64,000 nucleotides of DNA. It comes from Candidatus Kapaibacterium sp. (GTDB lineage: Bacteria > Bacteroidota > Ignavibacteria > Kapaibacteriales > UBA2268). The stretch spans positions 1-64,000 of the forward strand of contig CALHGZ010000010.1 of assembly GCA_938031175.1 (NCBI GenBank), read 5' to 3'. A program made the translations under genes and the position numbers. The notes beneath the pieces were generated by a model. That model searched no databases and was not told where the DNA came from. It saw nothing but the letters and a program-made list of their open reading frames with translations. Positions 1-64,000 of the stretch are shown one piece after another. Each line of letters opens with the position of its first letter. Position 1 is the stretch's first letter.

Positions 1-1
1 T

Positions 2-388
2 ACTCTTACAAATACAGTGAAAAATTGTACTAGCTTGAATTATAATTATGAAAATGCTCCCAAGGAAGGTGTACGATTAATGCAGGAGTTAGGATATCTT
101 TCCGTTGTAGAAAATAATAAGAGTGATATTTTATTCTCGCCGAATCCCACTTCGGATTTTATTGAAATAAATCTCGATAGATGGACTCCACCTTCTAAGT
201 GGAGTCCAGCTAGTTCCGATATAAAAATATACTCCGTCCTTGGGGGATGTGTTATGACCACACTGTCATTGCTTCGCAATGCCACCCCTCCAATGGAGGG
301 GAATTTTAGAATTGATGTATCGCAACTGCCGGCAGGGGTGTATTTCGTGCGATTTAATAACAAAGCACTGCCATTTGTTAAATATTGA
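2..388 (+). CDS. T9SS type A sorting domain protein, C-terminal fragment (5' end outside window)
   Basis: The frame is open to the left edge of the window, so only the C-terminal end of a larger secreted protein is present. The tail has the hallmarks of a T9SS type A sorting domain: a FSPNPTSDF block, then an IKIYSVLG strand, then LPAGVYFVRF before the stop. In other proteins this tail directs passage through the type IX secretion pore and cell-surface attachment. Two stretches within the tail, WTPPSKWSP and RNATPPMEGNF, are low-complexity and are encoded by perfect DNA palindromes (182-208, 267-301). They look like in-frame insertions into the variable loops between the conserved strands. 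The function of the missing N-terminal part cannot be judged. Confidence 0.8.
   Translation, partial: TLTNTVKNCTSLNYNYENAPKEGVRLMQELGYLSVVENNKSDILFSPNPTSDFIEINLDRWTPPSKWSPASSDIKIYSVLGGCVMTTLSLLRNATPPMEGNFRIDVSQLPAGVYFVRFNNKALPFVKY
182..208. repeat. Palindromic element inside sorting-domain coding region
   Basis: TGGACTCCAC (182-191) is the exact reverse complement of GTGGAGTCCA (199-208), giving a 10-bp stem with a 7-base loop. It is read in frame within the T9SS tail and encodes a Trp/Pro/Ser stretch absent from ordinary sorting domains. It looks like a small palindromic insertion. Confidence 0.8.
267..301. repeat. Two adjoining palindromes inside sorting-domain coding region
   Basis: CATTGC (267-272) pairs with GCAATG (276-281). 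Directly after it, CCCCTCCA (285-292) pairs with TGGAGGGG (294-301). Both are perfect and in frame, adding residues between two conserved strands of the sorting domain. The G/C-rich arms contrast with the AT-rich surroundings. Confidence 0.75.
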
Positions 389-429
389 AATTGTAGGGGC
401 AGGTTCCAAACCTGCCCTATTCTACAATT
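389..429. repeat. Long hairpin between two convergent genes, terminator-like
   Basis: It begins one base after the stop codon. AATTGTAG (389-396) pairs with CTACAATT (422-429), and inside it GGGCAGGTT (397-405) pairs with AACCTGCCC (409-417), with a 4-base bulge. It sits between a plus-strand stop and the minus-strand stop of the NDH-2 gene, so it could end transcription from both sides. Its style resembles dispersed intergenic palindromes seen in many bacteria. The third palindrome cluster within 250 bp suggests a repeat family rather than a simple terminator. Confidence 0.7.
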
Positions 430-447
430 ATTTTATTTTCGTAATCT

Positions 448-1734
448 TTATACTGATTCGTTGAGGGGTGTTTTTTCTTTATGTTGATATTTGTTATATA
501 CAATTATTCTTGCACCGGGTTTATATGTAATATAATACCAAATCCATTCAAGCATTACTTTGAATCTATTTCTGAAATCAATCAAAAAGAAAATATGAAC
601 AAAACTCCATAAGACCCAGGCAAAAAATCCGGCAATTTTGAATTTTTTAATCATTGCAACTGCTTTAGCCCGTCCGATAGTAGCCATCATTCCTTTATCA
701 TTATATTTAAATGCAGGGCGATTATAAGTAGGTACTTTGGATTTTATTATATTTGCAACAAATTTACCCTGTTGAATTGCAACAGGAGCAATCGCAGGTA
801 ATGGTAAGTTACTTTGGTCATAAACACAAGCAGCATCACCTATGACAAAAACTTCAGGATGTCCAGGTAAACTTAAATCATTTTTAACAATTGCTCTACC
901 ATATTTGTCCAGTTCAACTCCAAGAGTAATAAGCAATTTTGAGGCGGAATTGCCAGCAGCCCAAATGATATTATTACTGATTATTTCTCTTTTGTTAGTA
1001 ATCACTTTGGATTGATAAATATCAATGACTTTTTCATTAAATAAAACCTCAACACCTAATTTTTTTAGAGCTTCTTCGGTATATTTTGATAAATTTTCAG
1101 AGTAAGAAGCAAGTAGTTTACTACCTGCTTCGATTAAAAGAACTCTAATATCTTCATCTTTAAGAACAGGAAAATCAGCTAACATTGTTTTTCTACCTAT
1201 TTCCGCAATTGCACCAGCTAATTCAACACCAGTCGGTCCACCCCCGACAATGACAAAGGTCAGATATTTGTACATATTCTGAGTTCCATAAACTCTTTCA
1301 GCAAATTCGAAAGATGTAAGTATCTTTTCTCTAATAGTTAAAGCATCTGAAAGACTTTTCAAACCAGGTGCGTAATGTTGCCAATGATCATTTCCAAAAT
1401 AGGAATGCTGTGAACCGGGAGCAATGACTAAATAATCGTAATATAGACTTCCATCGGTTAAATGGACAATTTTTTTCTGCAATTCAATAGATAAGACTTC
1501 ATTCATTATAACCTGAATGTTTTGTGCTTTTCTCAGAACTGTGCGAATAGGTATAGCAATATCGCCGGGCGACAAAGCAGAAGTTGCTACCTGATAAAGA
1601 AGCGGTTGAAATAAATGATGATTAGATTTATCAATTAATATAATTTCATATTTTGTATTACGAAGATTTTTAGCAACATTTAAGCCACCAAAACCAGCTC
1701 CAATAATAATAACTCTCGGCTTAGATAAATGCAT
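448..1734 (-). CDS. ndh: Type II NADH dehydrogenase (NDH-2)
   Basis: This is a single-subunit, non-proton-pumping NADH:quinone oxidoreductase that would pass electrons from NADH to menaquinone at the inner face of the cytoplasmic membrane. An N-terminal FAD-binding motif GAGFGGLNVAK (about residues 12-22) is followed by a second dinucleotide motif GGGPTGVELAG near residue 165 for NADH, and an FAD-contact motif GDAAC near residue 300. The last 70 residues contain a hydrophobic, aromatic-rich segment that fits the membrane-anchoring C-terminus of NDH-2. The length of 428 residues is normal. It is transcribed alone, convergent with the preceding gene. menA on the other strand supplies the likely quinone partner. 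Confidence 0.9.
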   Translation of the reverse strand: MHLSKPRVIIIGAGFGGLNVAKNLRNTKYEIILIDKSNHHLFQPLLYQVATSALSPGDIAIPIRTVLRKAQNIQVIMNEVLSIELQKKIVHLTDGSLYYDYLVIAPGSQHSYFGNDHWQHYAPGLKSLSDALTIREKILTSFEFAERVYGTQNMYKYLTFVIVGGGPTGVELAGAIAEIGRKTMLADFPVLKDEDIRVLLIEAGSKLLASYSENLSKYTEEALKKLGVEVLFNEKVIDIYQSKVITNKREIISNNIIWAAGNSASKLLITLGVELDKYGRAIVKNDLSLPGHPEVFVIGDAACVYDQSNLPLPAIAPVAIQQGKFVANIIKSKVPTYNRPAFKYNDKGMMATIGRAKAVAMIKKFKIAGFFAWVLWSFVHIFFLIDFRNRFKVMLEWIWYYITYKPGARIIVYNKYQHKEKTPLNESV

Positions 1735-1912
1735 TAACTTTAGCTTTTAATATCGAACAATTTTATTTTTATCGACGTGTTTTTATATCCTTTATTATGC
1801 CTAAAATTTTATTTGGTTGTGTCTGGATTATATTTTAATTGCTATTCAGATACAATTTCTTTTTTTGCAAATCGTATGCATGATTAATATTTTATAATTT
1901 TTAGAGTAGGAA

Positions 1913-3889
1913 TTGAAATTATTTATCTACCTCATTTTTGTAATTATATCTACAAGTGCAAGTTATACTATTGAAATAGATAGTTCAAAAGATTTTTTTG
2001 GATTGAACTTTGCTTTTAACCAAATATTTAACAAATCATCAATTTCAATTATTCAAGGAAGTAGTGATTGTGGATTTTTCTCAGATGGGAAATCTTTTGG
2101 CTATAGGATTGGAATTATTTATTATCGCCCTATACTTTTGGATAATTTATCTATATCTGGTGGTTTAAATTATGATGTCCGACCAGCAACATTGATTCGT
2201 CAAAATTCTGAATTCGAGGTTTTAGATCCGATATTTAATAAATATGCACCCTTGGAGCGTGAATATGTATTTAATTCTTCTTTGAAATACATTACATTGG
2301 ATTTAGGCTTGTGTTATAAACTGCTATTAGACTATCCGATTCTTTTTAGAATATTTTTTGATATTGGTAATCCTCTAATCGAAAAAGATTATAATATAAC
2401 TGAACAAATAAAGTCACCCAATGGCGTATTGTTCCCTGATGGTACCAGATTAAGAACAATCAGTGGGGGAAAACTGAATACAACAACAACTGCTATTGGT
2501 TTTAATGTTGCATTTCAATATCAATTTGAATTAAATAATGGATTATTGATTGTACCCGAAATAGGTTACAGAAGAGGTTTAAATTCAATTATTAGTGATA
2601 CACAATGGCAAATGCAATCTATAAATCTTTGTGTACAGTTAATAACTGATTTTACAGAGAAAAAAGGCAAGATTAAACCTGAACCTGAAAAAATTAAAAT
2701 TCCTATCGAAATTGATGAAGAAGTGTTAGCTGTAAATCGCGAACAAACCACTGCTTTGATAAAAACTATTATTACCGAGCCTTTATATTTTACTGAAACA
2801 ATAGTAACACAATCGTATCCATTATTACCATATATTTTCTACGATAGCGCATCATCAATCTTACCTATGAAATATATCAAAGGTGATTTGGATTATTTTT
2901 CAGAAGAAAATTTACCAAAGTCTGCAATTGATATTTATTATCATATTTTAGATATAATTGGTTACAGATTGAGGAAAAATCCCAAAGCTGAAATAACAAT
3001 TGTTGGTGTTACTGATGGAAGTGAATTGCCATCAGAGAGCGAGCGTTTGAATTTAGCTAAGCAAAGAGCTATGAGCGTAAAAGATTATTTAACTAATTAT
3101 TGGAAAATAAGCGATAAACAAATTAAAATTTCTTCGAGGAATTTACCTCGCCTTCCAACTAGTACTCAATATCAAGAAGGTTTTGAAGAAAATAGACGAG
3201 TTGAAATATATTCAAATGAAAATAAAATTTTGGAACCTCTTATTCATAAGCAATTCAATGAATACGAGTTACTTAACAGCCATATCTCATCTCAGATTGA
3301 ATTTAATGATTATGAAAATTTGAAACAGTTCTTATATGTATATGGCAGTAAAGGAGAGTTGCTTTTTGAAAGGGAATTAGCCGCAGGCAGTTTTATTTTG
3401 GAATTGAGTTATCTTGAGAGACAAAAATTAATCGAACAAGCGAATAAAACAGATCAATTGCGTGCGGAATTGAAAGTGATTAAAAATGGTATGATTGAAA
3501 GAGCTTATTTTTCAATTCAATTTATAAAAAAATTAGAGGAATTTGAAATTGGACGATTAAACTTAATTGTCTTTGACTATGATAAAGCCGATATCTCTGA
3601 TTATAACCGTAATATTATAACCCATTTTTTAACTGGTTCAATTAAGCCTCAATCCAGCATTGATATTATTGGCTCAACTGACCGTTTAGGAGCTAGTGAT
3701 TACAATTTAAATTTATCCCGTACCAGGGCTGAAAATGTCAGGGATTTAATAAAATCAATAATTCCAAATGCAAAATTTAAAAGAGTAGAAGGTATTGGTG
3801 AATCAGATATTTACAATAATAATTCACCTGAGGGAAGGTTTTATTCTCGGACTGTATTAATAGAGATTAAAACACCAATTGATAAATGA
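1913..3889 (+). CDS. Outer-membrane barrel-like protein with two OmpA-type domains
   Basis: The protein starts at TTG with AGTAGG just upstream, and the resulting N-terminus is a signal peptide (KLFIYLIFVIISTSAS). Residues about 25-245 alternate hydrophobic and polar residues with aromatic strand ends, consistent with an outer-membrane beta-barrel. A linker rich in Glu/Pro/Ile follows. Two regions then resemble OmpA-type peptidoglycan-binding modules: one near 300-435 (TDGSELPSESERLNLAKQRA, NRRVEI) and one near 545-655 (GSTDRLGASDYNLNLSRTRA, ending SRTVLIEI). The protein probably tethers the outer membrane to peptidoglycan. No specific family name is recognised. The gene stands 55 bases upstream of menA, with no obvious functional link. 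Confidence 0.7.
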   Translation: MKLFIYLIFVIISTSASYTIEIDSSKDFFGLNFAFNQIFNKSSISIIQGSSDCGFFSDGKSFGYRIGIIYYRPILLDNLSISGGLNYDVRPATLIRQNSEFEVLDPIFNKYAPLEREYVFNSSLKYITLDLGLCYKLLLDYPILFRIFFDIGNPLIEKDYNITEQIKSPNGVLFPDGTRLRTISGGKLNTTTTAIGFNVAFQYQFELNNGLLIVPEIGYRRGLNSIISDTQWQMQSINLCVQLITDFTEKKGKIKPEPEKIKIPIEIDEEVLAVNREQTTALIKTIITEPLYFTETIVTQSYPLLPYIFYDSASSILPMKYIKGDLDYFSEENLPKSAIDIYYHILDIIGYRLRKNPKAEITIVGVTDGSELPSESERLNLAKQRAMSVKDYLTNYWKISDKQIKISSRNLPRLPTSTQYQEGFEENRRVEIYSNENKILEPLIHKQFNEYELLNSHISSQIEFNDYENLKQFLYVYGSKGELLFERELAAGSFILELSYLERQKLIEQANKTDQLRAELKVIKNGMIERAYFSIQFIKKLEEFEIGRLNLIVFDYDKADISDYNRNIITHFLTGSIKPQSSIDIIGSTDRLGASDYNLNLSRTRAENVRDLIKSIIPNAKFKRVEGIGESDIYNNNSPEGRFYSRTVLIEIKTPIDK

Positions 3890-3944
3890 TTAACTTTTAT
3901 TATCTTTGAAGGATTTTAATTGTTCACTTTGTAAAGGATAAATT

Positions 3945-4874
3945 ATGATAGCAGGAACCAATGTCGAATCTCGTTCAAAATTTAGTCTCTGGTTGCAGGC
4001 AGTACGTCCGTTTGCTTATTCAGCATCAGTAATCCCTGTACTTATTGGTACAGCATTAGCATTTACCTATCATCAAGGAGCTATTGATTGGTTTCTTTTC
4101 CCTATTGTGCTAATTGCATCAATTTTGCTACATACAGGAACAAATCTTGTCAGTGAATATTGGGATTTCAAACGAGGTGTAGATAGAATTGATACATACG
4201 GTTCAAGCCGTATTTTGGTTGAAAATTTAATGCAGCCAAAAGAAGTGCTCTTTGGCGGTTACGTTGCTTTTGCTATCGGATTCTTACTCGGATTGATACT
4301 TATATATTTCCGTGGATGGGAAATGTTTGTTTTAGGAATGATAGGTATTTTAGGTGGAATATTTTATACCTCAGCTCCTGTCAATTATAAATATTTAGGA
4401 TTAGGCGATCTATTAGTATTTATATTAATGGGACCATTAATGGTAATTGGGGCTTATTTTGCTTTAACCTCTGATTATAATTGGCAGGTTCTACTTGTAT
4501 CGTTACCTGTAGGTTTTTTAGTTGCAGCAATCCTTAACGCAAATAATTTAAGAGATATAAAGCATGACTCTGAAGCAAAAATCAAAACATTAGCTAATTT
4601 AATAGGACCAAAGGCTTCGCAAATTGAATATTTTTCGCTTGTTTTACTTGCATATGTAACAGTAATTATCCTTGTAATTTTTAATCTGTTATCACCAGCT
4701 ACACTTTTAGTATTTCTGAGTTTACCACAAGCTATTTCTAATTTAAAATCTGTTTTAAAAGCAAATGTTAACAATCCTCATGAAATAGCTATATTGGATG
4801 TAAAGACAGCTCAACATCATATGTTATTTGGACTATTATTATTTGCTGGTATATTTATCTCTGGACTAATATAA
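3945..4874 (+). CDS. menA: 1,4-dihydroxy-2-naphthoate prenyltransferase (MenA, UbiA family)
   Basis: The enzyme attaches the polyprenyl tail to 1,4-dihydroxy-2-naphthoate in menaquinone synthesis, in the cytoplasmic membrane. The N-terminus WLQAVRPFAYSASVIPVLIG is typical of MenA. The first Asp-rich motif is NLVSEYWDFKRGVD (about residues 65-80) and the second is NNLRDIKHDSEAKIKTLA (about 198-215); both are characteristic of UbiA enzymes and bind prenyl diphosphate through Mg2+. The rest is a string of hydrophobic helices, and the 309-residue length fits. A CPBP protease gene follows after 5 bases and is probably co-transcribed. Other UbiA substrates are possible, but the motif details favour MenA. 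Confidence 0.85.
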   Translation: MIAGTNVESRSKFSLWLQAVRPFAYSASVIPVLIGTALAFTYHQGAIDWFLFPIVLIASILLHTGTNLVSEYWDFKRGVDRIDTYGSSRILVENLMQPKEVLFGGYVAFAIGFLLGLILIYFRGWEMFVLGMIGILGGIFYTSAPVNYKYLGLGDLLVFILMGPLMVIGAYFALTSDYNWQVLLVSLPVGFLVAAILNANNLRDIKHDSEAKIKTLANLIGPKASQIEYFSLVLLAYVTVIILVIFNLLSPATLLVFLSLPQAISNLKSVLKANVNNPHEIAILDVKTAQHHMLFGLLLFAGIFISGLI

Positions 4875-4879
4875 TTTTT

Positions 4880-5497
4880 ATGTTTAAAGTAATTATTGGA
4901 TATTTAATTGCCTTGCTGTTTTGGTTTCTGATGTTTTCGGAATGGACAGCAGGTAATTTCAATTTTTGGTTTACAATGTTAACAGCAACGGGTATTTTGA
5001 CTATATGGTCAATCATTTTCGGAAAAAGATTTTTGAGAAATTTATTTCAATTTAAATTTAAATGGATTATCATTGGATTGTTCTCAGCTTTGTTACTTTA
5101 TTTGTTATTTTATTTAGGAAATATAATTTCCCAATATTTTTTTGACTTTGTTCAAATACAAATTGAGAATGTTTATAGTACCAAAGAACAAGCAAATAAT
5201 CTTTTTATCGCCATAGCCTTATTAATATGGATAGGTCCGGCTGAAGAAATATTTTGGAGAGGTTACGCCCAAAATGAATTATCACAAAAATTTGGTTCAC
5301 TAAAGGCATTGATTATAAACTCACTTGTTTATGCTTTTGTTCATATTTGGGCGTTTAATCTGATGCTTTTCTTCGCAGCCCTTATTTGTGGCTTTTTTTG
5401 GGGCTGGATGTTTATGCGTTTTAAAAATGTCTTACCGGGTTTGATTTCTCATGCCATTTGGGACGTTTTAATATTTATTTTAATTCCACTTCAATAA
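4880..5497 (+). CDS. CPBP family intramembrane glutamic protease
   Basis: This is a small multi-helix membrane protein of 205 residues. It carries the three CPBP/Abi motifs: AEEIFWRG (EExxxR) near residue 115, FVHIW near 152, and HAIWD near the C-terminus. In characterised relatives (Rce1, bacteriocin-immunity Abi proteins) these residues form the active site that cleaves substrates within the membrane. The substrate here is unknown. The start lies 5 bases after the menA stop, so the two are likely one transcript. A second, unrelated-looking CPBP protein lies at 28444-29337. Confidence 0.8.
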   Translation: MFKVIIGYLIALLFWFLMFSEWTAGNFNFWFTMLTATGILTIWSIIFGKRFLRNLFQFKFKWIIIGLFSALLLYLLFYLGNIISQYFFDFVQIQIENVYSTKEQANNLFIAIALLIWIGPAEEIFWRGYAQNELSQKFGSLKALIINSLVYAFVHIWAFNLMLFFAALICGFFWGWMFMRFKNVLPGLISHAIWDVLIFILIPLQ

Positions 5498-5582
5498 ATG
5501 AAATTTTTTTTACTTTTCATTGTTTTTTATTTAAAATATTTTCATAAATTAAAATTTAATTGTTCAATGTTTGGAAAATTTT

Positions 5583-7157
5583 ATGAAAAGAAGAGAATTT
5601 TTACAAAGTATCTCAAATTCAGATGATCGAGTGCAGTCAGATTTAACGCCGTATACTAAACCATTGTCGATTCATGAAGCATACCATTTGTTAAGAAGAA
5701 TATCCTTTGCACCCACACCAGAATTAGCTAATAGTTTAGTTGGTAAATCTGTTGTAGAATTATTTGACGATATTTTTGTTGAGACTCAAGCATTACCAAC
5801 AGCACCGGATAAAAAATGGATAAACATACCTAACGAAGACCCCTTAAAAGCTGGTAATCCGGCATTAAGATTTGAAATTGAAGCCGAGATTAAAAATAAT
5901 TATTATCAATTTGTTGACTGGTGGATTAACTTGATGAGAAATGAAATAAAACTTCCCTTACGTGAAAAACTTGTACTTTTCTGGTCCACAGTTTGGACAA
6001 TTGAATTTACATATGATACTGAGGCATTGATACCGCCAGGATTATGTTATAGGAATAATCAGATTTTGAGACAATATGCTCTTGGTAATTATGGTGATTT
6101 TGCTGAAGCGGTTACATTAGATGGTGCAATGCTTTTATATCAAAGTTTATTTTATAGCAATAGGCGAATAGCAAATGAAAATTATATGCGTGAATTGATG
6201 GAATTATTCATGATGGGTACAGGAGATATCCTAACAGGTAATCCAAATTATTATGAAAGTGATGTGAAAGAGGGAGCTAAGGCTTTAACAGGTTGGAGAA
6301 ATGGAGCTTATCTTAATGAACCTGCTCCGAAAGGTTATTTCAATACATATTTTTCGCCTCATGACCATATTATTGAAGCGAAATCCTTTTTGAATAATAT
6401 AATTCCTTCGCGTACTGAGGATCAGAATACAGAAGATCAAGTTCGAAATGAAGAGGTGAGGAAAATTATTGATATTATTCTAAAAGAGAGAAAAATGTCA
6501 GTTGCAAGATTTATAAGCGATAAAATTTATAAATATTTTGTATATGCTGAACCTAAATCTGCCTCTACTTATATAATCAATTCGCTTGCTGAAATTTTTT
6601 CCGATAGTGATTTCAATTTGCGTCAATTATTTAAAAGTTTGTTTACAAGCAGCCACTTTTTCGATAAAGAGAATATAGGTATACAATTCAAAACACCTCC
6701 TGATTATATAATCGGCTTTGAAATAATGTTGGGAGTAAAATATCCAAATTCTCGCAAGGCTATATTTGATTTGGAACAGGAATTATATGATCCTCCCAAT
6801 GTTGGAAGTTGGAAAGGATACAGAACTTGGATAAGCACAAAAACATTCCCTCTGAGAATCAAATATGCCAATGAAATTCTTTCAGTTGCAACAGAACAAA
6901 ATCTATTGAATTTAGCAAAAAAATTTAGCGATTATACAAATTTAGATAGTTTGAATTTTAATTTAATTCAATTTTTCTTGCCTGATATTACAAAAATTGA
7001 TATCGAACGGCAAAATAGATATAAAGATATTTTAGCAAACGGAATTTCAGAGAGCAATTGGAGTCAAGCTATTCAGGATAGTGATCCGAAAGTTGTAGAA
7101 GGCATAAGAAATTTAATTAAATCATTCATCTTATCACCAGATTTCCAATTATGCTAA
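5583..7157 (+). CDS. DUF1800 domain protein
   Basis: The protein matches the DUF1800 family, which is usually encoded beside DUF1501 proteins in secreted or planctomycete-like gene pairs and has no assigned biochemical role. The ATG at 5583 (MKRREFLQ) is preferred over an in-frame TTG four codons earlier, because RREFLQ-type N-termini are common in this family. Features include LLRRISFAPTPE near residue 40 and a conserved central block, ENYMRELMELFMMG, then VKEGAKALTGWR. The C-terminal part contains VGSWKGYRTWIS. No hydrophobic signal core follows the Arg pair, so export is uncertain. The DUF1501 gene follows after 12 bases, with a strong ribosome site between them. Confidence 0.8.
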   Translation: MKRREFLQSISNSDDRVQSDLTPYTKPLSIHEAYHLLRRISFAPTPELANSLVGKSVVELFDDIFVETQALPTAPDKKWINIPNEDPLKAGNPALRFEIEAEIKNNYYQFVDWWINLMRNEIKLPLREKLVLFWSTVWTIEFTYDTEALIPPGLCYRNNQILRQYALGNYGDFAEAVTLDGAMLLYQSLFYSNRRIANENYMRELMELFMMGTGDILTGNPNYYESDVKEGAKALTGWRNGAYLNEPAPKGYFNTYFSPHDHIIEAKSFLNNIIPSRTEDQNTEDQVRNEEVRKIIDIILKERKMSVARFISDKIYKYFVYAEPKSASTYIINSLAEIFSDSDFNLRQLFKSLFTSSHFFDKENIGIQFKTPPDYIIGFEIMLGVKYPNSRKAIFDLEQELYDPPNVGSWKGYRTWISTKTFPLRIKYANEILSVATEQNLLNLAKKFSDYTNLDSLNFNLIQFFLPDITKIDIERQNRYKDILANGISESNWSQAIQDSDPKVVEGIRNLIKSFILSPDFQLC

Positions 7158-7169
7158 AAGGAGAGAGAA

Positions 7170-8762
7170 ATGGACAGGAGAACTTTTGTAAAGAAAACGT
7201 CTTTAATAACAGCAGCAACTATAGTAACTCCCTATATTTTAACAGGTGAACCCAAAATAAAAGTTTATCCCAATGATACAATCAATTCATTTGAGGATGA
7301 CAGTATTATGATATTAATTGAATTATTCGGAGGTAATGATGGTCTAAATACAATTATTCCTGCATATAATGATTTGTATTATACTTTGCGTCCAAATTTG
7401 TCGTATCCAGTTGAATTTTGTAGAAGATTTGAAAATTCGGATTTATATTTTAATCCGAATTTGGTTGATGGTATATTTAATGGTGGATTACTTCAAATGT
7501 TTGCAGAAGGCAAGCTCGCAATTATAGAGGGGGTTGGATATGAAAATCCTAATTTATCTCATTTCCGTTCTCAAGATATCTGGTTGAGTGGAATCAATAA
7601 CTCCAATAATAGCGTTAAGTTAACAGAAGGTTGGTTAGGTAGATTTTTAGCACGTAAATTACCAGGTTACCCACTTGAAATCCCAGAACATCCATTAGCA
7701 ATTCAAATTGGTGGCACTTTATCATTATTGCTAAAATCCGATGTTGGAGATATGGGCATAGCATTGACGGATCCAGATAAATTTTATGAATTAGGAAATG
7801 GTTTGACACCCAATGAACCTTTGAGAACTGGAATTTCAAAATATGATAAAGAATATAATTTTATTCATACAATTGCAAAACAATCCGAGATATATTCAAA
7901 AGCTGTGAAACAAGCTTATGATAAAGGCAAAGAACTGATTAAAGTTAATTATAGCTCTGGTTTATCACAACAATTTAGATTGATCTCAACTCTTATAGCC
8001 GGAGGTTTGAAAACCAAAGTTTATTATGTATCGCTTAGTAATTTTGATTCCCATGCACAACAGCAAAGTGGGTATTATGTTGGGCAACATCCGACTTTAT
8101 TAAGACAGGTAGCAAATGCAATATCTGAATTTATGGAAGATGCTATTCAATTGGGTTATGCCGAGAGAATAGCAGGAATGACAATCTCTGAATTCGGTCG
8201 TCGTGCCTATGACAATGGTAGTAATGGAACTGATCATGGAGCTGCATCTATGCAATTCGTTTTTGGACATGATAATTACGTAAATGGTGCATATTATCGC
8301 GAACAAGGTAAACCTGATCTAAGCGATTTAGATGATGCCGGTAATGTTAAGTTTCAATATGATTATCGGCGTACATTTGTTGATTTTCTTCAATCCTGGA
8401 TGGGTGCTACTGATGATGATATTGAAGCAGTATTTGGACAAAAATTTATGCCTATTGGAGTTTTGAATCCAAGAACTGTATCGGTTGATGATTCAATCGA
8501 GTTTAACAATAATTTAGCAATTAATATTTATCCTAATCCTTCTGCTGGCAAAGCAGTTGCCGAAATCGTACTTAAGAGAAGTGCAGAAATAAATTTGGAA
8601 ATTTATAATTTGTTGGGCTTTAAAGTCAGTACTTTATATAATGGTTTTGCCGATTCGGGATTTCATCGATTCAACATAACTATTGATAAATCAAATGCAT
8701 ATTACTGCCTTCTAACAATAGGTAATAAGAAATATAGTGCAAAATTTATAGTTAACAAATAG
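7170..8762 (+). CDS. DUF1501 protein with Tat-like signal and T9SS sorting domain
   Basis: DUF1501 proteins resemble the sulfatase/alkaline phosphatase superfamily and are usually exported through Tat. Here the N-terminus DRRTFVKKTSLITAATIV is a clear twin-arginine signal. Family landmarks are ELFGGNDGLNTIIP near residue 50, SHFRSQDIWLSG near 130, SNFDSHAQQ near 290 and MTISEFGRRAYDNGSNGTDH near 335. The last 80 residues form a T9SS type A sorting domain (NIYPNPSAGKA ... YNLLGFKV ... KYSAKFIV), so the mature protein should reach the cell surface. AAAAGGAG at 7156-7163 is a good Shine-Dalgarno match. It is co-transcribed with the DUF1800 gene. The catalytic role is unknown. Confidence 0.85.
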   Translation: MDRRTFVKKTSLITAATIVTPYILTGEPKIKVYPNDTINSFEDDSIMILIELFGGNDGLNTIIPAYNDLYYTLRPNLSYPVEFCRRFENSDLYFNPNLVDGIFNGGLLQMFAEGKLAIIEGVGYENPNLSHFRSQDIWLSGINNSNNSVKLTEGWLGRFLARKLPGYPLEIPEHPLAIQIGGTLSLLLKSDVGDMGIALTDPDKFYELGNGLTPNEPLRTGISKYDKEYNFIHTIAKQSEIYSKAVKQAYDKGKELIKVNYSSGLSQQFRLISTLIAGGLKTKVYYVSLSNFDSHAQQQSGYYVGQHPTLLRQVANAISEFMEDAIQLGYAERIAGMTISEFGRRAYDNGSNGTDHGAASMQFVFGHDNYVNGAYYREQGKPDLSDLDDAGNVKFQYDYRRTFVDFLQSWMGATDDDIEAVFGQKFMPIGVLNPRTVSVDDSIEFNNNLAINIYPNPSAGKAVAEIVLKRSAEINLEIYNLLGFKVSTLYNGFADSGFHRFNITIDKSNAYYCLLTIGNKKYSAKFIVNK

Positions 8763-8855
8763 TTATAATTGTTTTTAATCCTTTAGTAGTAATTTCTGAA
8801 ATTAACAACATTCATTAACTGTTAATTAGTTATTGTTAAAAATTAGTTTATATAA

Positions 8856-11800
8856 ATGACAAAATATATTGTTTTATTATCTATATTAATATTTCAACAA
8901 TCAATTCTTCTCTCCTTTGAAGAATGCGATACAGTAAGAGCTTGCTTAGGTAATGCTTTAACGTTAACAGTACCTACAGGTAGAGGTGTTCATTATGTAG
9001 ACGTAATGAAAACAGAGTCGCATAAATTAATGAATGATGCTTTCACTTTTGAATTGTGGATGAAACCACAAAGACAAGCTGGTTTTACCCAATTTATAGC
9101 AGGCTTATGGGGACCTTCATTTGATAAAAATGATGCTTGGGTTTTGTATTTTTCAGATAAAGATAGTTTAGTATTTGAAATTAATCATCCGGATGTTAAT
9201 CTTAAAAGGACTGATAATACAATAGTCTCATACTATGCAATACAGCTTTATGATAAGTGGAATCATGTGGCAGCTGTTTTTGATGGTTCAACACAAAGCG
9301 CTTCTCTGTTTATTAATGGTGTATTAGTTGCTTCATCGAGAAACAGTCTATACCCTGCTTATAGATTACGTAGCATTGCAAATCCTGAATTATCAATTCA
9401 AATAGGCAGTACAAATGCACTATCAGATAGTCATCAAAATCGTGCATTTTTAGGACAGATGGATGAAATTAGAATCTGGGCTAAATCTCTAACACAAATA
9501 GAAATCTATTGTCAAAAAGATTTATCTCTTACTGGAAATGAGGACAGACTTATTTTGTATTATAGATGTAATGAAGTACCGAGCAATTTTACATTGTGCG
9601 ATGCTTCAGGGAATAGCAATTTCGGTAAAGCACGAAGCGGAGCTTCCTGTCAAAAGTCCGATAGAATTTTTAGAAGCAATCTTATAGCATCGCCACTATC
9701 CATATCAGATACAATTGTATGTGACACTCGTAAAACATATACTTTTACAGTGCGTGATACCTCGGTTTGTACTAATCGTATTTGGATGCGCATAATTGAT
9801 AATAATTACAAAGAGATCCCAATATTTACCATAACACCTCGTAGTACATATCTTCAGCCAAATCAGCCAATTACATTCACTGTTACAATTGATGCAAATT
9901 TTACTGGGCAAGTTAATGGCATATTGCAAATAATACCTTATAATAATTGCAGAACAATAATTAACATCCCATTAAAAATCACCCGCATTGGAGAACTATC
10001 ATATTCAAAAATAAGTTTGGATATGGATACTTTAATAGCTCATTGCATTGAAAAGCCATACATTGATTCAATTATTTCTTTATGTAATGTAACCAATAAA
10101 TCATCATTACCCAAAGTAATTAGAATTGATAAGCTTCTAACTAAATTCCCAGAAGTTTTTCAAATAATTTCTAAACCATTGCCGATTATCCTTCAACCCG
10201 GTGAATGTACTGATATCACTGTCAGATTTCTTTCTCAAGGTAAAACTAATACATATTTTGATACTCTAACAATAATATCAAATGATAAATGCTCAGGAAC
10301 AGGAAAGATTCCACTTATTGGTAGAGTACAGGAAGCAATAGCAATTACCTATCCAGACGGCAAAACAAAACTTGATTCAATCGATTTCGGGACGATTTGT
10401 GTCAATTTCGCTTCACAAGTAATTAATTATAATTGGCGAAATCTTCTCAATGTAGATATAACAGTTGATTCAATTATTTTCCCACAAAATTTCACTGGCA
10501 GAACATTTAGATATCCGATAACATTAAAAACAAATACTGGATATTTACCAAATTATTTGAGATTTGTTCCCAAGATAGCTGGAATTATCAAAGATTCAAT
10601 AATTTTTGTTGTTAAAGCCGGTGCTTGTACTATTTATAGGCCTGTGTACGTAAAAGGCAAGGGTTTTTTAGCTGATGTCAGATTTTTGCAAAATTCGCTT
10701 AATTTCGGTAATGTTGTTGTTGGTCAGGAACAAACCCAAAATTTCACAGTACAAAATTTTTGTGATGACACTCTGTCTTTGTCATTCTATTTGAGAAAAG
10801 GTGAAGTCTTCTTTTTAACCGGTGCAAAAGCAATCATACTTGCTCCAGGGCAGATTAGAAATATTCCGTTGACCTTTCGTCCAATTAATGGCATTGATTA
10901 TTTCGATGAAATATGCTTGTATGAAAGAAGGTGTTTTTCGTCTCTTTGTATCCCAATTAATGGTAAAGGTATTATTGAAAAATTTGATTTTATTCCAAAA
11001 ATTCTTGAGATAAATAATGTTGTAGGTTGTAGCTATGATGAAAAAGATATTGTAATTAAAAATATTTCTGGAAAAACGCAAACTCTGACAAATTTTATTA
11101 TAAATGATCCATCCAACCGATTTACATTAGTAGAACCAGATCAGTTTCCTAAGACATTGTATTTGCAAAATAATGAATCAATAAAATTTAAATTCAGATA
11201 TACCCCTGCCGATTCATATACAGATCGTGCCGATTGGGCGTTTCTAAATTTTCGAGATGAACAAAATGTTCAATGGGCTGCAAAATTATACGGCAGTTCG
11301 TTTTCACCAAAAATATTTATAACTGATCCTGTTGATTTTGGAACAATTGAAGTTGGTAATAGGAAACGTCAAACGATAATTATCGAAAATATTTCTCCGG
11401 TACCAGTCAAGATTGATAGTATCAATTTACCATTGGGTTTTGAACTTATTTATCCATCAACAAGTAATTTCAACAAGTTACTCAAACCACGTGACACACT
11501 ACGTTTAATTGTTGATTTTGTTCCACAAATTGAAAATGATTATAGTCAATTTCTGTTAGTCCATTCAAGTGAGCCTTGTATTGTTGATTTCTCCACGCTT
11601 TTAATTGGGAAATCTATTATTGTACCTCTTGAAGTTCCAATTTCTGTTTTGAGCTTCGGTTTTATACTTCCTTGTGATTGTTCTACCAGGCAAATACCAC
11701 TTTTAAATCAATCATTTGTCAATAAAATGGTAATTGATAGTCTTTGGATAGATGGTGAAGGTGTTGTTAATCCTTATCCTGAATTTTTTTCTTGGCGTTC

Positions 11801-13850
11801 CTTTTTTTCGCCAAATAGTACATTACCATTTGAAATTCCTGCTTGGTCGCGTGATACATTAGAAGTAATTTATTGCCCAAGATCAATATCAAATAGACAA
11901 TTTCTGGATCATTCCGCTAAATTAAATATAAATGCAAGTGGTATCGGATGGGAGAGAAGCTTTTATACATATTTGGCTGGGAAGCAGACTCTTATGTTAG
12001 AAGCAATTCCAACAGAGTTAAACTTTTCACCAACGCGGGTTGATACCTTATCGGTACCACTCTTTACAAAGATAACCATACCTGAAACAGCTGTAAACCC
12101 TGATAGATTACCTGTAAAAATAGATTCAATTACATTTCAACCTAATGAGCGTGTTTTCTATGTTTACGATTCATTGGGTAATAATTTTCCATTAATATGC
12201 GACGTAGATAATGAATTAAATTTAGTAGTTTATTTCAAACCGCGCGCAGTTAGAAATTACAGTGCGAAAATGGTAATTCACACAAATTCACCATGCGAAG
12301 GGATTGACACTACTATACTTGTAACAGGTAGTAGCTTTGCTCCTGCTTATGGTTTATCATTCAATTTTGACAATTTTCGCGTAAGCCAAGATACATTTAG
12401 ACTTATAAATTGCGATACTTTATTAGTTCCAGTTTATACATCAAGGGAAATTCCAGCAGATATAATTGATATTCAATTTAGGTTTGGATATGATACCACG
12501 AAACTTGCATTGGTTGGTGCTGATTCTCCATATTTAAAAGATACTTGCAGCAATTTCCAGCCAGCGATTTCATTTAAAAACTCATTATATGGTGGCTCTG
12601 ATGTTATATTGAAAAATTTATGCAATGTAGATTCGACTAAACCATTCATTATAGCTAAATTCATATCAAAAATTACAGGTCCGGATACAACCTCCATAAT
12701 TGTGGATAGTATAAAATTTGATACAGAAGGGGTTCTTTTGTATCATTTAATAGCTGATCCAGATGATGCTATTGTTATAATACTAAAACCATCATTTACA
12801 GTAATAAATTCACTTGATTTCGATAGCGTTCGTGTGCTGGATTGTGTTCAAAGACAATTGATAATTCAAAACAACGGTGATGTACCTATAGCAATTTGGG
12901 ATATAATCAATTTGCCCAAAGATTTTCGTATTGTTTCAAGTAGCCCACCTTTAAATCAATTAATTAATACAGGTGAAATTATTGAAATAACAATTGAATA
13001 TTGTCCAAGACGTAAAAGAAATATTGATACAAATATTATTGCGGTAAGTCAAAATCCATGTCAATTAACTAAAGATGTAATTATTAAAGCAATTGCTTAT
13101 GTACCTGAGTTACCTTTTGGAATTGACTTCAGCCAAACATTTACTATTAATGATACAATTTATGCAAGCATTGGAGATATAATTGACTTACCAATTTATT
13201 TCGAGAAAGATTTTTCCGATATTCGAAATGGAATTGAGTACTGGCTTTTGGATATTAGCTTCAATCTCGATGTTTTTTATAATCCGCGTTCACTGAAATT
13301 TATGCAGATTGATCCTGCAATAAAATCCAATTTGCGTTACGATTATGTACACGGCCATGTTAATTTGATGTTTAAAAACGTTGATTCACTAAAAGCAGGA
13401 AAGATTGCAAACTTGAAGTTTTTAGTTGTAGTGCCTGATTCCATTGTATCTAGTATAAATATTAATGCACATAGTTTCGAAACAGACTCAATAATGTTTT
13501 TAGAATTAATTCCAATACCTGAGGAAACAATTTTTGTTAGCATAGGTAAATGTCAAATAACAAATTTACGATTTACAACAAATTCAAATTATTTGAAACA
13601 GAATTCACCCAATCCATGGTCGGAATATACTTCAATTGAATTTTCTATCATGGAGAAATCTGCAGTAAAATTGGCAATTTATAATGGGTTAGGACAGCTT
13701 GTAGATGTAATTCTCGATGGTTCTCTAATTTTCTCGCCCGGTGTATATAAGCTCACTTTGAACTCTTCGAATTTACCTTCCGGAATTTATATTTATACAA
13801 TAAATGCTGGTGTTTATTCAGAAACAAAACAAATGCTCCTTTTAAAATGA
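8856..13850 (+). CDS. Very large secreted surface protein: LamG, anchor-D repeats, cohesin-like modules, T9SS sorting domain
   Basis: A signal peptide (YIVLLSILIFQQSILLS) is followed by a LamG/concanavalin-like domain at about residues 35-225 (FTFELWMKPQ, WNHVAAVFDGSTQSASLFINGVLV, FLGQMDEIRIW). The middle consists of repeated Ig-like choice-of-anchor-D/ASH modules, recognisable by recurring LNFGNVVVGQ, VDFGTIEVGN and LDFDSVRVLD strands. Two regions, around residues 1160-1300 and 1430-1550, look like cohesin-type modules (IQFRFGYDTTKLALVGAD; LDISFNLDVFYNPRSLKF). The protein ends with a T9SS type A domain (NSPNPWSEYTSIEFS ... LPSGIYIYTI ... KQMLLLK). At 1664 residues it is probably an adhesin or surface scaffold. 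It stands 93 bases after the DUF1501 gene. Ligand unknown. Confidence 0.8.
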   Translation: MTKYIVLLSILIFQQSILLSFEECDTVRACLGNALTLTVPTGRGVHYVDVMKTESHKLMNDAFTFELWMKPQRQAGFTQFIAGLWGPSFDKNDAWVLYFSDKDSLVFEINHPDVNLKRTDNTIVSYYAIQLYDKWNHVAAVFDGSTQSASLFINGVLVASSRNSLYPAYRLRSIANPELSIQIGSTNALSDSHQNRAFLGQMDEIRIWAKSLTQIEIYCQKDLSLTGNEDRLILYYRCNEVPSNFTLCDASGNSNFGKARSGASCQKSDRIFRSNLIASPLSISDTIVCDTRKTYTFTVRDTSVCTNRIWMRIIDNNYKEIPIFTITPRSTYLQPNQPITFTVTIDANFTGQVNGILQIIPYNNCRTIINIPLKITRIGELSYSKISLDMDTLIAHCIEKPYIDSIISLCNVTNKSSLPKVIRIDKLLTKFPEVFQIISKPLPIILQPGECTDITVRFLSQGKTNTYFDTLTIISNDKCSGTGKIPLIGRVQEAIAITYPDGKTKLDSIDFGTICVNFASQVINYNWRNLLNVDITVDSIIFPQNFTGRTFRYPITLKTNTGYLPNYLRFVPKIAGIIKDSIIFVVKAGACTIYRPVYVKGKGFLADVRFLQNSLNFGNVVVGQEQTQNFTVQNFCDDTLSLSFYLRKGEVFFLTGAKAIILAPGQIRNIPLTFRPINGIDYFDEICLYERRCFSSLCIPINGKGIIEKFDFIPKILEINNVVGCSYDEKDIVIKNISGKTQTLTNFIINDPSNRFTLVEPDQFPKTLYLQNNESIKFKFRYTPADSYTDRADWAFLNFRDEQNVQWAAKLYGSSFSPKIFITDPVDFGTIEVGNRKRQTIIIENISPVPVKIDSINLPLGFELIYPSTSNFNKLLKPRDTLRLIVDFVPQIENDYSQFLLVHSSEPCIVDFSTLLIGKSIIVPLEVPISVLSFGFILPCDCSTRQIPLLNQSFVNKMVIDSLWIDGEGVVNPYPEFFSWRSFFSPNSTLPFEIPAWSRDTLEVIYCPRSISNRQFLDHSAKLNINASGIGWERSFYTYLAGKQTLMLEAIPTELNFSPTRVDTLSVPLFTKITIPETAVNPDRLPVKIDSITFQPNERVFYVYDSLGNNFPLICDVDNELNLVVYFKPRAVRNYSAKMVIHTNSPCEGIDTTILVTGSSFAPAYGLSFNFDNFRVSQDTFRLINCDTLLVPVYTSREIPADIIDIQFRFGYDTTKLALVGADSPYLKDTCSNFQPAISFKNSLYGGSDVILKNLCNVDSTKPFIIAKFISKITGPDTTSIIVDSIKFDTEGVLLYHLIADPDDAIVIILKPSFTVINSLDFDSVRVLDCVQRQLIIQNNGDVPIAIWDIINLPKDFRIVSSSPPLNQLINTGEIIEITIEYCPRRKRNIDTNIIAVSQNPCQLTKDVIIKAIAYVPELPFGIDFSQTFTINDTIYASIGDIIDLPIYFEKDFSDIRNGIEYWLLDISFNLDVFYNPRSLKFMQIDPAIKSNLRYDYVHGHVNLMFKNVDSLKAGKIANLKFLVVVPDSIVSSININAHSFETDSIMFLELIPIPEETIFVSIGKCQITNLRFTTNSNYLKQNSPNPWSEYTSIEFSIMEKSAVKLAIYNGLGQLVDVILDGSLIFSPGVYKLTLNSSNLPSGIYIYTINAGVYSETKQMLLLK

Positions 13851-13918
13851 GCTAATGGCATACTAATTGATTAAAAGAATATCAATTTGTAATGTTTAAT
13901 TAACTCATTGAAATAAAA

Positions 13919-14926
13919 ATGTTTCTAAAGTTATCCAGCCCAAAAATAAATATTTTGAGTATAATAATAAGCAATTTACTAATATTAGCCATTTTCCTGC
14001 TTTTTATCGTCTCGTGTACAGCTCCAAGAAGTATTGGAAATAGTAAAAAGTTTGTCAAAATTAAAACTGAAAATAATAATCCAAAAGATGAGATAAAATC
14101 TTCGCCTGCTGAAAACAAAAATGAAGCAGTTAGCCAAAACTTCACTTTTATACCATCAGATGAGCAAATCACAAACTCGGAGGTAATTAATAATTCTTTT
14201 AACAGATTACCAACTCTACGGGAGCAAATGAATACAATCAGCGAAGAGCAGGTCCGATTGAATAGTGAACTTGAAAGAATAAATTACGATATAAATGAGA
14301 TAAAAAGAATGCTTCAAGTAATTAGTGAGGATTTAAGTTATATTAAAAACGGCAAACAATCATTCGCGGCTAAGGGTATGCAAGAAAATAAAATTCAAGG
14401 CACAGTCATATTATCCGATGAAGAAGATAAAAACAAAAACCAATCTAATAATAATTATGTCAAATTTCCACTCAAACGTAATGAAACAAGGCAAAGCATT
14501 CGTAATGTCAAAAAATTGGATAGCAAAATACAACCACCTGCAGAAACAAAGAATACAATGATTACAAATGAAGTTTTAGAAAACGCAATTAAAGATTTCA
14601 ATAATAAAGAATATCATTCAAGTATTCAGAAGTTAAAATCAATTTTGGAAAGAGATCGAGATCAGCAAATTAATTCAGAAGTACTTTTTTTTCTCGCAGA
14701 AAATTATTATAGACTTCAGAATTATCATTCAGCTCTTATTCATTATAGACAAGTTTCGGCATCACCTAATAATAAACGTAAAGATATAGCACAAGCAATG
14801 ATTGCAGAGTGTTTAATGAGGCTTGGGGAACTAAACGAGGCAAAAATTGCTTATCAAGAACTTATAACAAAATATCCCCAAAGTGAGTTTATCCCAAAAG
14901 CCAGAAAAATGCTTCAACAGTTATAG
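13919..14926 (+). CDS. YbgF/CpoB-like lipoprotein with coiled coil and C-terminal TPRs
   Basis: The N-terminus has a long hydrophobic segment ending in a lipobox, FIVSC, so Cys33 would be lipidated. Residues 90-145 form a charged heptad-like coiled coil (LREQMNTISEEQVRLNSELE). The C-terminal 130 residues hold tetratricopeptide repeats of the YbgF type (AIKDFNNKEYHSSIQKLKSI, LFFLAENYYRLQNYHSALIH, YPQSEFIPKARKMLQQL). CpoB/YbgF works with the Tol-Pal system in envelope constriction and peptidoglycan synthesis. No tol or pal gene is nearby, so the assignment rests on architecture alone; other TPR lipoproteins share it. It converges with the large gene at 14967-18125. Confidence 0.65.
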   Translation: MFLKLSSPKINILSIIISNLLILAIFLLFIVSCTAPRSIGNSKKFVKIKTENNNPKDEIKSSPAENKNEAVSQNFTFIPSDEQITNSEVINNSFNRLPTLREQMNTISEEQVRLNSELERINYDINEIKRMLQVISEDLSYIKNGKQSFAAKGMQENKIQGTVILSDEEDKNKNQSNNNYVKFPLKRNETRQSIRNVKKLDSKIQPPAETKNTMITNEVLENAIKDFNNKEYHSSIQKLKSILERDRDQQINSEVLFFLAENYYRLQNYHSALIHYRQVSASPNNKRKDIAQAMIAECLMRLGELNEAKIAYQELITKYPQSEFIPKARKMLQQL

Positions 14927-14966
14927 TAACTTATTTCCTTGTAAGCTATTGATGTAATAAACTGAT

Positions 14967-17900
14967 TTATAATTCAATATAAGATTCTTTTAAAGAATTC
15001 ATTTGTCGAATTATCGAAGTGTTATGTTCGTAATCGAAATCGGTAATAATTTTTACATCAAGAAAATTTTCGATTTTATGACCACTCCTAAGATAATTGA
15101 TTTCACTCAAACAATCATTGTAAGCAGATAACCAAAGTAAAAGGTTTTCCTTTTGAACATCTGAGCCGTCGAAGTGAATTATTATATCGATATCAGAATA
15201 AGGACGTGAATTTGTTGCAATAGAGCTAGTCAGAACATAAATTTTTTTAATTCCACACTTTTGTCGGTCAATATTTTTTGCCATAACTTGAATTAATTTT
15301 CTTCTCCAATTAGGTAAATCATTAAAAACATAATTGTCAAATTTGATTTCATAATCAGCAATTTTTATTTCATTATCGTATTCGCTAATAAATGCAATAG
15401 CTTTTTCCTCTTCAGGATTCATTATAATTTTCAAAACATTACCATTTGTTTCTTTAGGAATATCAATAACTCTGATGATGTCATAAAATTCAATGGCTTC
15501 AGGGATTAAATCCAAAAGTATATTAGTTGAATTAACTAAAAAGTCTTCGTTGAAAATGTTATTATTTTCATCTGGATATAGTGGAATGTACTTAATTTGA
15601 GATTCAACTAAGTCTTGAAAGAAGTGCGTACCAAAGGATAAGTCTGGAACATAATTTCCTTTTCTTTTAGCGATTTCTATTAAGGCAGAAGTATTGTTAA
15701 TATCGGAATAAGCTACATTAACACCAAGCCTTATATCATCTCTGCTACCCCATCTACCAGGTCCCATTAATATAAATTTTTTAGGTGGTAAAATTCTATT
15801 TAATTTCCCTATTATTCTGCCAACTTCTTTGTATTTATTGTATTCCTTTAAATTTAAATATTGATTTGGATCGATATAGACAATATGAGAAGAATTAGAA
15901 ATATTTCCTGCAGAAATAAATTTTGTAGCGGTAAAAATTATTTTTTCTTTCTCAATATTTTGAGGTATTGATGGATTATCAAATTCGACTAAATGACTTT
16001 GTGGTCTACATTGCAAGAGATATAAGTATTCGCCATCAGAAGCGAACTCAATATCCACAGGTGTTTTCAAGGTATATTGTAGATCTTTCAATATTAAATT
16101 GATTTGCTTTATATATTGTGTGTTTGATATTAGATTTTCAAAAGTAACAACCAAATTGTGTTTTTTTGTATCAATTCCAAGAGCAACAGGCTTTTTGAGA
16201 TTTTGACCATCATCAATTGAAAATATCTCATTTAACATCGGATAATCATTCCCGACTTCTTCCAAAAGTTTTTTCAGTGGTATTGTTTCGAATGAGTTTG
16301 TTTCTAAATTAATGACATCAATATATTTCTGGGAATATGTTAAAACATCTTCATAAGATTGATTGACTCTTAAATCAGGCTGACCTGGAGCTATAAGCAT
16401 TGGATAATCATCGCTTACTCTGTCGACAGCTCTCGTACCAAGACCGGTAACAATTCTGATTAATCCATCTTCACGTTTTATTCTTGGTGACCAGCGAAAT
16501 TCATTTTTACTAAATGCTACTCCTGCAAAAGCAGGGAAAAAGTATTTACTAATTTTTTTGCCAACAACTTCCTGAATAATTATACCCATTTCTTCATTAA
16601 AATCAATAAGACCACGTTCATATCTATAGCCAATTGGTTCAGGACCGATTGTAGAAGCGTAAACCTCAGCAATGGCATCCATTAAAGCTTCTAATTTTTT
16701 ATGTTTTGGACCTTGATTAGCTAAAAATAAACTTTTATATTTACCCGCGAAAACAGAACCTAATCTGTCTTCTAATAAGCTTGAGCTTCTAACAATGATA
16801 GGATTATCTCCGAAATCATCCAATGCTCTTGATAATCCATTTATAATGTCCTGTGGAAATGTAGAATTTTTAAAGAGTTGTATAATATAGGGATATTCAT
16901 TTCTGACTTGGTCTAAATCTTTATATTTCTGGTCAAGTACGTCTTCGAGGTTATTGTGATAAATGAAATTTGTCATACCATCGGATGAAATAAACCAAGT
17001 TTTTGGAACTTTGATATTTTCAAAAAACTCCTTGTGTTCGGGTCTTTTCTTAAGAATGTTTTTGGCAAGTATAATACCAGCACTTTTACCGCCTATTTTC
17101 CCATGGCTGTCCGAAGAATAAATCATATTATCAATTAAATGATATAAATCATTGAAATCTATAAAATTTTTAGCGATATTTAAATACTGTAATTGGTCGG
17201 AAAGTAAGCGTCTAATAAGTGAAACCTTTATACCAATCATTATTGGAGAATCAGATTGATATGCGGGGTTGATATTATAAAACTTTTTTAAAGCTTCTGA
17301 AACCTCGGTAAGAGGTTTATTAGGATTACTTAAAACTCTAAGGAAATCACTTGCTCGGTCTTCATAAATCCATTTTTGTATCAATGATATAATTTCATGA
17401 TTATCGAGATATTTTGAAGCGATATTAACAATATCAATAGCTAAATTGAATGAGTGCTCTAAAATTGTTTTTTTAGAAGGCTTGTTTTGCTGGTATAAAA
17501 CAGTATCGAAAGGATTTTGTAAGTTGACCAAACTTGCAAACAAATCAGTGGCTTCCGGACAGCCACGAAAGAATAAAACATTTATCATTTTTTTTGAAAT
17601 AATTGGGATCAGATTTGGATCAGTATTTCTTAATAAATCAAGGATTATTTCCCATTCATATCTGAAATGTGGGCTTAATTCATTGGAAATAAATAGTTTA
17701 TCTTCGTATTCAAAGTATTTTGATTTAAATATATAGCTGCTCAGTCTGTCAGCTACAGCATTTAATAACTTGCGTTCCTCAAAAAAGAAGGGACCTTCAT
17801 AAACATCAGGAAAAGATTTGGTGTAGAAGATTTCAATGCTTCCGATGACTTTTCTTTTTATTATTAAATCGGATTTCATCATCCAATTTGTTTCATGAAA

Positions 17901-18125
17901 ATCTTCGCTCTGGAAAATTTTATTGTCGTAAACTATTCTTACTCTTGCATATTTTGAATGTTGCATTGCAATTGGAAGGATTTTGATTATCGATTCTATA
18001 ACTTCTTCGATTGTTAGGTTCTCATTTTTTATTTCCTCGTCAATTTGATAGAGACAATTTAGTTCTTTAGCTCGCTCTTTGAGCGTTTCAACAAACTTTC
18101 TGTTCAGTTCATTTGCCTGTTTCAT
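14967..18125 (-). CDS. PEP/pyruvate-binding ATP-grasp protein with GAF-like N-terminus and nucleotidyltransferase-like C-terminus
   Basis: The first 160 residues resemble a GAF-type sensory domain. Residues about 335-700 match the ATP-grasp half of pyruvate phosphate dikinase and PEP synthase: KIGGKSAGIILAKN near 345, PIIVRSSSLLEDRLGSVFAG near 440, and the PEP-binding core around 480-590. The swivelling phosphohistidine domain (TGG-x-x-H-A motif) and the TIM-barrel PEP domain of true PEP synthase were not found, so a classical PEP synthase reaction is unlikely. A region near 750-830 (GPGRWGSRDDIRLG, FGTHFFQDLVE) is recognisable in long PEP-binding proteins of this phylum. Near residue 975, LTSSIATNSRPYSDIDIII resembles a minimal nucleotidyltransferase, with a further Asp in FLDVKII. 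It may transfer phosphate or nucleotide; the substrate is unknown. Confidence 0.7.
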   Translation of the reverse strand: MKQANELNRKFVETLKERAKELNCLYQIDEEIKNENLTIEEVIESIIKILPIAMQHSKYARVRIVYDNKIFQSEDFHETNWMMKSDLIIKRKVIGSIEIFYTKSFPDVYEGPFFFEERKLLNAVADRLSSYIFKSKYFEYEDKLFISNELSPHFRYEWEIILDLLRNTDPNLIPIISKKMINVLFFRGCPEATDLFASLVNLQNPFDTVLYQQNKPSKKTILEHSFNLAIDIVNIASKYLDNHEIISLIQKWIYEDRASDFLRVLSNPNKPLTEVSEALKKFYNINPAYQSDSPIMIGIKVSLIRRLLSDQLQYLNIAKNFIDFNDLYHLIDNMIYSSDSHGKIGGKSAGIILAKNILKKRPEHKEFFENIKVPKTWFISSDGMTNFIYHNNLEDVLDQKYKDLDQVRNEYPYIIQLFKNSTFPQDIINGLSRALDDFGDNPIIVRSSSLLEDRLGSVFAGKYKSLFLANQGPKHKKLEALMDAIAEVYASTIGPEPIGYRYERGLIDFNEEMGIIIQEVVGKKISKYFFPAFAGVAFSKNEFRWSPRIKREDGLIRIVTGLGTRAVDRVSDDYPMLIAPGQPDLRVNQSYEDVLTYSQKYIDVINLETNSFETIPLKKLLEEVGNDYPMLNEIFSIDDGQNLKKPVALGIDTKKHNLVVTFENLISNTQYIKQINLILKDLQYTLKTPVDIEFASDGEYLYLLQCRPQSHLVEFDNPSIPQNIEKEKIIFTATKFISAGNISNSSHIVYIDPNQYLNLKEYNKYKEVGRIIGKLNRILPPKKFILMGPGRWGSRDDIRLGVNVAYSDINNTSALIEIAKRKGNYVPDLSFGTHFFQDLVESQIKYIPLYPDENNNIFNEDFLVNSTNILLDLIPEAIEFYDIIRVIDIPKETNGNVLKIIMNPEEEKAIAFISEYDNEIKIADYEIKFDNYVFNDLPNWRRKLIQVMAKNIDRQKCGIKKIYVLTSSIATNSRPYSDIDIIIHFDGSDVQKENLLLWLSAYNDCLSEINYLRSGHKIENFLDVKIITDFDYEHNTSIIRQMNSLKESYIEL

Positions 18126-18154
18126 AATAATAATTATTAGTAGTTTGAATTTTC

Positions 18155-18162
18155 CAAATATA
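18155..18162 (-). promoter_or_regulatory. Possible -7 box for the PEP-binding protein gene
   Basis: Read on the minus strand the bases are TATATTTG, matching the Bacteroidota -7 consensus TAnnTTTG, 30 bases upstream of the start codon. No convincing -33 TTG lies at the expected distance, so support is weak. Confidence 0.3.
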
Positions 18163-18185
18163 TTAAAGCATTTTATTTTGATTTA

Positions 18186-18214
18186 TTGTATAATCTAAAA
18201 TTGGACTAAATTTG
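18186..18214 (+). promoter_or_regulatory. Possible Bacteroidota-type promoter upstream of glutamate dehydrogenase
   Basis: TAAATTTG at 18207-18214 matches the -7 consensus TAnnTTTG, with TTG at 18186-18188 as a possible -33 element 18 bases away. It lies about 185 bases before the start codon, implying a long leader in which I see no recognisable riboswitch. The AT-rich context makes chance matches likely. Confidence 0.35.
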
Positions 18215-18398
18215 CAAAAATTTTTCCGCCTTTATAAATATTATGATTCAAGAATATTTATGAAGCAACAAGCCAATTACAGTAAATGGATATGAATTAT
18301 CACTTAATTTTAATCTCCATAATTTTGGAAATTAATGTTAAATATAAATAAAATTTGGATAAACAACTAATTTAAGTAATTTTTTTAGGAGAAATTAA

Positions 18399-19685
18399 AT
18401 GGCGAGCACATCATTTAATCCTTTTGTAATGGCTCAACAGCAGTTTGATGCAGTAGCAGCGAAATTAGGTTTAGATCAAGCTACATGTGATTTATTAAGG
18501 AATCCAGACCGGGAATATCATTTCAATATACCGATAAGAATGGATGATGGTTCTTACAAGGTTTTTAGAGGGTTTCGAGTACAACATAATGACGCACGCG
18601 GTCCTTGTAAGGGCGGAATTCGTTTTCATCCACAGGAAACAGTTGATACTGTAAGAGCTTTAGCTATGTGGATGACATGGAAAACAGCTGTAGTTGATAT
18701 ACCATTGGGTGGTGGAAAAGGTGGCGTTGTTTGTGATCCTCATCATCTATCCTTACGTGAACAAGAAGCAATATGTCGTGGTTGGGTTAGGCAAATAGCG
18801 CGGAATGTTGGTCCAATTCAAGATGTTCCTGCTCCTGATGTTATGACAAGTGGACAACATATGTTATGGATGTTGGATGAGTACGAAAAAATTACAGGCA
18901 TGAAGTATCCTGGTTTCATTACTGGTAAGCCGCTTGGAATGGGTGGTTCACTCGGAAGAACTGAAGCCACTGGTTTTGGGGTTATTTATACTCTCAGAGA
19001 AGCTTTGAAAGAATTAAATATTGATATTCAAAATACAACTGCCTCTTTTCAGGGCTTTGGTAATGTCAGCCAATATGCAATAAAATTGTATATGGATTAT
19101 GGTGGTACTGCAATTTCAGTTTCTTGCTGGGATCATAAAGAGCAAAAATCATTCACTTATAGAAAAAAGGATGGTTTAAATCTTAATGAATTGTTAGAAA
19201 TTACCAATAGATTTGGAGAAATTGACCGACAAAAAGCTATGGATTTGGGATATGAAGTGTTACCAGGTGAGGCATGGATTGAACAGGAGGTTGATATTTT
19301 AGTACCAGCTGCTTTGGAAAATCAGATAAATGCTAATACAGTAAATTCAATTAAACCTAGTGTAAAATTAATTGCCGAGGGGGCTAACGGACCAACTACA
19401 ATTGAAGCTGATCAAGTAATTCAAAGTAAAAATATTTGGGTAATACCTGATTTTTTAGCTAATGCCGGTGGAGTCACTTGCTCATATTTTGAACAGGTAC
19501 AGTGTAATACGAATTACTATTGGCCATTGGATGAAGTTTTGACAAAATTGGACAATATAATGACAAAAGCTTATCACTCGGTATCAGAACTTGCACGTAG
19601 CCGTAATTTATATATGCGTGATGCTGCTTATATGATTGCAATTTCAAGAGTTGCCGAAGCATGTAAGATGCGTGGATGGGTTTAG
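18399..19685 (+). CDS. gdhA: Glutamate dehydrogenase (Glu/Leu/Phe/Val dehydrogenase family)
   Basis: The enzyme interconverts glutamate and 2-oxoglutarate plus ammonia with NAD(P)H in the cytoplasm. Substrate-binding lysines appear in GPCKGGIRFHP (Lys71) and MTWKTA (Lys95). The catalytic Lys107 sits in PLGGGKGG and the catalytic Asp147 in PAPDV. The nucleotide-binding domain begins near residue 190 with TEATGFGVIYTLREA and a GFGNVSQYA motif. The length of 428 residues matches hexameric GDH. AGGAGA at 18387-18392, six bases before ATG, is a good ribosome site. The gene is monocistronic, with an intergenic promoter region before it and a strong hairpin terminator after it. Leucine or phenylalanine dehydrogenases are shorter, which favours glutamate. 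Confidence 0.9.
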   Translation: MASTSFNPFVMAQQQFDAVAAKLGLDQATCDLLRNPDREYHFNIPIRMDDGSYKVFRGFRVQHNDARGPCKGGIRFHPQETVDTVRALAMWMTWKTAVVDIPLGGGKGGVVCDPHHLSLREQEAICRGWVRQIARNVGPIQDVPAPDVMTSGQHMLWMLDEYEKITGMKYPGFITGKPLGMGGSLGRTEATGFGVIYTLREALKELNIDIQNTTASFQGFGNVSQYAIKLYMDYGGTAISVSCWDHKEQKSFTYRKKDGLNLNELLEITNRFGEIDRQKAMDLGYEVLPGEAWIEQEVDILVPAALENQINANTVNSIKPSVKLIAEGANGPTTIEADQVIQSKNIWVIPDFLANAGGVTCSYFEQVQCNTNYYWPLDEVLTKLDNIMTKAYHSVSELARSRNLYMRDAAYMIAISRVAEACKMRGWV

Positions 19686-19707
19686 GTGCTGATTGAATAA
19701 ATATCCA

Positions 19708-19738
19708 GGGATTGTTCTTTTCGGAACAATCCCTTTTT
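19708..19738 (+). terminator. Rho-independent terminator after gdhA
   Basis: GGGATTGTTC (19708-19717) is the exact reverse complement of GAACAATCCC (19724-19733). The stem of 10 bp with a 6-base loop is followed directly by TTTTT. It lies 23 bases after the gdhA stop and before the CheY-like gene, so it separates the two transcripts. Confidence 0.9.
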
Positions 19739-19793
19739 CGTTTCAAGTATGTGAAGTATTTTTGCAATATTGATTTATTGAATGATAAATTAA

Positions 19794-20210
19794 ATGAATA
19801 TCTTAGTAGTTGAACCTTCAATTACCATGCGTAGAATAATTAAGAACACCCTCAATGGAGGCGGTTACCACAGTGTTTTTGAAGCTGTTGATGGTCTTGA
19901 TGCAATTGAACAGTTGAAATTAAGAAGGATAGATTGTATTTTAACCGAGTGGGATATGCCTAAAATGTCCGGTTTAGCTTTGATCAAAACACTTCGTCTT
20001 AATGAAAATTTCAAGCATATACCTATCATAATGGTTACTGAAAGAGGAAGTAAAAAGGATTTAGTTGAAGCTTTTAAAGCTCATGTCAATGGATATATAG
20101 TTAAGCCTTTCAGCAAGCCTTTGCTGATTCAAAAAGTCAAAGAATTGACTGCACATATCAAAAATGTAAATAATATAATAGAAGAAGAGAATTTCGAGCA
20201 AGATTTATGA
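19794..20210 (+). CDS. CheY-like single-domain response regulator lacking the phospho-acceptor Asp
   Basis: The protein is a stand-alone receiver fold of 138 residues, closest in style to CheY (VVEPSITMRRII against CheY VVDDFSTMRRIV). Aligning with a constant offset of five to E. coli CheY, the acid-pocket residues Asp12 and Asp13 become Glu7 and Pro8, the phosphorylated Asp57 becomes Glu52 (in LTEWDMPKMSG), while Thr87 and Lys109 are kept as Thr82 and Lys104. It therefore cannot be phosphorylated in the normal way, and Glu52 may mimic the active state. A short acidic tail follows. It overlaps the convergent waaA gene by 6 bases. The partner is unknown; a motor or kinase partner is conceivable because motAB and several kinases are encoded in this window. 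Confidence 0.8.
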   Translation: MNILVVEPSITMRRIIKNTLNGGGYHSVFEAVDGLDAIEQLKLRRIDCILTEWDMPKMSGLALIKTLRLNENFKHIPIIMVTERGSKKDLVEAFKAHVNGYIVKPFSKPLLIQKVKELTAHIKNVNNIIEEENFEQDL

Positions 20211-21485
20211 ATCAGGTTCAGAATTTTTCAGTTTTAAAAAATTTTCTATTATTTTAACTATCTTTTTGCTTTCACCTTTACCAGAGTAAATATAAGCTTT
20301 TGTTTTTGCACACAATTCATTATAAAATATATTATCAGAAATAAGTTTATCAACCCAATCGTAAAGTTGAATTGAATTTTTTACTGAATATAATAAACCG
20401 AGCTGATTCAGTTTTATAGCGTCAGGTGAATTATTATATTTAATGCCAACAGCAATTGGCAAGCCGTATCCAGCAGGTTCTGCAACTGAATGGACACCTT
20501 TACCAAAACCGCCACCAATATAGACAGCATCGGCATAAGAATAGAGACGTAACAAAATACCTATCTTATCAACAATAAGGATTTTGGGGAATTCTTTATA
20601 TTCAGAACCAATTAATGATAATATCTTTGAACGAGGGAACTGGTTTTTTAATCTTACTATATTTTCATTGGTAGGTTCGTGAGGAACAATAATTAGCTTG
20701 ATATAGTCTTTTTTTTCGATAAAGTGATAAAATTCACTAATCAAAATTTCATCTTCATACCAAGTACTACCAGCAATGAGTATAAAATCATCGGGTTTTT
20801 TGATTAGGTTCAGAAAGTTAGTTGATTTGGATTGATTTTCAACTATTTCAATTATTCTATCATACCTTGTATCGTAACCTTCTATAATTTCACATTTTAG
20901 ATCCAAACTTTTAAAATAATTGGTATGATAATTACCAACTGTGTGAATAAGGGTTAAAAAATTATAAATTTTACTGAAATAAAATTTATCAAGAAAATTG
21001 TTTGTATTTGCTGGTTGAGTGGCACAAATTAATATCAAGGGGATTTTTTTTCTGTATGCGTAATAAACCATATTATACCACAAATCATAACGAACAAAAA
21101 CAATCAGCGATGGATTTATTTTGTTAACAAATAATTTTACTTTTATAAATGAATCGAAAGGCAGGTAATAAATTTCGTCAGCGTTCGGATAGTTTTTCTG
21201 GTTTAAATATCCTGATGGGGAATAAAATGTGACAATAATTTTAACATCGGGTCTTAATCTTTTCAGGATTTCTATAATTGGCTTTGCTTGTTCAAATTCA
21301 CCCATTGAAGAGGCATGAAACCATACTTTAGTTGAGTAATCTTTGGGAATAAGTTTAATTTGTCTGATTTGTACTTTGGATATTCTTTCACGTTCTCTGT
21401 ATTTGCGGTTGAGCATCTGCATAACAATTGATACAAATTTAAAAAAGGGTATGATTATCAGATTATATATCCAAAATTGTAGCAT
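20205..21485 (-). CDS. waaA: 3-deoxy-D-manno-octulosonic acid (Kdo) transferase
   Basis: This GT30 enzyme adds Kdo from CMP-Kdo to the lipid A precursor during LPS synthesis, at the cytoplasmic face of the inner membrane. A short hydrophobic N-terminus (IYNLIIIPFFKFVSIVMQ) would anchor it. HASSMGEFEQAKP carries the presumed catalytic Glu63. FYSPSGYLN and FVRYDLWYN are family landmarks in the N-terminal half. The C-terminal donor-binding half has GSTWYEDE near residue 255 and GGGFGKGVHSVAEPAGYGLP near 345. Length is normal. It follows lplA by 5 bases and is probably co-transcribed with it, although the functions differ. Confidence 0.9.
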   Translation of the reverse strand: MLQFWIYNLIIIPFFKFVSIVMQMLNRKYRERERISKVQIRQIKLIPKDYSTKVWFHASSMGEFEQAKPIIEILKRLRPDVKIIVTFYSPSGYLNQKNYPNADEIYYLPFDSFIKVKLFVNKINPSLIVFVRYDLWYNMVYYAYRKKIPLILICATQPANTNNFLDKFYFSKIYNFLTLIHTVGNYHTNYFKSLDLKCEIIEGYDTRYDRIIEIVENQSKSTNFLNLIKKPDDFILIAGSTWYEDEILISEFYHFIEKKDYIKLIIVPHEPTNENIVRLKNQFPRSKILSLIGSEYKEFPKILIVDKIGILLRLYSYADAVYIGGGFGKGVHSVAEPAGYGLPIAVGIKYNNSPDAIKLNQLGLLYSVKNSIQLYDWVDKLISDNIFYNELCAKTKAYIYSGKGESKKIVKIIENFLKLKNSEPDS

Positions 21486-21490
21486 TTGGA

Positions 21491-22465
21491 TCAGAATAAT
21501 GAGTTAATAAATTCATCAGATTCTAAATTAAATTTCTGCCAATCAAAATCAGATTTTGAAATCATTTCTTTGATATTTTCTAATGTATGATTTTGATTAA
21601 TCAATAAATTTTCAAGTTGTTTAATTCTGTGATTTTCATAAATAATATAAACTTTTTTAATTACACCGTTATCAACTGTCATTTCAATATTAATAATTCC
21701 ATTCTTTAATTTCATATTATTAGTAAATTCATAATCGGCGTGATATGCAAAATTCCAATCCCATTTTGAATATTTTTTTAATACCAATTTTTCAATATTC
21801 TCGATATCGTTATGATTTAGGTTATAATAAGTTTCTGAATGATAAAAATTGCTAACAAAATTAATTAATTTATTTTTGAAAATATCAATTGTATCATTTG
21901 TAGCAGTAATTTCTGATATATTAGTAACATTGCTTCTGACAGATTTTAATTTTTTATCATTGTATTTATTGGGAACAACTTTTAATGATTCGTTCAAAGC
22001 GATTAAGTCAGTTGAGAAGAGCAAAGTACCGTGATGAATTATTCGATTTTTGTGAATATGTTCAGCATTACCGGAAATTTTATAACCATTGTAAACAAGG
22101 CTATTTCTACCATCAAAGCTTGTTTCTAAATCATATTCCTTTTTTAAAAAATTGATTATAGGTTGGGTGTATTTAATAAAATCAGATAATTTTTCTGGTT
22201 GCCCGCTTGAAATAAAGGCAAAATTTAAATTTCCTTTATCATGGTACACAGTTCCACCGCCTGATAAGCGTCTTATCACTGGTATATTATTTTTTTTGAT
22301 GTAGTGATAATTAATTTCGGACATTGCATTTTGATGTTTTCCTACGATAACTGAACTGTTGTTACTATAGACTAAGAAATAATCTTCTTTCTTTTGGTGA
22401 AGGATATACTCCTCTAAAGCAATATTAAAGTAGGGTTCCAAACTTGTATTATCTATTAAAAGCAT
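21491..22465 (-). CDS. lplA: Lipoate-protein ligase A
   Basis: The enzyme activates lipoate with ATP and attaches it to lysines of 2-oxoacid dehydrogenase E2 subunits and GcvH. The N-terminal PYFNIALEEYIL and the core RRLSGGGTVYHDKGNLNFAF are signature motifs, followed by the catalytic lysine in YKISGNAEHI and then HHGTLLF. The ATG at 22465 (LLIDNTSLEP) is chosen; an in-frame TTG at 22510 would overlap the upstream gene and add 15 unlike residues. About 90 C-terminal residues form the accessory domain, so adenylation and transfer are probably in one chain. It lies 34 bases after the crotonase gene and 5 before waaA. Confidence 0.9.
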   Translation of the reverse strand: MLLIDNTSLEPYFNIALEEYILHQKKEDYFLVYSNNSSVIVGKHQNAMSEINYHYIKKNNIPVIRRLSGGGTVYHDKGNLNFAFISSGQPEKLSDFIKYTQPIINFLKKEYDLETSFDGRNSLVYNGYKISGNAEHIHKNRIIHHGTLLFSTDLIALNESLKVVPNKYNDKKLKSVRSNVTNISEITATNDTIDIFKNKLINFVSNFYHSETYYNLNHNDIENIEKLVLKKYSKWDWNFAYHADYEFTNNMKLKNGIINIEMTVDNGVIKKVYIIYENHRIKQLENLLINQNHTLENIKEMISKSDFDWQKFNLESDEFINSLF

Positions 22466-22499
22466 AATTTCGTGATATTTAAAATTTTCTGATTTGTTG

Positions 22500-23282
22500 T
22501 TAATCACCAACGAAATTAGGCTTTCTTTTCTCTAAAAATGCCAAAGTGCCTTCTTTGAAATCTTTAGTACCACAAACTTGTCCAAATATTTTTGATTCGT
22601 ATTTAAGTCCCTCAGCAATACTTAAATTTAATGAGGCATTAATGCAATCAATAGCAGCAGACACAGCAATCTGACCTTTAGTCAAAACGTTTTGCAAAAA
22701 TTCTTCTGTTTTTAGCATTAATTCCTGATGAGGAAAAACTTTATTGACTAAACCAATTTTTTCAGCTTCATACGCATCAATAATATTGGCGCTGATGATT
22801 AGCTCAATAGCTTTAGCATATCCGACAAGATGAGTTAATCTTTGAGTAGCACCATAACCGGGTATAATTCCAAGATTTACTTCTGGTTGGCCAAATTTAG
22901 CATTCTCAGAGGCAAATCTTAAATGACAAGCTAAAGTAAGCTCGCAACCACCACCAAGAGCAAAACCGTTAACAGCTGCTATGGTTGGAATTTTCAATTG
23001 AGCTAGACGAGACATAACTTTCGAGCCGTGTTCAGAAAATAATTTACCACTTCTATCATCGGATTCGTGCAATTCTTTGATATCGGCACCTGCTGCAAAT
23101 GCTTTATCTCCACTACCTGTCAAAATTATACCATGTATGTCCCTATTTAGTTCTACTTTTTTTATAATATCATCGAGTTCGTTGAACATAAGAGAATTTA
23201 GGGCATTCAACTTGTCGGGGCGATTTAGTTTCACGATAATATAATTTTGCTTTTCTTCTACTAAAATTGTTTCGTAATTCAT
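22500..23282 (-). CDS. Enoyl-CoA hydratase (crotonase family)
   Basis: A 260-residue crotonase-fold enzyme that most likely hydrates short-chain 2-enoyl-CoA in fatty-acid or butyrate-type metabolism. The oxyanion-hole motif is AAGADIKEL near residue 65 and NGFALGGGCELTLAC near 105. Both catalytic glutamates of true hydratases are present, in GGGCEL and in FGQPEVNLGIIPG. The start at 23282 is supported by CAGGTGAT a few bases upstream; a longer frame beginning at 23345 lacks such a site. Neighbours (lplA, waaA) do not reveal the pathway, and no acyl-CoA dehydrogenase is adjacent. Other crotonase activities cannot be excluded from sequence alone. Confidence 0.85.
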   Translation of the reverse strand: MNYETILVEEKQNYIIVKLNRPDKLNALNSLMFNELDDIIKKVELNRDIHGIILTGSGDKAFAAGADIKELHESDDRSGKLFSEHGSKVMSRLAQLKIPTIAAVNGFALGGGCELTLACHLRFASENAKFGQPEVNLGIIPGYGATQRLTHLVGYAKAIELIISANIIDAYEAEKIGLVNKVFPHQELMLKTEEFLQNVLTKGQIAVSAAIDCINASLNLSIAEGLKYESKIFGQVCGTKDFKEGTLAFLEKRKPNFVGD

Positions 23283-23421
23283 AACTATCACCTGATATTG
23301 TTCAGAAAAAAATAACTGCAATATATCAATTACAATTGACATCACAAATCGAAAATTCTTAGATTTTAGTATAAATCAGTTTTTGATTATCTTTGGAAAA
23401 TAAAAATTCTTAATAAAAAAA

Positions 23422-24753
23422 ATGTTTACAAATAGATTTATTTTATTCTTATTCATTTTCTGCATACTTTTTTACAACCAAGAGCTTTTAGCAAGCAAGA
23501 AAAAACAAGTTTCAGTCAGCTTTACAAAATTAAATGAGCAAGATCTTGATTTAAATGTAAAATACACAAAATATATATTTAAGAATGGAAGATATAGTCA
23601 TAAAATTCATTCAGTCACAGTTGATTTAAGAGATTCTACTTTGAAACCGGAAATTTTATTGAGTTTAAATACAATAGGTGAATTAGATAAGCTTATTAAT
23701 ACAGTAAATGTTTTTCAAAATGAAAATGAGAAAAAAGTTTTGGCAGCAATTAATGCCAGTTTCTGGCGGGCATATTCTTTATTACCCATTGGACCTACAA
23801 TTATCAACGGTGAACTAGTTGAGATGATTACCTATAAAAAGTGGAGTAGCGCTTTTTTTGATAAAAACAATCATTTATATATTGATAATTTTTTTGTTTC
23901 AGGTGAAATAAAACTCCCTTCAAAAAAATCTTTTAAAATTAATTCGGTAAATCGGAGACTTGATTCCATTGGACTTGTATTGTATAATAGACATTACGGT
24001 AATTCACTACCATTCATTAAGGAAAAAAAGGTTAATGAAGAATTTAAAAAAATTTTATCTGAATCAACTATTTTCAATGATTCTACTGAATTTGATATTG
24101 ATGTTGAAGAGCTTAGAAAAGAAATTCTATCGCAAAAGATTTTGTCGAACCTTGAATTCAGGTTAAATAAAATTCTTGTTGAATATATCGAACCACCAGC
24201 AGTAAATAAACCTATAAAATGCCGTGTTGTGAATATAGTGAATGGTTCTGTTAATATGCCTGAAAATGGATGTATCATATCCTTAGGCGATGATTTCCCT
24301 TTGGAGTTACTACCGATTAAGAATGATACAATTGAAATTCATTTTGAAACAAATGTACATAAAAAGATAGTTTTCATTAATGGTATTTCCGGTACTCCAA
24401 GGCTTGTTAGAAATGGTGTAGCAAAACATGAAGCCTATCAAGAAGGTTCGAAGGGTAGAAGATTTATTTATAGGATGCTTCCACGAACAGCTATTGGAAC
24501 TGATAAGAATCGTGAAAAATTATTTTTGGTCTGTATTGAGCCGGGTACAGGTAGATATAATTTTGGTGCTAATTTATCACAATTATCAATTATTATGAAA
24601 AGGCTTGGTGCTTATAATGCTATGAATTTAGATGGTGGAGGCTCATCCGTTATGGTTATAAATAACGGTGAAATTAACAAAGTTAGTTCATTGGAGGGGA
24701 GGAGAATTTCTGTTGGATTAGCAATTAGTAAATTTTTAAAGAGAATAAATTAG
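23422..24753 (+). CDS. Exported phosphodiester glycosidase family protein (NAGPA-like)
   Basis: A signal peptide (RFILFLFIFCILFYNQELLAS) indicates export. The C-terminal half carries the NAGPA/DUF2233 domain: INGISGTPRLVRNG near residue 320, RTAIGTDKNREKLFLVCIE near 355, and the hallmark AMNLDGGGSSVMVINNG near 400. In known members this fold removes a GlcNAc-1-phosphodiester cap or acts on cell-wall polymers. The N-terminal half has an AAINASFWR block (about 110-120) that belongs to the same fold. A variable insertion lies near 200-260. It converges with the NamZ-type gene, overlapping by 18 bases. The true substrate is unknown. Confidence 0.75.
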   Translation: MFTNRFILFLFIFCILFYNQELLASKKKQVSVSFTKLNEQDLDLNVKYTKYIFKNGRYSHKIHSVTVDLRDSTLKPEILLSLNTIGELDKLINTVNVFQNENEKKVLAAINASFWRAYSLLPIGPTIINGELVEMITYKKWSSAFFDKNNHLYIDNFFVSGEIKLPSKKSFKINSVNRRLDSIGLVLYNRHYGNSLPFIKEKKVNEEFKKILSESTIFNDSTEFDIDVEELRKEILSQKILSNLEFRLNKILVEYIEPPAVNKPIKCRVVNIVNGSVNMPENGCIISLGDDFPLELLPIKNDTIEIHFETNVHKKIVFINGISGTPRLVRNGVAKHEAYQEGSKGRRFIYRMLPRTAIGTDKNREKLFLVCIEPGTGRYNFGANLSQLSIIMKRLGAYNAMNLDGGGSSVMVINNGEINKVSSLEGRRISVGLAISKFLKRIN

Positions 24754-25992
24754 ATATTTTTTTCTTATCTGAATATAATTTTCAATACCATTTGAAGCAA
24801 ATTCAAGTAGTTCATTGAGTTCAGCAACAAGTAGTTTGTCAAAAAATGTATTGCTTCCTGTTACTTTCTTAAACATAGATACAGCGGATTTTTTCATATT
24901 TGTTTTGAAGATTTCTGGATTAAATTTTCTTATAGCATAAATGAGTTTAATACCACTTTTATAAGGGGTGAATAAATTAGTGATATTAAACATCAGAAAT
25001 AAAGAGTTTGGATTGTTTAAATCTTGGGATAAATTAAATCTATTATTGTAAGTTTCCGTACATTCAACACCATAATTATCCAAACTATTAAAATATTGCA
25101 TTATTTCTTTAGCTTTCATATTTTTATAACTAATGTACTGAAATGGTACAGCCTTGCCGATAGCAATATTGAATATTTGTAATTCGCCATAGATACCGAT
25201 CATAGCAGCACCACGAATAGCATCAACAGTGGGAATATTAGGTGAAGTTGGGTGCCAAGCGAGCCCTGTATCTTCCCATTGCATCCAACGTTTCCAATTT
25301 TCAAGTTTAATGATTTCAAGTTGACATTTCAATTCTTGCCCCAAGTCTTGTGATAGCCATCCTTCATCGTTTATCATTAGAGCAAGTTCGCCAATTGTCA
25401 AACCATAGACATAGGGAATAGGTACAATACAAACAAATGATTTTATACCGGGTTCTGGTATGTTACCGTCAATAATTAAACCACCCAATGGATTTGGTCG
25501 GTCAAGAACTATTACTTTTTTATTGTTTTCGGCACATGCCTGCATCATATAATACATTGAACTGATATAAGTATATGAACGAATTCCGATATCTTGCAAG
25601 TCAATTATGATTAAATCCAATTCTTCAAGCATAGATTTGGTAGGCTTTCTGTATTTACCGTATAGAGAAATTGCAGGAATGCCAAATACAGAATCGTCGC
25701 TTACGTATTGTCCTGCTTTGAAATTTGTGTGAAATCCATGTTCAGGTGTGAATATTTTTTTGGGTGTTATATTTGCATCGAGGAAATTTTCTATAATATG
25801 ATTACCTTTTGAATCTCTACTCGCATTATTGCATAAAATCCCTATTTTTTTGTTGGCTAATTCATCATATTTTTTTTCAAAAAGTAATTCGGAACCTAAT
25901 TTGATATTTTGAGGAAAAGTATAATGAATTTGAATGATGAATAGAATTTTAATTAATAATAAAGTATTTGCTTTTTTATGTGTAAATTTCAT
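24736..25992 (-). CDS. DUF1343 / NamZ-type exo-beta-N-acetylmuramidase
   Basis: Members of DUF1343 characterised as NamZ release terminal MurNAc from peptidoglycan fragments. The N-terminus is a signal peptide (LLLIKILFIIQIHYTFPQ), so the enzyme acts in the periplasm or outside. Landmarks are GILCNNASRD near residue 50, FTPEHGFH near 80 with the conserved Glu-His-Gly, LIIIDLQDIGIRSYTYIS near 130, VLDRPNPLGG near 165, and WHPTSPNIPT near 245. A size of 418 residues fits. It overlaps the convergent phosphodiester glycosidase gene by 18 bases at the 3' end. Both may serve cell-wall turnover, but this is inference. Confidence 0.85.
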   Translation of the reverse strand: MKFTHKKANTLLLIKILFIIQIHYTFPQNIKLGSELLFEKKYDELANKKIGILCNNASRDSKGNHIIENFLDANITPKKIFTPEHGFHTNFKAGQYVSDDSVFGIPAISLYGKYRKPTKSMLEELDLIIIDLQDIGIRSYTYISSMYYMMQACAENNKKVIVLDRPNPLGGLIIDGNIPEPGIKSFVCIVPIPYVYGLTIGELALMINDEGWLSQDLGQELKCQLEIIKLENWKRWMQWEDTGLAWHPTSPNIPTVDAIRGAAMIGIYGELQIFNIAIGKAVPFQYISYKNMKAKEIMQYFNSLDNYGVECTETYNNRFNLSQDLNNPNSLFLMFNITNLFTPYKSGIKLIYAIRKFNPEIFKTNMKKSAVSMFKKVTGSNTFFDKLLVAELNELLEFASNGIENYIQIRKKYLIYSL

Positions 25993-26097
25993 TTGTTGAT
26001 TTTTCTTGATTTTTTTTAATTTTAAAATATTATTATAAAAAATTTTTATTTATTATGCTTTTAAAATATAAAATTAAACAAAAAAGATAGATTAATA

Positions 26098-26691
26098 ATG
26101 GACGATTTATACAGTACTTGCAATGATTTATTCGATAGCAACTTTAATTTAAACAAATGGCTCAGTGGAGTTATTGATTATATCTGCAGTACAGGTTGGA
26201 TTGATGAATTTGATTTAAATGAATTAGCTCAGTATTTAAATGAACCAGTTGAGGGATTTTATGAATATTATCAAGACATTAATCAACTGATTGATGATAT
26301 TTTACGATTTTATCATCAACGTCACCATAGATACTATATTGAAATGTTAAAAAAGTTAGAAGGAACCCTTAAAGATAAGATTGTGTTTGCTTTCTTAAGG
26401 TATATTGAGCGTGATGATTTAAAATTTGATATAGCAATTAGAAATTTTGCCCGCAAGAACATAAATGTAAATAGCTTTTTGAAAAGATTAGATAAGCAAA
26501 AAATTAATAGTTTAATAAATATTTTGCTTGATGATGGTTTTAGCCAAGAAGAGGCAGAAACGAGAGCTAATTTGCTTTACTATGATTTTTTAGGGAAGAT
26601 GCAATATTTATCACAGCATAGAACCCTTGAAAAGAAAATGGATGACTTTATTCGTACACTGGATATTATAATCAAAAAGTTTGAATCTTGA
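26098..26691 (+). CDS. TetR-like transcriptional regulator
   Basis: The protein has 197 residues and is all-helical. Residues about 18-65 fit a TetR-type helix-turn-helix (DYICSTGWIDEFDLNELAQYL then FYEYYQDINQLIDDIL, where YEYY sits like the YYHF recognition end). The remainder is a ligand or dimerisation region without recognisable family features (RDDLKFDIAIRNFAR, ETRANLLYYDFLGKM). It is a plausible repressor, but the effector and targets are unknown. It diverges from the NamZ gene across a 105-base AT-rich gap, so that gene is one candidate target. It converges on the TPR gene 4 bases away. Confidence 0.65.
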   Translation: MDDLYSTCNDLFDSNFNLNKWLSGVIDYICSTGWIDEFDLNELAQYLNEPVEGFYEYYQDINQLIDDILRFYHQRHHRYYIEMLKKLEGTLKDKIVFAFLRYIERDDLKFDIAIRNFARKNINVNSFLKRLDKQKINSLINILLDDGFSQEEAETRANLLYYDFLGKMQYLSQHRTLEKKMDDFIRTLDIIIKKFES

Positions 26692-26694
26692 GTA

Positions 26695-27861
26695 TTACTG
26701 ACCGTAAGGTGTTTTAATGAAGCTATTTGCTTGTTGATGTGAGTCCTGATATTCTTTCATTTTAAGAACTTTTCGATATTGGTTCAGAGCTAAATCTCTT
26801 TTACCTTGTAAATCATAAATATTTCCAATTTTTAAATTAAGTCTAACCATAAATCCAGATGGTTCTTTGTCAATTCTACGGCTAGCTTCATCGCATTTAT
26901 AAAAATATTGAAGAGCTTTATCGTAATCTTCTTTATACATAAGAGCCATACCAATATAGTAAAGAGCTTCTCTTGCTGTGTATATTTCATATCCTGGCTT
27001 TTTATCGATATAACGATTCAACGCCTCTCTCCAAGTATCTTCCATTTTTTCTCTAAAGCCCATAACAACATATAAACGTCCGAGAAATCTATGGAAATAG
27101 GGATTATTTGGGTATTTTGAGTATAATTCTTCAGCTAAATCGAGTGCTTTGGAATAATTGTTTTCGTATTGGTAATAAATTTGTAAAAGGACAACTTTAG
27201 CCTCAATTGTGGCATAACGAGCGTGGCGCGATGCTGCTTGTAATTGAAGTAACCCAATTACTTTATCTCCTTGAGGTAAAAATACCATTAACGGTTTAAG
27301 TAAAGGATATTCTTCCTGAAACTTAATTGAAAAATAATTATAAATGCCTGTACCCAGCATAATATCGTGATTGTTGGGAGCAATTTTTTGACATCTTTGT
27401 AAAATTTCAAGACCTTCTTTAGCGTCACGGGCAGCCTTAACCCAGCTTTGTCTTATTGCATAATATCTGCCCCTGTAACCAATTGCACCACCTTTAAAAA
27501 AAAGTGCATTTATATCGTAGGCATTACTATCGAGCAAAGTATTACAAATCTTTATAACATTTTCAATTTTTTCAAGAAAACCAGTATCATATTCATCTGT
27601 TTCTCTATATAGCCATATTTTCCACCAGTCGATCATTGCACTCAAGAAATAACCTGCAGGGTGTTCAGGATATAGTCTAATTACTTCCTGAAAACATTCT
27701 TCCGCTTTATCGAATTCGATATTATAAATATAATCAGAGCCTAATTTGACCAAGCTATCAGCATCATTACGCATAATAGCCCATTGGCTTTGTGCTGTGT
27801 AGGAAATATATAAAATGGAAGTTAAGATTATTATAGTATGCCAATTCCTCATTGCTATCAT
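26695..27861 (-). CDS. Exported tetratricopeptide-repeat protein
   Basis: The N-terminus (RNWHTIIILTSILYISYTAQS) is a signal peptide; the internal ATG at 27852 is an equally good start. At least six TPR-like units follow, for example FDKAEECFQEVIRLYPEHPA (about 50-70), YSKALDLAEELYSKYPNNPY near 240, YDKALQYFYKCDEASRRID near 325 and RDLALNQYRKVLKMKEY at the end. TPRs mediate protein-protein contact; no enzymatic domain is visible. The central part (GGAIGYRGRYYAIRQSW, LMLGTGIYNYFS-like) resembles periplasmic TPR proteins common in this phylum. It is transcribed alone. Confidence 0.7.
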   Translation of the reverse strand: MIAMRNWHTIIILTSILYISYTAQSQWAIMRNDADSLVKLGSDYIYNIEFDKAEECFQEVIRLYPEHPAGYFLSAMIDWWKIWLYRETDEYDTGFLEKIENVIKICNTLLDSNAYDINALFFKGGAIGYRGRYYAIRQSWVKAARDAKEGLEILQRCQKIAPNNHDIMLGTGIYNYFSIKFQEEYPLLKPLMVFLPQGDKVIGLLQLQAASRHARYATIEAKVVLLQIYYQYENNYSKALDLAEELYSKYPNNPYFHRFLGRLYVVMGFREKMEDTWREALNRYIDKKPGYEIYTAREALYYIGMALMYKEDYDKALQYFYKCDEASRRIDKEPSGFMVRLNLKIGNIYDLQGKRDLALNQYRKVLKMKEYQDSHQQANSFIKTPYGQ

Positions 27862-27908
27862 TAATTAGAATTAAACCGAAAATATTGACGAAAAATTAAC
27901 TTAAGAAT

Positions 27909-28442
27909 TTAAATTTTACTATAGAATTCTGCATCGGATAAAATTATAGAGGAGCTTATTTGCCATATTAATGAAGATATTAAGCCAAGTATAGGATAAA
28001 GACCACTTCCATTATCAATCAAATATGAAACATAGGAAACTAGAGATGGTATAAATACCGAGTAAATTATAATTTTAATAATTGAATCTTTTGGATAGGT
28101 TTTGATAGTATATAGTCCTAAAATTATATAAAAAAATATAGTACCCATTGATAATGCTATAAATATTGAAAAATAGGCAAATGTTTTTGAAAAAAATATG
28201 TACAATGCAATATAGAATGGGATTATAAGCAATATGAGAAATAAAAGTTTGCCAAAAGATGTGAGTTTTAGCAAGCCTAACTTAATATAAGTTGTCCTGA
28301 GAGCAAAAATAAAAATTACTCCTGAGAAAAAAGCAATGTAATAAGCCAAAATTGGAGTAAAGTAGGAAAATATCAAAATTGATAAAAATGTGATTAAAAT
28401 AGCTTTAATACAATATTTTTTGATGATAGAATAGTCAGGCAT
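27909..28442 (-). CDS. Hypothetical integral membrane protein
   Basis: A hydrophobic protein of 177 residues with about six predicted transmembrane segments (for example LITFLSILIFSYFTPILAYYI, LLFLILLIIPFYIALYIF, YFSIFIALSMGTIFFYIIL). No family motif is recognised. It starts one base after the stop of the CPBP protease gene, a spacing that suggests translational coupling, so it may be a partner or substrate of that protease. Confidence 0.6.
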   Translation of the reverse strand: MPDYSIIKKYCIKAILITFLSILIFSYFTPILAYYIAFFSGVIFIFALRTTYIKLGLLKLTSFGKLLFLILLIIPFYIALYIFFSKTFAYFSIFIALSMGTIFFYIILGLYTIKTYPKDSIIKIIIYSVFIPSLVSYVSYLIDNGSGLYPILGLISSLIWQISSSIILSDAEFYSKI

Positions 28443-28443
28443 T

Positions 28444-29337
28444 TTACAACTTTAAATTATGTTTATTCCAGGTAATTATTGCTTCATTGTATTTCCTAAA
28501 AAAAATTTTTGATGCAATGTATGGATTTGGTTCGAAATATTTTACTACAATAAAAGTAATCATAATAATGACTACAGCTGAAATTAGCCCTTCTTCGATG
28601 CCAAATTGATTACCTAAAAGTAATTGTGAAATCCAATTTTCATTTCTTTTATAGATGAGAATTCCAATATTATAATCATTGCCACTAATTGGAGATGATA
28701 ACAAAACTGCTTGCAGCCAGTTCCACAAGAAGTGGAAAATTATTGGATGAATTAATGAAAAAGTCTGGAGATATAATATTGATAAAAGCATGCCACCAAG
28801 AAAAATATTAAAAAAAGCTATAATACTAAAGTTTGGATTGAAATAGTGTGATATTGAGAATATGAATGAAATGAAAATTGAAACAATTATAGGGTTGAAT
28901 TTTTCAATTAATGCCTGGAAAATGATACCTCTGAAAATAAGCTCTTCAGAAGCCGCATAAATAAATATTAACATTGAAATATTTATAAAATAATTACAAT
29001 TAATTTTTTCGAAACCAATTACTTCAGCACCTAAAATAAAATTTATTGCAAAATAAAGAGAAAATGCGCTAATAGTAATTAAAATCAATATTGCTGAATC
29101 ATAAATAGTTTTTTTATTGACATAGAAGCCAAAAGTAATAATGGAACCACCGGCTCTTATAGATTCGATGATAATTGATGACAAGAAGAGAATAAATAGA
29201 ATATATAAAGTAATTAAAATTGGTGTTGTTATTAAAAATCCAGGTAATACTCCAAAAATGAATAAAACTAACCAAAGAACTATTCTTAACCACCAGATAG
29301 AGGTTACCCTGTATAGGTGGATTAGATTAAGGTTCAT
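28444..29337 (-). CDS. CPBP family intramembrane glutamic protease
   Basis: This is a multi-pass membrane protein of 297 residues. The CPBP motifs are all present: SEELIFRG (EExxxR) near residue 130, FSISHYFN near 160 and HFLWNW near 205. The N-terminal region adds extra membrane helices and an Arg-rich start. The substrate is unknown. It is followed one base later by a small membrane protein and preceded 15 bases away by a HicB-like gene, forming a probable three-gene operon. Confidence 0.8.
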   Translation of the reverse strand: MNLNLIHLYRVTSIWWLRIVLWLVLFIFGVLPGFLITTPILITLYILFILFLSSIIIESIRAGGSIITFGFYVNKKTIYDSAILILITISAFSLYFAINFILGAEVIGFEKINCNYFINISMLIFIYAASEELIFRGIIFQALIEKFNPIIVSIFISFIFSISHYFNPNFSIIAFFNIFLGGMLLSILYLQTFSLIHPIIFHFLWNWLQAVLLSSPISGNDYNIGILIYKRNENWISQLLLGNQFGIEEGLISAVVIIMITFIVVKYFEPNPYIASKIFFRKYNEAIITWNKHNLKL

Positions 29338-29352
29338 AAATAGCAGATTTAA

Positions 29353-29553
29353 TTATTCAACCTGAGTTTTTTTGATCTTTTCAATATGTTCATCTATAAA
29401 TCGAGCCATTTTGTTACGTACTTCTTCGTGTTCAGTACCTTTTATTAAATAATTTAGTTGTGGACAATATGCTGAGTATTGATTAATGCCAACTTTTCTT
29501 ATGAGGATTTCATAGTCGAATGGCTCGGTACTTGTTGATTTTTTAATTTCCAT
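29353..29553 (-). CDS. Small HicB-like protein
   Basis: The 66-residue protein has the partial RNase-H-like fold pattern of HicB antitoxins: a first strand FDYEILIRKV, then the YSAYCPQLNYLIKG block that corresponds to the YxAxxPxLxG motif, then a helix ending in DEHIEKIKK. No DNA-binding tail and no HicA toxin gene are next to it, so it is unlikely to be half of a standard toxin-antitoxin pair. It sits at the head of the CPBP operon. Assignment is by pattern only. Confidence 0.55.
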   Translation of the reverse strand: MEIKKSTSTEPFDYEILIRKVGINQYSAYCPQLNYLIKGTEHEEVRNKMARFIDEHIEKIKKTQVE

Positions 29554-29667
29554 AATTGTATTAATTCAATAATAACAAATTTACTATATTTAAATGTATT
29601 TAGACTGTTCAAATGACAAATAATTTTGAAAATTTTAAAAGTCAACTTAAAAATTTAAAAAAATACC

Positions 29668-31908
29668 TTGAATTTAAAATCATTATTTGGCAAAATATTA
29701 AATATCCCACCAGAAGTTGCGATTCGGAAAGCAAGGGATAGAATAATAGATTTATTCAAGTTGCAAAGAGAAAGATTGCATGATTTAGAAAACTCTACAT
29801 ATTCAGAATTACCTGTATGGTTCGATAGAATTTCTTACAGTTTCTATAAGATACCGGATTGTAATATATTATCTAAATATAAGAATGAAATCAAATTTTT
29901 ATCTGATAATTATTTAAATCATAAATTCAATCTTTTAGGTTCTGGTTGGGTAAATGTTTATCATGGGATGAATGCTAAAGGATTTGATGGATTTAATTAT
30001 TCAAAAAACGAAATTTTTGATTTGGATAAATATTTAGAATTCTACTTCCATAGCTCAAATCGTAAAATTATATCCACAATTATCCCTCTTATAAGCAATG
30101 ACTATAAATTGATTGATTGGCAGATAGATTTTCGTTCAGGCTATCGATATGATGAAAGTAAATGGTATAAAGATATAAAATTCGGGACAATTAAGGGGGT
30201 TGATATTAAAGTTCCATGGGAGTTGGGACGTATGCAACATCTTCCAGTTTTAGCATATGCAGCAAACTTAGCCAAGGAATATTCCGACGAATTTAATGAA
30301 CCGCAGCGGTATTTTGATGAATTTAAAAATCAAATTTTGGATTTTATAGCTTTCAATCCACCACGTTTCGGTGTACAATGGATGAATTCAATGGATGTCG
30401 GCATTCGGGCTGTGAATTGGCTTATTTCTTATGACTTTTTCAAACAATTAAATTTTGATTTCGATGAGAAAACCAGCGTATTATTCCGCCAAAGTATATA
30501 TGATTGTTTGCTTCATATATTATGGAATTTGGAATGGTCACACGGGCTGAGAGCAAATCACTATTTCTGTAATATCGCTACAATCATAATCATATCATCA
30601 TACTTACCTATATCGGATGAGTCTAATACAGCTTTATTTTTCGGGATACAGGAGTTAATTAATGAAACTCTTTATCAATTTTATGAAGACGGTGGAAATT
30701 TCGAAGCATCAATATATTATCATCGTCTTTCAACTGAATTTTTATTTAATTCTCTTTATATTCTTTTCAGTTTGAATAGAGAAAGATATATAGCACTTAA
30801 TAAATTGAATATTAAAAAGTGGCAATTTGATAAAAAGTTAAAAAAAGGTGATAAACAATCAATAATATCCGAGGATGGAAAACTTATTTTGCCAGATGAA
30901 TTCATCAATAGGATTACCAACATTGCAAAATTTTCATATGATCTTCAAAATCGAGGTTGTTTAATGAGTAGGATTGGGGATATTGATAATGGTAGATTTG
31001 TAAAATTCACACCGAAATTAATCATTGAAGATACTATATTTGAGCATGATGAGTCAATGAATCCAGTTTTAGCTTTATTTGCAACAATTTTCAATATAAA
31101 CGATGATTCTTTATCAGATTACATTGAATATAATTTGAAAAGACCAGTTAGGCATGTTAATATAAAATTCTTTGAATTTAATCGTATTATTATTGATGAT
31201 ACTGGCAATAAATTTTTAAATATATTTTATCCTGATTTTGGTGTTTATATTTACAGAAATACTATTTATGAAGTATTTATCCGTTGCGGTCAGATTGGAC
31301 AAAATGGTAAAGGTGGGCATTCCCATAATGATCAATTATCATTTGAATTAAGTATAGATGGGCGATTCATAATAGTTGATCCTGGCAATTATGTATATAC
31401 CGCGTTACCAGATAAACGCAATCAATTTAGGTCAACACAATATCACAATACACTTGTTATTCCGAATAATGAGCAAAACAAATGGCTTGAGCAAACAATT
31501 GATGATTTATTTTGGTACATTGGAGAGCGATCAAGAGCAAAAGCTCTAAAAGCGGAAAATAACATTTTTATTGGTGAACATTATGGTTTTGAACTACCAC
31601 ATTCAAGAATATTCCGTTTCCGTCGAGACTATTTTACTATCGAAGATTTTTATGAAATTGATGTTCCTAAACAAGTTCATATTCACTTACACCCCGATAC
31701 CAATATCGAAATACAACAAGATTGTGCAATACTAAAAATTGATGATATAACTGTCAAATTAGAATATGAAAATGCTACAATTGAGATTATGCAATATGAA
31801 TATTCCCGATTTTATGGAGTCAAGACATTATCCAAAAAAATTGTTTTTAAAGATTTACCCGATGAATTTATATTTAAATTTTCATTCTTAAGTGCAAAGA
31901 ATTTGTGA
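29668..31908 (+). CDS. Heparinase II/III family protein (alginate-lyase fold)
   Basis: These enzymes cleave uronic-acid-containing polysaccharides by beta-elimination. The N-terminal alpha/alpha toroid spans about residues 100-440 (WELGRMQHLPVLAYAANLA, NPPRFGVQWMNSMDVGIRAV, WSHGLRANHYFCN), and the heparinase II/III domain follows from about 520 (GGHSHNDQLSFELSIDGRFI, VDPGNYVYT, STQYHNTLVI). No signal peptide is seen, so it may act inside the cell or in assembly rather than nutrition. The start is a TTG, with no ATG nearby that keeps the conserved N-terminus. A flippase gene follows after 9 bases, which argues for a role in making or trimming an exopolysaccharide. Confidence 0.75.
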   Translation: MNLKSLFGKILNIPPEVAIRKARDRIIDLFKLQRERLHDLENSTYSELPVWFDRISYSFYKIPDCNILSKYKNEIKFLSDNYLNHKFNLLGSGWVNVYHGMNAKGFDGFNYSKNEIFDLDKYLEFYFHSSNRKIISTIIPLISNDYKLIDWQIDFRSGYRYDESKWYKDIKFGTIKGVDIKVPWELGRMQHLPVLAYAANLAKEYSDEFNEPQRYFDEFKNQILDFIAFNPPRFGVQWMNSMDVGIRAVNWLISYDFFKQLNFDFDEKTSVLFRQSIYDCLLHILWNLEWSHGLRANHYFCNIATIIIISSYLPISDESNTALFFGIQELINETLYQFYEDGGNFEASIYYHRLSTEFLFNSLYILFSLNRERYIALNKLNIKKWQFDKKLKKGDKQSIISEDGKLILPDEFINRITNIAKFSYDLQNRGCLMSRIGDIDNGRFVKFTPKLIIEDTIFEHDESMNPVLALFATIFNINDDSLSDYIEYNLKRPVRHVNIKFFEFNRIIIDDTGNKFLNIFYPDFGVYIYRNTIYEVFIRCGQIGQNGKGGHSHNDQLSFELSIDGRFIIVDPGNYVYTALPDKRNQFRSTQYHNTLVIPNNEQNKWLEQTIDDLFWYIGERSRAKALKAENNIFIGEHYGFELPHSRIFRFRRDYFTIEDFYEIDVPKQVHIHLHPDTNIEIQQDCAILKIDDITVKLEYENATIEIMQYEYSRFYGVKTLSKKIVFKDLPDEFIFKFSFLSAKNL

Positions 31909-31917
31909 TATTCTGAA

Positions 31918-33225
31918 GTGCAGATACAAAGCCATATCGGTAAAATTTCTTGGACATTAGCCAACCGCTCATTATATTTTCTTTATTTTTTTGTATTGCT
32001 CGTTCAAATCAATGTATTAAAGCCCGCTGACTATGGATTGTTTGAATTACTACGTAATTTAAATATTTGGATGTTAGGATTGACTGATTCATTAATCTTA
32101 CAGGGATTAATTCAATTTGGAATGATTGAAGAGGAAAGAGGTAAGGTCAATACAATAACATTAATCTTGTACTCAGCTATATTAATTTCGGTTTCTATTT
32201 TAATATATTTTTTAAAAGATTCATTATCAATTTTATTTAATGAACCGAATTTAGTCAATATGGCTATGAATTTACCCTTGCTTACCTTTCTATCGATACC
32301 ACGTAATTATATTATAAAATTGCTGTGGCGGGATTATCTCCTATCAAAAGTATTTTTAATTGATTTGATTTATTTTTTGTCAATGACAATCCTGACATTT
32401 TATTACATATTAAATTATCAGAATCTAAATTTTCAACTGATGGTAAATATTTTATTAATTGGAACCGCGTCAAGCTCAATAATTGCTATACTTTTAGCAT
32501 ATAAAAAATTAGAATTTAGTTTTATTGGAGCATTCAGTATAAAAAAATTGTTTGGCTATGGTACACCATTGATGCTACAGGGGATATTCCATTCATTGAC
32601 AAAATATCTTGATGTATTTATTGTTCAATATTTTTTCAATACAGGAACTGTTGGGATATATTCATTAACTAAGAATCTTTATAGATTCTTTGATGATGCT
32701 ATCTCTACTGTTTATGGTTTAATATTTCCTGCAACTGTAAAAAAATTTGTACAATCAAATCGTGAGGAAATATTTGCCATAATGACCAAATCAGTTTCTT
32801 TTACATTTGTCATTTTCCTTATATTGGTCATAATTTTACAAGTTGGATTATCAGAATATTTAATCACAACATTTCTCCCTGAGAAATACTATGCAACAAT
32901 TGTACAGTTCAACGTAGCATTAATCGGTGCAATTTTTCTACCTTTTTTACTATTGACAGCAATAATTACGGCAAGTGGGAAAACACAAATAACTATGATA
33001 TTTTCCATTATATCAGCTGTAATTTCTACTGTTGGGTTTGTATTTATTGGAATAATAAATAATTCTGATTTAATACCGATTGGTATTATATTGTACAATC
33101 TATCAATGGCAATTTTAACTTATATTTACGTTAAAAAAAATTACGGTTTCCCGATAAATATGATTTTTCGTTTTCTATATGATTCGAAGGAATTTTTAAA
33201 AAATTTTTTTAAGAGAGTGAAATAA
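31918..33225 (+). CDS. Polysaccharide flippase (Wzx/MATE-like)
   Basis: The protein is 435 residues long with about 12-14 transmembrane helices of the oligosaccharide flippase type, which move lipid-linked sugar units across the inner membrane. Family signs are the N-terminal ADYGLFELLRNLNIW (about 35-50), YGTPLMLQGIFHSLTKYLDVFIV near 215, and TGTVGIYSLTKNLYRF near 240. The start is GTG, 9 bases after the heparinase stop. FtsX begins only 2 bases after this gene, so a single transcript is likely. Confidence 0.8.
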   Translation: MQIQSHIGKISWTLANRSLYFLYFFVLLVQINVLKPADYGLFELLRNLNIWMLGLTDSLILQGLIQFGMIEEERGKVNTITLILYSAILISVSILIYFLKDSLSILFNEPNLVNMAMNLPLLTFLSIPRNYIIKLLWRDYLLSKVFLIDLIYFLSMTILTFYYILNYQNLNFQLMVNILLIGTASSSIIAILLAYKKLEFSFIGAFSIKKLFGYGTPLMLQGIFHSLTKYLDVFIVQYFFNTGTVGIYSLTKNLYRFFDDAISTVYGLIFPATVKKFVQSNREEIFAIMTKSVSFTFVIFLILVIILQVGLSEYLITTFLPEKYYATIVQFNVALIGAIFLPFLLLTAIITASGKTQITMIFSIISAVISTVGFVFIGIINNSDLIPIGIILYNLSMAILTYIYVKKNYGFPINMIFRFLYDSKEFLKNFFKRVK

Positions 33226-33227
33226 TT

Positions 33228-34082
33228 ATGAAAATAGCTTTCATTTATGATTTTATCATAAAATTACTCAAAAAAAATATTGCATCTCATATTAATTTTA
33301 TTATTTCAGTAGCATCAATTACTATCATCATTACTTTAGCCATAGTTCTATGGGAGTTCACAAATTCAAAACTTCAAGAAATATCAGATGAATTTACTGT
33401 AGCTATTGTTTTGAAAGATAATATAACTAACACTCGAATAAACTCAATTATTACTGAATTAATGCAATATGAAGTCGTCAAAAAAGCTAAACATCAGGAA
33501 TCAACCGCATCTTTGAAAAAATTCTTAAATAATCATGGCTTTAGCGAAGAAGAACTTCTTTTGGACGGCAGTTTTCCTGAAGTCATTTTATTGACCTTAC
33601 AATTAAATTACTTTGATCAAACCCAATTTTTTTATTTAATAGATAATTTGAGAACTAAGCCCTATATTGACGAGGTTTTATATAAGGAAGCATATATTAA
33701 CAATATTTTTAAAATTGTTGACGAATTTTCTGTAATATTTTTAGGTATCATATTTTTTTTAATTTTATTAGCCACAACAGTTATCATACAATCTATCAAA
33801 AATGTTTATTCTATATTGAGAAAGAATTTCGAATTGTTGATGACGTTTGGATCTAGTAAATTTTACAATTTTCTCATTTCTATTCAATATATATTGATTT
33901 TAATAATAATTGGGTTTTTAGTTAGTATATTAATTATTTCGGTTATATGGCAACTCTTAGCTTTAAACAATATTAATATTAACATTGACTTTACTTTTCC
34001 AACCATCTATGCTATATTAGTAATATTATGTTATGTTATTATAATTAAATTAGTTAGTATGTTATTTTTATATCGTCACTAA
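33228..34082 (+). CDS. ftsX: Cell-division permease FtsX
   Basis: FtsX forms a complex with the ATPase FtsE and switches on peptidoglycan hydrolases at the septum. The protein has one N-terminal helix (residues about 22-46), a periplasmic domain with SDEFTVAIVLKDNITNTRI and LTLQLNYFD blocks, then three C-terminal helices (about 165-190, 215-240, 255-280). The region SIKNVYSILRKNFELLMTFGSSKF is the typical cytoplasmic coupling stretch. No ftsE lies in the window, so its partner must be elsewhere. It is embedded between the flippase and an LptF/G-type permease. Confidence 0.8.
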   Translation: MKIAFIYDFIIKLLKKNIASHINFIISVASITIIITLAIVLWEFTNSKLQEISDEFTVAIVLKDNITNTRINSIITELMQYEVVKKAKHQESTASLKKFLNNHGFSEEELLLDGSFPEVILLTLQLNYFDQTQFFYLIDNLRTKPYIDEVLYKEAYINNIFKIVDEFSVIFLGIIFFLILLATTVIIQSIKNVYSILRKNFELLMTFGSSKFYNFLISIQYILILIIIGFLVSILIISVIWQLLALNNININIDFTFPTIYAILVILCYVIIIKLVSMLFLYRH

Positions 34083-34092
34083 AATTTCAGTT

Positions 34093-35175
34093 TTGAAAAT
34101 AATAACCATTTACATATTAAAGAAGTTTACTTCTTCACTCTTTTTTTCTTTAGTTGCTTTATGCATCATATTTGTTATAGTTAATTTACTTGAAAACCTC
34201 GATGATTTTCTTGATCAAAATGCAACAATAGATGTTATTATCAAATATTACTTATACTTTTTGCCTGAAATAATCAAATTGACCATACCAATATCAGTTC
34301 TTTTATCGGCATTATTTTCAGTTGGGAACTTAAGTGTTAATAATGAAATAACTGCTTTGAAAGCAAGTGGTATTAGTTTATATCAGATTTTAATGCCATT
34401 TCTTCTGGTAAGCGTATTAATTAGTTTTATTCATTTATATTTCAACGGATGGATAGTCCCTAAAGTTAATCAAAAAAAGATTGTTATAGAAAATCAGTAT
34501 ATGAACAAGATATCAAGTGGAGGACCACTTTACAATTTATATTTTAGAGACAGTCCAACAAAAAATGTCATTATGGCTTATTACATTCCAGAAGAAAAAT
34601 ATGGAACAAATATTACAATTGAATTATTTAATAATCAAATACATCCAAGAATAGTTAAACGTTACGAGAGCGAAAAATTAATATGGGACTCATCTCAGGG
34701 GAATTGGAAGCTCGTAAATGGATTAATTCGGGATTTTGAAGATAACAAAATTACGTTCCAAAAATTCGATACAATACTTGCTGAAATATCTTTTACACAT
34801 GAACAGATAGTAAATATACGAAAAACAACCGACGAGATGACTTTCGATGAGCTTGAAGGATATATAAATCTACTTGAAAAAGGTGGTAGAGACGTAAGAA
34901 AACAAAGGATAGATCTCTATGGTGCTTATGCATTTCCATTTGCAAATGTAATTGTAATTATATTTGCAGTTCCATTTTCTTCTATCAGACGCAAAAGTGG
35001 AATTGCTATCCAGATTGCCGCAGCTATGATAGTCGCCTTTTTTTATTTGTTATTTACAAAGCTTGGACAATCTATAGGTTATGCTTATAATTTAAGTCCA
35101 ATTGTTTCAGCATGGTTAGCGAATATTGTTTTTTTTATTGTTGGTCTTTTTAATTTGCTTAAAACTCGGAGCTAA
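34093..35175 (+). CDS. LPS export permease, LptF/LptG family
   Basis: LptF/LptG permeases pull LPS from the inner membrane into the Lpt bridge. The protein has the standard layout: three N-terminal helices (to about residue 115), a periplasmic jelly-roll-like domain (about 120-265) and three C-terminal helices (about 275-355). Landmarks are LTIPISVLLSALFSVGNLSVNNEITALKASG and, near 290, VIVIIFAVPFSSIRRKSGIA. It begins at a TTG codon 10 bases after ftsX. The second permease of the pair and LptB are not here. Whether it is LptF or LptG cannot be decided. Confidence 0.8.
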   Translation: MKIITIYILKKFTSSLFFSLVALCIIFVIVNLLENLDDFLDQNATIDVIIKYYLYFLPEIIKLTIPISVLLSALFSVGNLSVNNEITALKASGISLYQILMPFLLVSVLISFIHLYFNGWIVPKVNQKKIVIENQYMNKISSGGPLYNLYFRDSPTKNVIMAYYIPEEKYGTNITIELFNNQIHPRIVKRYESEKLIWDSSQGNWKLVNGLIRDFEDNKITFQKFDTILAEISFTHEQIVNIRKTTDEMTFDELEGYINLLEKGGRDVRKQRIDLYGAYAFPFANVIVIIFAVPFSSIRRKSGIAIQIAAAMIVAFFYLLFTKLGQSIGYAYNLSPIVSAWLANIVFFIVGLFNLLKTRS

Positions 35176-35179
35176 TTGA

Positions 35180-35938
35180 ATGAAAACAATCAATACGATA
35201 TCATCGATTGAGGGAAGAATTTTATTACATCAAATTTTTAAAGAACTAAGATTTGAAAAACAATTCTCTACATTTACAACCTTATTGAGATTGTGGAGTT
35301 TATGTATTAATGCGAAAAATATCAATAGATTAACAAAACGTAATGTTGAGATATTGCACTCCCTTGGATTTTTCAGTGGCACAGGTTTGTGGCTGGGTGA
35401 AATTGTTAATCGATATTATTTTTCTACAATTAATTCATTGGTTTATTTCGGTGCGGCAGTATTGCTTGTCTTGGTCGGATTGAGGCGATTCAGTGATATC
35501 ATTGATGATAGTATAGTTCTTTTAGGTGTCGGTTTTGAGGCATTAATGCTATTGTTTATGTTTTTTGTTATGCTATTTTCACCTTCTGAAGACATTTCAC
35601 TTAAATCTGATACAGATGAAACAGACGAAGCTAATGAATTATTGACCGAAGTTGGAGAAATTGCAAAAGAATTTGCTTCTGCTGTAATGGCAATCGATAA
35701 CTTATCTGAAAAGGTCAATAATTTGATTGAATTGCAAAAAGAATCTATTGATAAATTGAACCATATCGGAGAAGCTTTTGCAAATGCAATTTCTCCAAAT
35801 CCGGAATTAGTACCCATCTTGAAACAAACTAATGAGGAACTCGTCAAATTTAAAGAAGGTATAATACAATTATCAAATATGATTGAGACAATTAAAAATG
35901 CCGAGCTCGAATTAATTATTAAACAAAAAAATCAATGA
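35180..35938 (+). CDS. GldL-like protein (candidate T9SS/gliding motor subunit)
   Basis: The layout is like GldL/PorL: two transmembrane helices (about residues 84-102 and 112-134) followed by a long cytoplasmic helical, coiled-coil tail (145-250). The second helix contains GVGFEALMLLFMFF, in which Glu120 falls inside the membrane and is followed by Ala, as in the ion-carrying Glu of GldL. There is an N-terminal extension of about 80 residues not usual in GldL. The next gene, 15 bases on, encodes a one-helix periplasmic protein like GldM, the natural partner. T9SS-sorted proteins in the same window support the need for such a motor. Homology is inferred from layout and a short motif, not from an alignment. 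Confidence 0.5.
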   Translation: MKTINTISSIEGRILLHQIFKELRFEKQFSTFTTLLRLWSLCINAKNINRLTKRNVEILHSLGFFSGTGLWLGEIVNRYYFSTINSLVYFGAAVLLVLVGLRRFSDIIDDSIVLLGVGFEALMLLFMFFVMLFSPSEDISLKSDTDETDEANELLTEVGEIAKEFASAVMAIDNLSEKVNNLIELQKESIDKLNHIGEAFANAISPNPELVPILKQTNEELVKFKEGIIQLSNMIETIKNAELELIIKQKNQ

Positions 35939-35953
35939 TTACAAACTTAAACT

Positions 35954-37411
35954 ATGACTATCGGCAGAAATAGGAAAATAGATATTTATTTTGTGTTGTA
36001 TCTCGCAGCATTATTATTTTTACTACCCGATAGCGAAAAAAAAGAATTGGGCAACAAATATGAATCTTCCTTACCTATATTAGAACAAACTTTTAATTTA
36101 TATTTAGATAAAACAACACTAATATGTACTGCTGCACTGGATTCAAATGGAATAAACATTATATCATTCGATTCAATTAATACAATATATTACACCGGCA
36201 ATGTTGACAATGTAAGAATGGAATTTACAATTCAGGACCAAAATCTTGGATTATATTCCTATGTAAGTGATGTTAATTACAAAGGTAAATTTTTTCGAAT
36301 TGTTGAATCAAGGAATGAAAAAGCAACTTATTTCTATTGGAATCCTACCTTTGATGAACTAACCAATAAAAGCTATATAGTTGATGTAATTGCCTATGCT
36401 AAAGAAAATCAAACCGGCAATGAAGTCAAGGCAAGAATAAAATTCAGTTTGAATTTACTTTTTATCAGAGATGTTATTAGTAGTCAACAACTTATTTCAA
36501 TCAAGGAATCAGATACAACGCTGCTTAATAATTTAAGTTCACCAACTTTTGAATCCACAGCACGACCAGTTGAATTGTTGGTTGCTTCCAGTATCGTTGA
36601 ATCTTTAGCATATGAAAACTGGTCAAATCAGATTTTTATCAATGGTACAATCAGTCGAGATATAGAAAAAATTTTACCTTTAAGAATATTGAGAAATCCA
36701 GAGAATAATGGAGGAACAGCAGAAATTATAGATTTAAAAGGAAGTACAATAATATTAGGTGGCCGCACACCTTTCGGTGGGAACATGAAAGTCGAATTTG
36801 CCTTAATTAGAAAGTATGACGGTCAGAAAATTTCTCTCGAATTTACTGTTTCGCCTAGACCAATACGCCAACCTGAATTTGCAAACCGTATGTACCCTGG
36901 TGCCAAATATTATATTAAACCTAATTTACCTATCCTGAAAGGTATAACAACACAAGCAATACTAAAAGATGGACAAAATGAAAGAGTTGTCTCCGATGGT
37001 ATAAGTGAGATTGAATTCGTTCCAGAACTGAATGATACGGGGAAAACATTTGTTCTTGAACGTTACATTAACCAAACATTGAGAGATAAATTTAATATTT
37101 TTATTCAATCTATACCTGAACCCAAAATAATAAGGTTAGTGTCGGATAGTCCGGGAAAAGTAAAACTGGAAACGCGTTCTTTCGGATATTACAAAGGTAA
37201 AGAAAACCTTGTTCAGTATCTTGAAATAGATGGTAATGCCAAATATTTTCAGAAATTTGGTACCTTACCGGTATCCTCAAATGAATTGGAACACTCACAA
37301 TTCTTTGAAATTGTACCTAAAAATGTTAAGGAAAAATTCGAATTCAGGGTAAGGTGTATTGATAATTATGGTAAAAAATCTAATTTTGAAACATATTCAG
37401 AATTTAAATAG
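35954..37411 (+). CDS. GldM-like periplasmic protein (candidate T9SS motor subunit)
   Basis: One transmembrane helix near the N-terminus (residues about 10-25, RKIDIYFVLYLAALLFLLP) is followed by some 450 residues of beta-rich periplasmic sequence that could be several Ig-like domains (for example about 170-290, 300-390 and 395-480). This matches GldM/PorM, whose single helix packs inside a GldL pentamer and whose periplasmic domains reach the outer-membrane translocon. No strict sequence motif of GldM was identified. The position right after the GldL-like gene is the main evidence. It could instead be an unrelated envelope protein. Confidence 0.45.
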   Translation: MTIGRNRKIDIYFVLYLAALLFLLPDSEKKELGNKYESSLPILEQTFNLYLDKTTLICTAALDSNGINIISFDSINTIYYTGNVDNVRMEFTIQDQNLGLYSYVSDVNYKGKFFRIVESRNEKATYFYWNPTFDELTNKSYIVDVIAYAKENQTGNEVKARIKFSLNLLFIRDVISSQQLISIKESDTTLLNNLSSPTFESTARPVELLVASSIVESLAYENWSNQIFINGTISRDIEKILPLRILRNPENNGGTAEIIDLKGSTIILGGRTPFGGNMKVEFALIRKYDGQKISLEFTVSPRPIRQPEFANRMYPGAKYYIKPNLPILKGITTQAILKDGQNERVVSDGISEIEFVPELNDTGKTFVLERYINQTLRDKFNIFIQSIPEPKIIRLVSDSPGKVKLETRSFGYYKGKENLVQYLEIDGNAKYFQKFGTLPVSSNELEHSQFFEIVPKNVKEKFEFRVRCIDNYGKKSNFETYSEFK

Positions 37412-37478
37412 AAAATGAATAAATTTGAAACTTATTTCTGTAAGATACGTAAGGTAATTGAGTAATTGTAAAGAAGCA

Positions 37479-38834
37479 ATGAAAAAATCATTTTATTATT
37501 TATTAAAGATATTGAGCCTATCGCTAATATTAATATACTCTTCAGATTCACAGTTTGCAGGGGTTCAACGAATTTATTCACTTGCTGATTGTATAATGCA
37601 AGCGAAAATGAATAATTCAGATATTATAATTGCACGGGCACAGGCTGAAGCATCGTCATCATATGTAACCCGAGCTTTTGGTAACTATTTGCCTACAATA
37701 TCCTTTAATATGGGATATAGCAGAATGCTAAATCCCGATGGTGGACGAACTGTAAACGTAGGTGGTCAAATTATCACTATTGGTAAGCAAGAACCAAATT
37801 CTTATAGCATCGGTGCATTTGCTTCAATGGACATTTTTGATGGTTTTGGACGAGAAGCATATTATAATCAATCAAAGTTAAATTATGAATCAACAGTAAG
37901 TTATGCTAAATATGTGCAAAGCTATATCGAATTAAAGACAATAAATGAATTTATTGATGTTATAAGATATCAACAGATCTTAAAAGTACGTCAAGAAAAT
38001 GTAACACTTGCAAAAGCCCAATTAGAACGCAATCAAGCTCTATACAATGCCGGGATTATCCCACTTAGCAACGTATTAGCTCTAGAAGCAGAACTCAGTA
38101 ACTACGAACTTGAGTTAATACGAGCAGAAACCGATTTAAATGTAGCAAAGGCAACCCTTTTGGCTACGATGGGGTTACAGCCCGATCTATCAACTCAATT
38201 TATTGATAATACCATTCCTGAAATAATTAGCGATAACGAAATCATTTCTTTCAGAAAAAGAATAGGAAGCACTGGAGCGGCTATTAAGACTGCATTTGAT
38301 AATAGAAATGATTATCAAAGAGCTTTAGTTGAAATAGAAAAAGCCAATGCTGGAATTTTATTAGCTCAAAGTGGATACTATCCACGTTTATCAGCACAAG
38401 GTGGCTGGTCATGGAGTAATAATTTTTTTCAAGATTTTGAGCAATACGGCAGATATTTTATAGGATTAAATCTCAGTATCCCTATTTTTGAAAATTTCAA
38501 TGCTAATTTGAATATCCAAAATGCAAAGCTGAGATCGACGCAGGCTGAGATGGAGCTAAAAAGGCTTGAACAGGACATTAGAAAAGATGTACAAATAGCA
38601 TACTACAACCTCGAATCAAGTGAAAAACAAATTGAAGCAAGTAAAAGATATCTTAAATCATCAGAGGAAAATTACAATGCCTTAAAAGAAAGATACAATG
38701 TTGGAGCTGCTACGATGACAGAAGTTTTGCAAGCAGCAAATCAATATATTAATGCTCGAATAAACTCAATAAATTCTGCTTATACATATATCAAGTCTCA
38801 GAAAAATATATTATTCATTCTTGGAATATTATAA
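37479..38834 (+). CDS. TolC family outer-membrane efflux protein
   Basis: TolC-type proteins form the outer-membrane channel and periplasmic tunnel of tripartite exporters. The ATG at 37479 gives a good signal peptide (KKSFYYLLKILSLSLILIYSSDS). Two structural repeats are visible: about residues 25-220 (YSLADCIMQAKMNNSDIIIARAQ, AGIIPLSNVLALEAEL) and 230-450 (DNRNDYQRALVEIEKANAGI, LAQSGYYPRLSAQGGWSWS, NVGAATMTEVLQAANQYINA). It is 67 bases after the GldM-like gene and upstream of the adaptor and ABC genes, so it completes a MacAB-TolC-like system. Confidence 0.85.
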   Translation: MKKSFYYLLKILSLSLILIYSSDSQFAGVQRIYSLADCIMQAKMNNSDIIIARAQAEASSSYVTRAFGNYLPTISFNMGYSRMLNPDGGRTVNVGGQIITIGKQEPNSYSIGAFASMDIFDGFGREAYYNQSKLNYESTVSYAKYVQSYIELKTINEFIDVIRYQQILKVRQENVTLAKAQLERNQALYNAGIIPLSNVLALEAELSNYELELIRAETDLNVAKATLLATMGLQPDLSTQFIDNTIPEIISDNEIISFRKRIGSTGAAIKTAFDNRNDYQRALVEIEKANAGILLAQSGYYPRLSAQGGWSWSNNFFQDFEQYGRYFIGLNLSIPIFENFNANLNIQNAKLRSTQAEMELKRLEQDIRKDVQIAYYNLESSEKQIEASKRYLKSSEENYNALKERYNVGAATMTEVLQAANQYINARINSINSAYTYIKSQKNILFILGIL

Positions 38835-38852
38835 TTAAACTTTAAGATAAAA

Positions 38853-39533
38853 ATGAAGTGTCAAATATGTAATAATGATTATCCATCACAATATTATTTC
38901 ACAACACCAACAATTTGTACCAGTTGTTTCAACCAACTTCCACCCGAACAAAAGGAATATTACTATTCTTTGATGAATACCCCTCCAGCGAAAAGTGAAT
39001 TCGATTATAGGATTGGATTTGGACAACGCTTGTTTGCTTATATTATAGACAACATACTATTTTTAGTATTATTCTTTGCAATTATGATATTCACCGGCAA
39101 TTATGAATGGCTGAAGGAAAATATAAATGATTTAAAAGATTTACAAAATCCGGCAATATTGAATGAATTAACAAAGCGATTGACTATTCTGACATTAATC
39201 TTGACACCCATTTTTTGGTCAACTGAAATATTTTTAGCAGCTTCTCCGGGTAAATTGTTTTTAAATTTGGTTATAGCTAATGATAACCGAACTCAAGCAA
39301 CTCTAATAAAATTACTTGTCCGTTTTTCGCTTAAACATATTACTTATATTTTCAATCTTTTAACATTTCTAACTGCTGTAGCATATTTTGAATTCATTGG
39401 AAATTTTGCAAGTCTATTAATTTTGTTAGGATTTTTCCTTACACTAAAAGAGAAAAAGCAGGCATTACACGATTTAATATGTAAAACCGCCGTGTTTAAA
39501 AAACATGATTTAATCGAGAGTGAATTATTTTAA
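38853..39533 (+). CDS. RDD family membrane protein with N-terminal zinc-ribbon-like motif
   Basis: Two Cys pairs at the N-terminus (CQIC at residues 3-6 and CTSC at 22-25) look like a small zinc ribbon. An RDD domain follows, starting near residue 52 (GFGQRLFAYIIDNILF) with about four membrane helices and the typical ASPGKLFLNLVIAND segment (about 130-145), ending QALHDLICKTAVF. RDD proteins are poorly understood; some are ion antiporters. It lies between tolC and the adaptor gene in the same tight operon. Confidence 0.75.
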   Translation: MKCQICNNDYPSQYYFTTPTICTSCFNQLPPEQKEYYYSLMNTPPAKSEFDYRIGFGQRLFAYIIDNILFLVLFFAIMIFTGNYEWLKENINDLKDLQNPAILNELTKRLTILTLILTPIFWSTEIFLAASPGKLFLNLVIANDNRTQATLIKLLVRFSLKHITYIFNLLTFLTAVAYFEFIGNFASLLILLGFFLTLKEKKQALHDLICKTAVFKKHDLIESELF

Positions 39534-39546
39534 ATAAAGGTAATTT

Positions 39547-40815
39547 ATGGCAAAGAAAAAGAATAGAGCAAAATGGTTAATAATTATTTTGATATTGTTT
39601 TTGTTAATATCTGCTATTGCATATCAATATTTTGAATCAACTAAAGATAAACCGATAATAGTTACAACGACAAAAGTTACTAAACGGACAATAACACAAA
39701 CAGTATCTGCTGTAGGTAGGATTCAACCAGAAACTGAAGTAAAAATCACATCCGAAGCAAGTGGTGAAATAATTTTTTTAAACGTTAAGGAAGGCGATAC
39801 CGTCAGAGCTGGTCAGATAATTGTTCGTATAAAACCTGATATAATTGAAACTCAACTCGAACAATATAAAGCTGCAGCCGATGCAACACGCATGGAAATA
39901 AATATAAGAAAAGCGGAAAAAGATAAACTCCAGTCCGATTTACAGCGTAATACCGAACTATTTGAAAAAGGTTTTATTTCGAAACAGGAATTCGAAAGAG
40001 CTAAGGCAGCCTATGACCAGGCACTGTCGAGCTACATGGCATCGCTTGCTAGATATGAACAAGCTTTGGCTACACTAAAACAATTTCAAAGAAGTGCCGA
40101 TCGCACAACTATCTTTGCTCCAATCAACGGAATTGTTACTAAATTAAATGTTGAAAAAGGGGAGAAGGTTGTTGGAACTGCACAAATGCAAGGTACTGAA
40201 ATTTTAAGAATATCAGATTTATCAATGATGAACGCAGTTGTAGATGTTGACGAAAATGACATTGTTTTTGTAAAAATCGGTGATACAGCAAGTATTGAAA
40301 TTGATGCTTTTCCTGATAAAATTTTTACAGGAAGAGTTGTGGAATTAGGTCATTCAGCTAAATTAAGCCAAATGGGAACACAGGACCAAGTAACTAATTT
40401 TGAAATTAAAATCAGGATTATCGATAAAGAGCCGAGACTAAGACCCGGTATGAGCTGTAACGTTGAAATAATGACTGAGACAGTTTATGATGCACTTTCT
40501 GTTCCACTGCAAGCTGTAACAGTAAGAGATACATCACTTTTTTTTGAAGAAGATAAAAACAATGATGAAAATGATATAAAAGTAAAAAAAAGAAAAAAAC
40601 CACATACAGTTGTATTTCTTAAAGATGGAAATAAAGCCAAAATGATTCTTGTTGAAACCGGAATAAGCGATAAAGGTTTTATTGAAATCAAAAAAGGATT
40701 ATCTGAAGGTGACGAAATTATTAGTGGTAGTTTTATGGCAATAAGCAAATTGCTCAAAGATGGAGCTTTAATTAAAATAGATTTAAATATTGATAATAGT
40801 ATTAAAAAGAAATAA
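39547..40815 (+). CDS. MacA-like periplasmic adaptor (HlyD/RND adaptor family)
   Basis: The adaptor links an inner-membrane transporter to TolC. One N-terminal helix (residues about 10-27) anchors it. The beta-barrel/lipoyl part includes VSAVGRIQPETEVKITSEAS and VKEGDTVRAGQIIVRI near 55-95, then a helical hairpin rich in Glu/Lys (about 105-180). TIFAPINGIVTKLNVEKGEKV near 195 is the return lipoyl half, and RPGMSCNVEI near 305 lies in the membrane-proximal domain. A low-complexity charged loop (DKNNDENDIKVKKRKK) sits around 338-355. It is followed by the ABC genes 13 bases on, giving a complete tripartite set. Confidence 0.85.
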   Translation: MAKKKNRAKWLIIILILFLLISAIAYQYFESTKDKPIIVTTTKVTKRTITQTVSAVGRIQPETEVKITSEASGEIIFLNVKEGDTVRAGQIIVRIKPDIIETQLEQYKAAADATRMEINIRKAEKDKLQSDLQRNTELFEKGFISKQEFERAKAAYDQALSSYMASLARYEQALATLKQFQRSADRTTIFAPINGIVTKLNVEKGEKVVGTAQMQGTEILRISDLSMMNAVVDVDENDIVFVKIGDTASIEIDAFPDKIFTGRVVELGHSAKLSQMGTQDQVTNFEIKIRIIDKEPRLRPGMSCNVEIMTETVYDALSVPLQAVTVRDTSLFFEEDKNNDENDIKVKKRKKPHTVVFLKDGNKAKMILVETGISDKGFIEIKKGLSEGDEIISGSFMAISKLLKDGALIKIDLNIDNSIKKK

Positions 40816-40828
40816 TGCTTTATAATCA

Positions 40829-41548
40829 ATGGACAAAGAAGATAATAAAATTATTAGCCTGCATAATATCGCAAAAATATACCAGATGGGACAAGAAAAA
40901 GTTTTTGCGATTAGGGATATTTCCCTTGATATTTACAAAAACGAATATGTAGCTATAATGGGTCCATCAGGTTCTGGAAAATCAACTTTGATGAATTTAA
41001 TAGGTTGCTTAGATACACCAACTTTTGGTAAATATTATCTCAATAACCAAGATGTCAGTAATTTAGATGATAATCAATTAGCAAAAATCAGAAACAAAGA
41101 AATAGGTTTTGTTTTTCAAACTTTCAATCTTTTAGCCCGTGCAACAGCTTTGAAAAATGTAGAACTCCCTTTGATTTATGCTGGTATATCCCATTCAGAA
41201 CGTATAGAAAGAGCAAAAAAAGCTCTCGAAAGTGTAGGATTAGGTGACAGAATGAACCACAAACCAAATGAATTATCTGGTGGACAAAGACAAAGGGTTG
41301 CTATTGCTAGAGCCTTGGTGAACAATCCCAGTATAATTTTAGCAGATGAACCAACAGGTAATTTAGATTCTAAAACTGGAAAAGAAATAATGAGTCTTTT
41401 AAATTCACTGTGGAATAATGGTCATACTATAGTTCTAGTTAGCCATGAGGAAGAAATTGCAAAAAATGCTCAAAGAATAATAAAGTTACGTGATGGATTA
41501 ATTGAAAAAGAAATAATCAATCCAAATCCATTAGCTTATTCCAATTAA
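40829..41548 (+). CDS. MacB/LolD-type ABC transporter ATP-binding protein
   Basis: This is a 239-residue nucleotide-binding subunit. Walker A is GPSGSGKST (residues 45-53), the Q-loop lies in FVFQTFNLL near 97, the signature is LSGGQRQR near 150, and Walker B with the switch region is [13 protein letters not shown] near 170. It powers the two permeases that follow. The LolD/MacB subfamily moves lipoproteins, peptides, toxins or acts as a mechanotransmitter. The substrate cannot be told. Confidence 0.9.
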
Positions 41549-41561
41549 TGTTTAAAATTGA

Positions 41562-42818
41562 ATGAAACTTTCTGCTTTGATAGAGATTTTAAGAGAAGTA
41601 TTCGATTCATTAATCGCAAACAAGTTAAGGTCAATATTATCAGCATTAGGAGTAGTAATAGGAATTTCTTTTGTTATTCTAATGGGATGGGCATTGGCAA
41701 CATTAGACCTCGCATTTGAAAAGACACTTGATATCATTGGTACGGATATGATTTACGTAGATAAATATGATTGGTCTGGTGGGAAAAGCTGGAAAATAAT
41801 TCGACAAAGAAAAAACATTACATTAAGACAAGCTTTTGAACTCATAAATCGACTTCAATCAGCCGAGTTAGCTATTCCTGTCAGTAGGAAATGGATGCCA
41901 AACGTCAAGTACAAAAATGAAAAATTTTCGGGATTAATAACAACTGGCACAACATATGAATATGCTTTGACACCGGCTGGTACAATTAATCAGGGACGCT
42001 TTTTCTCTTTGTTTGAGGATAGTTATGGGATGGACGTAGCAGTACTCGGTTCAAAAGTAGCAGAAACAATGTTCCCAAATGATAATCCGCTTGGTAAAAT
42101 AATAAAAATTGAAAATCACAATTTTGTGGTGATTGGTGTTTTAGATAAAAAGGGTGTTTTATTTATAGATTTTATTGATAATCAAATATTTATACCATTA
42201 AAATCTTTTATTTCAATATATGGTGAAATCAATAGATCAATTGAAATAGCAATAAAATCGCCGAGAGTTGAAGATTTAGAAAATGTCAAAAGTGAAACTA
42301 TAGGTCTAATGCGCGAGATCAGAAATTTAAAGCCACATCAGGAAGATGATTTCTCAATAAATGAGACAGAGATGTTCAGAAGTTCAATTGATAATATTGC
42401 AACTTATATATGGAGCATTGGAATTGGTATGACTGCTCTTTCATTTATAGTAGGGATAATTGGGATAATGAATATTATGTTTGTATCAGTTACCGAAAGA
42501 ACAAAGGAAATAGGTATAAGAAAAACTGTAGGTGCCAAGAAAATAAACATTTTAATACAATTTATCATTGAAGCCACTCTACTGTGTATGATTGGAGCAA
42601 TAGTTGCATTTATAATTTGCTCAATCATTATTTTTATTGCAGCTATTGTATTACAAAACATTTATCCTGCACTGGATTTTGTGCCTAAGATATTACCCTT
42701 TAAATTATTTATAATTTCAGCGGTAATAGCATTTATAATAGGCATTTTAGCTGGAATTATGCCTGCGATTAGAGCTGCTAATTTGAACCCAGTTGATGCG
42801 TTACGATATGAAAATTGA
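41562..42818 (+). CDS. MacB-type ABC permease (first of a pair)
   Basis: The protein has 418 residues with the MacB layout: an N-terminal helix (about 20-45), a large periplasmic domain (about 50-275, including GTTYEYALTPAG and GSKVAETMFPND), and three C-terminal helices with the coupling stretch SVTERTKEIGIRKTVGAKK near 305. It ends in IRAANLNPVDALRYE, typical of MacB permeases. Unlike E. coli MacB the ATPase is separate. The following gene encodes a paralogue, so the transporter may be a heterodimer. Confidence 0.85.
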   Translation: MKLSALIEILREVFDSLIANKLRSILSALGVVIGISFVILMGWALATLDLAFEKTLDIIGTDMIYVDKYDWSGGKSWKIIRQRKNITLRQAFELINRLQSAELAIPVSRKWMPNVKYKNEKFSGLITTGTTYEYALTPAGTINQGRFFSLFEDSYGMDVAVLGSKVAETMFPNDNPLGKIIKIENHNFVVIGVLDKKGVLFIDFIDNQIFIPLKSFISIYGEINRSIEIAIKSPRVEDLENVKSETIGLMREIRNLKPHQEDDFSINETEMFRSSIDNIATYIWSIGIGMTALSFIVGIIGIMNIMFVSVTERTKEIGIRKTVGAKKINILIQFIIEATLLCMIGAIVAFIICSIIIFIAAIVLQNIYPALDFVPKILPFKLFIISAVIAFIIGILAGIMPAIRAANLNPVDALRYEN

Positions 42819-42831
42819 AATTGAATAAGTT

Positions 42832-44064
42832 ATGAAAAATTTAAAAGAAGCAATAGTAATGGCATTCAAGTCATTTGGTCATTATAAACTAAGGACTGCC
42901 TTAACTTTATTAAGCATTGCCATTGGAGTGTTTGCGATTATGGGATCTGGTACGCTAGTAAATTCAATAGATAATGCGGTTAAAAACGAAATGGCAAATC
43001 TTGGGGATAACTCATTTAAATTTAAAAAATTTCCTGATATCACTATTGGCTCGTCTTGGAATAAGTATATGAAAAGAAAAGCCATTACTTATTCACAAGC
43101 AAAGGAATTGAAACGGAGCTTGACTTTGCCACAAATAGTTTCTATGGAAAGTTCTTCGCGTCAATATACAATTAAAGCCGGCAATTTATCAACTGATTCT
43201 GATGTTAAGATTATTGGTTGCGATGAAAATTTCCTTGTGATGAATAATGTTAACATAGAAAGTGGTAGAGCATTTACTGATGAAGACATACAATTTAACA
43301 GAAATGTTGCCATAATTGGTAAAGATGTCGAATCGAAAATTTTCCCGGATATTAATCCGATTGGTCAGAAAATATATGTAAAAAATCAAGCATTCACTGT
43401 TATAGGTTTACTGGAGAAACGAGGCGCTATATTAGGTCAAAGTCAGGATAATATTGTTTTAATACCAGTAACGCTTTTTTTAAAATATTTTGCTACATTT
43501 TGGGATGAATCTTTAAACATAATTTTCCGTGTCGAATCTAAAGATATGTTAGTTCCTGCTATGGATGAAGCAATAGGTTTAATGAGAACAATCAGAAATG
43601 ATAAACCTTGGGAGGAAAATAGTTTTGAAGTGATAACAAGCGAGACCATATCGGACCAATTTAGTGTATTTACAACAACCTTATCCCTTTTCGGAGGATT
43701 TTCAGGATTCATTGCACTTTTAGCAGCTGGAGTTGGTATTATGAACATAATGCTAGTATCAGTTAAAGAAAGAACAAGAGAAATTGGGATAAGAAAAGCT
43801 ATTGGCGCTAAAAACATATGGATCTTAAACCAATTCATTATTGAAGCAATAGTTTTATGCCAAGTTGGCGGAATTATTGGAATGATTCTGGGTTATTTTT
43901 CTGCAAATTTACTTGGGGGATTATTAAATGTTAATATTATTTTCCCTTTGTTTTGGGTGATTTTCAGTTTAATAATTTGTACTTTAGTTGGTTTAGTGTT
44001 TGGTGCTTATCCAGCATGGAAGGCTTCTAAATTAGATCCAATAGATGCACTAAGGTATGAATAA
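42832..44064 (+). CDS. MacB-type ABC permease (second of a pair)
   Basis: This is a paralogue of the preceding permease, starting 13 bases later. It shows the N-terminal helix with RTALTLLSIAIGVFAIMGSG (about 23-42), a periplasmic domain of about 230 residues (GCDENFLVMNNVNIESGRAF, GKDVESKIFPDINPIGQ), and three C-terminal helices with SVKERTREIGIRKAIGAKN near 300 and KASKLDPIDALRYE at the end. With the ATPase, adaptor and TolC it forms an export system of unknown substrate. It is the last gene of the tightly spaced block before a 37-base gap. Confidence 0.85.
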   Translation: MKNLKEAIVMAFKSFGHYKLRTALTLLSIAIGVFAIMGSGTLVNSIDNAVKNEMANLGDNSFKFKKFPDITIGSSWNKYMKRKAITYSQAKELKRSLTLPQIVSMESSSRQYTIKAGNLSTDSDVKIIGCDENFLVMNNVNIESGRAFTDEDIQFNRNVAIIGKDVESKIFPDINPIGQKIYVKNQAFTVIGLLEKRGAILGQSQDNIVLIPVTLFLKYFATFWDESLNIIFRVESKDMLVPAMDEAIGLMRTIRNDKPWEENSFEVITSETISDQFSVFTTTLSLFGGFSGFIALLAAGVGIMNIMLVSVKERTREIGIRKAIGAKNIWILNQFIIEAIVLCQVGGIIGMILGYFSANLLGGLLNVNIIFPLFWVIFSLIICTLVGLVFGAYPAWKASKLDPIDALRYE

Positions 44065-44101
44065 TTCTAAGTTTAATTTAAAAATATAATCTGTAAATAA
44101 T

Positions 44102-45391
44102 TTGGTGTATATATCAACAAAAAAAGAAAAAATTAGCTGGTATTTTTATGATTGGGCTAATTCTGCATTTTATACAACAGTAATAGCTGTTTTTTTAGGT
44201 CCCTACCTGACATATATTTCAAATAATGCAGCTGATTCACAAGGGAATGTATATGTTTGGGGTATGGCAATTTTCGCTGACTCAGTTTTTGCCTATTCAG
44301 TTTCGATATCAGTCTTTTTGCAGTTCATAATTTTGCCTGCTGTCGGTGCCTACGCGGATTATAGCAATATTAAGAAGCAACTTTTAGCATTATTTGCTTA
44401 TATAGGTGCATTTTCGACAATGGGATTGTATTTTCTCGAAGGAAATAACTTTTTGCTTGGTGTAATTCTATTTATCATAGCTAATGTTAGTTTTGGTGCT
44501 TCAATTGTTGTTTATAATGCATATTTGAATGAAATTTCCACTATTCAGGATAGAGATATAATTTCATCTATTGGTTGGGCAATGGGATATTTAGGAGGTG
44601 GAATATTGCTCCTGTTAAATTTACTTTTATATACTAATGCTGATAATTTAGGCATTACACAAAATTATGCCATAAGAATTAGTCTATGTTCTGCTGGTGT
44701 TTGGTGGGCAATATTTACCTTAATTCCTGTTATCAACCTAAAAACAAGAGGCATTACCAATAAATTAAAAACTGGAGAAAACTATTTATTATTTGGATAT
44801 AAATATTTTTTTAAAAATATCAAAGATCTTTTCAAAAATCCAATTACCTTGCAGTTTTTAATTGCATATCTTTTCTATAATGAAGGTGTCCAAACAATAA
44901 TTGTCATAGCAGCACAATTTGCAAGGATGGAATTAAATATTGGAATGGACACCATTACAGTAATTATATTATTGGTACAATTTTTAGCTTTCATTGGTTC
45001 TCTTTTATTTGGATGGTTAGCCAAGTTGAGCGGAACAAAAAATTCAATACTTATAAGTTTGATTATTTGGTCCCTATGTGTCATCTATTCATTTAGCTTT
45101 CTATCCAATCAGACTGAATTTATTATTTTAGCATGTTTTCTTGGTCTTGTATTAGGAGGAACTCAAGCTTTAAGTCGTTCATTATTTTCAAAATTAATTC
45201 CTGATGGCAAAGAAGCTGAGTACTTTAGTATTTATGAAATAAGTGATAGAGGTACAAGTTGGATAGGTCCATTATTATTTGGTATATCTTTGCAATTAAC
45301 TAACTCATATAGATTAGCAATACTTTCTTTGATTATATTTTTTTTAATTGGAATAATGTTTTTATACAGACTTAGAATAGGAACAAGATGA
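44102..45391 (+). CDS. MFS transporter, UMF1/Atg22-like family
   Basis: The 429-residue protein has about 12 membrane helices. The N-terminal WYFYDWANSAFYTTVIAVFLGPYL is the signature of the UMF1 (Atg22-like) major-facilitator family. A further landmark is GGTQALSRSLFSKLIPDGKEAEYF near 355. In yeast Atg22 exports amino acids from vacuoles; bacterial substrates are unknown. The start is either TTG at 44102 or GTG at 44105. The stop overlaps the ATG of the next gene by 4 bases (ATGA), so they are translationally coupled. Confidence 0.8.
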   Translation: MVYISTKKEKISWYFYDWANSAFYTTVIAVFLGPYLTYISNNAADSQGNVYVWGMAIFADSVFAYSVSISVFLQFIILPAVGAYADYSNIKKQLLALFAYIGAFSTMGLYFLEGNNFLLGVILFIIANVSFGASIVVYNAYLNEISTIQDRDIISSIGWAMGYLGGGILLLLNLLLYTNADNLGITQNYAIRISLCSAGVWWAIFTLIPVINLKTRGITNKLKTGENYLLFGYKYFFKNIKDLFKNPITLQFLIAYLFYNEGVQTIIVIAAQFARMELNIGMDTITVIILLVQFLAFIGSLLFGWLAKLSGTKNSILISLIIWSLCVIYSFSFLSNQTEFIILACFLGLVLGGTQALSRSLFSKLIPDGKEAEYFSIYEISDRGTSWIGPLLFGISLQLTNSYRLAILSLIIFFLIGIMFLYRLRIGTR

Positions 45392-45786
45392 TTTTACTTG
45401 TACTTTTAAGTGGTAATGCAGATAAAATAATTGAAAAAAATTCATTGCACAATGATATTGAAATTATAAAAGTTGACGAAAAGGATTTTTATGATTATAA
45501 GGATTTTCTAAAAAAATTAAAGAAAAGAAATTATCATAGAATATATTATGGATGTCTAGATATTAAATTTCAAAGATTTATTTTTTTTATGCATTTTTTT
45601 AATCTTTTATCTGGAATGAAAAAGGGCGCAATTATAGATGAAAAGGGTAATAGGATAAAAATATTAAATATTAAAACCATATTATTTGAAGTACCTTTTT
45701 TCATTTTTCAATTTCTTCTTGGTTTGTTAGTTACTGTGATTTATTTTTTTAGAATATTATATAACAAATGGCGGGCAAAATTATAA
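45388..45786 (+). CDS. Small membrane-associated protein upstream of a glycosyltransferase
   Basis: The protein has 132 residues and overlaps the MFS gene by 4 bases and the glycosyltransferase gene by 19. The N-terminal 70 residues look like an alpha/beta fold (ILLVLLSGNAD, FQRFIFFMHFFNLLSG) and GAIIDEKGNRIKI resembles a block I associate with sugar-transfer proteins. A hydrophobic hairpin near residues 95-125 would anchor it. No family name is certain. Its place suggests a helper for the GT4 enzyme. Confidence 0.55.
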   Translation: MILLVLLSGNADKIIEKNSLHNDIEIIKVDEKDFYDYKDFLKKLKKRNYHRIYYGCLDIKFQRFIFFMHFFNLLSGMKKGAIIDEKGNRIKILNIKTILFEVPFFIFQFLLGLLVTVIYFFRILYNKWRAKL

Positions 45787-46958
45787 AAAAGGTATTAATA
45801 CTACGCACTGATTATTACGGTGCATTAAGAGAAGGTGGGACTGTTACAATTTCTCTCGGACCGGTAAATTCGCTTTTAAAAAAAGGTATAGAATGTTATT
45901 TTCAGTCTTGTGGTATTAATTATTTTCCACCACAATGTAAATATTTCTTTGTTAAGCATAGTAATCTACTTCTCAATTTACCGGAGATTTACAATCTTAC
46001 ATATACTCATAAAGCTGCTAAAACTGCAATTAGAGTCATAAAGGATAATAATATAGATTTATTATTTCAATTTCATTCAATTATGAATTATTCTGGAACA
46101 CTCATTAAAAGGAAGTTAGGATTACCATTTGTCCTTCACGTTGATGGAGTCGAATATTGGGCAAAACAAAACTGGGGAAGAAAGTTGTTTTTGAAAAACC
46201 ATTTAAAATGGGCTGAGATGATTCAATGGGATACAGCCGATATTATTGATGTGCCATCAGTGAAAGTAAAGGAAATGATTGCCCAATACAGTTCTGTTGA
46301 TTTAGGAAAAGTTTTAGTTAATCCAAATGGAGTAGATGCTGACAAGTTCCATCCTAATATTGATACACATAACTTAAAACGAAAATTATTATTAGAAAAT
46401 AAATTTGTTCTTGGTTTTTTTGGAACATTTGGACACTGGCATGGTGTAGATATTTTAGCTGAATCAATAAAAATTTTAAAAAATCATTTAAATAATTTCA
46501 TTGTGCTTTTCGTTGGCGACGGTGTTATGAGGCCACAGGTAGAAGAGATTATAAATAAAAATAACCTTGGACCTTTTTCTCTGTTGACTGGAATGATCGA
46601 TTACAAGAGTATTCCACAATATATGTCCTTGTGTGATGTACTAGTCAGTCCATGTGTTAGCAATCCTGATTTTGATTTGTTTAATTCACCAGTTAAGCTT
46701 TTTGAATATATGGCTATGGGAAAGGCAATTGTAGCAACCGATGTTGGTCAGCAATCCGAAATAATAATTAATGGCTATAATGGAATACTTTGCGAAGAGC
46801 GTTCACCGGAATCACTCGCCGAGGCAATACTAAAATTCTATAAAAATCCTGAATTGATGGAAAAATGTTCTTCAAATGCAAGGAAGGATGCTATCGAAAA
46901 ATATAGTTGGGATAATCATACTCAAAAGATTTTAGATGCAGTTGAAAAAATATTATAA
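45768..46958 (+). CDS. Glycosyltransferase family 4
   Basis: A GT-B enzyme of 396 residues that transfers sugar from a nucleotide donor, probably in surface polysaccharide or glycolipid synthesis. The N-terminal acceptor domain starts with KKVLILRTDYYGALREGGTV. The C-terminal donor domain begins near residue 205 (LGFFGTFGHWHGVDILAES) and contains the ExxxxxxE-like region in SPVKLFEYMAMGKAIVATDVG near 310, which binds the sugar nucleotide. Acceptor and product are unknown. The start overlaps the previous gene by 19 bases, and the stop overlaps the convergent kinase hybrid gene by 6. Confidence 0.85.
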   Translation: MAGKIIKKVLILRTDYYGALREGGTVTISLGPVNSLLKKGIECYFQSCGINYFPPQCKYFFVKHSNLLLNLPEIYNLTYTHKAAKTAIRVIKDNNIDLLFQFHSIMNYSGTLIKRKLGLPFVLHVDGVEYWAKQNWGRKLFLKNHLKWAEMIQWDTADIIDVPSVKVKEMIAQYSSVDLGKVLVNPNGVDADKFHPNIDTHNLKRKLLLENKFVLGFFGTFGHWHGVDILAESIKILKNHLNNFIVLFVGDGVMRPQVEEIINKNNLGPFSLLTGMIDYKSIPQYMSLCDVLVSPCVSNPDFDLFNSPVKLFEYMAMGKAIVATDVGQQSEIIINGYNGILCEERSPESLAEAILKFYKNPELMEKCSSNARKDAIEKYSWDNHTQKILDAVEKIL

Positions 46959-48059
46959 ATCAGCTGTAGTTAATGGAAATCTCAAATAAATTTTAGTATA
47001 CTTATGTGGAAAGCTATTAATTTTCATTTCACAATCGAATAAATTTAGGATTTTTTTAACGATTGCTATGCCCAAGCCACTACCTTGTTGTTCATATATT
47101 TTCCGTTCAAATTGAATAAATGCATCGAGTTCTCTAATTTGTTCTTCACTCATACCTCTACCATAATCCACAATCAATAAATGATAAGATTCAGTATCCT
47201 TATCAGATTTTATTTCGACTGGTGAACCTTTTGAAGAGAATTTAAAAGCATTATCAATTAATTCACTAATTATTATTGTAAAATATTCTTCCGGGAGATT
47301 TATAGCGGAATTGGAAATTTTTAAATCTAAATCTTTTTCTCTTTGGTAGGTTTGAGCAAGTGAAATTGCTGTATCCTGAATAATAATTTCTGTTATCAAT
47401 GTTTTTTTCGATTTTAACTGTTCTAATTCCTTTTTATTTATGGATAGATGTTCCAACTTTGAATAAGTAAGATATTTTTCAAATAAGGAATTTAATCTCT
47501 GCGCTGCATTATAAATATTTTCAACCATTTCCAAGGTATCTTTTGGACTAATTGTTTCGAATTTTTTTAGAATGTAGTCAGAATAGCCAAGTATAATACT
47601 TAATGGTGTTCTAACTTCGTGTGGAATAGCTTTTTGAATGCTTGTAGTAAGGTGCTGAAACTTTTTATTATGGAGACTTTCATTATTATCAAATTTTTTC
47701 AATCTGATTTGTATTGCCTGCAATAGGTCATCTAAATCATATGGTTTAGTTATAAAATCATCAGCACCCAGTTTCATACCATCACGAATGTCATTCCGAT
47801 CAGATTTAGCAGAAAGGAAAAGGAAGGGGATTGAGGCAGTTTCTGGATTTTTTTGCAGTTCTTTTAATAATGAAAATCCATCGAGCTTAGGCATCATTAT
47901 GTCAGAGATAATTAAATCCGGTTTATGTTTAAATGCCATTTTTAAACCATCTAAACCATCCGAAGCTGATATCGTCTCGTAATTAGACAAACATAGTGCC
48001 TTTATTAAATCTCTACGGATCTCTGATTCATCTTCGATAATTAGTATCTTTTTGGGCAT
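46953..48059 (-). CDS. Receiver-histidine kinase hybrid
   Basis: The order is inverted compared with most hybrids: an N-terminal receiver (residues 1-120, phospho-acceptor Asp53 in ISDIMMPKLDG, Lys in ITKPYD) followed by a histidine kinase. The HisKA box HEVRTPLSIILGYSDY carries the His near 148. The ATPase domain has ELIDNAFKFSS, VDYGRGMSEE and GSGLGIAIV, so it looks active. The start at ATG 48059 (PKKILIIEDE) is preferred over ATG 48062 directly before it. No membrane segment is seen; it is cytoplasmic. It is the last gene of a four-gene operon, 9 bases after the sensor kinase. Confidence 0.85.
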   Translation of the reverse strand: MPKKILIIEDESEIRRDLIKALCLSNYETISASDGLDGLKMAFKHKPDLIISDIMMPKLDGFSLLKELQKNPETASIPFLFLSAKSDRNDIRDGMKLGADDFITKPYDLDDLLQAIQIRLKKFDNNESLHNKKFQHLTTSIQKAIPHEVRTPLSIILGYSDYILKKFETISPKDTLEMVENIYNAAQRLNSLFEKYLTYSKLEHLSINKKELEQLKSKKTLITEIIIQDTAISLAQTYQREKDLDLKISNSAINLPEEYFTIIISELIDNAFKFSSKGSPVEIKSDKDTESYHLLIVDYGRGMSEEQIRELDAFIQFERKIYEQQGSGLGIAIVKKILNLFDCEMKINSFPHKYTKIYLRFPLTTADL

Positions 48060-48068
48060 CACTCAAAC

Positions 48069-49829
48069 CTAATTTTTAATAGGTATAGTTACAGTGAAAA
48101 CAGAACCTTGATTCAATTTGCTCTTTACGGAAATTTTCCCGTTCAATATTTCTAAAGCTCTTAAAATAATTGACATTCCTAGACCTGTACCAGATATATT
48201 CCCGACATTTTTACCTCTGAAAAATAAATCGAAAATTCTATTTTGTTCTTCTTCAGCAATTCCAATGCCATAATCTTTAACTTTTAAATTTAATTGATTA
48301 TCTTTTAAGGCTACATCAATTTCAATAGGTTTGTCATCATCTGAATATTTAACAGCATTGGAAACCAAATTAACTATAATATGTCTTAATAATTTGCTAT
48401 CTATATTAATTTCTGAGTTGTTACCCTCGAAATTGTAATTTATAATACGCTTCGCGGGAAGAGTTAATTGAAAATCATTTATAACATTCTTGCAGAATTC
48501 ATCAATTTTAATTTTTATTGGATTTGATTTTATTTTATCAATATCAGATTTTCCAATAAAAATTACATTTTCAATTAAATCTTTCATAAAATCTACTGTT
48601 TTAATAATTCTATCGAGATACTCTTTCTTTTCTTCGTCATTTAGAGCAGAGTAGAATTTTTCTACTAATTGAGCAGAGGAGCGGATAATTGTTAGTGGTG
48701 TTCTAAATTCATGGGAAACCATAGATACAAATTTTGTTTTTAGATCGCTCAATTCTTTTTCTCTTTCAAGCATTCTGATAAGCTCTTTCTGAGCGTTTTC
48801 CTTTTCCTTAATTTCATTTTTCAATTTATGAACTAATAATTGCAAATCTTCGGTTCTTTCCTGTACTTTTAATTCTAATAGTTCATTTGCTTGTTTAAGA
48901 GCTAATTCAGCTTTTTTACGCTCGCTGATATCGATAAAGCTCTCTATCCTATAATAATTGTTACCTGTATTAATAAATGAGACGGTTCTCAGTATTGGAA
49001 TTAATTTGCCATTTGACTTTTTCAAATTAGATTCAAAATTTCTTTTATTTTCGATTAGCTGACCGATTTTGATGTTATTATTCTCATCAAAATCAAGATA
49101 TTGTCTATAATTATTTCCAATAATGTTGAATTCTTTGTCACCAATCATTTCAGCTGCTACTGGATTCGATTTAATGATTTCTTCGGTTTTATTGTCAATT
49201 ACTAAAATACCTGTATGTACAGAATCAAAAATAGCATTTAACTCACGTTTACTTTGTGCCAAATGCATTGTTCTGAGAGCTACTTTTTGTTCTAATATTT
49301 CTTTCGTTTGATTGAGATGTTTTATTAACAAAGAATTATCAATAGTGCTAGCAAATAAATTTCCAAATAAGAGGCATATTTCAAGAAAAATCGAACTAAT
49401 TTTTTCCGGTAAATATTCGAATACAAGTAACAGAATACCGAAAACACCGCTTGAGACGATAAGTGGAATTGAAATGCAATATTCATTAGATTTGGCGGAT
49501 TTTTCAGTTTTATGTGATTTCACAGACATTGTCTGATATGATTTACCCAAAGCCCCTTTATCAATTAATTTATTTAATAAATCAATGGACATATCTTTTA
49601 ATTCATTTGGTAGAGTCATTTTGTGATCAAATGCAAGAGTCTCTTTATTCAATAAAAATACAGAGGCTGATTTTATATTTGGAATTTGTAAATAAACATT
49701 AAGTCCCTGTTTTATTATTTCGTGTATTCTTATCGTAGAATAACGGGAATAAATATAGTTATCAATACTTTCTAAAAAATCTTTCCATTCTTCTCTTATT
49801 AACTCATTTTTTCTGGAATTTGTGTTCAT
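48069..49829 (-). CDS. GAF/PAS sensor histidine kinase
   Basis: A cytoplasmic kinase of 586 residues. The N-terminal region (about 20-170) resembles a GAF domain (IKSASVFLLNKETLAFDH, SIPLIVSSGVFGILLLVFEY). A PAS domain follows near 200-305 (FDSVHTGILVIDNKTEEII), then a coiled coil (about 310-360). The HisKA box SMVSHEFRTPLTIIRSSAQL has the His near 373. ATPase motifs are LVSNAVKYSDD, KDYGIGIAEEE and GTGLGMSII. No transmembrane helix was seen. It probably passes phosphate to the receiver-kinase hybrid encoded next, 9 bases downstream. The signal is unknown. Confidence 0.85.
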   Translation of the reverse strand: MNTNSRKNELIREEWKDFLESIDNYIYSRYSTIRIHEIIKQGLNVYLQIPNIKSASVFLLNKETLAFDHKMTLPNELKDMSIDLLNKLIDKGALGKSYQTMSVKSHKTEKSAKSNEYCISIPLIVSSGVFGILLLVFEYLPEKISSIFLEICLLFGNLFASTIDNSLLIKHLNQTKEILEQKVALRTMHLAQSKRELNAIFDSVHTGILVIDNKTEEIIKSNPVAAEMIGDKEFNIIGNNYRQYLDFDENNNIKIGQLIENKRNFESNLKKSNGKLIPILRTVSFINTGNNYYRIESFIDISERKKAELALKQANELLELKVQERTEDLQLLVHKLKNEIKEKENAQKELIRMLEREKELSDLKTKFVSMVSHEFRTPLTIIRSSAQLVEKFYSALNDEEKKEYLDRIIKTVDFMKDLIENVIFIGKSDIDKIKSNPIKIKIDEFCKNVINDFQLTLPAKRIINYNFEGNNSEINIDSKLLRHIIVNLVSNAVKYSDDDKPIEIDVALKDNQLNLKVKDYGIGIAEEEQNRIFDLFFRGKNVGNISGTGLGMSIILRALEILNGKISVKSKLNQGSVFTVTIPIKN

Positions 49830-49841
49830 TTATGGTTAAAA

Positions 49842-50687
49842 TTAGTTTGATAAAAGTATTTCTGTATATTCATTATAATCTTGAATTATTTTAGGTATTG
49901 CGTTTTTAATCGCACCTTCAGGGAAGTTCAATTTTTCCCATACCAATATATTCGGTTGAGGTATAATTTCTTCAAAGCTAACACCAAATTCAAGGGCAGT
50001 GGCAATAATATTTGCAATATGTAATGTAGCAACTAAAAAATCTACTCTACCATTGACCATACCGGTATTGTGATAACTGATTGCATTAACCAATAAACGG
50101 GGCAACTTCCATTTTTCAGCAAGCATTTGACCGGCAATAGTATGAGTAATCCCAAGAATCAATTGTTCCGCTTGTCTGATTTCTAAATTATTAGTTATAG
50201 CATAATCAATAACTTTTTGATATTCATCATGGTAGTACTTATAAAAAAATAATTTTCCAATATCGTGTAAAATTCCGGCTATAAAATAGTTTTCAAGATT
50301 TTTTATTGCCATTAACGCACCTAAATTCCTGTTTATTACACCAACAGCAATAGAATGCTTCCATAAATCAATTGCACTTATGTGTGAATTACCATTATTA
50401 TTGAAAAGATTTATAATTTTCAAAGTACTGACTAAATTTTTTACTTCATCAAAACCGAGGTAAAATATAGCTTTTGTAATTGTATCAATATTGATACGAA
50501 AACCAAACAAAGATGAATTTGCTGCTTTGAGAATTTTAGCAGTAGCAGCTTGATCTTTCGATAAAATATCAGCTGCATCATTTATTGTCGAACGAGGATT
50601 TGCCATAACTTCCGACAATGCAATATAAATTGTCGGTAGTGTTGGGAATTCATTCACTTTATTGATAATATTTTGAATATGATTCAA
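49842..50687 (-). CDS. HDOD domain protein
   Basis: HDOD proteins are regulators of the HD superfamily without known catalytic activity; some act in motility or nucleotide signalling. The domain spans about residues 8-210 with FPTLPTIYIALSEVMANP at its start, LSKDQAATAKILKAANSSLFG near 45, and GILHDIGKLFFYKYY near 142, where the HD motif is present. It is the second gene of the signalling operon, 3 bases after the small gene upstream and 12 before the sensor kinase. Confidence 0.85.
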   Translation of the reverse strand: MNHIQNIINKVNEFPTLPTIYIALSEVMANPRSTINDAADILSKDQAATAKILKAANSSLFGFRINIDTITKAIFYLGFDEVKNLVSTLKIINLFNNNGNSHISAIDLWKHSIAVGVINRNLGALMAIKNLENYFIAGILHDIGKLFFYKYYHDEYQKVIDYAITNNLEIRQAEQLILGITHTIAGQMLAEKWKLPRLLVNAISYHNTGMVNGRVDFLVATLHIANIIATALEFGVSFEEIIPQPNILVWEKLNFPEGAIKNAIPKIIQDYNEYTEILLSN

Positions 50688-50690
50688 TTA

Positions 50691-51017
50691 TTACTTTATT
50701 TTTTGTGTTAATAATTTTTTTGCTAATGTTATAGTAGCAATTTCAATAACTTCTTTTTCAATATGATTTCTTGGTTGCCATAAAATTTTGTTCTTTATTT
50801 TATCACGAGCTATTTCCATTATTTCATCAGGGATATAATCGTTAGCACTTTCCTCAATATTAACTTCAACTGAATATATATTCCATTTTTTTAATAATTG
50901 TTTATGATTATCATCAAGTACTGTGCCAGCAGGTAATAAAATTTGATTAAATTTATTCACAAGTGGCTTAGCCAATTTCATACCAGACTTAATTTTATCA
51001 ATGCGTATGTAAGTCAT
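50691..51017 (-). CDS. Small stand-alone domain protein, like the tail of HD-GYP regulators
   Basis: The protein has 108 residues. Residues about 5-55 (IDKIKSGMKLAKPLVN, LLPAGTVLDDNHKQLLKKWNI) match in pattern the C-terminal region of the degenerate HD-GYP regulator at 57079-58308 (LREGMILSQDIITVNGLLLL, PAGAILKVDAIQKLY). Such domains often flank HD-GYP phosphodiesterases. Here it stands alone at the head of the operon with an HDOD gene. Function unknown. Confidence 0.6.
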   Translation of the reverse strand: MTYIRIDKIKSGMKLAKPLVNKFNQILLPAGTVLDDNHKQLLKKWNIYSVEVNIEESANDYIPDEIMEIARDKIKNKILWQPRNHIEKEVIEIATITLAKKLLTQKIK

Positions 51018-51113
51018 TTCAATTACATTAAAATTTATTCATTAAAAATAATTAATTTATTTCAAAAAATCAAGTCTAATATTTGAAATTGTGTATTATA
51101 CTTCTATAATATA

Positions 51114-51147
51114 ATGAAACAATTAATATGATGAAACAATAAGTATG
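51114..51147. repeat. 17-bp tandem direct repeat downstream of rseP
   Basis: ATGAAACAATTAATATG (51114-51130) is followed directly by ATGAAACAATAAGTATG (51131-51147), with two differences. It fills the AT-rich gap between the rseP stop and the start of the signalling operon. No function is apparent. Confidence 0.65.
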
Positions 51148-51153
51148 CCAGAA

Positions 51154-52566
51154 TTATCTAGTAAGGTCTATAAATATGATAAAAATTATTAATGCTATTA
51201 GGAGGAAAACACCGATTTGCTGGAAAGCTAATTTTATTTTCAGCGGAATTTCTCGTCGAATTATACCTTCTATTAAAGTCATTAATAGATGACCACCATC
51301 GAGAGCAGGGAATGGCAAAATATTAATAACTGCAAGTGAAATAGATAATAAAGCTGTAAATGTAAGGAAGTTTGCAATTCCAAGTTCAGCCTGCTGTGAT
51401 GCGTTTTTTGCAATGAATATGGGACCGCCAATTGATTGTTTAACAGAAACTTTGCCTTCTATCATTTTTGAAATGGAATTTATAAGAAGATTCAAAGCGC
51501 CAATTGATTGATTGAATCCTGCGGCAAAAGCTTCAATAATGTTATATTGTCGAATTATAACATTTCCAACATAAACATCAGTAATTTTAGCACCAATTTT
51601 CTTGTCTTCGTTTGGTTGAATTGAATCAGCAAGTATTTTATCGCCTCTTTTCCACTCTATATATAACTTTCTATGAGCATTACGTTCAATGATGGATATA
51701 AATTGATTGATATTATTTATTGAAGTTTTATTGACTGCAACAATTGTATCCCCGGCTTTAATGCCGGCTTTACCAGCAGGCCAGGTGGTCATTACTTCAG
51801 AAACATAAACTTTTAAATTGATTGGATAAATACCGAAACCAGCTTCAAAAGTATCGACATTTTTCATTGTATCGAGAATTGCTTTACCGTCAACTTTTAA
51901 GTTCAATTGCTGATTATTTCTTAAAATCATTACAGTTTTTGTTTCGCCGAAATTTTCAATTGTAATTTTATCTCGAATTTCCTGCCAATATTTGACTTCG
52001 TGTTCATTAATGGCAAGAATTTTGTCACCGACTCTGAAACCTGATTCATAAGCTAATGAATTTGGTCTGACGTAACCAATTTCATTAACTTCTGTCATAA
52101 TTTCACCCTTTGAAAAAGATAGTATGCTGAAAATAAAGACAGCAAGTAAAAAATTCATTATAACACCACCACTCAAAACAAATGCTTTTTGTAGAGTATT
52201 TTTAGAACGAAACTCCCAAGGTTTAGGTTCAGATCTAGTAAATTTTGTATCAAGGCTTTCATCGACCATTCCTGCAATTTTGACATAACCACCAATAGGC
52301 AAAATTGCTAATCTATAATCGCAATACCAGTCGTTTTCAGAGGAATTTTCTGATGATTCATCGGATTGAGGTACATTTTTGGGTAAATTACCAAAAGTAA
52401 AGCCGAATCTCTTATTAAATCCAAGTAATCTATAACCCATTCCGATAGAAAATACCTCCGTTCGCATTCCTGTGAGTCTGGCTGCTATGAAATGACCCAA
52501 TTCGTGGATTAATATAAGGATTCCGACTACTAAAATAAAATAAAATACGCTGTTAAAAAATTCCAT
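51154..52566 (-). CDS. rseP: RIP metalloprotease RseP (site-2 protease)
   Basis: A zinc protease in the inner membrane that cuts transmembrane segments, typically anti-sigma factors, and removes signal peptides. The active-site HELGH lies at residues 21-25 and the second zinc-binding region is NILPFPALDGGHLL near 425. Two PDZ domains lie in the periplasm (about 165-240 and 245-330; GYVRPNSLAYESGFRVGDKI and WPAGKAGIKAGDTIVAV). A Ser/Glu-rich insertion (SDESSENSSEND) precedes the YVKIAGM loop near 95. Four membrane helices are visible. The operon context (rng upstream) is not informative; a gap of 79 bases separates them. Confidence 0.9.
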   Translation of the reverse strand: MEFFNSVFYFILVVGILILIHELGHFIAARLTGMRTEVFSIGMGYRLLGFNKRFGFTFGNLPKNVPQSDESSENSSENDWYCDYRLAILPIGGYVKIAGMVDESLDTKFTRSEPKPWEFRSKNTLQKAFVLSGGVIMNFLLAVFIFSILSFSKGEIMTEVNEIGYVRPNSLAYESGFRVGDKILAINEHEVKYWQEIRDKITIENFGETKTVMILRNNQQLNLKVDGKAILDTMKNVDTFEAGFGIYPINLKVYVSEVMTTWPAGKAGIKAGDTIVAVNKTSINNINQFISIIERNAHRKLYIEWKRGDKILADSIQPNEDKKIGAKITDVYVGNVIIRQYNIIEAFAAGFNQSIGALNLLINSISKMIEGKVSVKQSIGGPIFIAKNASQQAELGIANFLTFTALLSISLAVINILPFPALDGGHLLMTLIEGIIRREIPLKIKLAFQQIGVFLLIALIIFIIFIDLTR

Positions 52567-52645
52567 AAATAATCAATGTTGTTACAGAAAATACAAGACG
52601 TTAAATTTGCAATATAATTTAATTAAGATAAAATAAAAAATTATC

Positions 52646-54295
52646 TCAAAGATAATCCCTTGTTATTTCGTTACCTGTTTTAGCGGAAAAAAAACGGAAA
52701 TCATCTAGTCCAAGATTATAATCAGGTATCAGTTTTATTTTTATAAAGTATTTTAACATCAGTTTTGTTAATTTGGATAAAGTTCCGCTTGTAATATAAT
52801 CAGCAATTGAAGGGTGAAGATGTAATAATAGTCTGAATTCACGGGATTTTGAACGGAAATTTTTTAACCATCTTTCAATAGAATTAATCAGGACGGTTTT
52901 CGAAGTAACTCTTCCAGAACCATTACACAGAGGGCATATTTCGCTTGTTTTTTCTACTATATTTTGATTTATTCTTTGACGCGTGATTTGCATCAGACTC
53001 AATTGGGTGAGTGGATAAATGACAGTTTTAGCTCTATCTTTGGTTAAAAGTGACTTCATTTCTAAATATATTTTTTTTCTATTTTGTTCATTTTCCATAT
53101 CAATAAAATCAATTATGATCATACCACCAATGTCACGTAGTCTAAGTTGCCTTGCAATTTCTTTTACAGCCTCTAAATTAACACGAAGTGCATTTTTTTC
53201 TTGTTCCTTATCAATTGCCTTACCTGAATTTACATCAATTACCGTCATTGCTTCTGTTTGGTCAATTACTATTGAACCGCCGCTACTTAGCGGAACACGT
53301 CGTTTGTAGGTAAGTCTCAGGTCTTTTTCTATACCATAAAAGTCAAAAACGGGTTTATCGCCTGTATAAAATTCAAGTTTGTCAATTAGATCGGGTGAAT
53401 TTTTTTTGAGATAATTTAAAATTTCTTTGTATATTTTTTTTGAATCTACAATTAATCTATCAACTTGGTCGTTGAATAAGTCTCGGATAATGCTAGATGT
53501 TAATTGCATATCTTGGTATAACAGACAAGGGCTTTTTGATTTTCTTACTTTTAGTTCGATTTCTTTCCATATGTCGAGTAAATTATTCCAATCTTTTTTT
53601 AATTCTTCGTCGGATTTTCCATTTGCAGCAGTTCTTATAATACATCCAAATCCCTTAGGAATAATCTTTTTTGCTATCGAACGTAATCTTTTCCGCTCGT
53701 TTATAGAGTTGATTTTGCGGGATATACCAAGTAAATTGTCAAATGGTAATAGTACTAAGTTTCTTCCGGGTATTGCAATTTTTGTTGAAACTTTTACACC
53801 TTTATTTCCATAAGCTTCTCTTACAACCTGAACAATAAGATCTTGTTTAGGTTGAATATTTATCTGCACTTCACCGAATTTTTTTGTATAAAAAGTAGCA
53901 AAGCTTCCATTATTTTTTATTTGTTCTGGTTTTACTTTTCTTAATGCAACGTTTACTTTGCTATCATAAATTTTTTTATAATTAGATTCATCATTTAATA
54001 AATCATCTTCTTCATCATCGAGTTCGAAATCCAATTCTTCTTCTTCTTTTGAAAGGAATTGTTCTAAGGATTCATCAACATCAGAAAAATGGAGAAAGGC
54101 ATCCTGTTTAAGTCCGATATCTATGAAAGCTGCATTTAATCCTTGAACAATTTTTCTAACTTTTCCTAAATATATATTACCGACAAATCTCTCTTTATCA
54201 GGCAATTCAATATAATATTCGGCTAATTTATCATCTTCAGTAATAGCAATTCGAACTTCGTCAATGGTGGAATTAATTATAATTTTTTTATTCAT
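52646..54295 (-). CDS. rng: Ribonuclease E/G family protein
   Basis: The endoribonuclease processes rRNA and mRNA. The N-terminal S1-type domain starts KERFVGNIYLGKVRKIVQGLN and AFIDIGLKQDAFLH. The Mg-binding aspartates are in MTVIDVNSGKA (near residue 353) and IIIDFIDME (near 395). The zinc-link CPLCNGSGR, near residue 454, joins subunits. The 549-residue length is close to RNase G rather than RNase E, and no long degradosome tail is present. An acidic insertion (about 75-110, many Glu and Asp) interrupts the S1 domain. Confidence 0.9.
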   Translation of the reverse strand: MNKKIIINSTIDEVRIAITEDDKLAEYYIELPDKERFVGNIYLGKVRKIVQGLNAAFIDIGLKQDAFLHFSDVDESLEQFLSKEEEELDFELDDEEDDLLNDESNYKKIYDSKVNVALRKVKPEQIKNNGSFATFYTKKFGEVQINIQPKQDLIVQVVREAYGNKGVKVSTKIAIPGRNLVLLPFDNLLGISRKINSINERKRLRSIAKKIIPKGFGCIIRTAANGKSDEELKKDWNNLLDIWKEIELKVRKSKSPCLLYQDMQLTSSIIRDLFNDQVDRLIVDSKKIYKEILNYLKKNSPDLIDKLEFYTGDKPVFDFYGIEKDLRLTYKRRVPLSSGGSIVIDQTEAMTVIDVNSGKAIDKEQEKNALRVNLEAVKEIARQLRLRDIGGMIIIDFIDMENEQNRKKIYLEMKSLLTKDRAKTVIYPLTQLSLMQITRQRINQNIVEKTSEICPLCNGSGRVTSKTVLINSIERWLKNFRSKSREFRLLLHLHPSIADYITSGTLSKLTKLMLKYFIKIKLIPDYNLGLDDFRFFSAKTGNEITRDYL

Positions 54296-54340
54296 AGTAA
54301 TCTTTAAGATATTTTAATATTTAATAGACGAATGAAAATT

Positions 54341-54364
54341 TAATTTTATATTTAAATAAAATTA
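54341..54364 (-). terminator. Possible AT-only hairpin at the 3' end of the SRP RNA
   Basis: TAATTTTAT (54341-54349) pairs with ATAAAATTA (54356-54364) around a 6-base loop. On the minus strand it sits at the 3' end of the SRP RNA and is followed by a short T-rich stretch. The pure A/T stem makes it a weak candidate. Confidence 0.3.
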
Positions 54365-54463
54365 GGTCAAGTTTGCCGTTGCACCCTAAATATGAGCTGA
54401 CCGCTGCTTCCTTCCGGACCTGACGGGGTTGGGCTCAATTTAGTCGCACGGGACTTGACCTTG
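54362..54463 (-). ncRNA. ffs: Signal recognition particle RNA, small bacterial 4.5S type
   Basis: The minus strand carries the invariant 4.5S core CAGGTCCGGAAGGAAGCAGC (plus-strand complement at 54403-54422). The ends pair: AGGTCAAGT at 54364-54372 with ACTTGACCT at 54453-54461, giving the long hairpin of the small form without Alu domain. The RNA works with Ffh in co-translational targeting. A promoter-like pair of boxes lies just upstream on the minus strand. The exact ends are estimated. Confidence 0.92.
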
Positions 54464-54474
54464 AATTTTCTTCA

Positions 54475-54506
54475 CAAAATTATGAATTTAAGTTTGCTTT
54501 TGCAAA
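54475..54506 (-). promoter_or_regulatory. Bacteroidota-type promoter for the SRP RNA
   Basis: On the minus strand TTTG (54506-54503) is followed after 20 bases by TAATTTTG (54482-54475), matching the -33 TTTG / -7 TAnnTTTG consensus. The -7 box ends 12 bases before the RNA, as expected for a direct start. Confidence 0.6.
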
Positions 54507-54510
54507 TCTC

Positions 54511-54541
54511 TTGTATAAAAAAATAAAAACACTTAAATTTG
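54511..54541 (+). promoter_or_regulatory. Bacteroidota-type promoter for tRNA-Arg
   Basis: TTG (54511-54513) is followed after 20 bases by TAAATTTG (54534-54541), matching the -33/-7 consensus, 12 bases before the tRNA. Spacing and distance equal those of the divergent SRP RNA promoter, which supports both. Confidence 0.6.
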
Positions 54542-54553
54542 TAGTCTTCAAAT

Positions 54554-54627
<74 letters not shown>

Positions 54628-54673
54628 CTTTTTTATTTATATTTTGATTTATGACTTTTAATCAATGTGAATT

Positions 54674-55372
54674 ATGCATTGTCTTTATGTACCAAATCTA
54701 CAAAAGAATCAGTCAATTATTGCCATAGAAGGGGATGAATTACTACACGTTAAAAGTTTAAGAATTAAAAAAGGGGAGAAGATTATATTAACAAACGGCA
54801 AAGGCCTATCCGCTATATCTTTTTTAACAAATCTGAAACCAAAAGAATACACTTTTAATTGCCTAGAATTTGTCGAAAATATGAACGAAAGCAAATATAA
54901 GATTGGATTAGCTCTACCAATTCTTGATAATAAAAGTAGATTTGAATTTGCTTTAGAAAAATCTATTGAGCTTGGGGTAACTGATTTTTATATAGTTCAT
55001 TTTAAATACTCACAAAAAATTAACATTAATCCCGAAAGAGTGATGGCAAAAGTCATATCTGCTTTGAAACAATGCTGTAGATCTAAACTACCGAATATTC
55101 ATTATTCATTGAAATTCGATGATTTGCTGTTACTTGCTTGTAAGTGGGATAATGTTATAATATCTGATTTTAATGGCATTAGACCCAAGCAAATTGTCAA
55201 ATCAGATTCTTTAGTAATTATAGGTCCGGAGGGTGGATTCTCTGATAATGAAATGTCAAAATTTATTGATTTACCTAATGCAATGTTATGGAAAATATCA
55301 TCGAGGATATTGCGTTCAGAGACAGCTGCTATAGTAACATTAAGTTTGGTTGCTAACTCACTTGAAAGCTAA
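54674..55372 (+). CDS. rsmE: 16S rRNA (uracil-1498-N3)-methyltransferase
   Basis: This SPOUT-class enzyme methylates U1498 in 16S rRNA using SAM. The N-terminal PUA-like domain holds GDELLHVKSLRIKKGEKI (about 20-40). The knotted C-terminal domain contains FEFALEKSIELGVTDF near 95, LVIIGPEGGFSDNEMSKF near 180 and ISSRILRSETAAIV near 210, all family hallmarks for cofactor binding. Length of 232 residues is normal. It follows the tRNA gene and could be read through from its promoter. Confidence 0.92.
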   Translation: MHCLYVPNLQKNQSIIAIEGDELLHVKSLRIKKGEKIILTNGKGLSAISFLTNLKPKEYTFNCLEFVENMNESKYKIGLALPILDNKSRFEFALEKSIELGVTDFYIVHFKYSQKININPERVMAKVISALKQCCRSKLPNIHYSLKFDDLLLLACKWDNVIISDFNGIRPKQIVKSDSLVIIGPEGGFSDNEMSKFIDLPNAMLWKISSRILRSETAAIVTLSLVANSLES

Positions 55373-55381
55373 TGGAACTGG

Positions 55382-56335
55382 CTATTCAAAAAAGCTTTTT
55401 AAATGCAAACCTATTTTTAAACCAAATTGATATTGATGCCAATTTGCATCCAACAAAAATGAATTTAACTGATAATTAAAGAATAGTTGCAAAAATAATC
55501 CTTGATCCATTGATTTAAAATCATAGCCTAATCCTAATTCAAGATTATATCTATTAAAATTTATTCCTTTTGGATAACTCTTTGAAAATACAACTGTTGT
55601 ATCAACTCCATTTGAGTATCTTATATCGTCTTTTGCATTTGCAATTTGATAATATTGTATTGCAGTGTTTTTCAAGGGGTATTTATAATTGAAGCCGATG
55701 TAAAAATAATATATAGAAGAGGTTTTGTAACCTAATCCCTCAAAATAAGCCCCATAAATTGGGATAAGCAAGCCCGTCCCAAGGTTAATCAAAATCTCTT
55801 CGAGATAGAAGATACAGGCTTCTTTTAATTCTTTCAATTCTCCGTATTTATTAATGTATTGTTTTGAATTATCAATAGAATTTAAGAAACTATTTGTCCA
55901 GGAAATGCCGGAATTAAATTTTACAACCATTGGTAATCCTGTGGAAATTTCGGCAGATAAACCTAAATTTAAAAAATATGATTCCGGATATTCATCTTCC
56001 TCTGTATAACTAAATGCTTTTTTTATTTTCCTTTCATCATCCTCAAGCCAGAGTCTTCCAAAAAAAGGATTTTTGGTTTCAACTAAATAACTTGATCTTA
56101 AATTTGATGCTAAATTGAAATTATAAGCTAAATCAGTAAAAAAGGAATAATTGAAATTTCCAATGCGATCATTTGGGAATAATCCCGTACTTTTATAAAT
56201 TATAATTTCATCAATTTTGATTTCAAAATCTTCTAAATTGAGATTTTTCAATTTTGAAAAATCATCATCTTCTCCAAACATAGGAATCACAAGAAGTATA
56301 AACCAAATTAATATGAGTAGTCTTTTTACCATCAC
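55382..56335 (-). CDS. Hypothetical exported, barrel-like protein
   Basis: A signal peptide (VKRLLILIWFILLVIPMFG) is followed by 290 residues of alternating hydrophobic/polar strands rich in Tyr and Phe (SIYYFYIGFNYKYPLK, GLFLQLFFNYQL, WHQYQFGLKIGLHL at the end), consistent with an outer-membrane beta-barrel. No family is recognised. Its start overlaps the stop of the T9SS-sorted gene upstream by 4 bases, so they are co-translated and may work together. Confidence 0.55.
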   Translation of the reverse strand: MMVKRLLILIWFILLVIPMFGEDDDFSKLKNLNLEDFEIKIDEIIIYKSTGLFPNDRIGNFNYSFFTDLAYNFNLASNLRSSYLVETKNPFFGRLWLEDDERKIKKAFSYTEEDEYPESYFLNLGLSAEISTGLPMVVKFNSGISWTNSFLNSIDNSKQYINKYGELKELKEACIFYLEEILINLGTGLLIPIYGAYFEGLGYKTSSIYYFYIGFNYKYPLKNTAIQYYQIANAKDDIRYSNGVDTTVVFSKSYPKGINFNRYNLELGLGYDFKSMDQGLFLQLFFNYQLNSFLLDANWHQYQFGLKIGLHLKSFFE

Positions 56336-57033
56336 TTTATAAGCATAATTTTTTTGGAATCTTCCCCTGTTGGAGTTTTGAGAAATAAATAATACAATCC
56401 TGCTGGGATCTGTTTATCTAAATAAATAATTTTATGATTCAATCCAGAAGGACATAAACCTAATTGATATGAATTTGTGTTTTTGCCAGAAATGTCAAAT
56501 AAATAAATTTCACAATTTGAAGCATAATCTATGTTGAAAATAATGTTTAGTTTTTCGTTTGTTGAAATCGGTACTGGATAAATATTATCAATCCAAGCTA
56601 ACCTGACATAATAATCATTGAAATATGGATTTTTTATGGTTATGTTTGATAATAAATTTTCAATTTGTTCTTCGTTTATTTTCAGATTCTGAATTATGAT
56701 TGTACCGAAAGTATCATTACCAGCGAGTGAAATTATTTTGACAGACAAATTTATTTGTGTGGAAATATTTGCATCAATTGATGTTTCAAACATTATAAGA
56801 TTGTTTTTTCTTGATAAATTTGCATAAGTTCCATTTATTTTAACCTCAAGAACATATAGTATTGATGGATTTGTGTTTATTACTTCGCCAGAGATATATA
56901 GAGATTTGTCAGAAGACTTAAAAGAAATTGTAGTATCGATCGTAAATTTTTCACCTATATTTACGGTAACATAGTTGAATTCAGCTTCAGCTAAATACAT
57001 ACAAAAAAGGAGTATTAATAAAATCAATTTCAC
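56332..57033 (-). CDS. Small secreted protein with T9SS type A sorting domain
   Basis: The protein has a signal peptide (KLILLILLFCMYLAEAE) and one beta-rich domain (residues about 20-145). A T9SS type A sorting tail follows (IYPVPISTNEKLNIIFNI, CEIYLFDISGK, IPAGLYYLFL, KKIMLIK). The N-terminal part resembles cohesin-like or anchor-type beta sandwiches (FKSSDKSLYISGEVI), but no family is certain. It should be exposed on the cell surface and is coupled to the barrel-like gene downstream by a 4-base overlap. Confidence 0.7.
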   Translation of the reverse strand: MKLILLILLFCMYLAEAEFNYVTVNIGEKFTIDTTISFKSSDKSLYISGEVINTNPSILYVLEVKINGTYANLSRKNNLIMFETSIDANISTQINLSVKIISLAGNDTFGTIIIQNLKINEEQIENLLSNITIKNPYFNDYYVRLAWIDNIYPVPISTNEKLNIIFNIDYASNCEIYLFDISGKNTNSYQLGLCPSGLNHKIIYLDKQIPAGLYYLFLKTPTGEDSKKIMLIK

Positions 57034-57078
57034 TTTTCACTGAATTTGATTAGATATTAAATTTAAACGAATTTGAAA

Positions 57079-58308
57079 TTAGTTTGTTTCAATATCGTTT
57101 TGTTGTTTTGTGTGCTTTTTAACGTAAATTGAGCCTAAAATAGGGTCAGAAATATTATGAGCATACAATTTTTGTATTGCATCAACTTTAAGGATGGCAC
57201 CAGCTGGAAGCAATAATAATCCGTTTACAGTAATAATATCTTGCGAAAGTATCATACCTTCTCTTAATTCCTGCAATTTTACTGCTCTTTCATTTGGATC
57301 ATAGTCTTCCATTGCAATAGATTTGATATACTGATTTAGTAGTATGACAATTCTTGGATCGTATAATCTTTTCGAGGCATTATTAATTATATTTAATGTT
57401 TTTCTAGGTGTTTGGTCGTTTAGTTCTTTTATTTCTTCATAATCATAGACCACTCTTAGTATTCTTGATAGGATTGGAATCTGCCAAGTTTTTAATCTAT
57501 CAGGGAATCCACTTCCATCGAAGTTTTCATAGAGATGATATAAAATGTTACCAGCTTCACTGAACCTCTCACTGCAGCATAGAATTTCACGTGCAACCAC
57601 AGGAATTTGATAAACAAGATTATTTACAGCTTGGCCATCTTTCAGGACAGGTTTTATAATTAATTCATCAGGCAGAAATATTTTCCCACAGTGGCTATAA
57701 AAGGAGGCTACTTTTAAATTCTGTAGATCTGTTTCAGAGTCAATACCAAGTTTTTGAGCAATCCAATTTGTTGCTTTAGCAATTCTAATAATCATATCTC
57801 CTAAAGCTGGATGTCGAAATTGCTGAAACTTCAATGCTAGTTTTAAATTTGTCATTATTTCAGATTCTAAATTGTCAGATAAATCAATCATTAATTGATT
57901 GTGTTCAGAAAGTTGTTCTTGTAAATTGACAATTTTTAGGGCTGTTTTTATTCGTGCTATTATTTCTTCTATTTGTATAGGTTTATTGAGGTAGTCGTCA
58001 GCACCAAGTTCAAGGGCTTGAATTTTTTTTTCAGGGTCAGTTATAGCGGTTAATAGAATAAAATAGGTTTTTTTTAGATTTTCATTGGCTCGTATTTTAC
58101 AACAAAGTTGAATACCATCAAGTTTGGGCATTCGCAAATCGGAGATTACTATAGGTATTTGTTCATCTTTTATTATGTTCCACGCTTGTAATCCGTCGTT
58201 TGCAGCTTTAAGTTTTAGATTAGGGAAAGCTCTGCGAATAAATTTTTCGAGAGTAATCAGAACTGACTGTTCGTCATCGACAATTAATATGTCTGCAGAA
58301 GTTTTCAT
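57079..58308 (-). CDS. Response regulator with degenerate HD-GYP domain
   Basis: The N-terminal receiver (residues 1-125) is intact: Asp10/Asp11, phospho-acceptor Asp57 in VISDLRMPKLDG and Lys in LNKPIQ. The middle region (about 150-330) has the HD-GYP outline, but the HD motif reads SHCGKIFLPDE (His-Cys, near residue 206) and the HHE of the GYP region reads LYENFDGSGFP (near 264). Metal ligands are therefore missing and cyclic-di-GMP hydrolysis is unlikely. The last 65 residues match the small protein at 50691-51017. The start at ATG 58308 is chosen over GTG 58344, which would overlap motB. It directly follows motB, so it may act on motility. Confidence 0.8.
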   Translation of the reverse strand: MKTSADILIVDDEQSVLITLEKFIRRAFPNLKLKAANDGLQAWNIIKDEQIPIVISDLRMPKLDGIQLCCKIRANENLKKTYFILLTAITDPEKKIQALELGADDYLNKPIQIEEIIARIKTALKIVNLQEQLSEHNQLMIDLSDNLESEIMTNLKLALKFQQFRHPALGDMIIRIAKATNWIAQKLGIDSETDLQNLKVASFYSHCGKIFLPDELIIKPVLKDGQAVNNLVYQIPVVAREILCCSERFSEAGNILYHLYENFDGSGFPDRLKTWQIPILSRILRVVYDYEEIKELNDQTPRKTLNIINNASKRLYDPRIVILLNQYIKSIAMEDYDPNERAVKLQELREGMILSQDIITVNGLLLLPAGAILKVDAIQKLYAHNISDPILGSIYVKKHTKQQNDIETN

Positions 58309-58312
58309 TTTA

Positions 58313-59224
58313 TTAATCGCCTTTGGGGATGAATTCGCTGACACTCATATGGCGGACTAAAATACTAACCCTTCGATTACTAACATCGAATGGATTATCC
58401 TGGGTTCTTAATTTTCTATCACTATAGCCAGTTACTTTAGTTATTTGCCCTTCCCATAAACCGTTTTTCTCTAAAATTCGACGAGCAGAATTAGCTCTGT
58501 CACTCGATAATTCCCAGTTTGAATAAGTTGTTTTGCCTGAATAAGCTCTACTATCAGTATGACCTTCAATTTCTATATAATTTGGCAATTTCCCAAGTTC
58601 ATTAGCAAGTGATTTCAAGATCTCGATAGCTTGTGGTCTTAAATTTGCACTTCCAATTTCAAAAAAGACTGATTCGCCGGATTCAATCAGTTCGATTCTC
58701 AATCCTTCCTGAGTTAATTCTATTTTTATGGAATTTAATAAGTCTTTAAAATTTGGTCTTTGGCTTAATATATTTTCAAAGAGTTTGTTCAATCCGCTAA
58801 GCATCTGATTAACACGTTCAGCAGCTTTAATACTGTCTTCGATGGCTTTTTGGCGTAATTTATCAACAATTGAATCTCTCATTTCGGGTGTAAAGGAAAT
58901 CATAAACTTTTTGCCGTCAAGTTGACCACCTTCGTCGCCTTTACCTCTCTTTGGCTGTAAATCTAAATCAATTGGTACCGTTCTCTCACCAGTAATAAAA
59001 TTAAATGCACCTGGATTGTTAAAATATGAGCTAACCAATTCTTTAACTTGTTCGCTAGAAGCTAAGATCCACATAACAATAAAAAATGCCATCATAGCAG
59101 TAACAAAATCGGCATAAGCAACTTTCCATGCACCACCGTGATGACCGTGTCCGCCGTGGCTACGCTTTTTCTTTATGATTATCGGTTCTTCTTTGTGCTT
59201 TTGTTCCTGTGCTTGATCAGCCAT
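58313..59224 (-). CDS. motB: Flagellar stator protein MotB
   Basis: MotB anchors the proton channel of the flagellar motor to peptidoglycan. A basic, His/Gly-rich N-terminus leads into GAWKVAYADFVTAMMAFFIVMW, where Asp39 is the proton-binding residue. A plug/linker follows, then an OmpA-like domain (about 185-295: YIEIEGHTDSRAYSG, ELSSDRANSARRILE, NRRVSILV). The length of 303 residues is normal. It lies 9 bases after motA. Sodium-driven PomB differs in detail, but ion choice cannot be read safely. Confidence 0.93.
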   Translation of the reverse strand: MADQAQEQKHKEEPIIIKKKRSHGGHGHHGGAWKVAYADFVTAMMAFFIVMWILASSEQVKELVSSYFNNPGAFNFITGERTVPIDLDLQPKRGKGDEGGQLDGKKFMISFTPEMRDSIVDKLRQKAIEDSIKAAERVNQMLSGLNKLFENILSQRPNFKDLLNSIKIELTQEGLRIELIESGESVFFEIGSANLRPQAIEILKSLANELGKLPNYIEIEGHTDSRAYSGKTTYSNWELSSDRANSARRILEKNGLWEGQITKVTGYSDRKLRTQDNPFDVSNRRVSILVRHMSVSEFIPKGD

Positions 59225-59233
59225 TTTTATTTC

Positions 59234-60091
59234 CTAAGATCTTACAGCTTTTATAGAATCTTCGGTCTCTTTGAATGAAGGTCTATTATCAGGATCTATG
59301 GCTCTTCGACCATATTCGACTGCAACAGCAGCAGGTGCTCCTTTTGCAAATGACAACAATGATGCTTTTATTACCAAAAGATATTTAGATTCAATGAATA
59401 GATTGCTTTCCATTTTTCTTGCAAGTGGACCGACAACTCCGTAAGACATCAGAACACCAAAAAAAGTTCCAACAAGAGCAGCAGCAACATTTGCACCAAC
59501 GGTTTCTGCACCTTCACTAATTGAACCCATAGTAATAATTATTCCTAAAACAGCAGCAACAATTCCAAGACCTGGAAAAGCATCAGCAACAGTAGAGATT
59601 GCTGATGGAGGGATACGCTCGGTTTCGTGTATAACCTCGAGGTCAATGTCCATTAATTCTTCAAGGTCATGAGCTGGTACACCACCACTAAGAACAATTT
59701 TTAATGTATCGCAAAGAAATTCTACACCGTGATGGTTAGCAAGAAAGGATGGATATTTTGTGATTATTGAGCTTTCTTGTGGATTTTCAATATGTTGTTC
59801 GAGAGCTATTAATCCCTCTCTTTTTGCAAATTGGAATAGCTCATAAAGTAATTGTAGTAATTCAATGTAAGATTGTTTATTGACAGCGGGTGGTTTTAAT
59901 GTTGCAATTAATCCAGAAATAATTTTTTTCAACATTGGCAGAGGTTGCGAAATTATTAATGAACCAATTGCAGCACCGCCTATTATGATAAATTCGTTGA
60001 TTTGTATTAGTACCAATAGATTGCCGTGATGCATAGTGTACCCGACAATAAGGCTTGCAAAAACCAATACAATACCAATGATTACAAACAT
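59234..60091 (-). CDS. motA: Flagellar stator protein MotA
   Basis: MotA makes the pentameric ring around MotB and transmits torque to the rotor. The 285-residue protein has four membrane helices: two at the N-terminus (residues about 2-20, 32-52), a cytoplasmic domain (about 55-160), and two near the C-terminus. The latter include ISTVADAFPGLGIVAAVLGIIITMG and VGANVAAALVGTFFGVLMSYG, then VGPLARKMESN. These proline-containing blocks are typical of MotA. It starts 14 bases after the TPR lipoprotein stop and heads the motA-motB pair. Confidence 0.93.
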   Translation of the reverse strand: MFVIIGIVLVFASLIVGYTMHHGNLLVLIQINEFIIIGGAAIGSLIISQPLPMLKKIISGLIATLKPPAVNKQSYIELLQLLYELFQFAKREGLIALEQHIENPQESSIITKYPSFLANHHGVEFLCDTLKIVLSGGVPAHDLEELMDIDLEVIHETERIPPSAISTVADAFPGLGIVAAVLGIIITMGSISEGAETVGANVAAALVGTFFGVLMSYGVVGPLARKMESNLFIESKYLLVIKASLLSFAKGAPAAVAVEYGRRAIDPDNRPSFKETEDSIKAVRS

Positions 60092-60105
60092 ATTCTGATC
60101 CTAAT

Positions 60106-61752
60106 TTATTTTATTGATTTCAATCTCATTATGACTGTTTCCCTATTAGGTTCTAATTCAAGGGCTTTTTGCCAAGCTTCGAGAGCTTTCTGTGGCTCAC
60201 CCATTTTTATATATATATCGCCCAAATGTTCAAAAACTTCAGCACTTGCTCCTTCGAATTCAGCAGCTTTGGAAATATATTCATAAGCTGTAATGTAATC
60301 ACCGATTTTGAAATGTATCCAACCGTATGTATCTAAATAAGCTGCGCTTTCCGGGTTGGCTTTTAGGGCGATTTTGCTCATTTGTAAAGCTCTGTCAAGT
60401 TGCTGTTCGCGAAGGCATAGAGAATAAGCATAGTTGTTATTTGCAAGCGGATTGAGCGAATCAATTGATAGTACTTTTTCATAAAAATTATCAGAACTGT
60501 CTACTATACCAAGTTTATCATAGACAATAGCTAATTGTATTAAGGTATTTACATCATTCGGCTTTAATTCTAATGCTTTGTTTAAAACATTTTGTGCCAT
60601 ATTTAACTCTTCTATAAAGCTAAGAGATAAGCCATAATAGTAATAATATCGGAAGTCTGATGGGAACTTAGGTAAATAGGTGGATAGAATTTGGTTTACT
60701 TTGGGAAAATTTTCAGCTCTGAAATAGTAAAGTGCAATTTGTAAAGGTACATCAGGAATTGAATCAGCTAAATTCAAACTTCTTTTAAAAAACTTTTCGA
60801 CATTATTCGTATCTTTGATTTTTTCTGCTAAAAATCCAGATAAAATTGCTATACGCCAATCAAAAAAGTAATATCTATTTGAAAGTTGCAAAAGTTTTGG
60901 AATATAAATTTTTGAAATATCAGTTGTATCGTCCAGGAAAAAATCAATAGTTCTTGAAAATGATATATAGGCATTATCAGGGGATAATTTCTCCAAAATT
61001 ATTTCAATTATTTCTGTTACCTGCTGAAAATCATTTTTTTTGATCAATTGTTTTATAAGCGAGTTACTAATATCTGAGTTTGGGATTAAATTGAATAGCT
61101 TTTTAGTAAAATATAAGAGATTCTCAGCATCATTTTTTTCCTCGTACAATCTGACTAAACGACTTATTACAAAAATATTTTCCTGCTCTTCAGCGATACT
61201 TCTGTAAAGTGTAATGGCAGTATCGGGATTTTTGTTTTCATATAATCTTGCCAGATAGATTCGATTAGTTACATTTGGCTCAATTTCATTTATATATTGA
61301 TAAATTTTGAGTGCCTCTTCATATTTTAGATTATCAAAATAAATATTGGCTAAAAGTTTATAAGGTTCAATAAAATTTTTGTTCAATTCAATAGCGTTTT
61401 CGGCATGTTCTTGGGCAAGTTCAGGATAATTTAACTCATAATAATTTTTTGCAAGCAAATAATGTAGAGAAGCAGATTTATAAAATTTTAAAGCCATTTG
61501 ATATTCAATAATTGCCTGAGCATAATTGCCTTGCTGCTCAAAAACGGAGGCATTAACTATGTAAGGTATAATTTTCTGAGGTAATTCTGCAGTATCAAGC
61601 TGAAAATGATTATTATTAAAAATAAATTCGATATTTGCTAAGTTGTCTTTATTTTTGCTGGTTGTTGTAATTGAACAGGAATTTAGTTCGAAAATTATAA
61701 GGAAGAATATTACAGAAATATATATTTTATTCACTTTTTTCTCATTTTGCAA
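60106..61752 (-). CDS. TPR lipoprotein
   Basis: The N-terminus has a hydrophobic stretch and a lipobox ELNSC (Cys26), so it should be an outer-membrane or periplasmic lipoprotein. The rest is a long array of tetratricopeptide repeats (for example QGNYAQAIIEYQMALKFYKS, YEEALKIYQYINEIEPNVTN, NMAQNVLNKALELKPNDVNT, EPQKALEAWQKALELEPNRE), 548 residues in total. It resembles PilF/BamD-like or general TPR scaffolds, with no catalytic domain. It is 14 bases upstream of motA and may be transcribed with the stator genes. Confidence 0.8.
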   Translation of the reverse strand: MQNEKKVNKIYISVIFFLIIFELNSCSITTTSKNKDNLANIEFIFNNNHFQLDTAELPQKIIPYIVNASVFEQQGNYAQAIIEYQMALKFYKSASLHYLLAKNYYELNYPELAQEHAENAIELNKNFIEPYKLLANIYFDNLKYEEALKIYQYINEIEPNVTNRIYLARLYENKNPDTAITLYRSIAEEQENIFVISRLVRLYEEKNDAENLLYFTKKLFNLIPNSDISNSLIKQLIKKNDFQQVTEIIEIILEKLSPDNAYISFSRTIDFFLDDTTDISKIYIPKLLQLSNRYYFFDWRIAILSGFLAEKIKDTNNVEKFFKRSLNLADSIPDVPLQIALYYFRAENFPKVNQILSTYLPKFPSDFRYYYYYGLSLSFIEELNMAQNVLNKALELKPNDVNTLIQLAIVYDKLGIVDSSDNFYEKVLSIDSLNPLANNNYAYSLCLREQQLDRALQMSKIALKANPESAAYLDTYGWIHFKIGDYITAYEYISKAAEFEGASAEVFEHLGDIYIKMGEPQKALEAWQKALELEPNRETVIMRLKSIK

Positions 61753-61836
61753 TTTTAACGAATGATAAAAATATTTATAACTTCGTTAAAATCAAAACAA
61801 ATTAATGTAGCTTAATTAGAATTGAATATAAAATAA

Positions 61837-62064
61837 CTATTTTGCTAATTCTAATAATTTTTTCCTCAATTTTTTGCTCGGTTTATCAAGAGCTTTAAGA
61901 GCTTTGGTTGTTAATTTAACTCTTATCCACTTTTTCTCTTCAGGGATCCAAATTCTTTTAAATTGTAAATTTGGTAAGAAACGTCTTCTAGTTCTATTAT
62001 TTGCATGTGAAACATTATTTCCTGTTATTACACTTTTATTTGTTAATTGGCATCTTCGAGACAT
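61837..62064 (-). CDS. rpmB: 50S ribosomal protein L28
   Basis: The 75-residue basic protein starts [20 protein letters not shown] and continues [13 protein letters not shown], the family signature of L28. AAGAGG lies five bases upstream of ATG. It is a single gene; L33 (rpmG), often adjacent in other phyla, is not beside it. Confidence 0.96.
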
Positions 62065-62092
62065 TTTTTCCTCTTGGTTAAATTTAAAAAAA

Positions 62093-62123
62093 CAAAATTA
62101 GTAAAATTTTATTAATAACTCAA
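62093..62123 (-). promoter_or_regulatory. Likely promoter of rpmB
   Basis: On the minus strand TTG (62123-62121) is followed after 20 bases by TAATTTTG (62100-62093), the same spacing as the SRP RNA and tRNA-Arg promoters. The -7 box ends 28 bases before the ATG. Confidence 0.5.
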
Positions 62124-62310
62124 GAGCATTGGAATTAATTGTATAAATTAATGATTAATATTTGGATAAATCATTAAATATTTAATACTGTAAAGGTATA
62201 ATTTTAAAAATTATTAATGACATAAAAAATATTTTTTATAATTTTTCATCATAATAACTAATTGTTGGGTTAATCAAATTAAATCTTTTTAAATTTTTAT
62301 TTGATACTAT

Positions 62311-63111
62311 ATGCAATTAAGAGATATTTTCTCAAGGCTGTGGCAAGATTATACAAGCCAGAATCCATACGTAAAAAGAGTCTATGATTTATTTATAGAA
62401 GAGGGCGAAATTGTTTTAAACGACCATATTGCCTTCCGTACTTTTGACCATCCAGCAATTAATATAGACATACTTGCACGAGTATTTGTAAAAAATGGTT
62501 ATGAAGCAGTTGACAAATATTATTTTCCTGATAAAAAGTTGAACGCAAAGCACTATGAGCATAAAAGTAATCCCGAATTACCAAAAATTTTCATCAGCGA
62601 ACTAATAACATCGGAATTTAGTACATTTCTTCAGCAAACAGTGAATAAAATTGTCAAAGCAATCCCAGAGGATATTATCAATTCAGATGAATTAATTTTT
62701 GCTGGTGCTTGCTGGGGAAATCTTTCATATGAAACATACCGACGGCTTAGAGATGAATCTGAATTTGCTTCATGGTTATATTATTCAGGATTTTGTGCTA
62801 ACCATTTTACAATTAATGTAAATGCCCTTAAGAAATATGATACACTGGAAAAAGTTAATGAATTATTAAAGCAAAATGGTTTTAAAATTAATGATTCTGG
62901 TGGCGAAATCAAAGGTTCACGCTCACAATTACTTGAGCAATCAAGTATTAAAGCAGAAAACATTTTAGTTAAATTTTTAGAAGGGGAATATGCTGTGCCC
63001 GGTTGCTATTATGAATTTGCAAAGCGCTACCCCGATCGTAATGGTAAACTTTTTACAGGTTTTATTGCAACATCAGCAGATAAAATTTTTGAAAGCACTA
63101 ACGTTGGATAA
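62311..63111 (+). CDS. DUF1338 protein (2-oxoadipate dioxygenase/decarboxylase family)
   Basis: Members characterised in Pseudomonas (HglS) convert 2-oxoadipate to 2-hydroxyglutarate in lysine breakdown using Fe(II) and oxygen. The N-terminal block NDHIAFRTFDHPAI carries the first metal His39 and the substrate Arg43. ISELITSEFS near residue 95 and ANHFTINVNAL near 168 hold further likely ligands. Length of 266 residues is short for HglS but usual for bacterial DUF1338. No other lysine-degradation gene is close, so the substrate is uncertain. Confidence 0.7.
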   Translation: MQLRDIFSRLWQDYTSQNPYVKRVYDLFIEEGEIVLNDHIAFRTFDHPAINIDILARVFVKNGYEAVDKYYFPDKKLNAKHYEHKSNPELPKIFISELITSEFSTFLQQTVNKIVKAIPEDIINSDELIFAGACWGNLSYETYRRLRDESEFASWLYYSGFCANHFTINVNALKKYDTLEKVNELLKQNGFKINDSGGEIKGSRSQLLEQSSIKAENILVKFLEGEYAVPGCYYEFAKRYPDRNGKLFTGFIATSADKIFESTNVG

Positions 63112-63118
63112 CTAAATT

Positions 63119-64000
63119 TTACTTATTTATCAACTTTTCAAATTCATCAATCATTAATTTTACACTTTTTTCCCACGAGTAATGTTGAAATACAAAACTA
63201 CGTGCCTTGTTACCGCTTAACTCAGAAATATCTGGATTTTTCATTAAGTAAATAATAATTTCAGCAAATGTGTGATGATCATCAGCGATGAAAATTCCAT
63301 TTTCCTGTGAGGCATTTATACCATCAGCTGATATTGAAGTTGCAACTACTGGTAAACCCATAGCCATAGCTTCAAGTATTTTTATTCTGACGCCAGCTCC
63401 GACAAATAAAGGTGCAACATACAAAGCAGCTCTATTTAAATAGGTTTGAACTTTAGGTACGTAACCAATAACGTTAACACCTAAATTTGAATAAGATCTC
63501 AACCATGAAGGAGGTGATTTCCCAATGAGTGTGAGAGATGCTTCAGGAAGCTCCTTTTTGACAATAGGCATAACTTTTTGAATAAGCCATTTGACGGCTT
63601 CAATATTATGAATCCATTTGTAAGTTGTAGCCAGTATAGCTTCATATTGATTCCTTTTAATTTTATTATCAATGGTCCAATCATTTGGATTAATGCCAGC
63701 ACCAGCAATAATTATTTTTGCTTCAGGAGCATTGGAACGAATTTCATCTAATTCATTTTGTGTGATGGCAAAGTTGACATCGGCTTGTTCGATGAATTCC
63801 AATTCTTTTCTCAACAAAAGTTCGCTTTGTCTGGAAAAATAATATCTTAACGGATGATAAATCGGAAACCTGAGAGTATATCTTTTCCAGATATTTGATT
63901 CAATATTGTGAATTCTAATTGCAAATGGTTTTCCAGTTGCATTTCTGATGGCTATTCCAAGCGGTGCTAAATAAGTATGATCAATATGAACTACGTCAAA
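63119..64000 (-). CDS. Glycosyltransferase family 4 (5' end outside window)
   Basis: The reading frame stays open to the right edge of the window, so the true start lies beyond it. The part visible gives HIDHTYLAPLG and RIHNIESNIWKRY in the acceptor half, which recall GT4 enzymes with an H-N-x-E motif. The donor half shows LTLIGKSPPSW, NVIGYVPKVQTYLNRA, APLFVGAGVRIKILEAMAMG and LPVVATSISADGI; the Glu in LEAMAMG is the donor-binding glutamate. It probably builds a surface polysaccharide. It converges with the DUF1338 gene, 7 bases apart. Confidence 0.85.
   Translation of the reverse strand, partial: FDVVHIDHTYLAPLGIAIRNATGKPFAIRIHNIESNIWKRYTLRFPIYHPLRYYFSRQSELLLRKELEFIEQADVNFAITQNELDEIRSNAPEAKIIIAGAGINPNDWTIDNKIKRNQYEAILATTYKWIHNIEAVKWLIQKVMPIVKKELPEASLTLIGKSPPSWLRSYSNLGVNVIGYVPKVQTYLNRAALYVAPLFVGAGVRIKILEAMAMGLPVVATSISADGINASQENGIFIADDHHTFAEIIIYLMKNPDISELSGNKARSFVFQHYSWEKSVKLMIDEFEKLINK

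Follow-up and report, generated by a model that had tools for sequence, protein, structure and literature searches.

The described system closest to the locus analysed here is the GldL/PorL-GldM/PorM motor pair. In F. johnsoniae, one study describes the Glu of GldL, E49, as needed for motor function, and its protonation state is said there to control helix contacts (PMC8986121). For GldM of the same species, another paper gives the domains as D1 (32-232), D2 (233-320), D3 (321-405) and D4 (406-513) (PMC5790014), and a further one describes PorM as a membrane helix, a helical D1 and the Ig-fold domains D2, D3 and D4, the last of which contacts PorN (PMC12421860). Two questions are presented as open in PMC9389320: how GldLM energy reaches the T9SS translocon, and what keeps the GldL ring in place. 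As for distribution, a survey with TIGRFAM GldL and GldM among its profiles reports T9SS for Bacteroidetes and no further clade, in 60 of 97 genomes of that group (PMC4793230), while a later paper states that further FCB phyla, Ignavibacteriota among them, may also have it (PMC11285876).

Two adjacent genes of Candidatus Kapaibacterium sp. are the subject of this analysis. They lie in a stretch of 64,000 nucleotides, the window, on contig 10 of a 2.69-Mb genome (18 contigs, 96.99% complete). In our literature search, outside which preprints and most subscription literature fall, none of the papers listed was seen to describe this pair.

Organization of the locus

The first gene (35180..35938, + strand) encodes P1, a GldL-like membrane protein of 252 aa, and the second (35954..37411, + strand) encodes P2, a GldM-like protein of 485 aa; both calls are based on the ORF, an alignment of relatives, a profile match and a predicted structure, and the gap between them is 15 bases. 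Upstream lies an LptF/LptG permease gene (34093-35175; PF03739, 268 bits) and downstream one for an outer-membrane efflux protein (37458-38834; PF02321, 219 bits). For P1, the invariance of Met1 and the conservation of the N-terminus in an alignment of 32 sequences with 35-50% identity to it support the start codon. The named GTDB relatives are chiefly MAGs titled Candidatus Kapabacteria or Kapaibacterium, Ignavibacteria or Bacteroidetes.

From the letters of the sequence, the initial annotation had read P1 as a protein with two membrane helices, a Glu inside the second and a coiled-coil tail, and the codon, the alignment and the predicted structure all agree with this. The alignment and the AlphaFold2 model (pLDDT 84.5, pTM 0.49) place membrane helix 1, with its G91-A92-A93 motif, at about residues 84-103 (35429..35488, +) and membrane helix 2 at residues 110-132 (35507..35575, +). 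The codon of Glu120 (35537..35539, +) specifies a residue that is shared by all 32 aligned relatives and that falls, in the profile comparison, on the conserved Glu in helix 2 of GldL. Beside Met1 and E120, the invariant residues include G12, R13, G63, G67, E74, R78, Y89, G91, A92 and A93, of which G12, R13, G63, G67, E74 and R78 belong to the N-terminal part (residues 1-80; 35180..35419, +). In the model this part has an alpha/beta fold (strand 2-6, helices 10-26 and 31-44, strand 56-60) and is followed by a 41-residue helix (64-104), the end of which is membrane helix 1, then by helix 110-132, and finally by the modelled C-terminal coiled-coil tail (residues 147-251; 35618..35932, +), made of two long helices (147-204 and 210-251). 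Since the pTM is low, the relative placing of these parts is unreliable. From the likeness to GldL we infer that the N-terminal part and the tail are both cytoplasmic. The N-terminal extension of 80 residues, which had been singled out as unusual, is real and conserved across the order, but the last 20 or so of its residues, which lead into helix 1, can be aligned with another hairpin protein family encoded in this genome and are to that extent not peculiar to P1.

The layout first proposed for P2, one membrane helix and a long beta-rich part, likewise agrees with its predicted structure (pLDDT 81.9, pTM 0.47), in which helix 11-23 is followed by beta strands and short helices. This N-terminal helix (35984..36022, +) carries an EIYFxLYLAA-type motif that is near-invariant among 25 aligned relatives (25-36% identity); in a deeper set of 99 rows the motif core is found in 98, and at least two of the six preceding residues are Lys or Arg in all 98. 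Four beta domains follow, at about residues 46-172, 207-302, 317-385 and 391-485, with boundaries read off the strand list of the model. The first (36089..36469, +) stands at the place of the helical D1 of GldM, as that domain is delimited in PMC5790014. The next two (residues 207-385; 36572..37108, +) overlap residues 215-398, which the profile comparison places on GldM D2-D3, and the last (37124..37408, +) lies at the place of D4, to which it would correspond by position.

Likeness of P1 to GldL

For comparison we drew canonical GldL and GldM from Bacteroidota genomes with a TIGR03513 match, and 22 of the 30 loci were aligned. When the P1 and GldL profiles were compared with hhalign, the match had a probability of 79.5% (P 1.5e-5, score 43.8) over columns 84-241, with the GAA motif and Glu120 in register. 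The score stands above its controls, as the reversed profile gave 18.8, 30 single-column shuffles a maximum of 18.6 and 30 eight-column block shuffles a maximum of 30.3. With a deeper P1 profile of 86 rows, set against GldL cut to 15 rows by a coverage filter, the result was nearly the same (79.3%, score 43.5; reversed 24.6, maximum of 80 shuffles 24.7). The query stands twice in the deep P1 set, and some relatives appear under two names in this set and in the deep P2 set; of the rows, 72 and 76 were used by hhalign.

A match through the coiled coil was considered and rejected. Indeed, the hairpin alone still matches GldL (74.1%, score 27.2) and beats 120 of 120 shuffles, whereas the tail alone does so weakly (10%, score 23.2 against a shuffle maximum of 22.4). 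The spacing from the Gly of the GAA motif to the Glu is 29 in all 32 P1 sequences and in 12 of 22 GldL (33 in eight and 31 in two), and at position Gly+11 all 22 GldL have Lys, while P1 has R102 and its aligned family has Arg in 26 of 32, Asn in 4, Tyr in 1 and Ser in 1. P1 thus shares with GldL/PorL (TIGR03513) two membrane helices, a conserved helix-2 Glu in register, a basic residue at Gly+11, a coiled-coil tail and a gene position directly before that of the partner. It differs in lacking a TIGR03513 match, in its additional conserved N-terminal part of about 80 residues and in a tail that resembles the GldL tail only weakly. We regard homology of P1 to the GldL hairpin as well supported by these profile comparisons.

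Neither P1 nor P2 had a match over cut-off or at E<=0.1 in single-sequence searches of Pfam, NCBIfam and PDB sequences. P1 has no NCBIfam match at E<=1, TIGR03513 (cut-off 68.3 bits) included, and for its 32 relatives this model is not among the matches listed, which cover 25 of 75 NCBIfam and 25 of 117 Pfam families. Those listed include matches of coiled-coil type, COG6_N in 19 of 32 relatives (best 6.5e-5) and IcmG_DotF in 5 of 32 (best 2.8e-5), which we set aside. A PDB sequence search with the P1 profile was dominated by coiled coils and returned the GldL chain 7sax_C at E 0.0017, to which we gave no weight because the alignment runs through the coiled-coil tail.

A fold search of 350,542 PDB chains with the P1 model gave 35 matches at E<=10 and none at E<=0.001; four of the 35 were GldL/PorL chains, a noteworthy number in so large a set even if each is weak, the best being 7sax_D (47 columns, 2.1 A, 25% identity). 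In VIA-align, GldL chains scored Z 5.3-5.5 and ZorA chains Z 5.5-5.8, with unrelated helical hairpins as high. This tie is what would favour P1 being a stator of the MotA/ExbB/TolQ or ZorA type instead of the GldL type, a reading that we hold to be very improbable. No MotA, TolQ or ExbB Pfam match was found for P1 at E<=1, the sole motor-like line being MotB_plug at 0.88, and P1 has two membrane helices against the four of MotA and the three of ExbB. The fold searches weigh neither for nor against kinship of P1 to GldL, or of P2 to GldM.

Likeness of P2 to GldM

The match of P2 to GldM is strong only with a deep profile. A 25-row profile gave a probability of 24%, and a rerun with other settings gave 6.7% (score 31.4; reversed 18.0, maximum of 60 shuffles 23.4), while the deep profile of 99 rows against 30 GldM rows gave 73.0% and a score of 48.2 (reversed 19.8, maximum of 80 shuffles 31.0). 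P2 residues 215-398 align colinearly with residues 243-426 of the GldM template, that is, about D2 and D3. The comparison of the two membrane helices gave no match (score 11.0, with at least five of 60 shuffles higher and a best shuffle of 16.2), and the helical D1 is absent from the predicted structure of P2. TIGR03517 (cut-off 180 bits) is matched neither by P2 nor, at E<=1, by any of its 25 relatives. These relatives showed scattered family matches, each in a single member, and the one match of a PDB sequence search with the P2 profile was judged to be chance. The P2 fold searches returned generic Ig-type proteins and the like, with GldM/PorM not among the best 50 of either.

P2 therefore resembles GldM/PorM (TIGR03517) in its single N-terminal membrane helix, its length of about 500 aa, its tandem Ig-like domains and its D2-D3 profile match, but differs in a first domain that is beta instead of helical and in the sequence of its membrane helix. 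From the profiles, homology of P2 to GldM D2-D3 is moderately supported. As P1 resembles GldL and P2 resembles GldM, in this order, the joint case is stronger, and the GldL-GldM order and layout first noticed from the sequence is supported by profile matches of both partners above shuffled controls.

Pairing and distribution

Among 80 named loci, P2 lies downstream of P1 on the same strand in 67, which makes the pairing more than chance. Twelve of the 13 genomes in which P2 is not adjacent were searched with the P2 profile (L104, whose locus is at a contig end, was left out), and P2 was found in 11 of them. In nine it is apart from P1; in the other two it is next to a further P1 piece or lies where a contig ends. 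In the twelfth, G249, whose completeness is not given, P1 is present and the profile found no P2. An independent function of P1 where P2 is not adjacent was rejected, given P2 in 11 of the 12 genomes searched; that both genes are kept when apart argues instead for a joint function.

Besides P2, the commonest neighbour of P1 is lptF/lptG (33 of the 80 loci). This neighbourhood is one of the observations that would suit an unrelated two-protein membrane system, tied for example to LptFG or to efflux, that came to look like GldLM by convergence of simple features, namely tandem Ig-like domains, a coiled coil and an acidic hairpin. Both coiled coils and Ig folds are widespread, and the P2 membrane helix is unlike that of GldM. 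However, convergence leaves unexplained why the P1 hairpin, stripped of its coiled coil, outscores every one of 120 shuffles against GldL, why P2 is colinear with GldM D2-D3 above 80 of 80 shuffles, and why nine genomes keep P2 though it is apart from P1. We therefore judge such a convergence to be improbable and retain kinship with GldL and GldM.

A search with P1 of 60 genomes, the own genome included, matched all 60, in 57 of them at E 1.2e-29 or better. The best matches of the other three are weak (G010 at 8.7e-5, G039 at 4.9e-13 and G048 at 2.0e-9) and may belong to other hairpin families. Across 198 genomes of the phylum, which share ancestry so that the counts are not independent, SprA was found in 154, and the GldL model is matched above its cut-off in 48 and at E<=0.001 in 51. 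Matches to the P1 profile occur in 26, of which 17 at full length (16 of the own order and G180), the remaining matches being weak and to hairpin proteins of the class; SprA is present in all 26 and GldL over cut-off in none. Since 81 of the 198 genomes have SprA with neither the GldL nor the P1 model, absence of TIGR03513 is common in the phylum and is not telling alone; the same 81 genomes suggest that divergent or unrecognised motors are common there.

T9SS components and the putative motor

The outer-membrane side of a T9SS is recognizable in the own genome. SprA was matched at 885 bits with a second piece, and the PorV model had five matches at E<=0.1, three of them over cut-off (it is over cut-off in 20 of 20 relatives). 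We read a protein of 1913 aa with a Peptidase_C25 match (209 bits) as standing for PorU. The presence of T9SS-sorted substrates in the window, claimed at the outset, is confirmed by a C-terminal signal of T9SS type encoded at 8856-13850 (32.0 bits against a Pfam cut-off of 27), a second one, at 7170-8762, being below that cut-off (22.5 bits). Having SprA, PorV and CTD substrates along with this PorU-type protease, the genome is that of a T9SS-bearing organism.

The initial annotation had also pointed to gldK, gldN and sprA as genes to look for, and of these SprA was found. The GldN model is over cut-off in 0 of 20 relatives, with one weak match, and the GldK model in 0 of 20 as well, though 18 of the 20 match it at E<=0.001, mostly over part of the model; the ring contacted by GldM is thus undetected too. 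Neither gldK nor gldN stands beside the pair, whose neighbours are lptF/lptG and efflux genes, and no T9SS gene is among the common neighbours in the 80 loci. Likewise, no match to TIGR03513 or TIGR03517 was found in the own genome at E<=10, and no GldL match in any of 16 genomes of the own order (own included). A canonical gldLM elsewhere in the genome was rejected on this ground, although, at 96.99% completeness, such a pair could lie in the missing stretch. At the loose threshold of E<=10, TIGR03513 gave a signal in 10 of 14 control genomes, in none of them over cut-off. The suggestion that the pair might be an undescribed variant of the motor accordingly holds up, there being neither a canonical gldL or gldM in the genome nor a match to another curated family.

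We conclude that P1-P2 is probably the counterpart of GldL/GldM in the little-studied Kapabacteria, a divergent motor that most likely drives T9SS. We call it GldLM-type, and not GldLM, because it lies outside the curated GldL and GldM families and because the helical D1 is absent. The role in T9SS, suggested by genome content, is the most economical one, since the translocon is present and the genome yielded no GldM-like protein besides P2, and since the motor of F. johnsoniae powers T9SS-dependent secretion according to PMC8986121. In such a motor, the membrane helices of two P2 copies would be encircled by a ring of five P1 hairpins. Protons moving inward would protonate and release Glu120 in turn, and the P2 dimer would turn or bend inside the ring. 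The P2 shaft, with its four Ig-like domains, could then carry the motion across the periplasm to the outer-membrane translocon SprA/PorV/PorU, while the P1 tail and the additional N-terminal part may keep the ring immobile from the cytoplasmic side. If this is true, a motor with D1 replaced, an undetectable GldK/GldN ring and an extra N-terminal domain on the ring protein would show which parts are essential. The pair also bears on why T9SS can look motorless outside Bacteroidia.

A wider family of hairpin proteins

The own genome encodes two more GldL-type hairpin proteins, of 450 aa (L031, 8316-9668) and 319 aa (L032, 7964-8923). The hairpin Gly, Arg and Glu are conserved in 5 of 5 members of the family of about 450 aa and in 7 of 7 of that of about 330 aa, and we read both as having additional N-terminal membrane helices. 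P1 matches the former at 96.7% with whole profiles and at 97.3% with the hairpin alone, and the latter at 97.9% with the hairpin alone.

These proteins raise the question of which one serves T9SS. P1-P2 could be a true GldLM-type 5:2 motor for work other than T9SS, such as surface motility or envelope transport, with T9SS powered by another hairpin protein, most likely the one of about 450 aa. The latter has the same hairpin and invariant Glu, and its gene directly precedes that of the PorU-type protease in three of four loci of the order (L031, L034 and L037, the exception being L042; by BLAST, the protease of L031 is matched by those of L034 and L037 at E 1e-115 and 3e-92), while linkage of P1-P2 to T9SS genes was not seen. 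We nevertheless find this division of labour unlikely. Of the three hairpin families, P1 alone is encoded beside a GldM-like protein in the own genome, where P2 is single-copy, and only the P1 hairpin clearly matches canonical GldL (74%, against 8.6% for the family of about 450 aa, 10.9% for that of about 330 aa and 1.5% for the class family; block shuffles match or beat the first two of these others in 1 of 60 and 6 of 60 cases, respectively). Judged by these profiles, P1 is the member nearest to canonical GldL among the hairpin members tested.

With P1-P2 kept as the T9SS motor, a broader picture may be drawn, which we offer tentatively and with some doubt. The Kapabacteria T9SS would combine a standard outer-membrane translocon with a rebuilt GldLM-type motor that has an all-Ig shaft, an added cytoplasmic ring domain and no GldK-GldN ring, together with two further hairpin proteins that have an extra pair of membrane helices; the three hairpin families and those in the rest of the class might then belong together in a single large family, as yet undescribed, of ion-driven motors of the GldL type.

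Beyond the order, we examined 12 loci of the class in 10 genomes, and in nine of them (7 genomes; L176, L177, L179, L180, L181, L183, L184, L185 and L189) a GldL-like gene is followed by one for a protein with a membrane helix and a periplasmic part. These pairs are of other families, in the same class as P1-P2. Their hairpin profile matches P1 (98.5%, E 1.8e-15), which makes P1 a member of a hairpin family of its class, and the YFxLY-type membrane helix of the partner matches that of P2 (95%, score 34.0 against a maximum of 15.8 in 60 shuffles). They differ in lacking an N-terminal extension of the size found in P1, in a Gly-to-Glu spacing of 45-47 in seven of nine and in a partner of about 180-210 aa in seven of nine, several being followed by other unknown secreted proteins. 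A GldM-like protein without the helical D1, beside a GldL-like protein, also occurs at L187, in another family of the phylum. At 380 aa, it is recognised by the GldM model (TIGR03517 positions 232-482, 38 bits, below the cut-off of 180), which does not recognise P2, whereas P2 has a beta domain in the place of D1.

GldL-like proteins elsewhere in the genome and phylum

Besides P1, the GldL-like protein of the pair under study, the same genome encodes on contig 6 (about 134300-135700; locus L031, 8316-9668) a protein of 450 aa that contains a hairpin of the GldL type, that is, two membrane helices with the conserved Glu in the second. This protein carries an additional membrane-helix pair at its N-terminus and had no Pfam match at E ≤ 0.01. 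Its gene is directly followed by that of a 1913-aa PorU-type Peptidase_C25 protein, and the same adjacency, with the protease matched by BLAST, was found in L034 and L037 and was absent from L042. A third protein with such a hairpin (319 aa; alignment A8), encoded on contig 8 (L032, 7964-8923), has further membrane helices at its N-terminus, and its gene has no GldM-like neighbour.

At a contig end in locus L104 (6001-7233), the frame of a P1 homolog extends to 411 aa with a charged, unrelated C-terminal stretch; this frame reflects either a gene fusion or an error of assembly.

At locus L187 (6263-8136), which belongs to a different family of the phylum, a gene for a 242-aa GldL-like protein, which matched the GldL model TIGR03513 below its cut-off (E = 1.5e-7), precedes that of a 380-aa GldM-like protein lacking D1, the helical first periplasmic domain; the latter matched positions 232-482 of the GldM model TIGR03517 at 38 bits, also below cut-off.

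Within the class of the genome under study, one genome (G111) holds three separate GldL-like/GldM-like gene pairs (L176, L185 and L189). In other genomes of the class, operons (L177, L179, L180, L181 and L184) combine a GldL-like gene with genes for a TM-plus-periplasmic protein of about 200 aa, a protein of about 370 aa, and repeated pairs of proteins (about 510 and about 465 aa) whose N-termini resemble signal sequences; for the proteins of the L180 run, neither Pfam nor NCBIfam gave a match over cut-off.

Other genes in the window

Upstream of lptF/lptG, a divergent FtsX-like membrane protein (33228-34082) matched FtsX_ECD below cut-off (E = 7.6e-4); of 80 loci, just one gave a BLAST match to it. 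DUF1800 and DUF1501 genes lie side by side at 5571-8762, the second (DUF1501) with a weak T9SS C-terminal signal.
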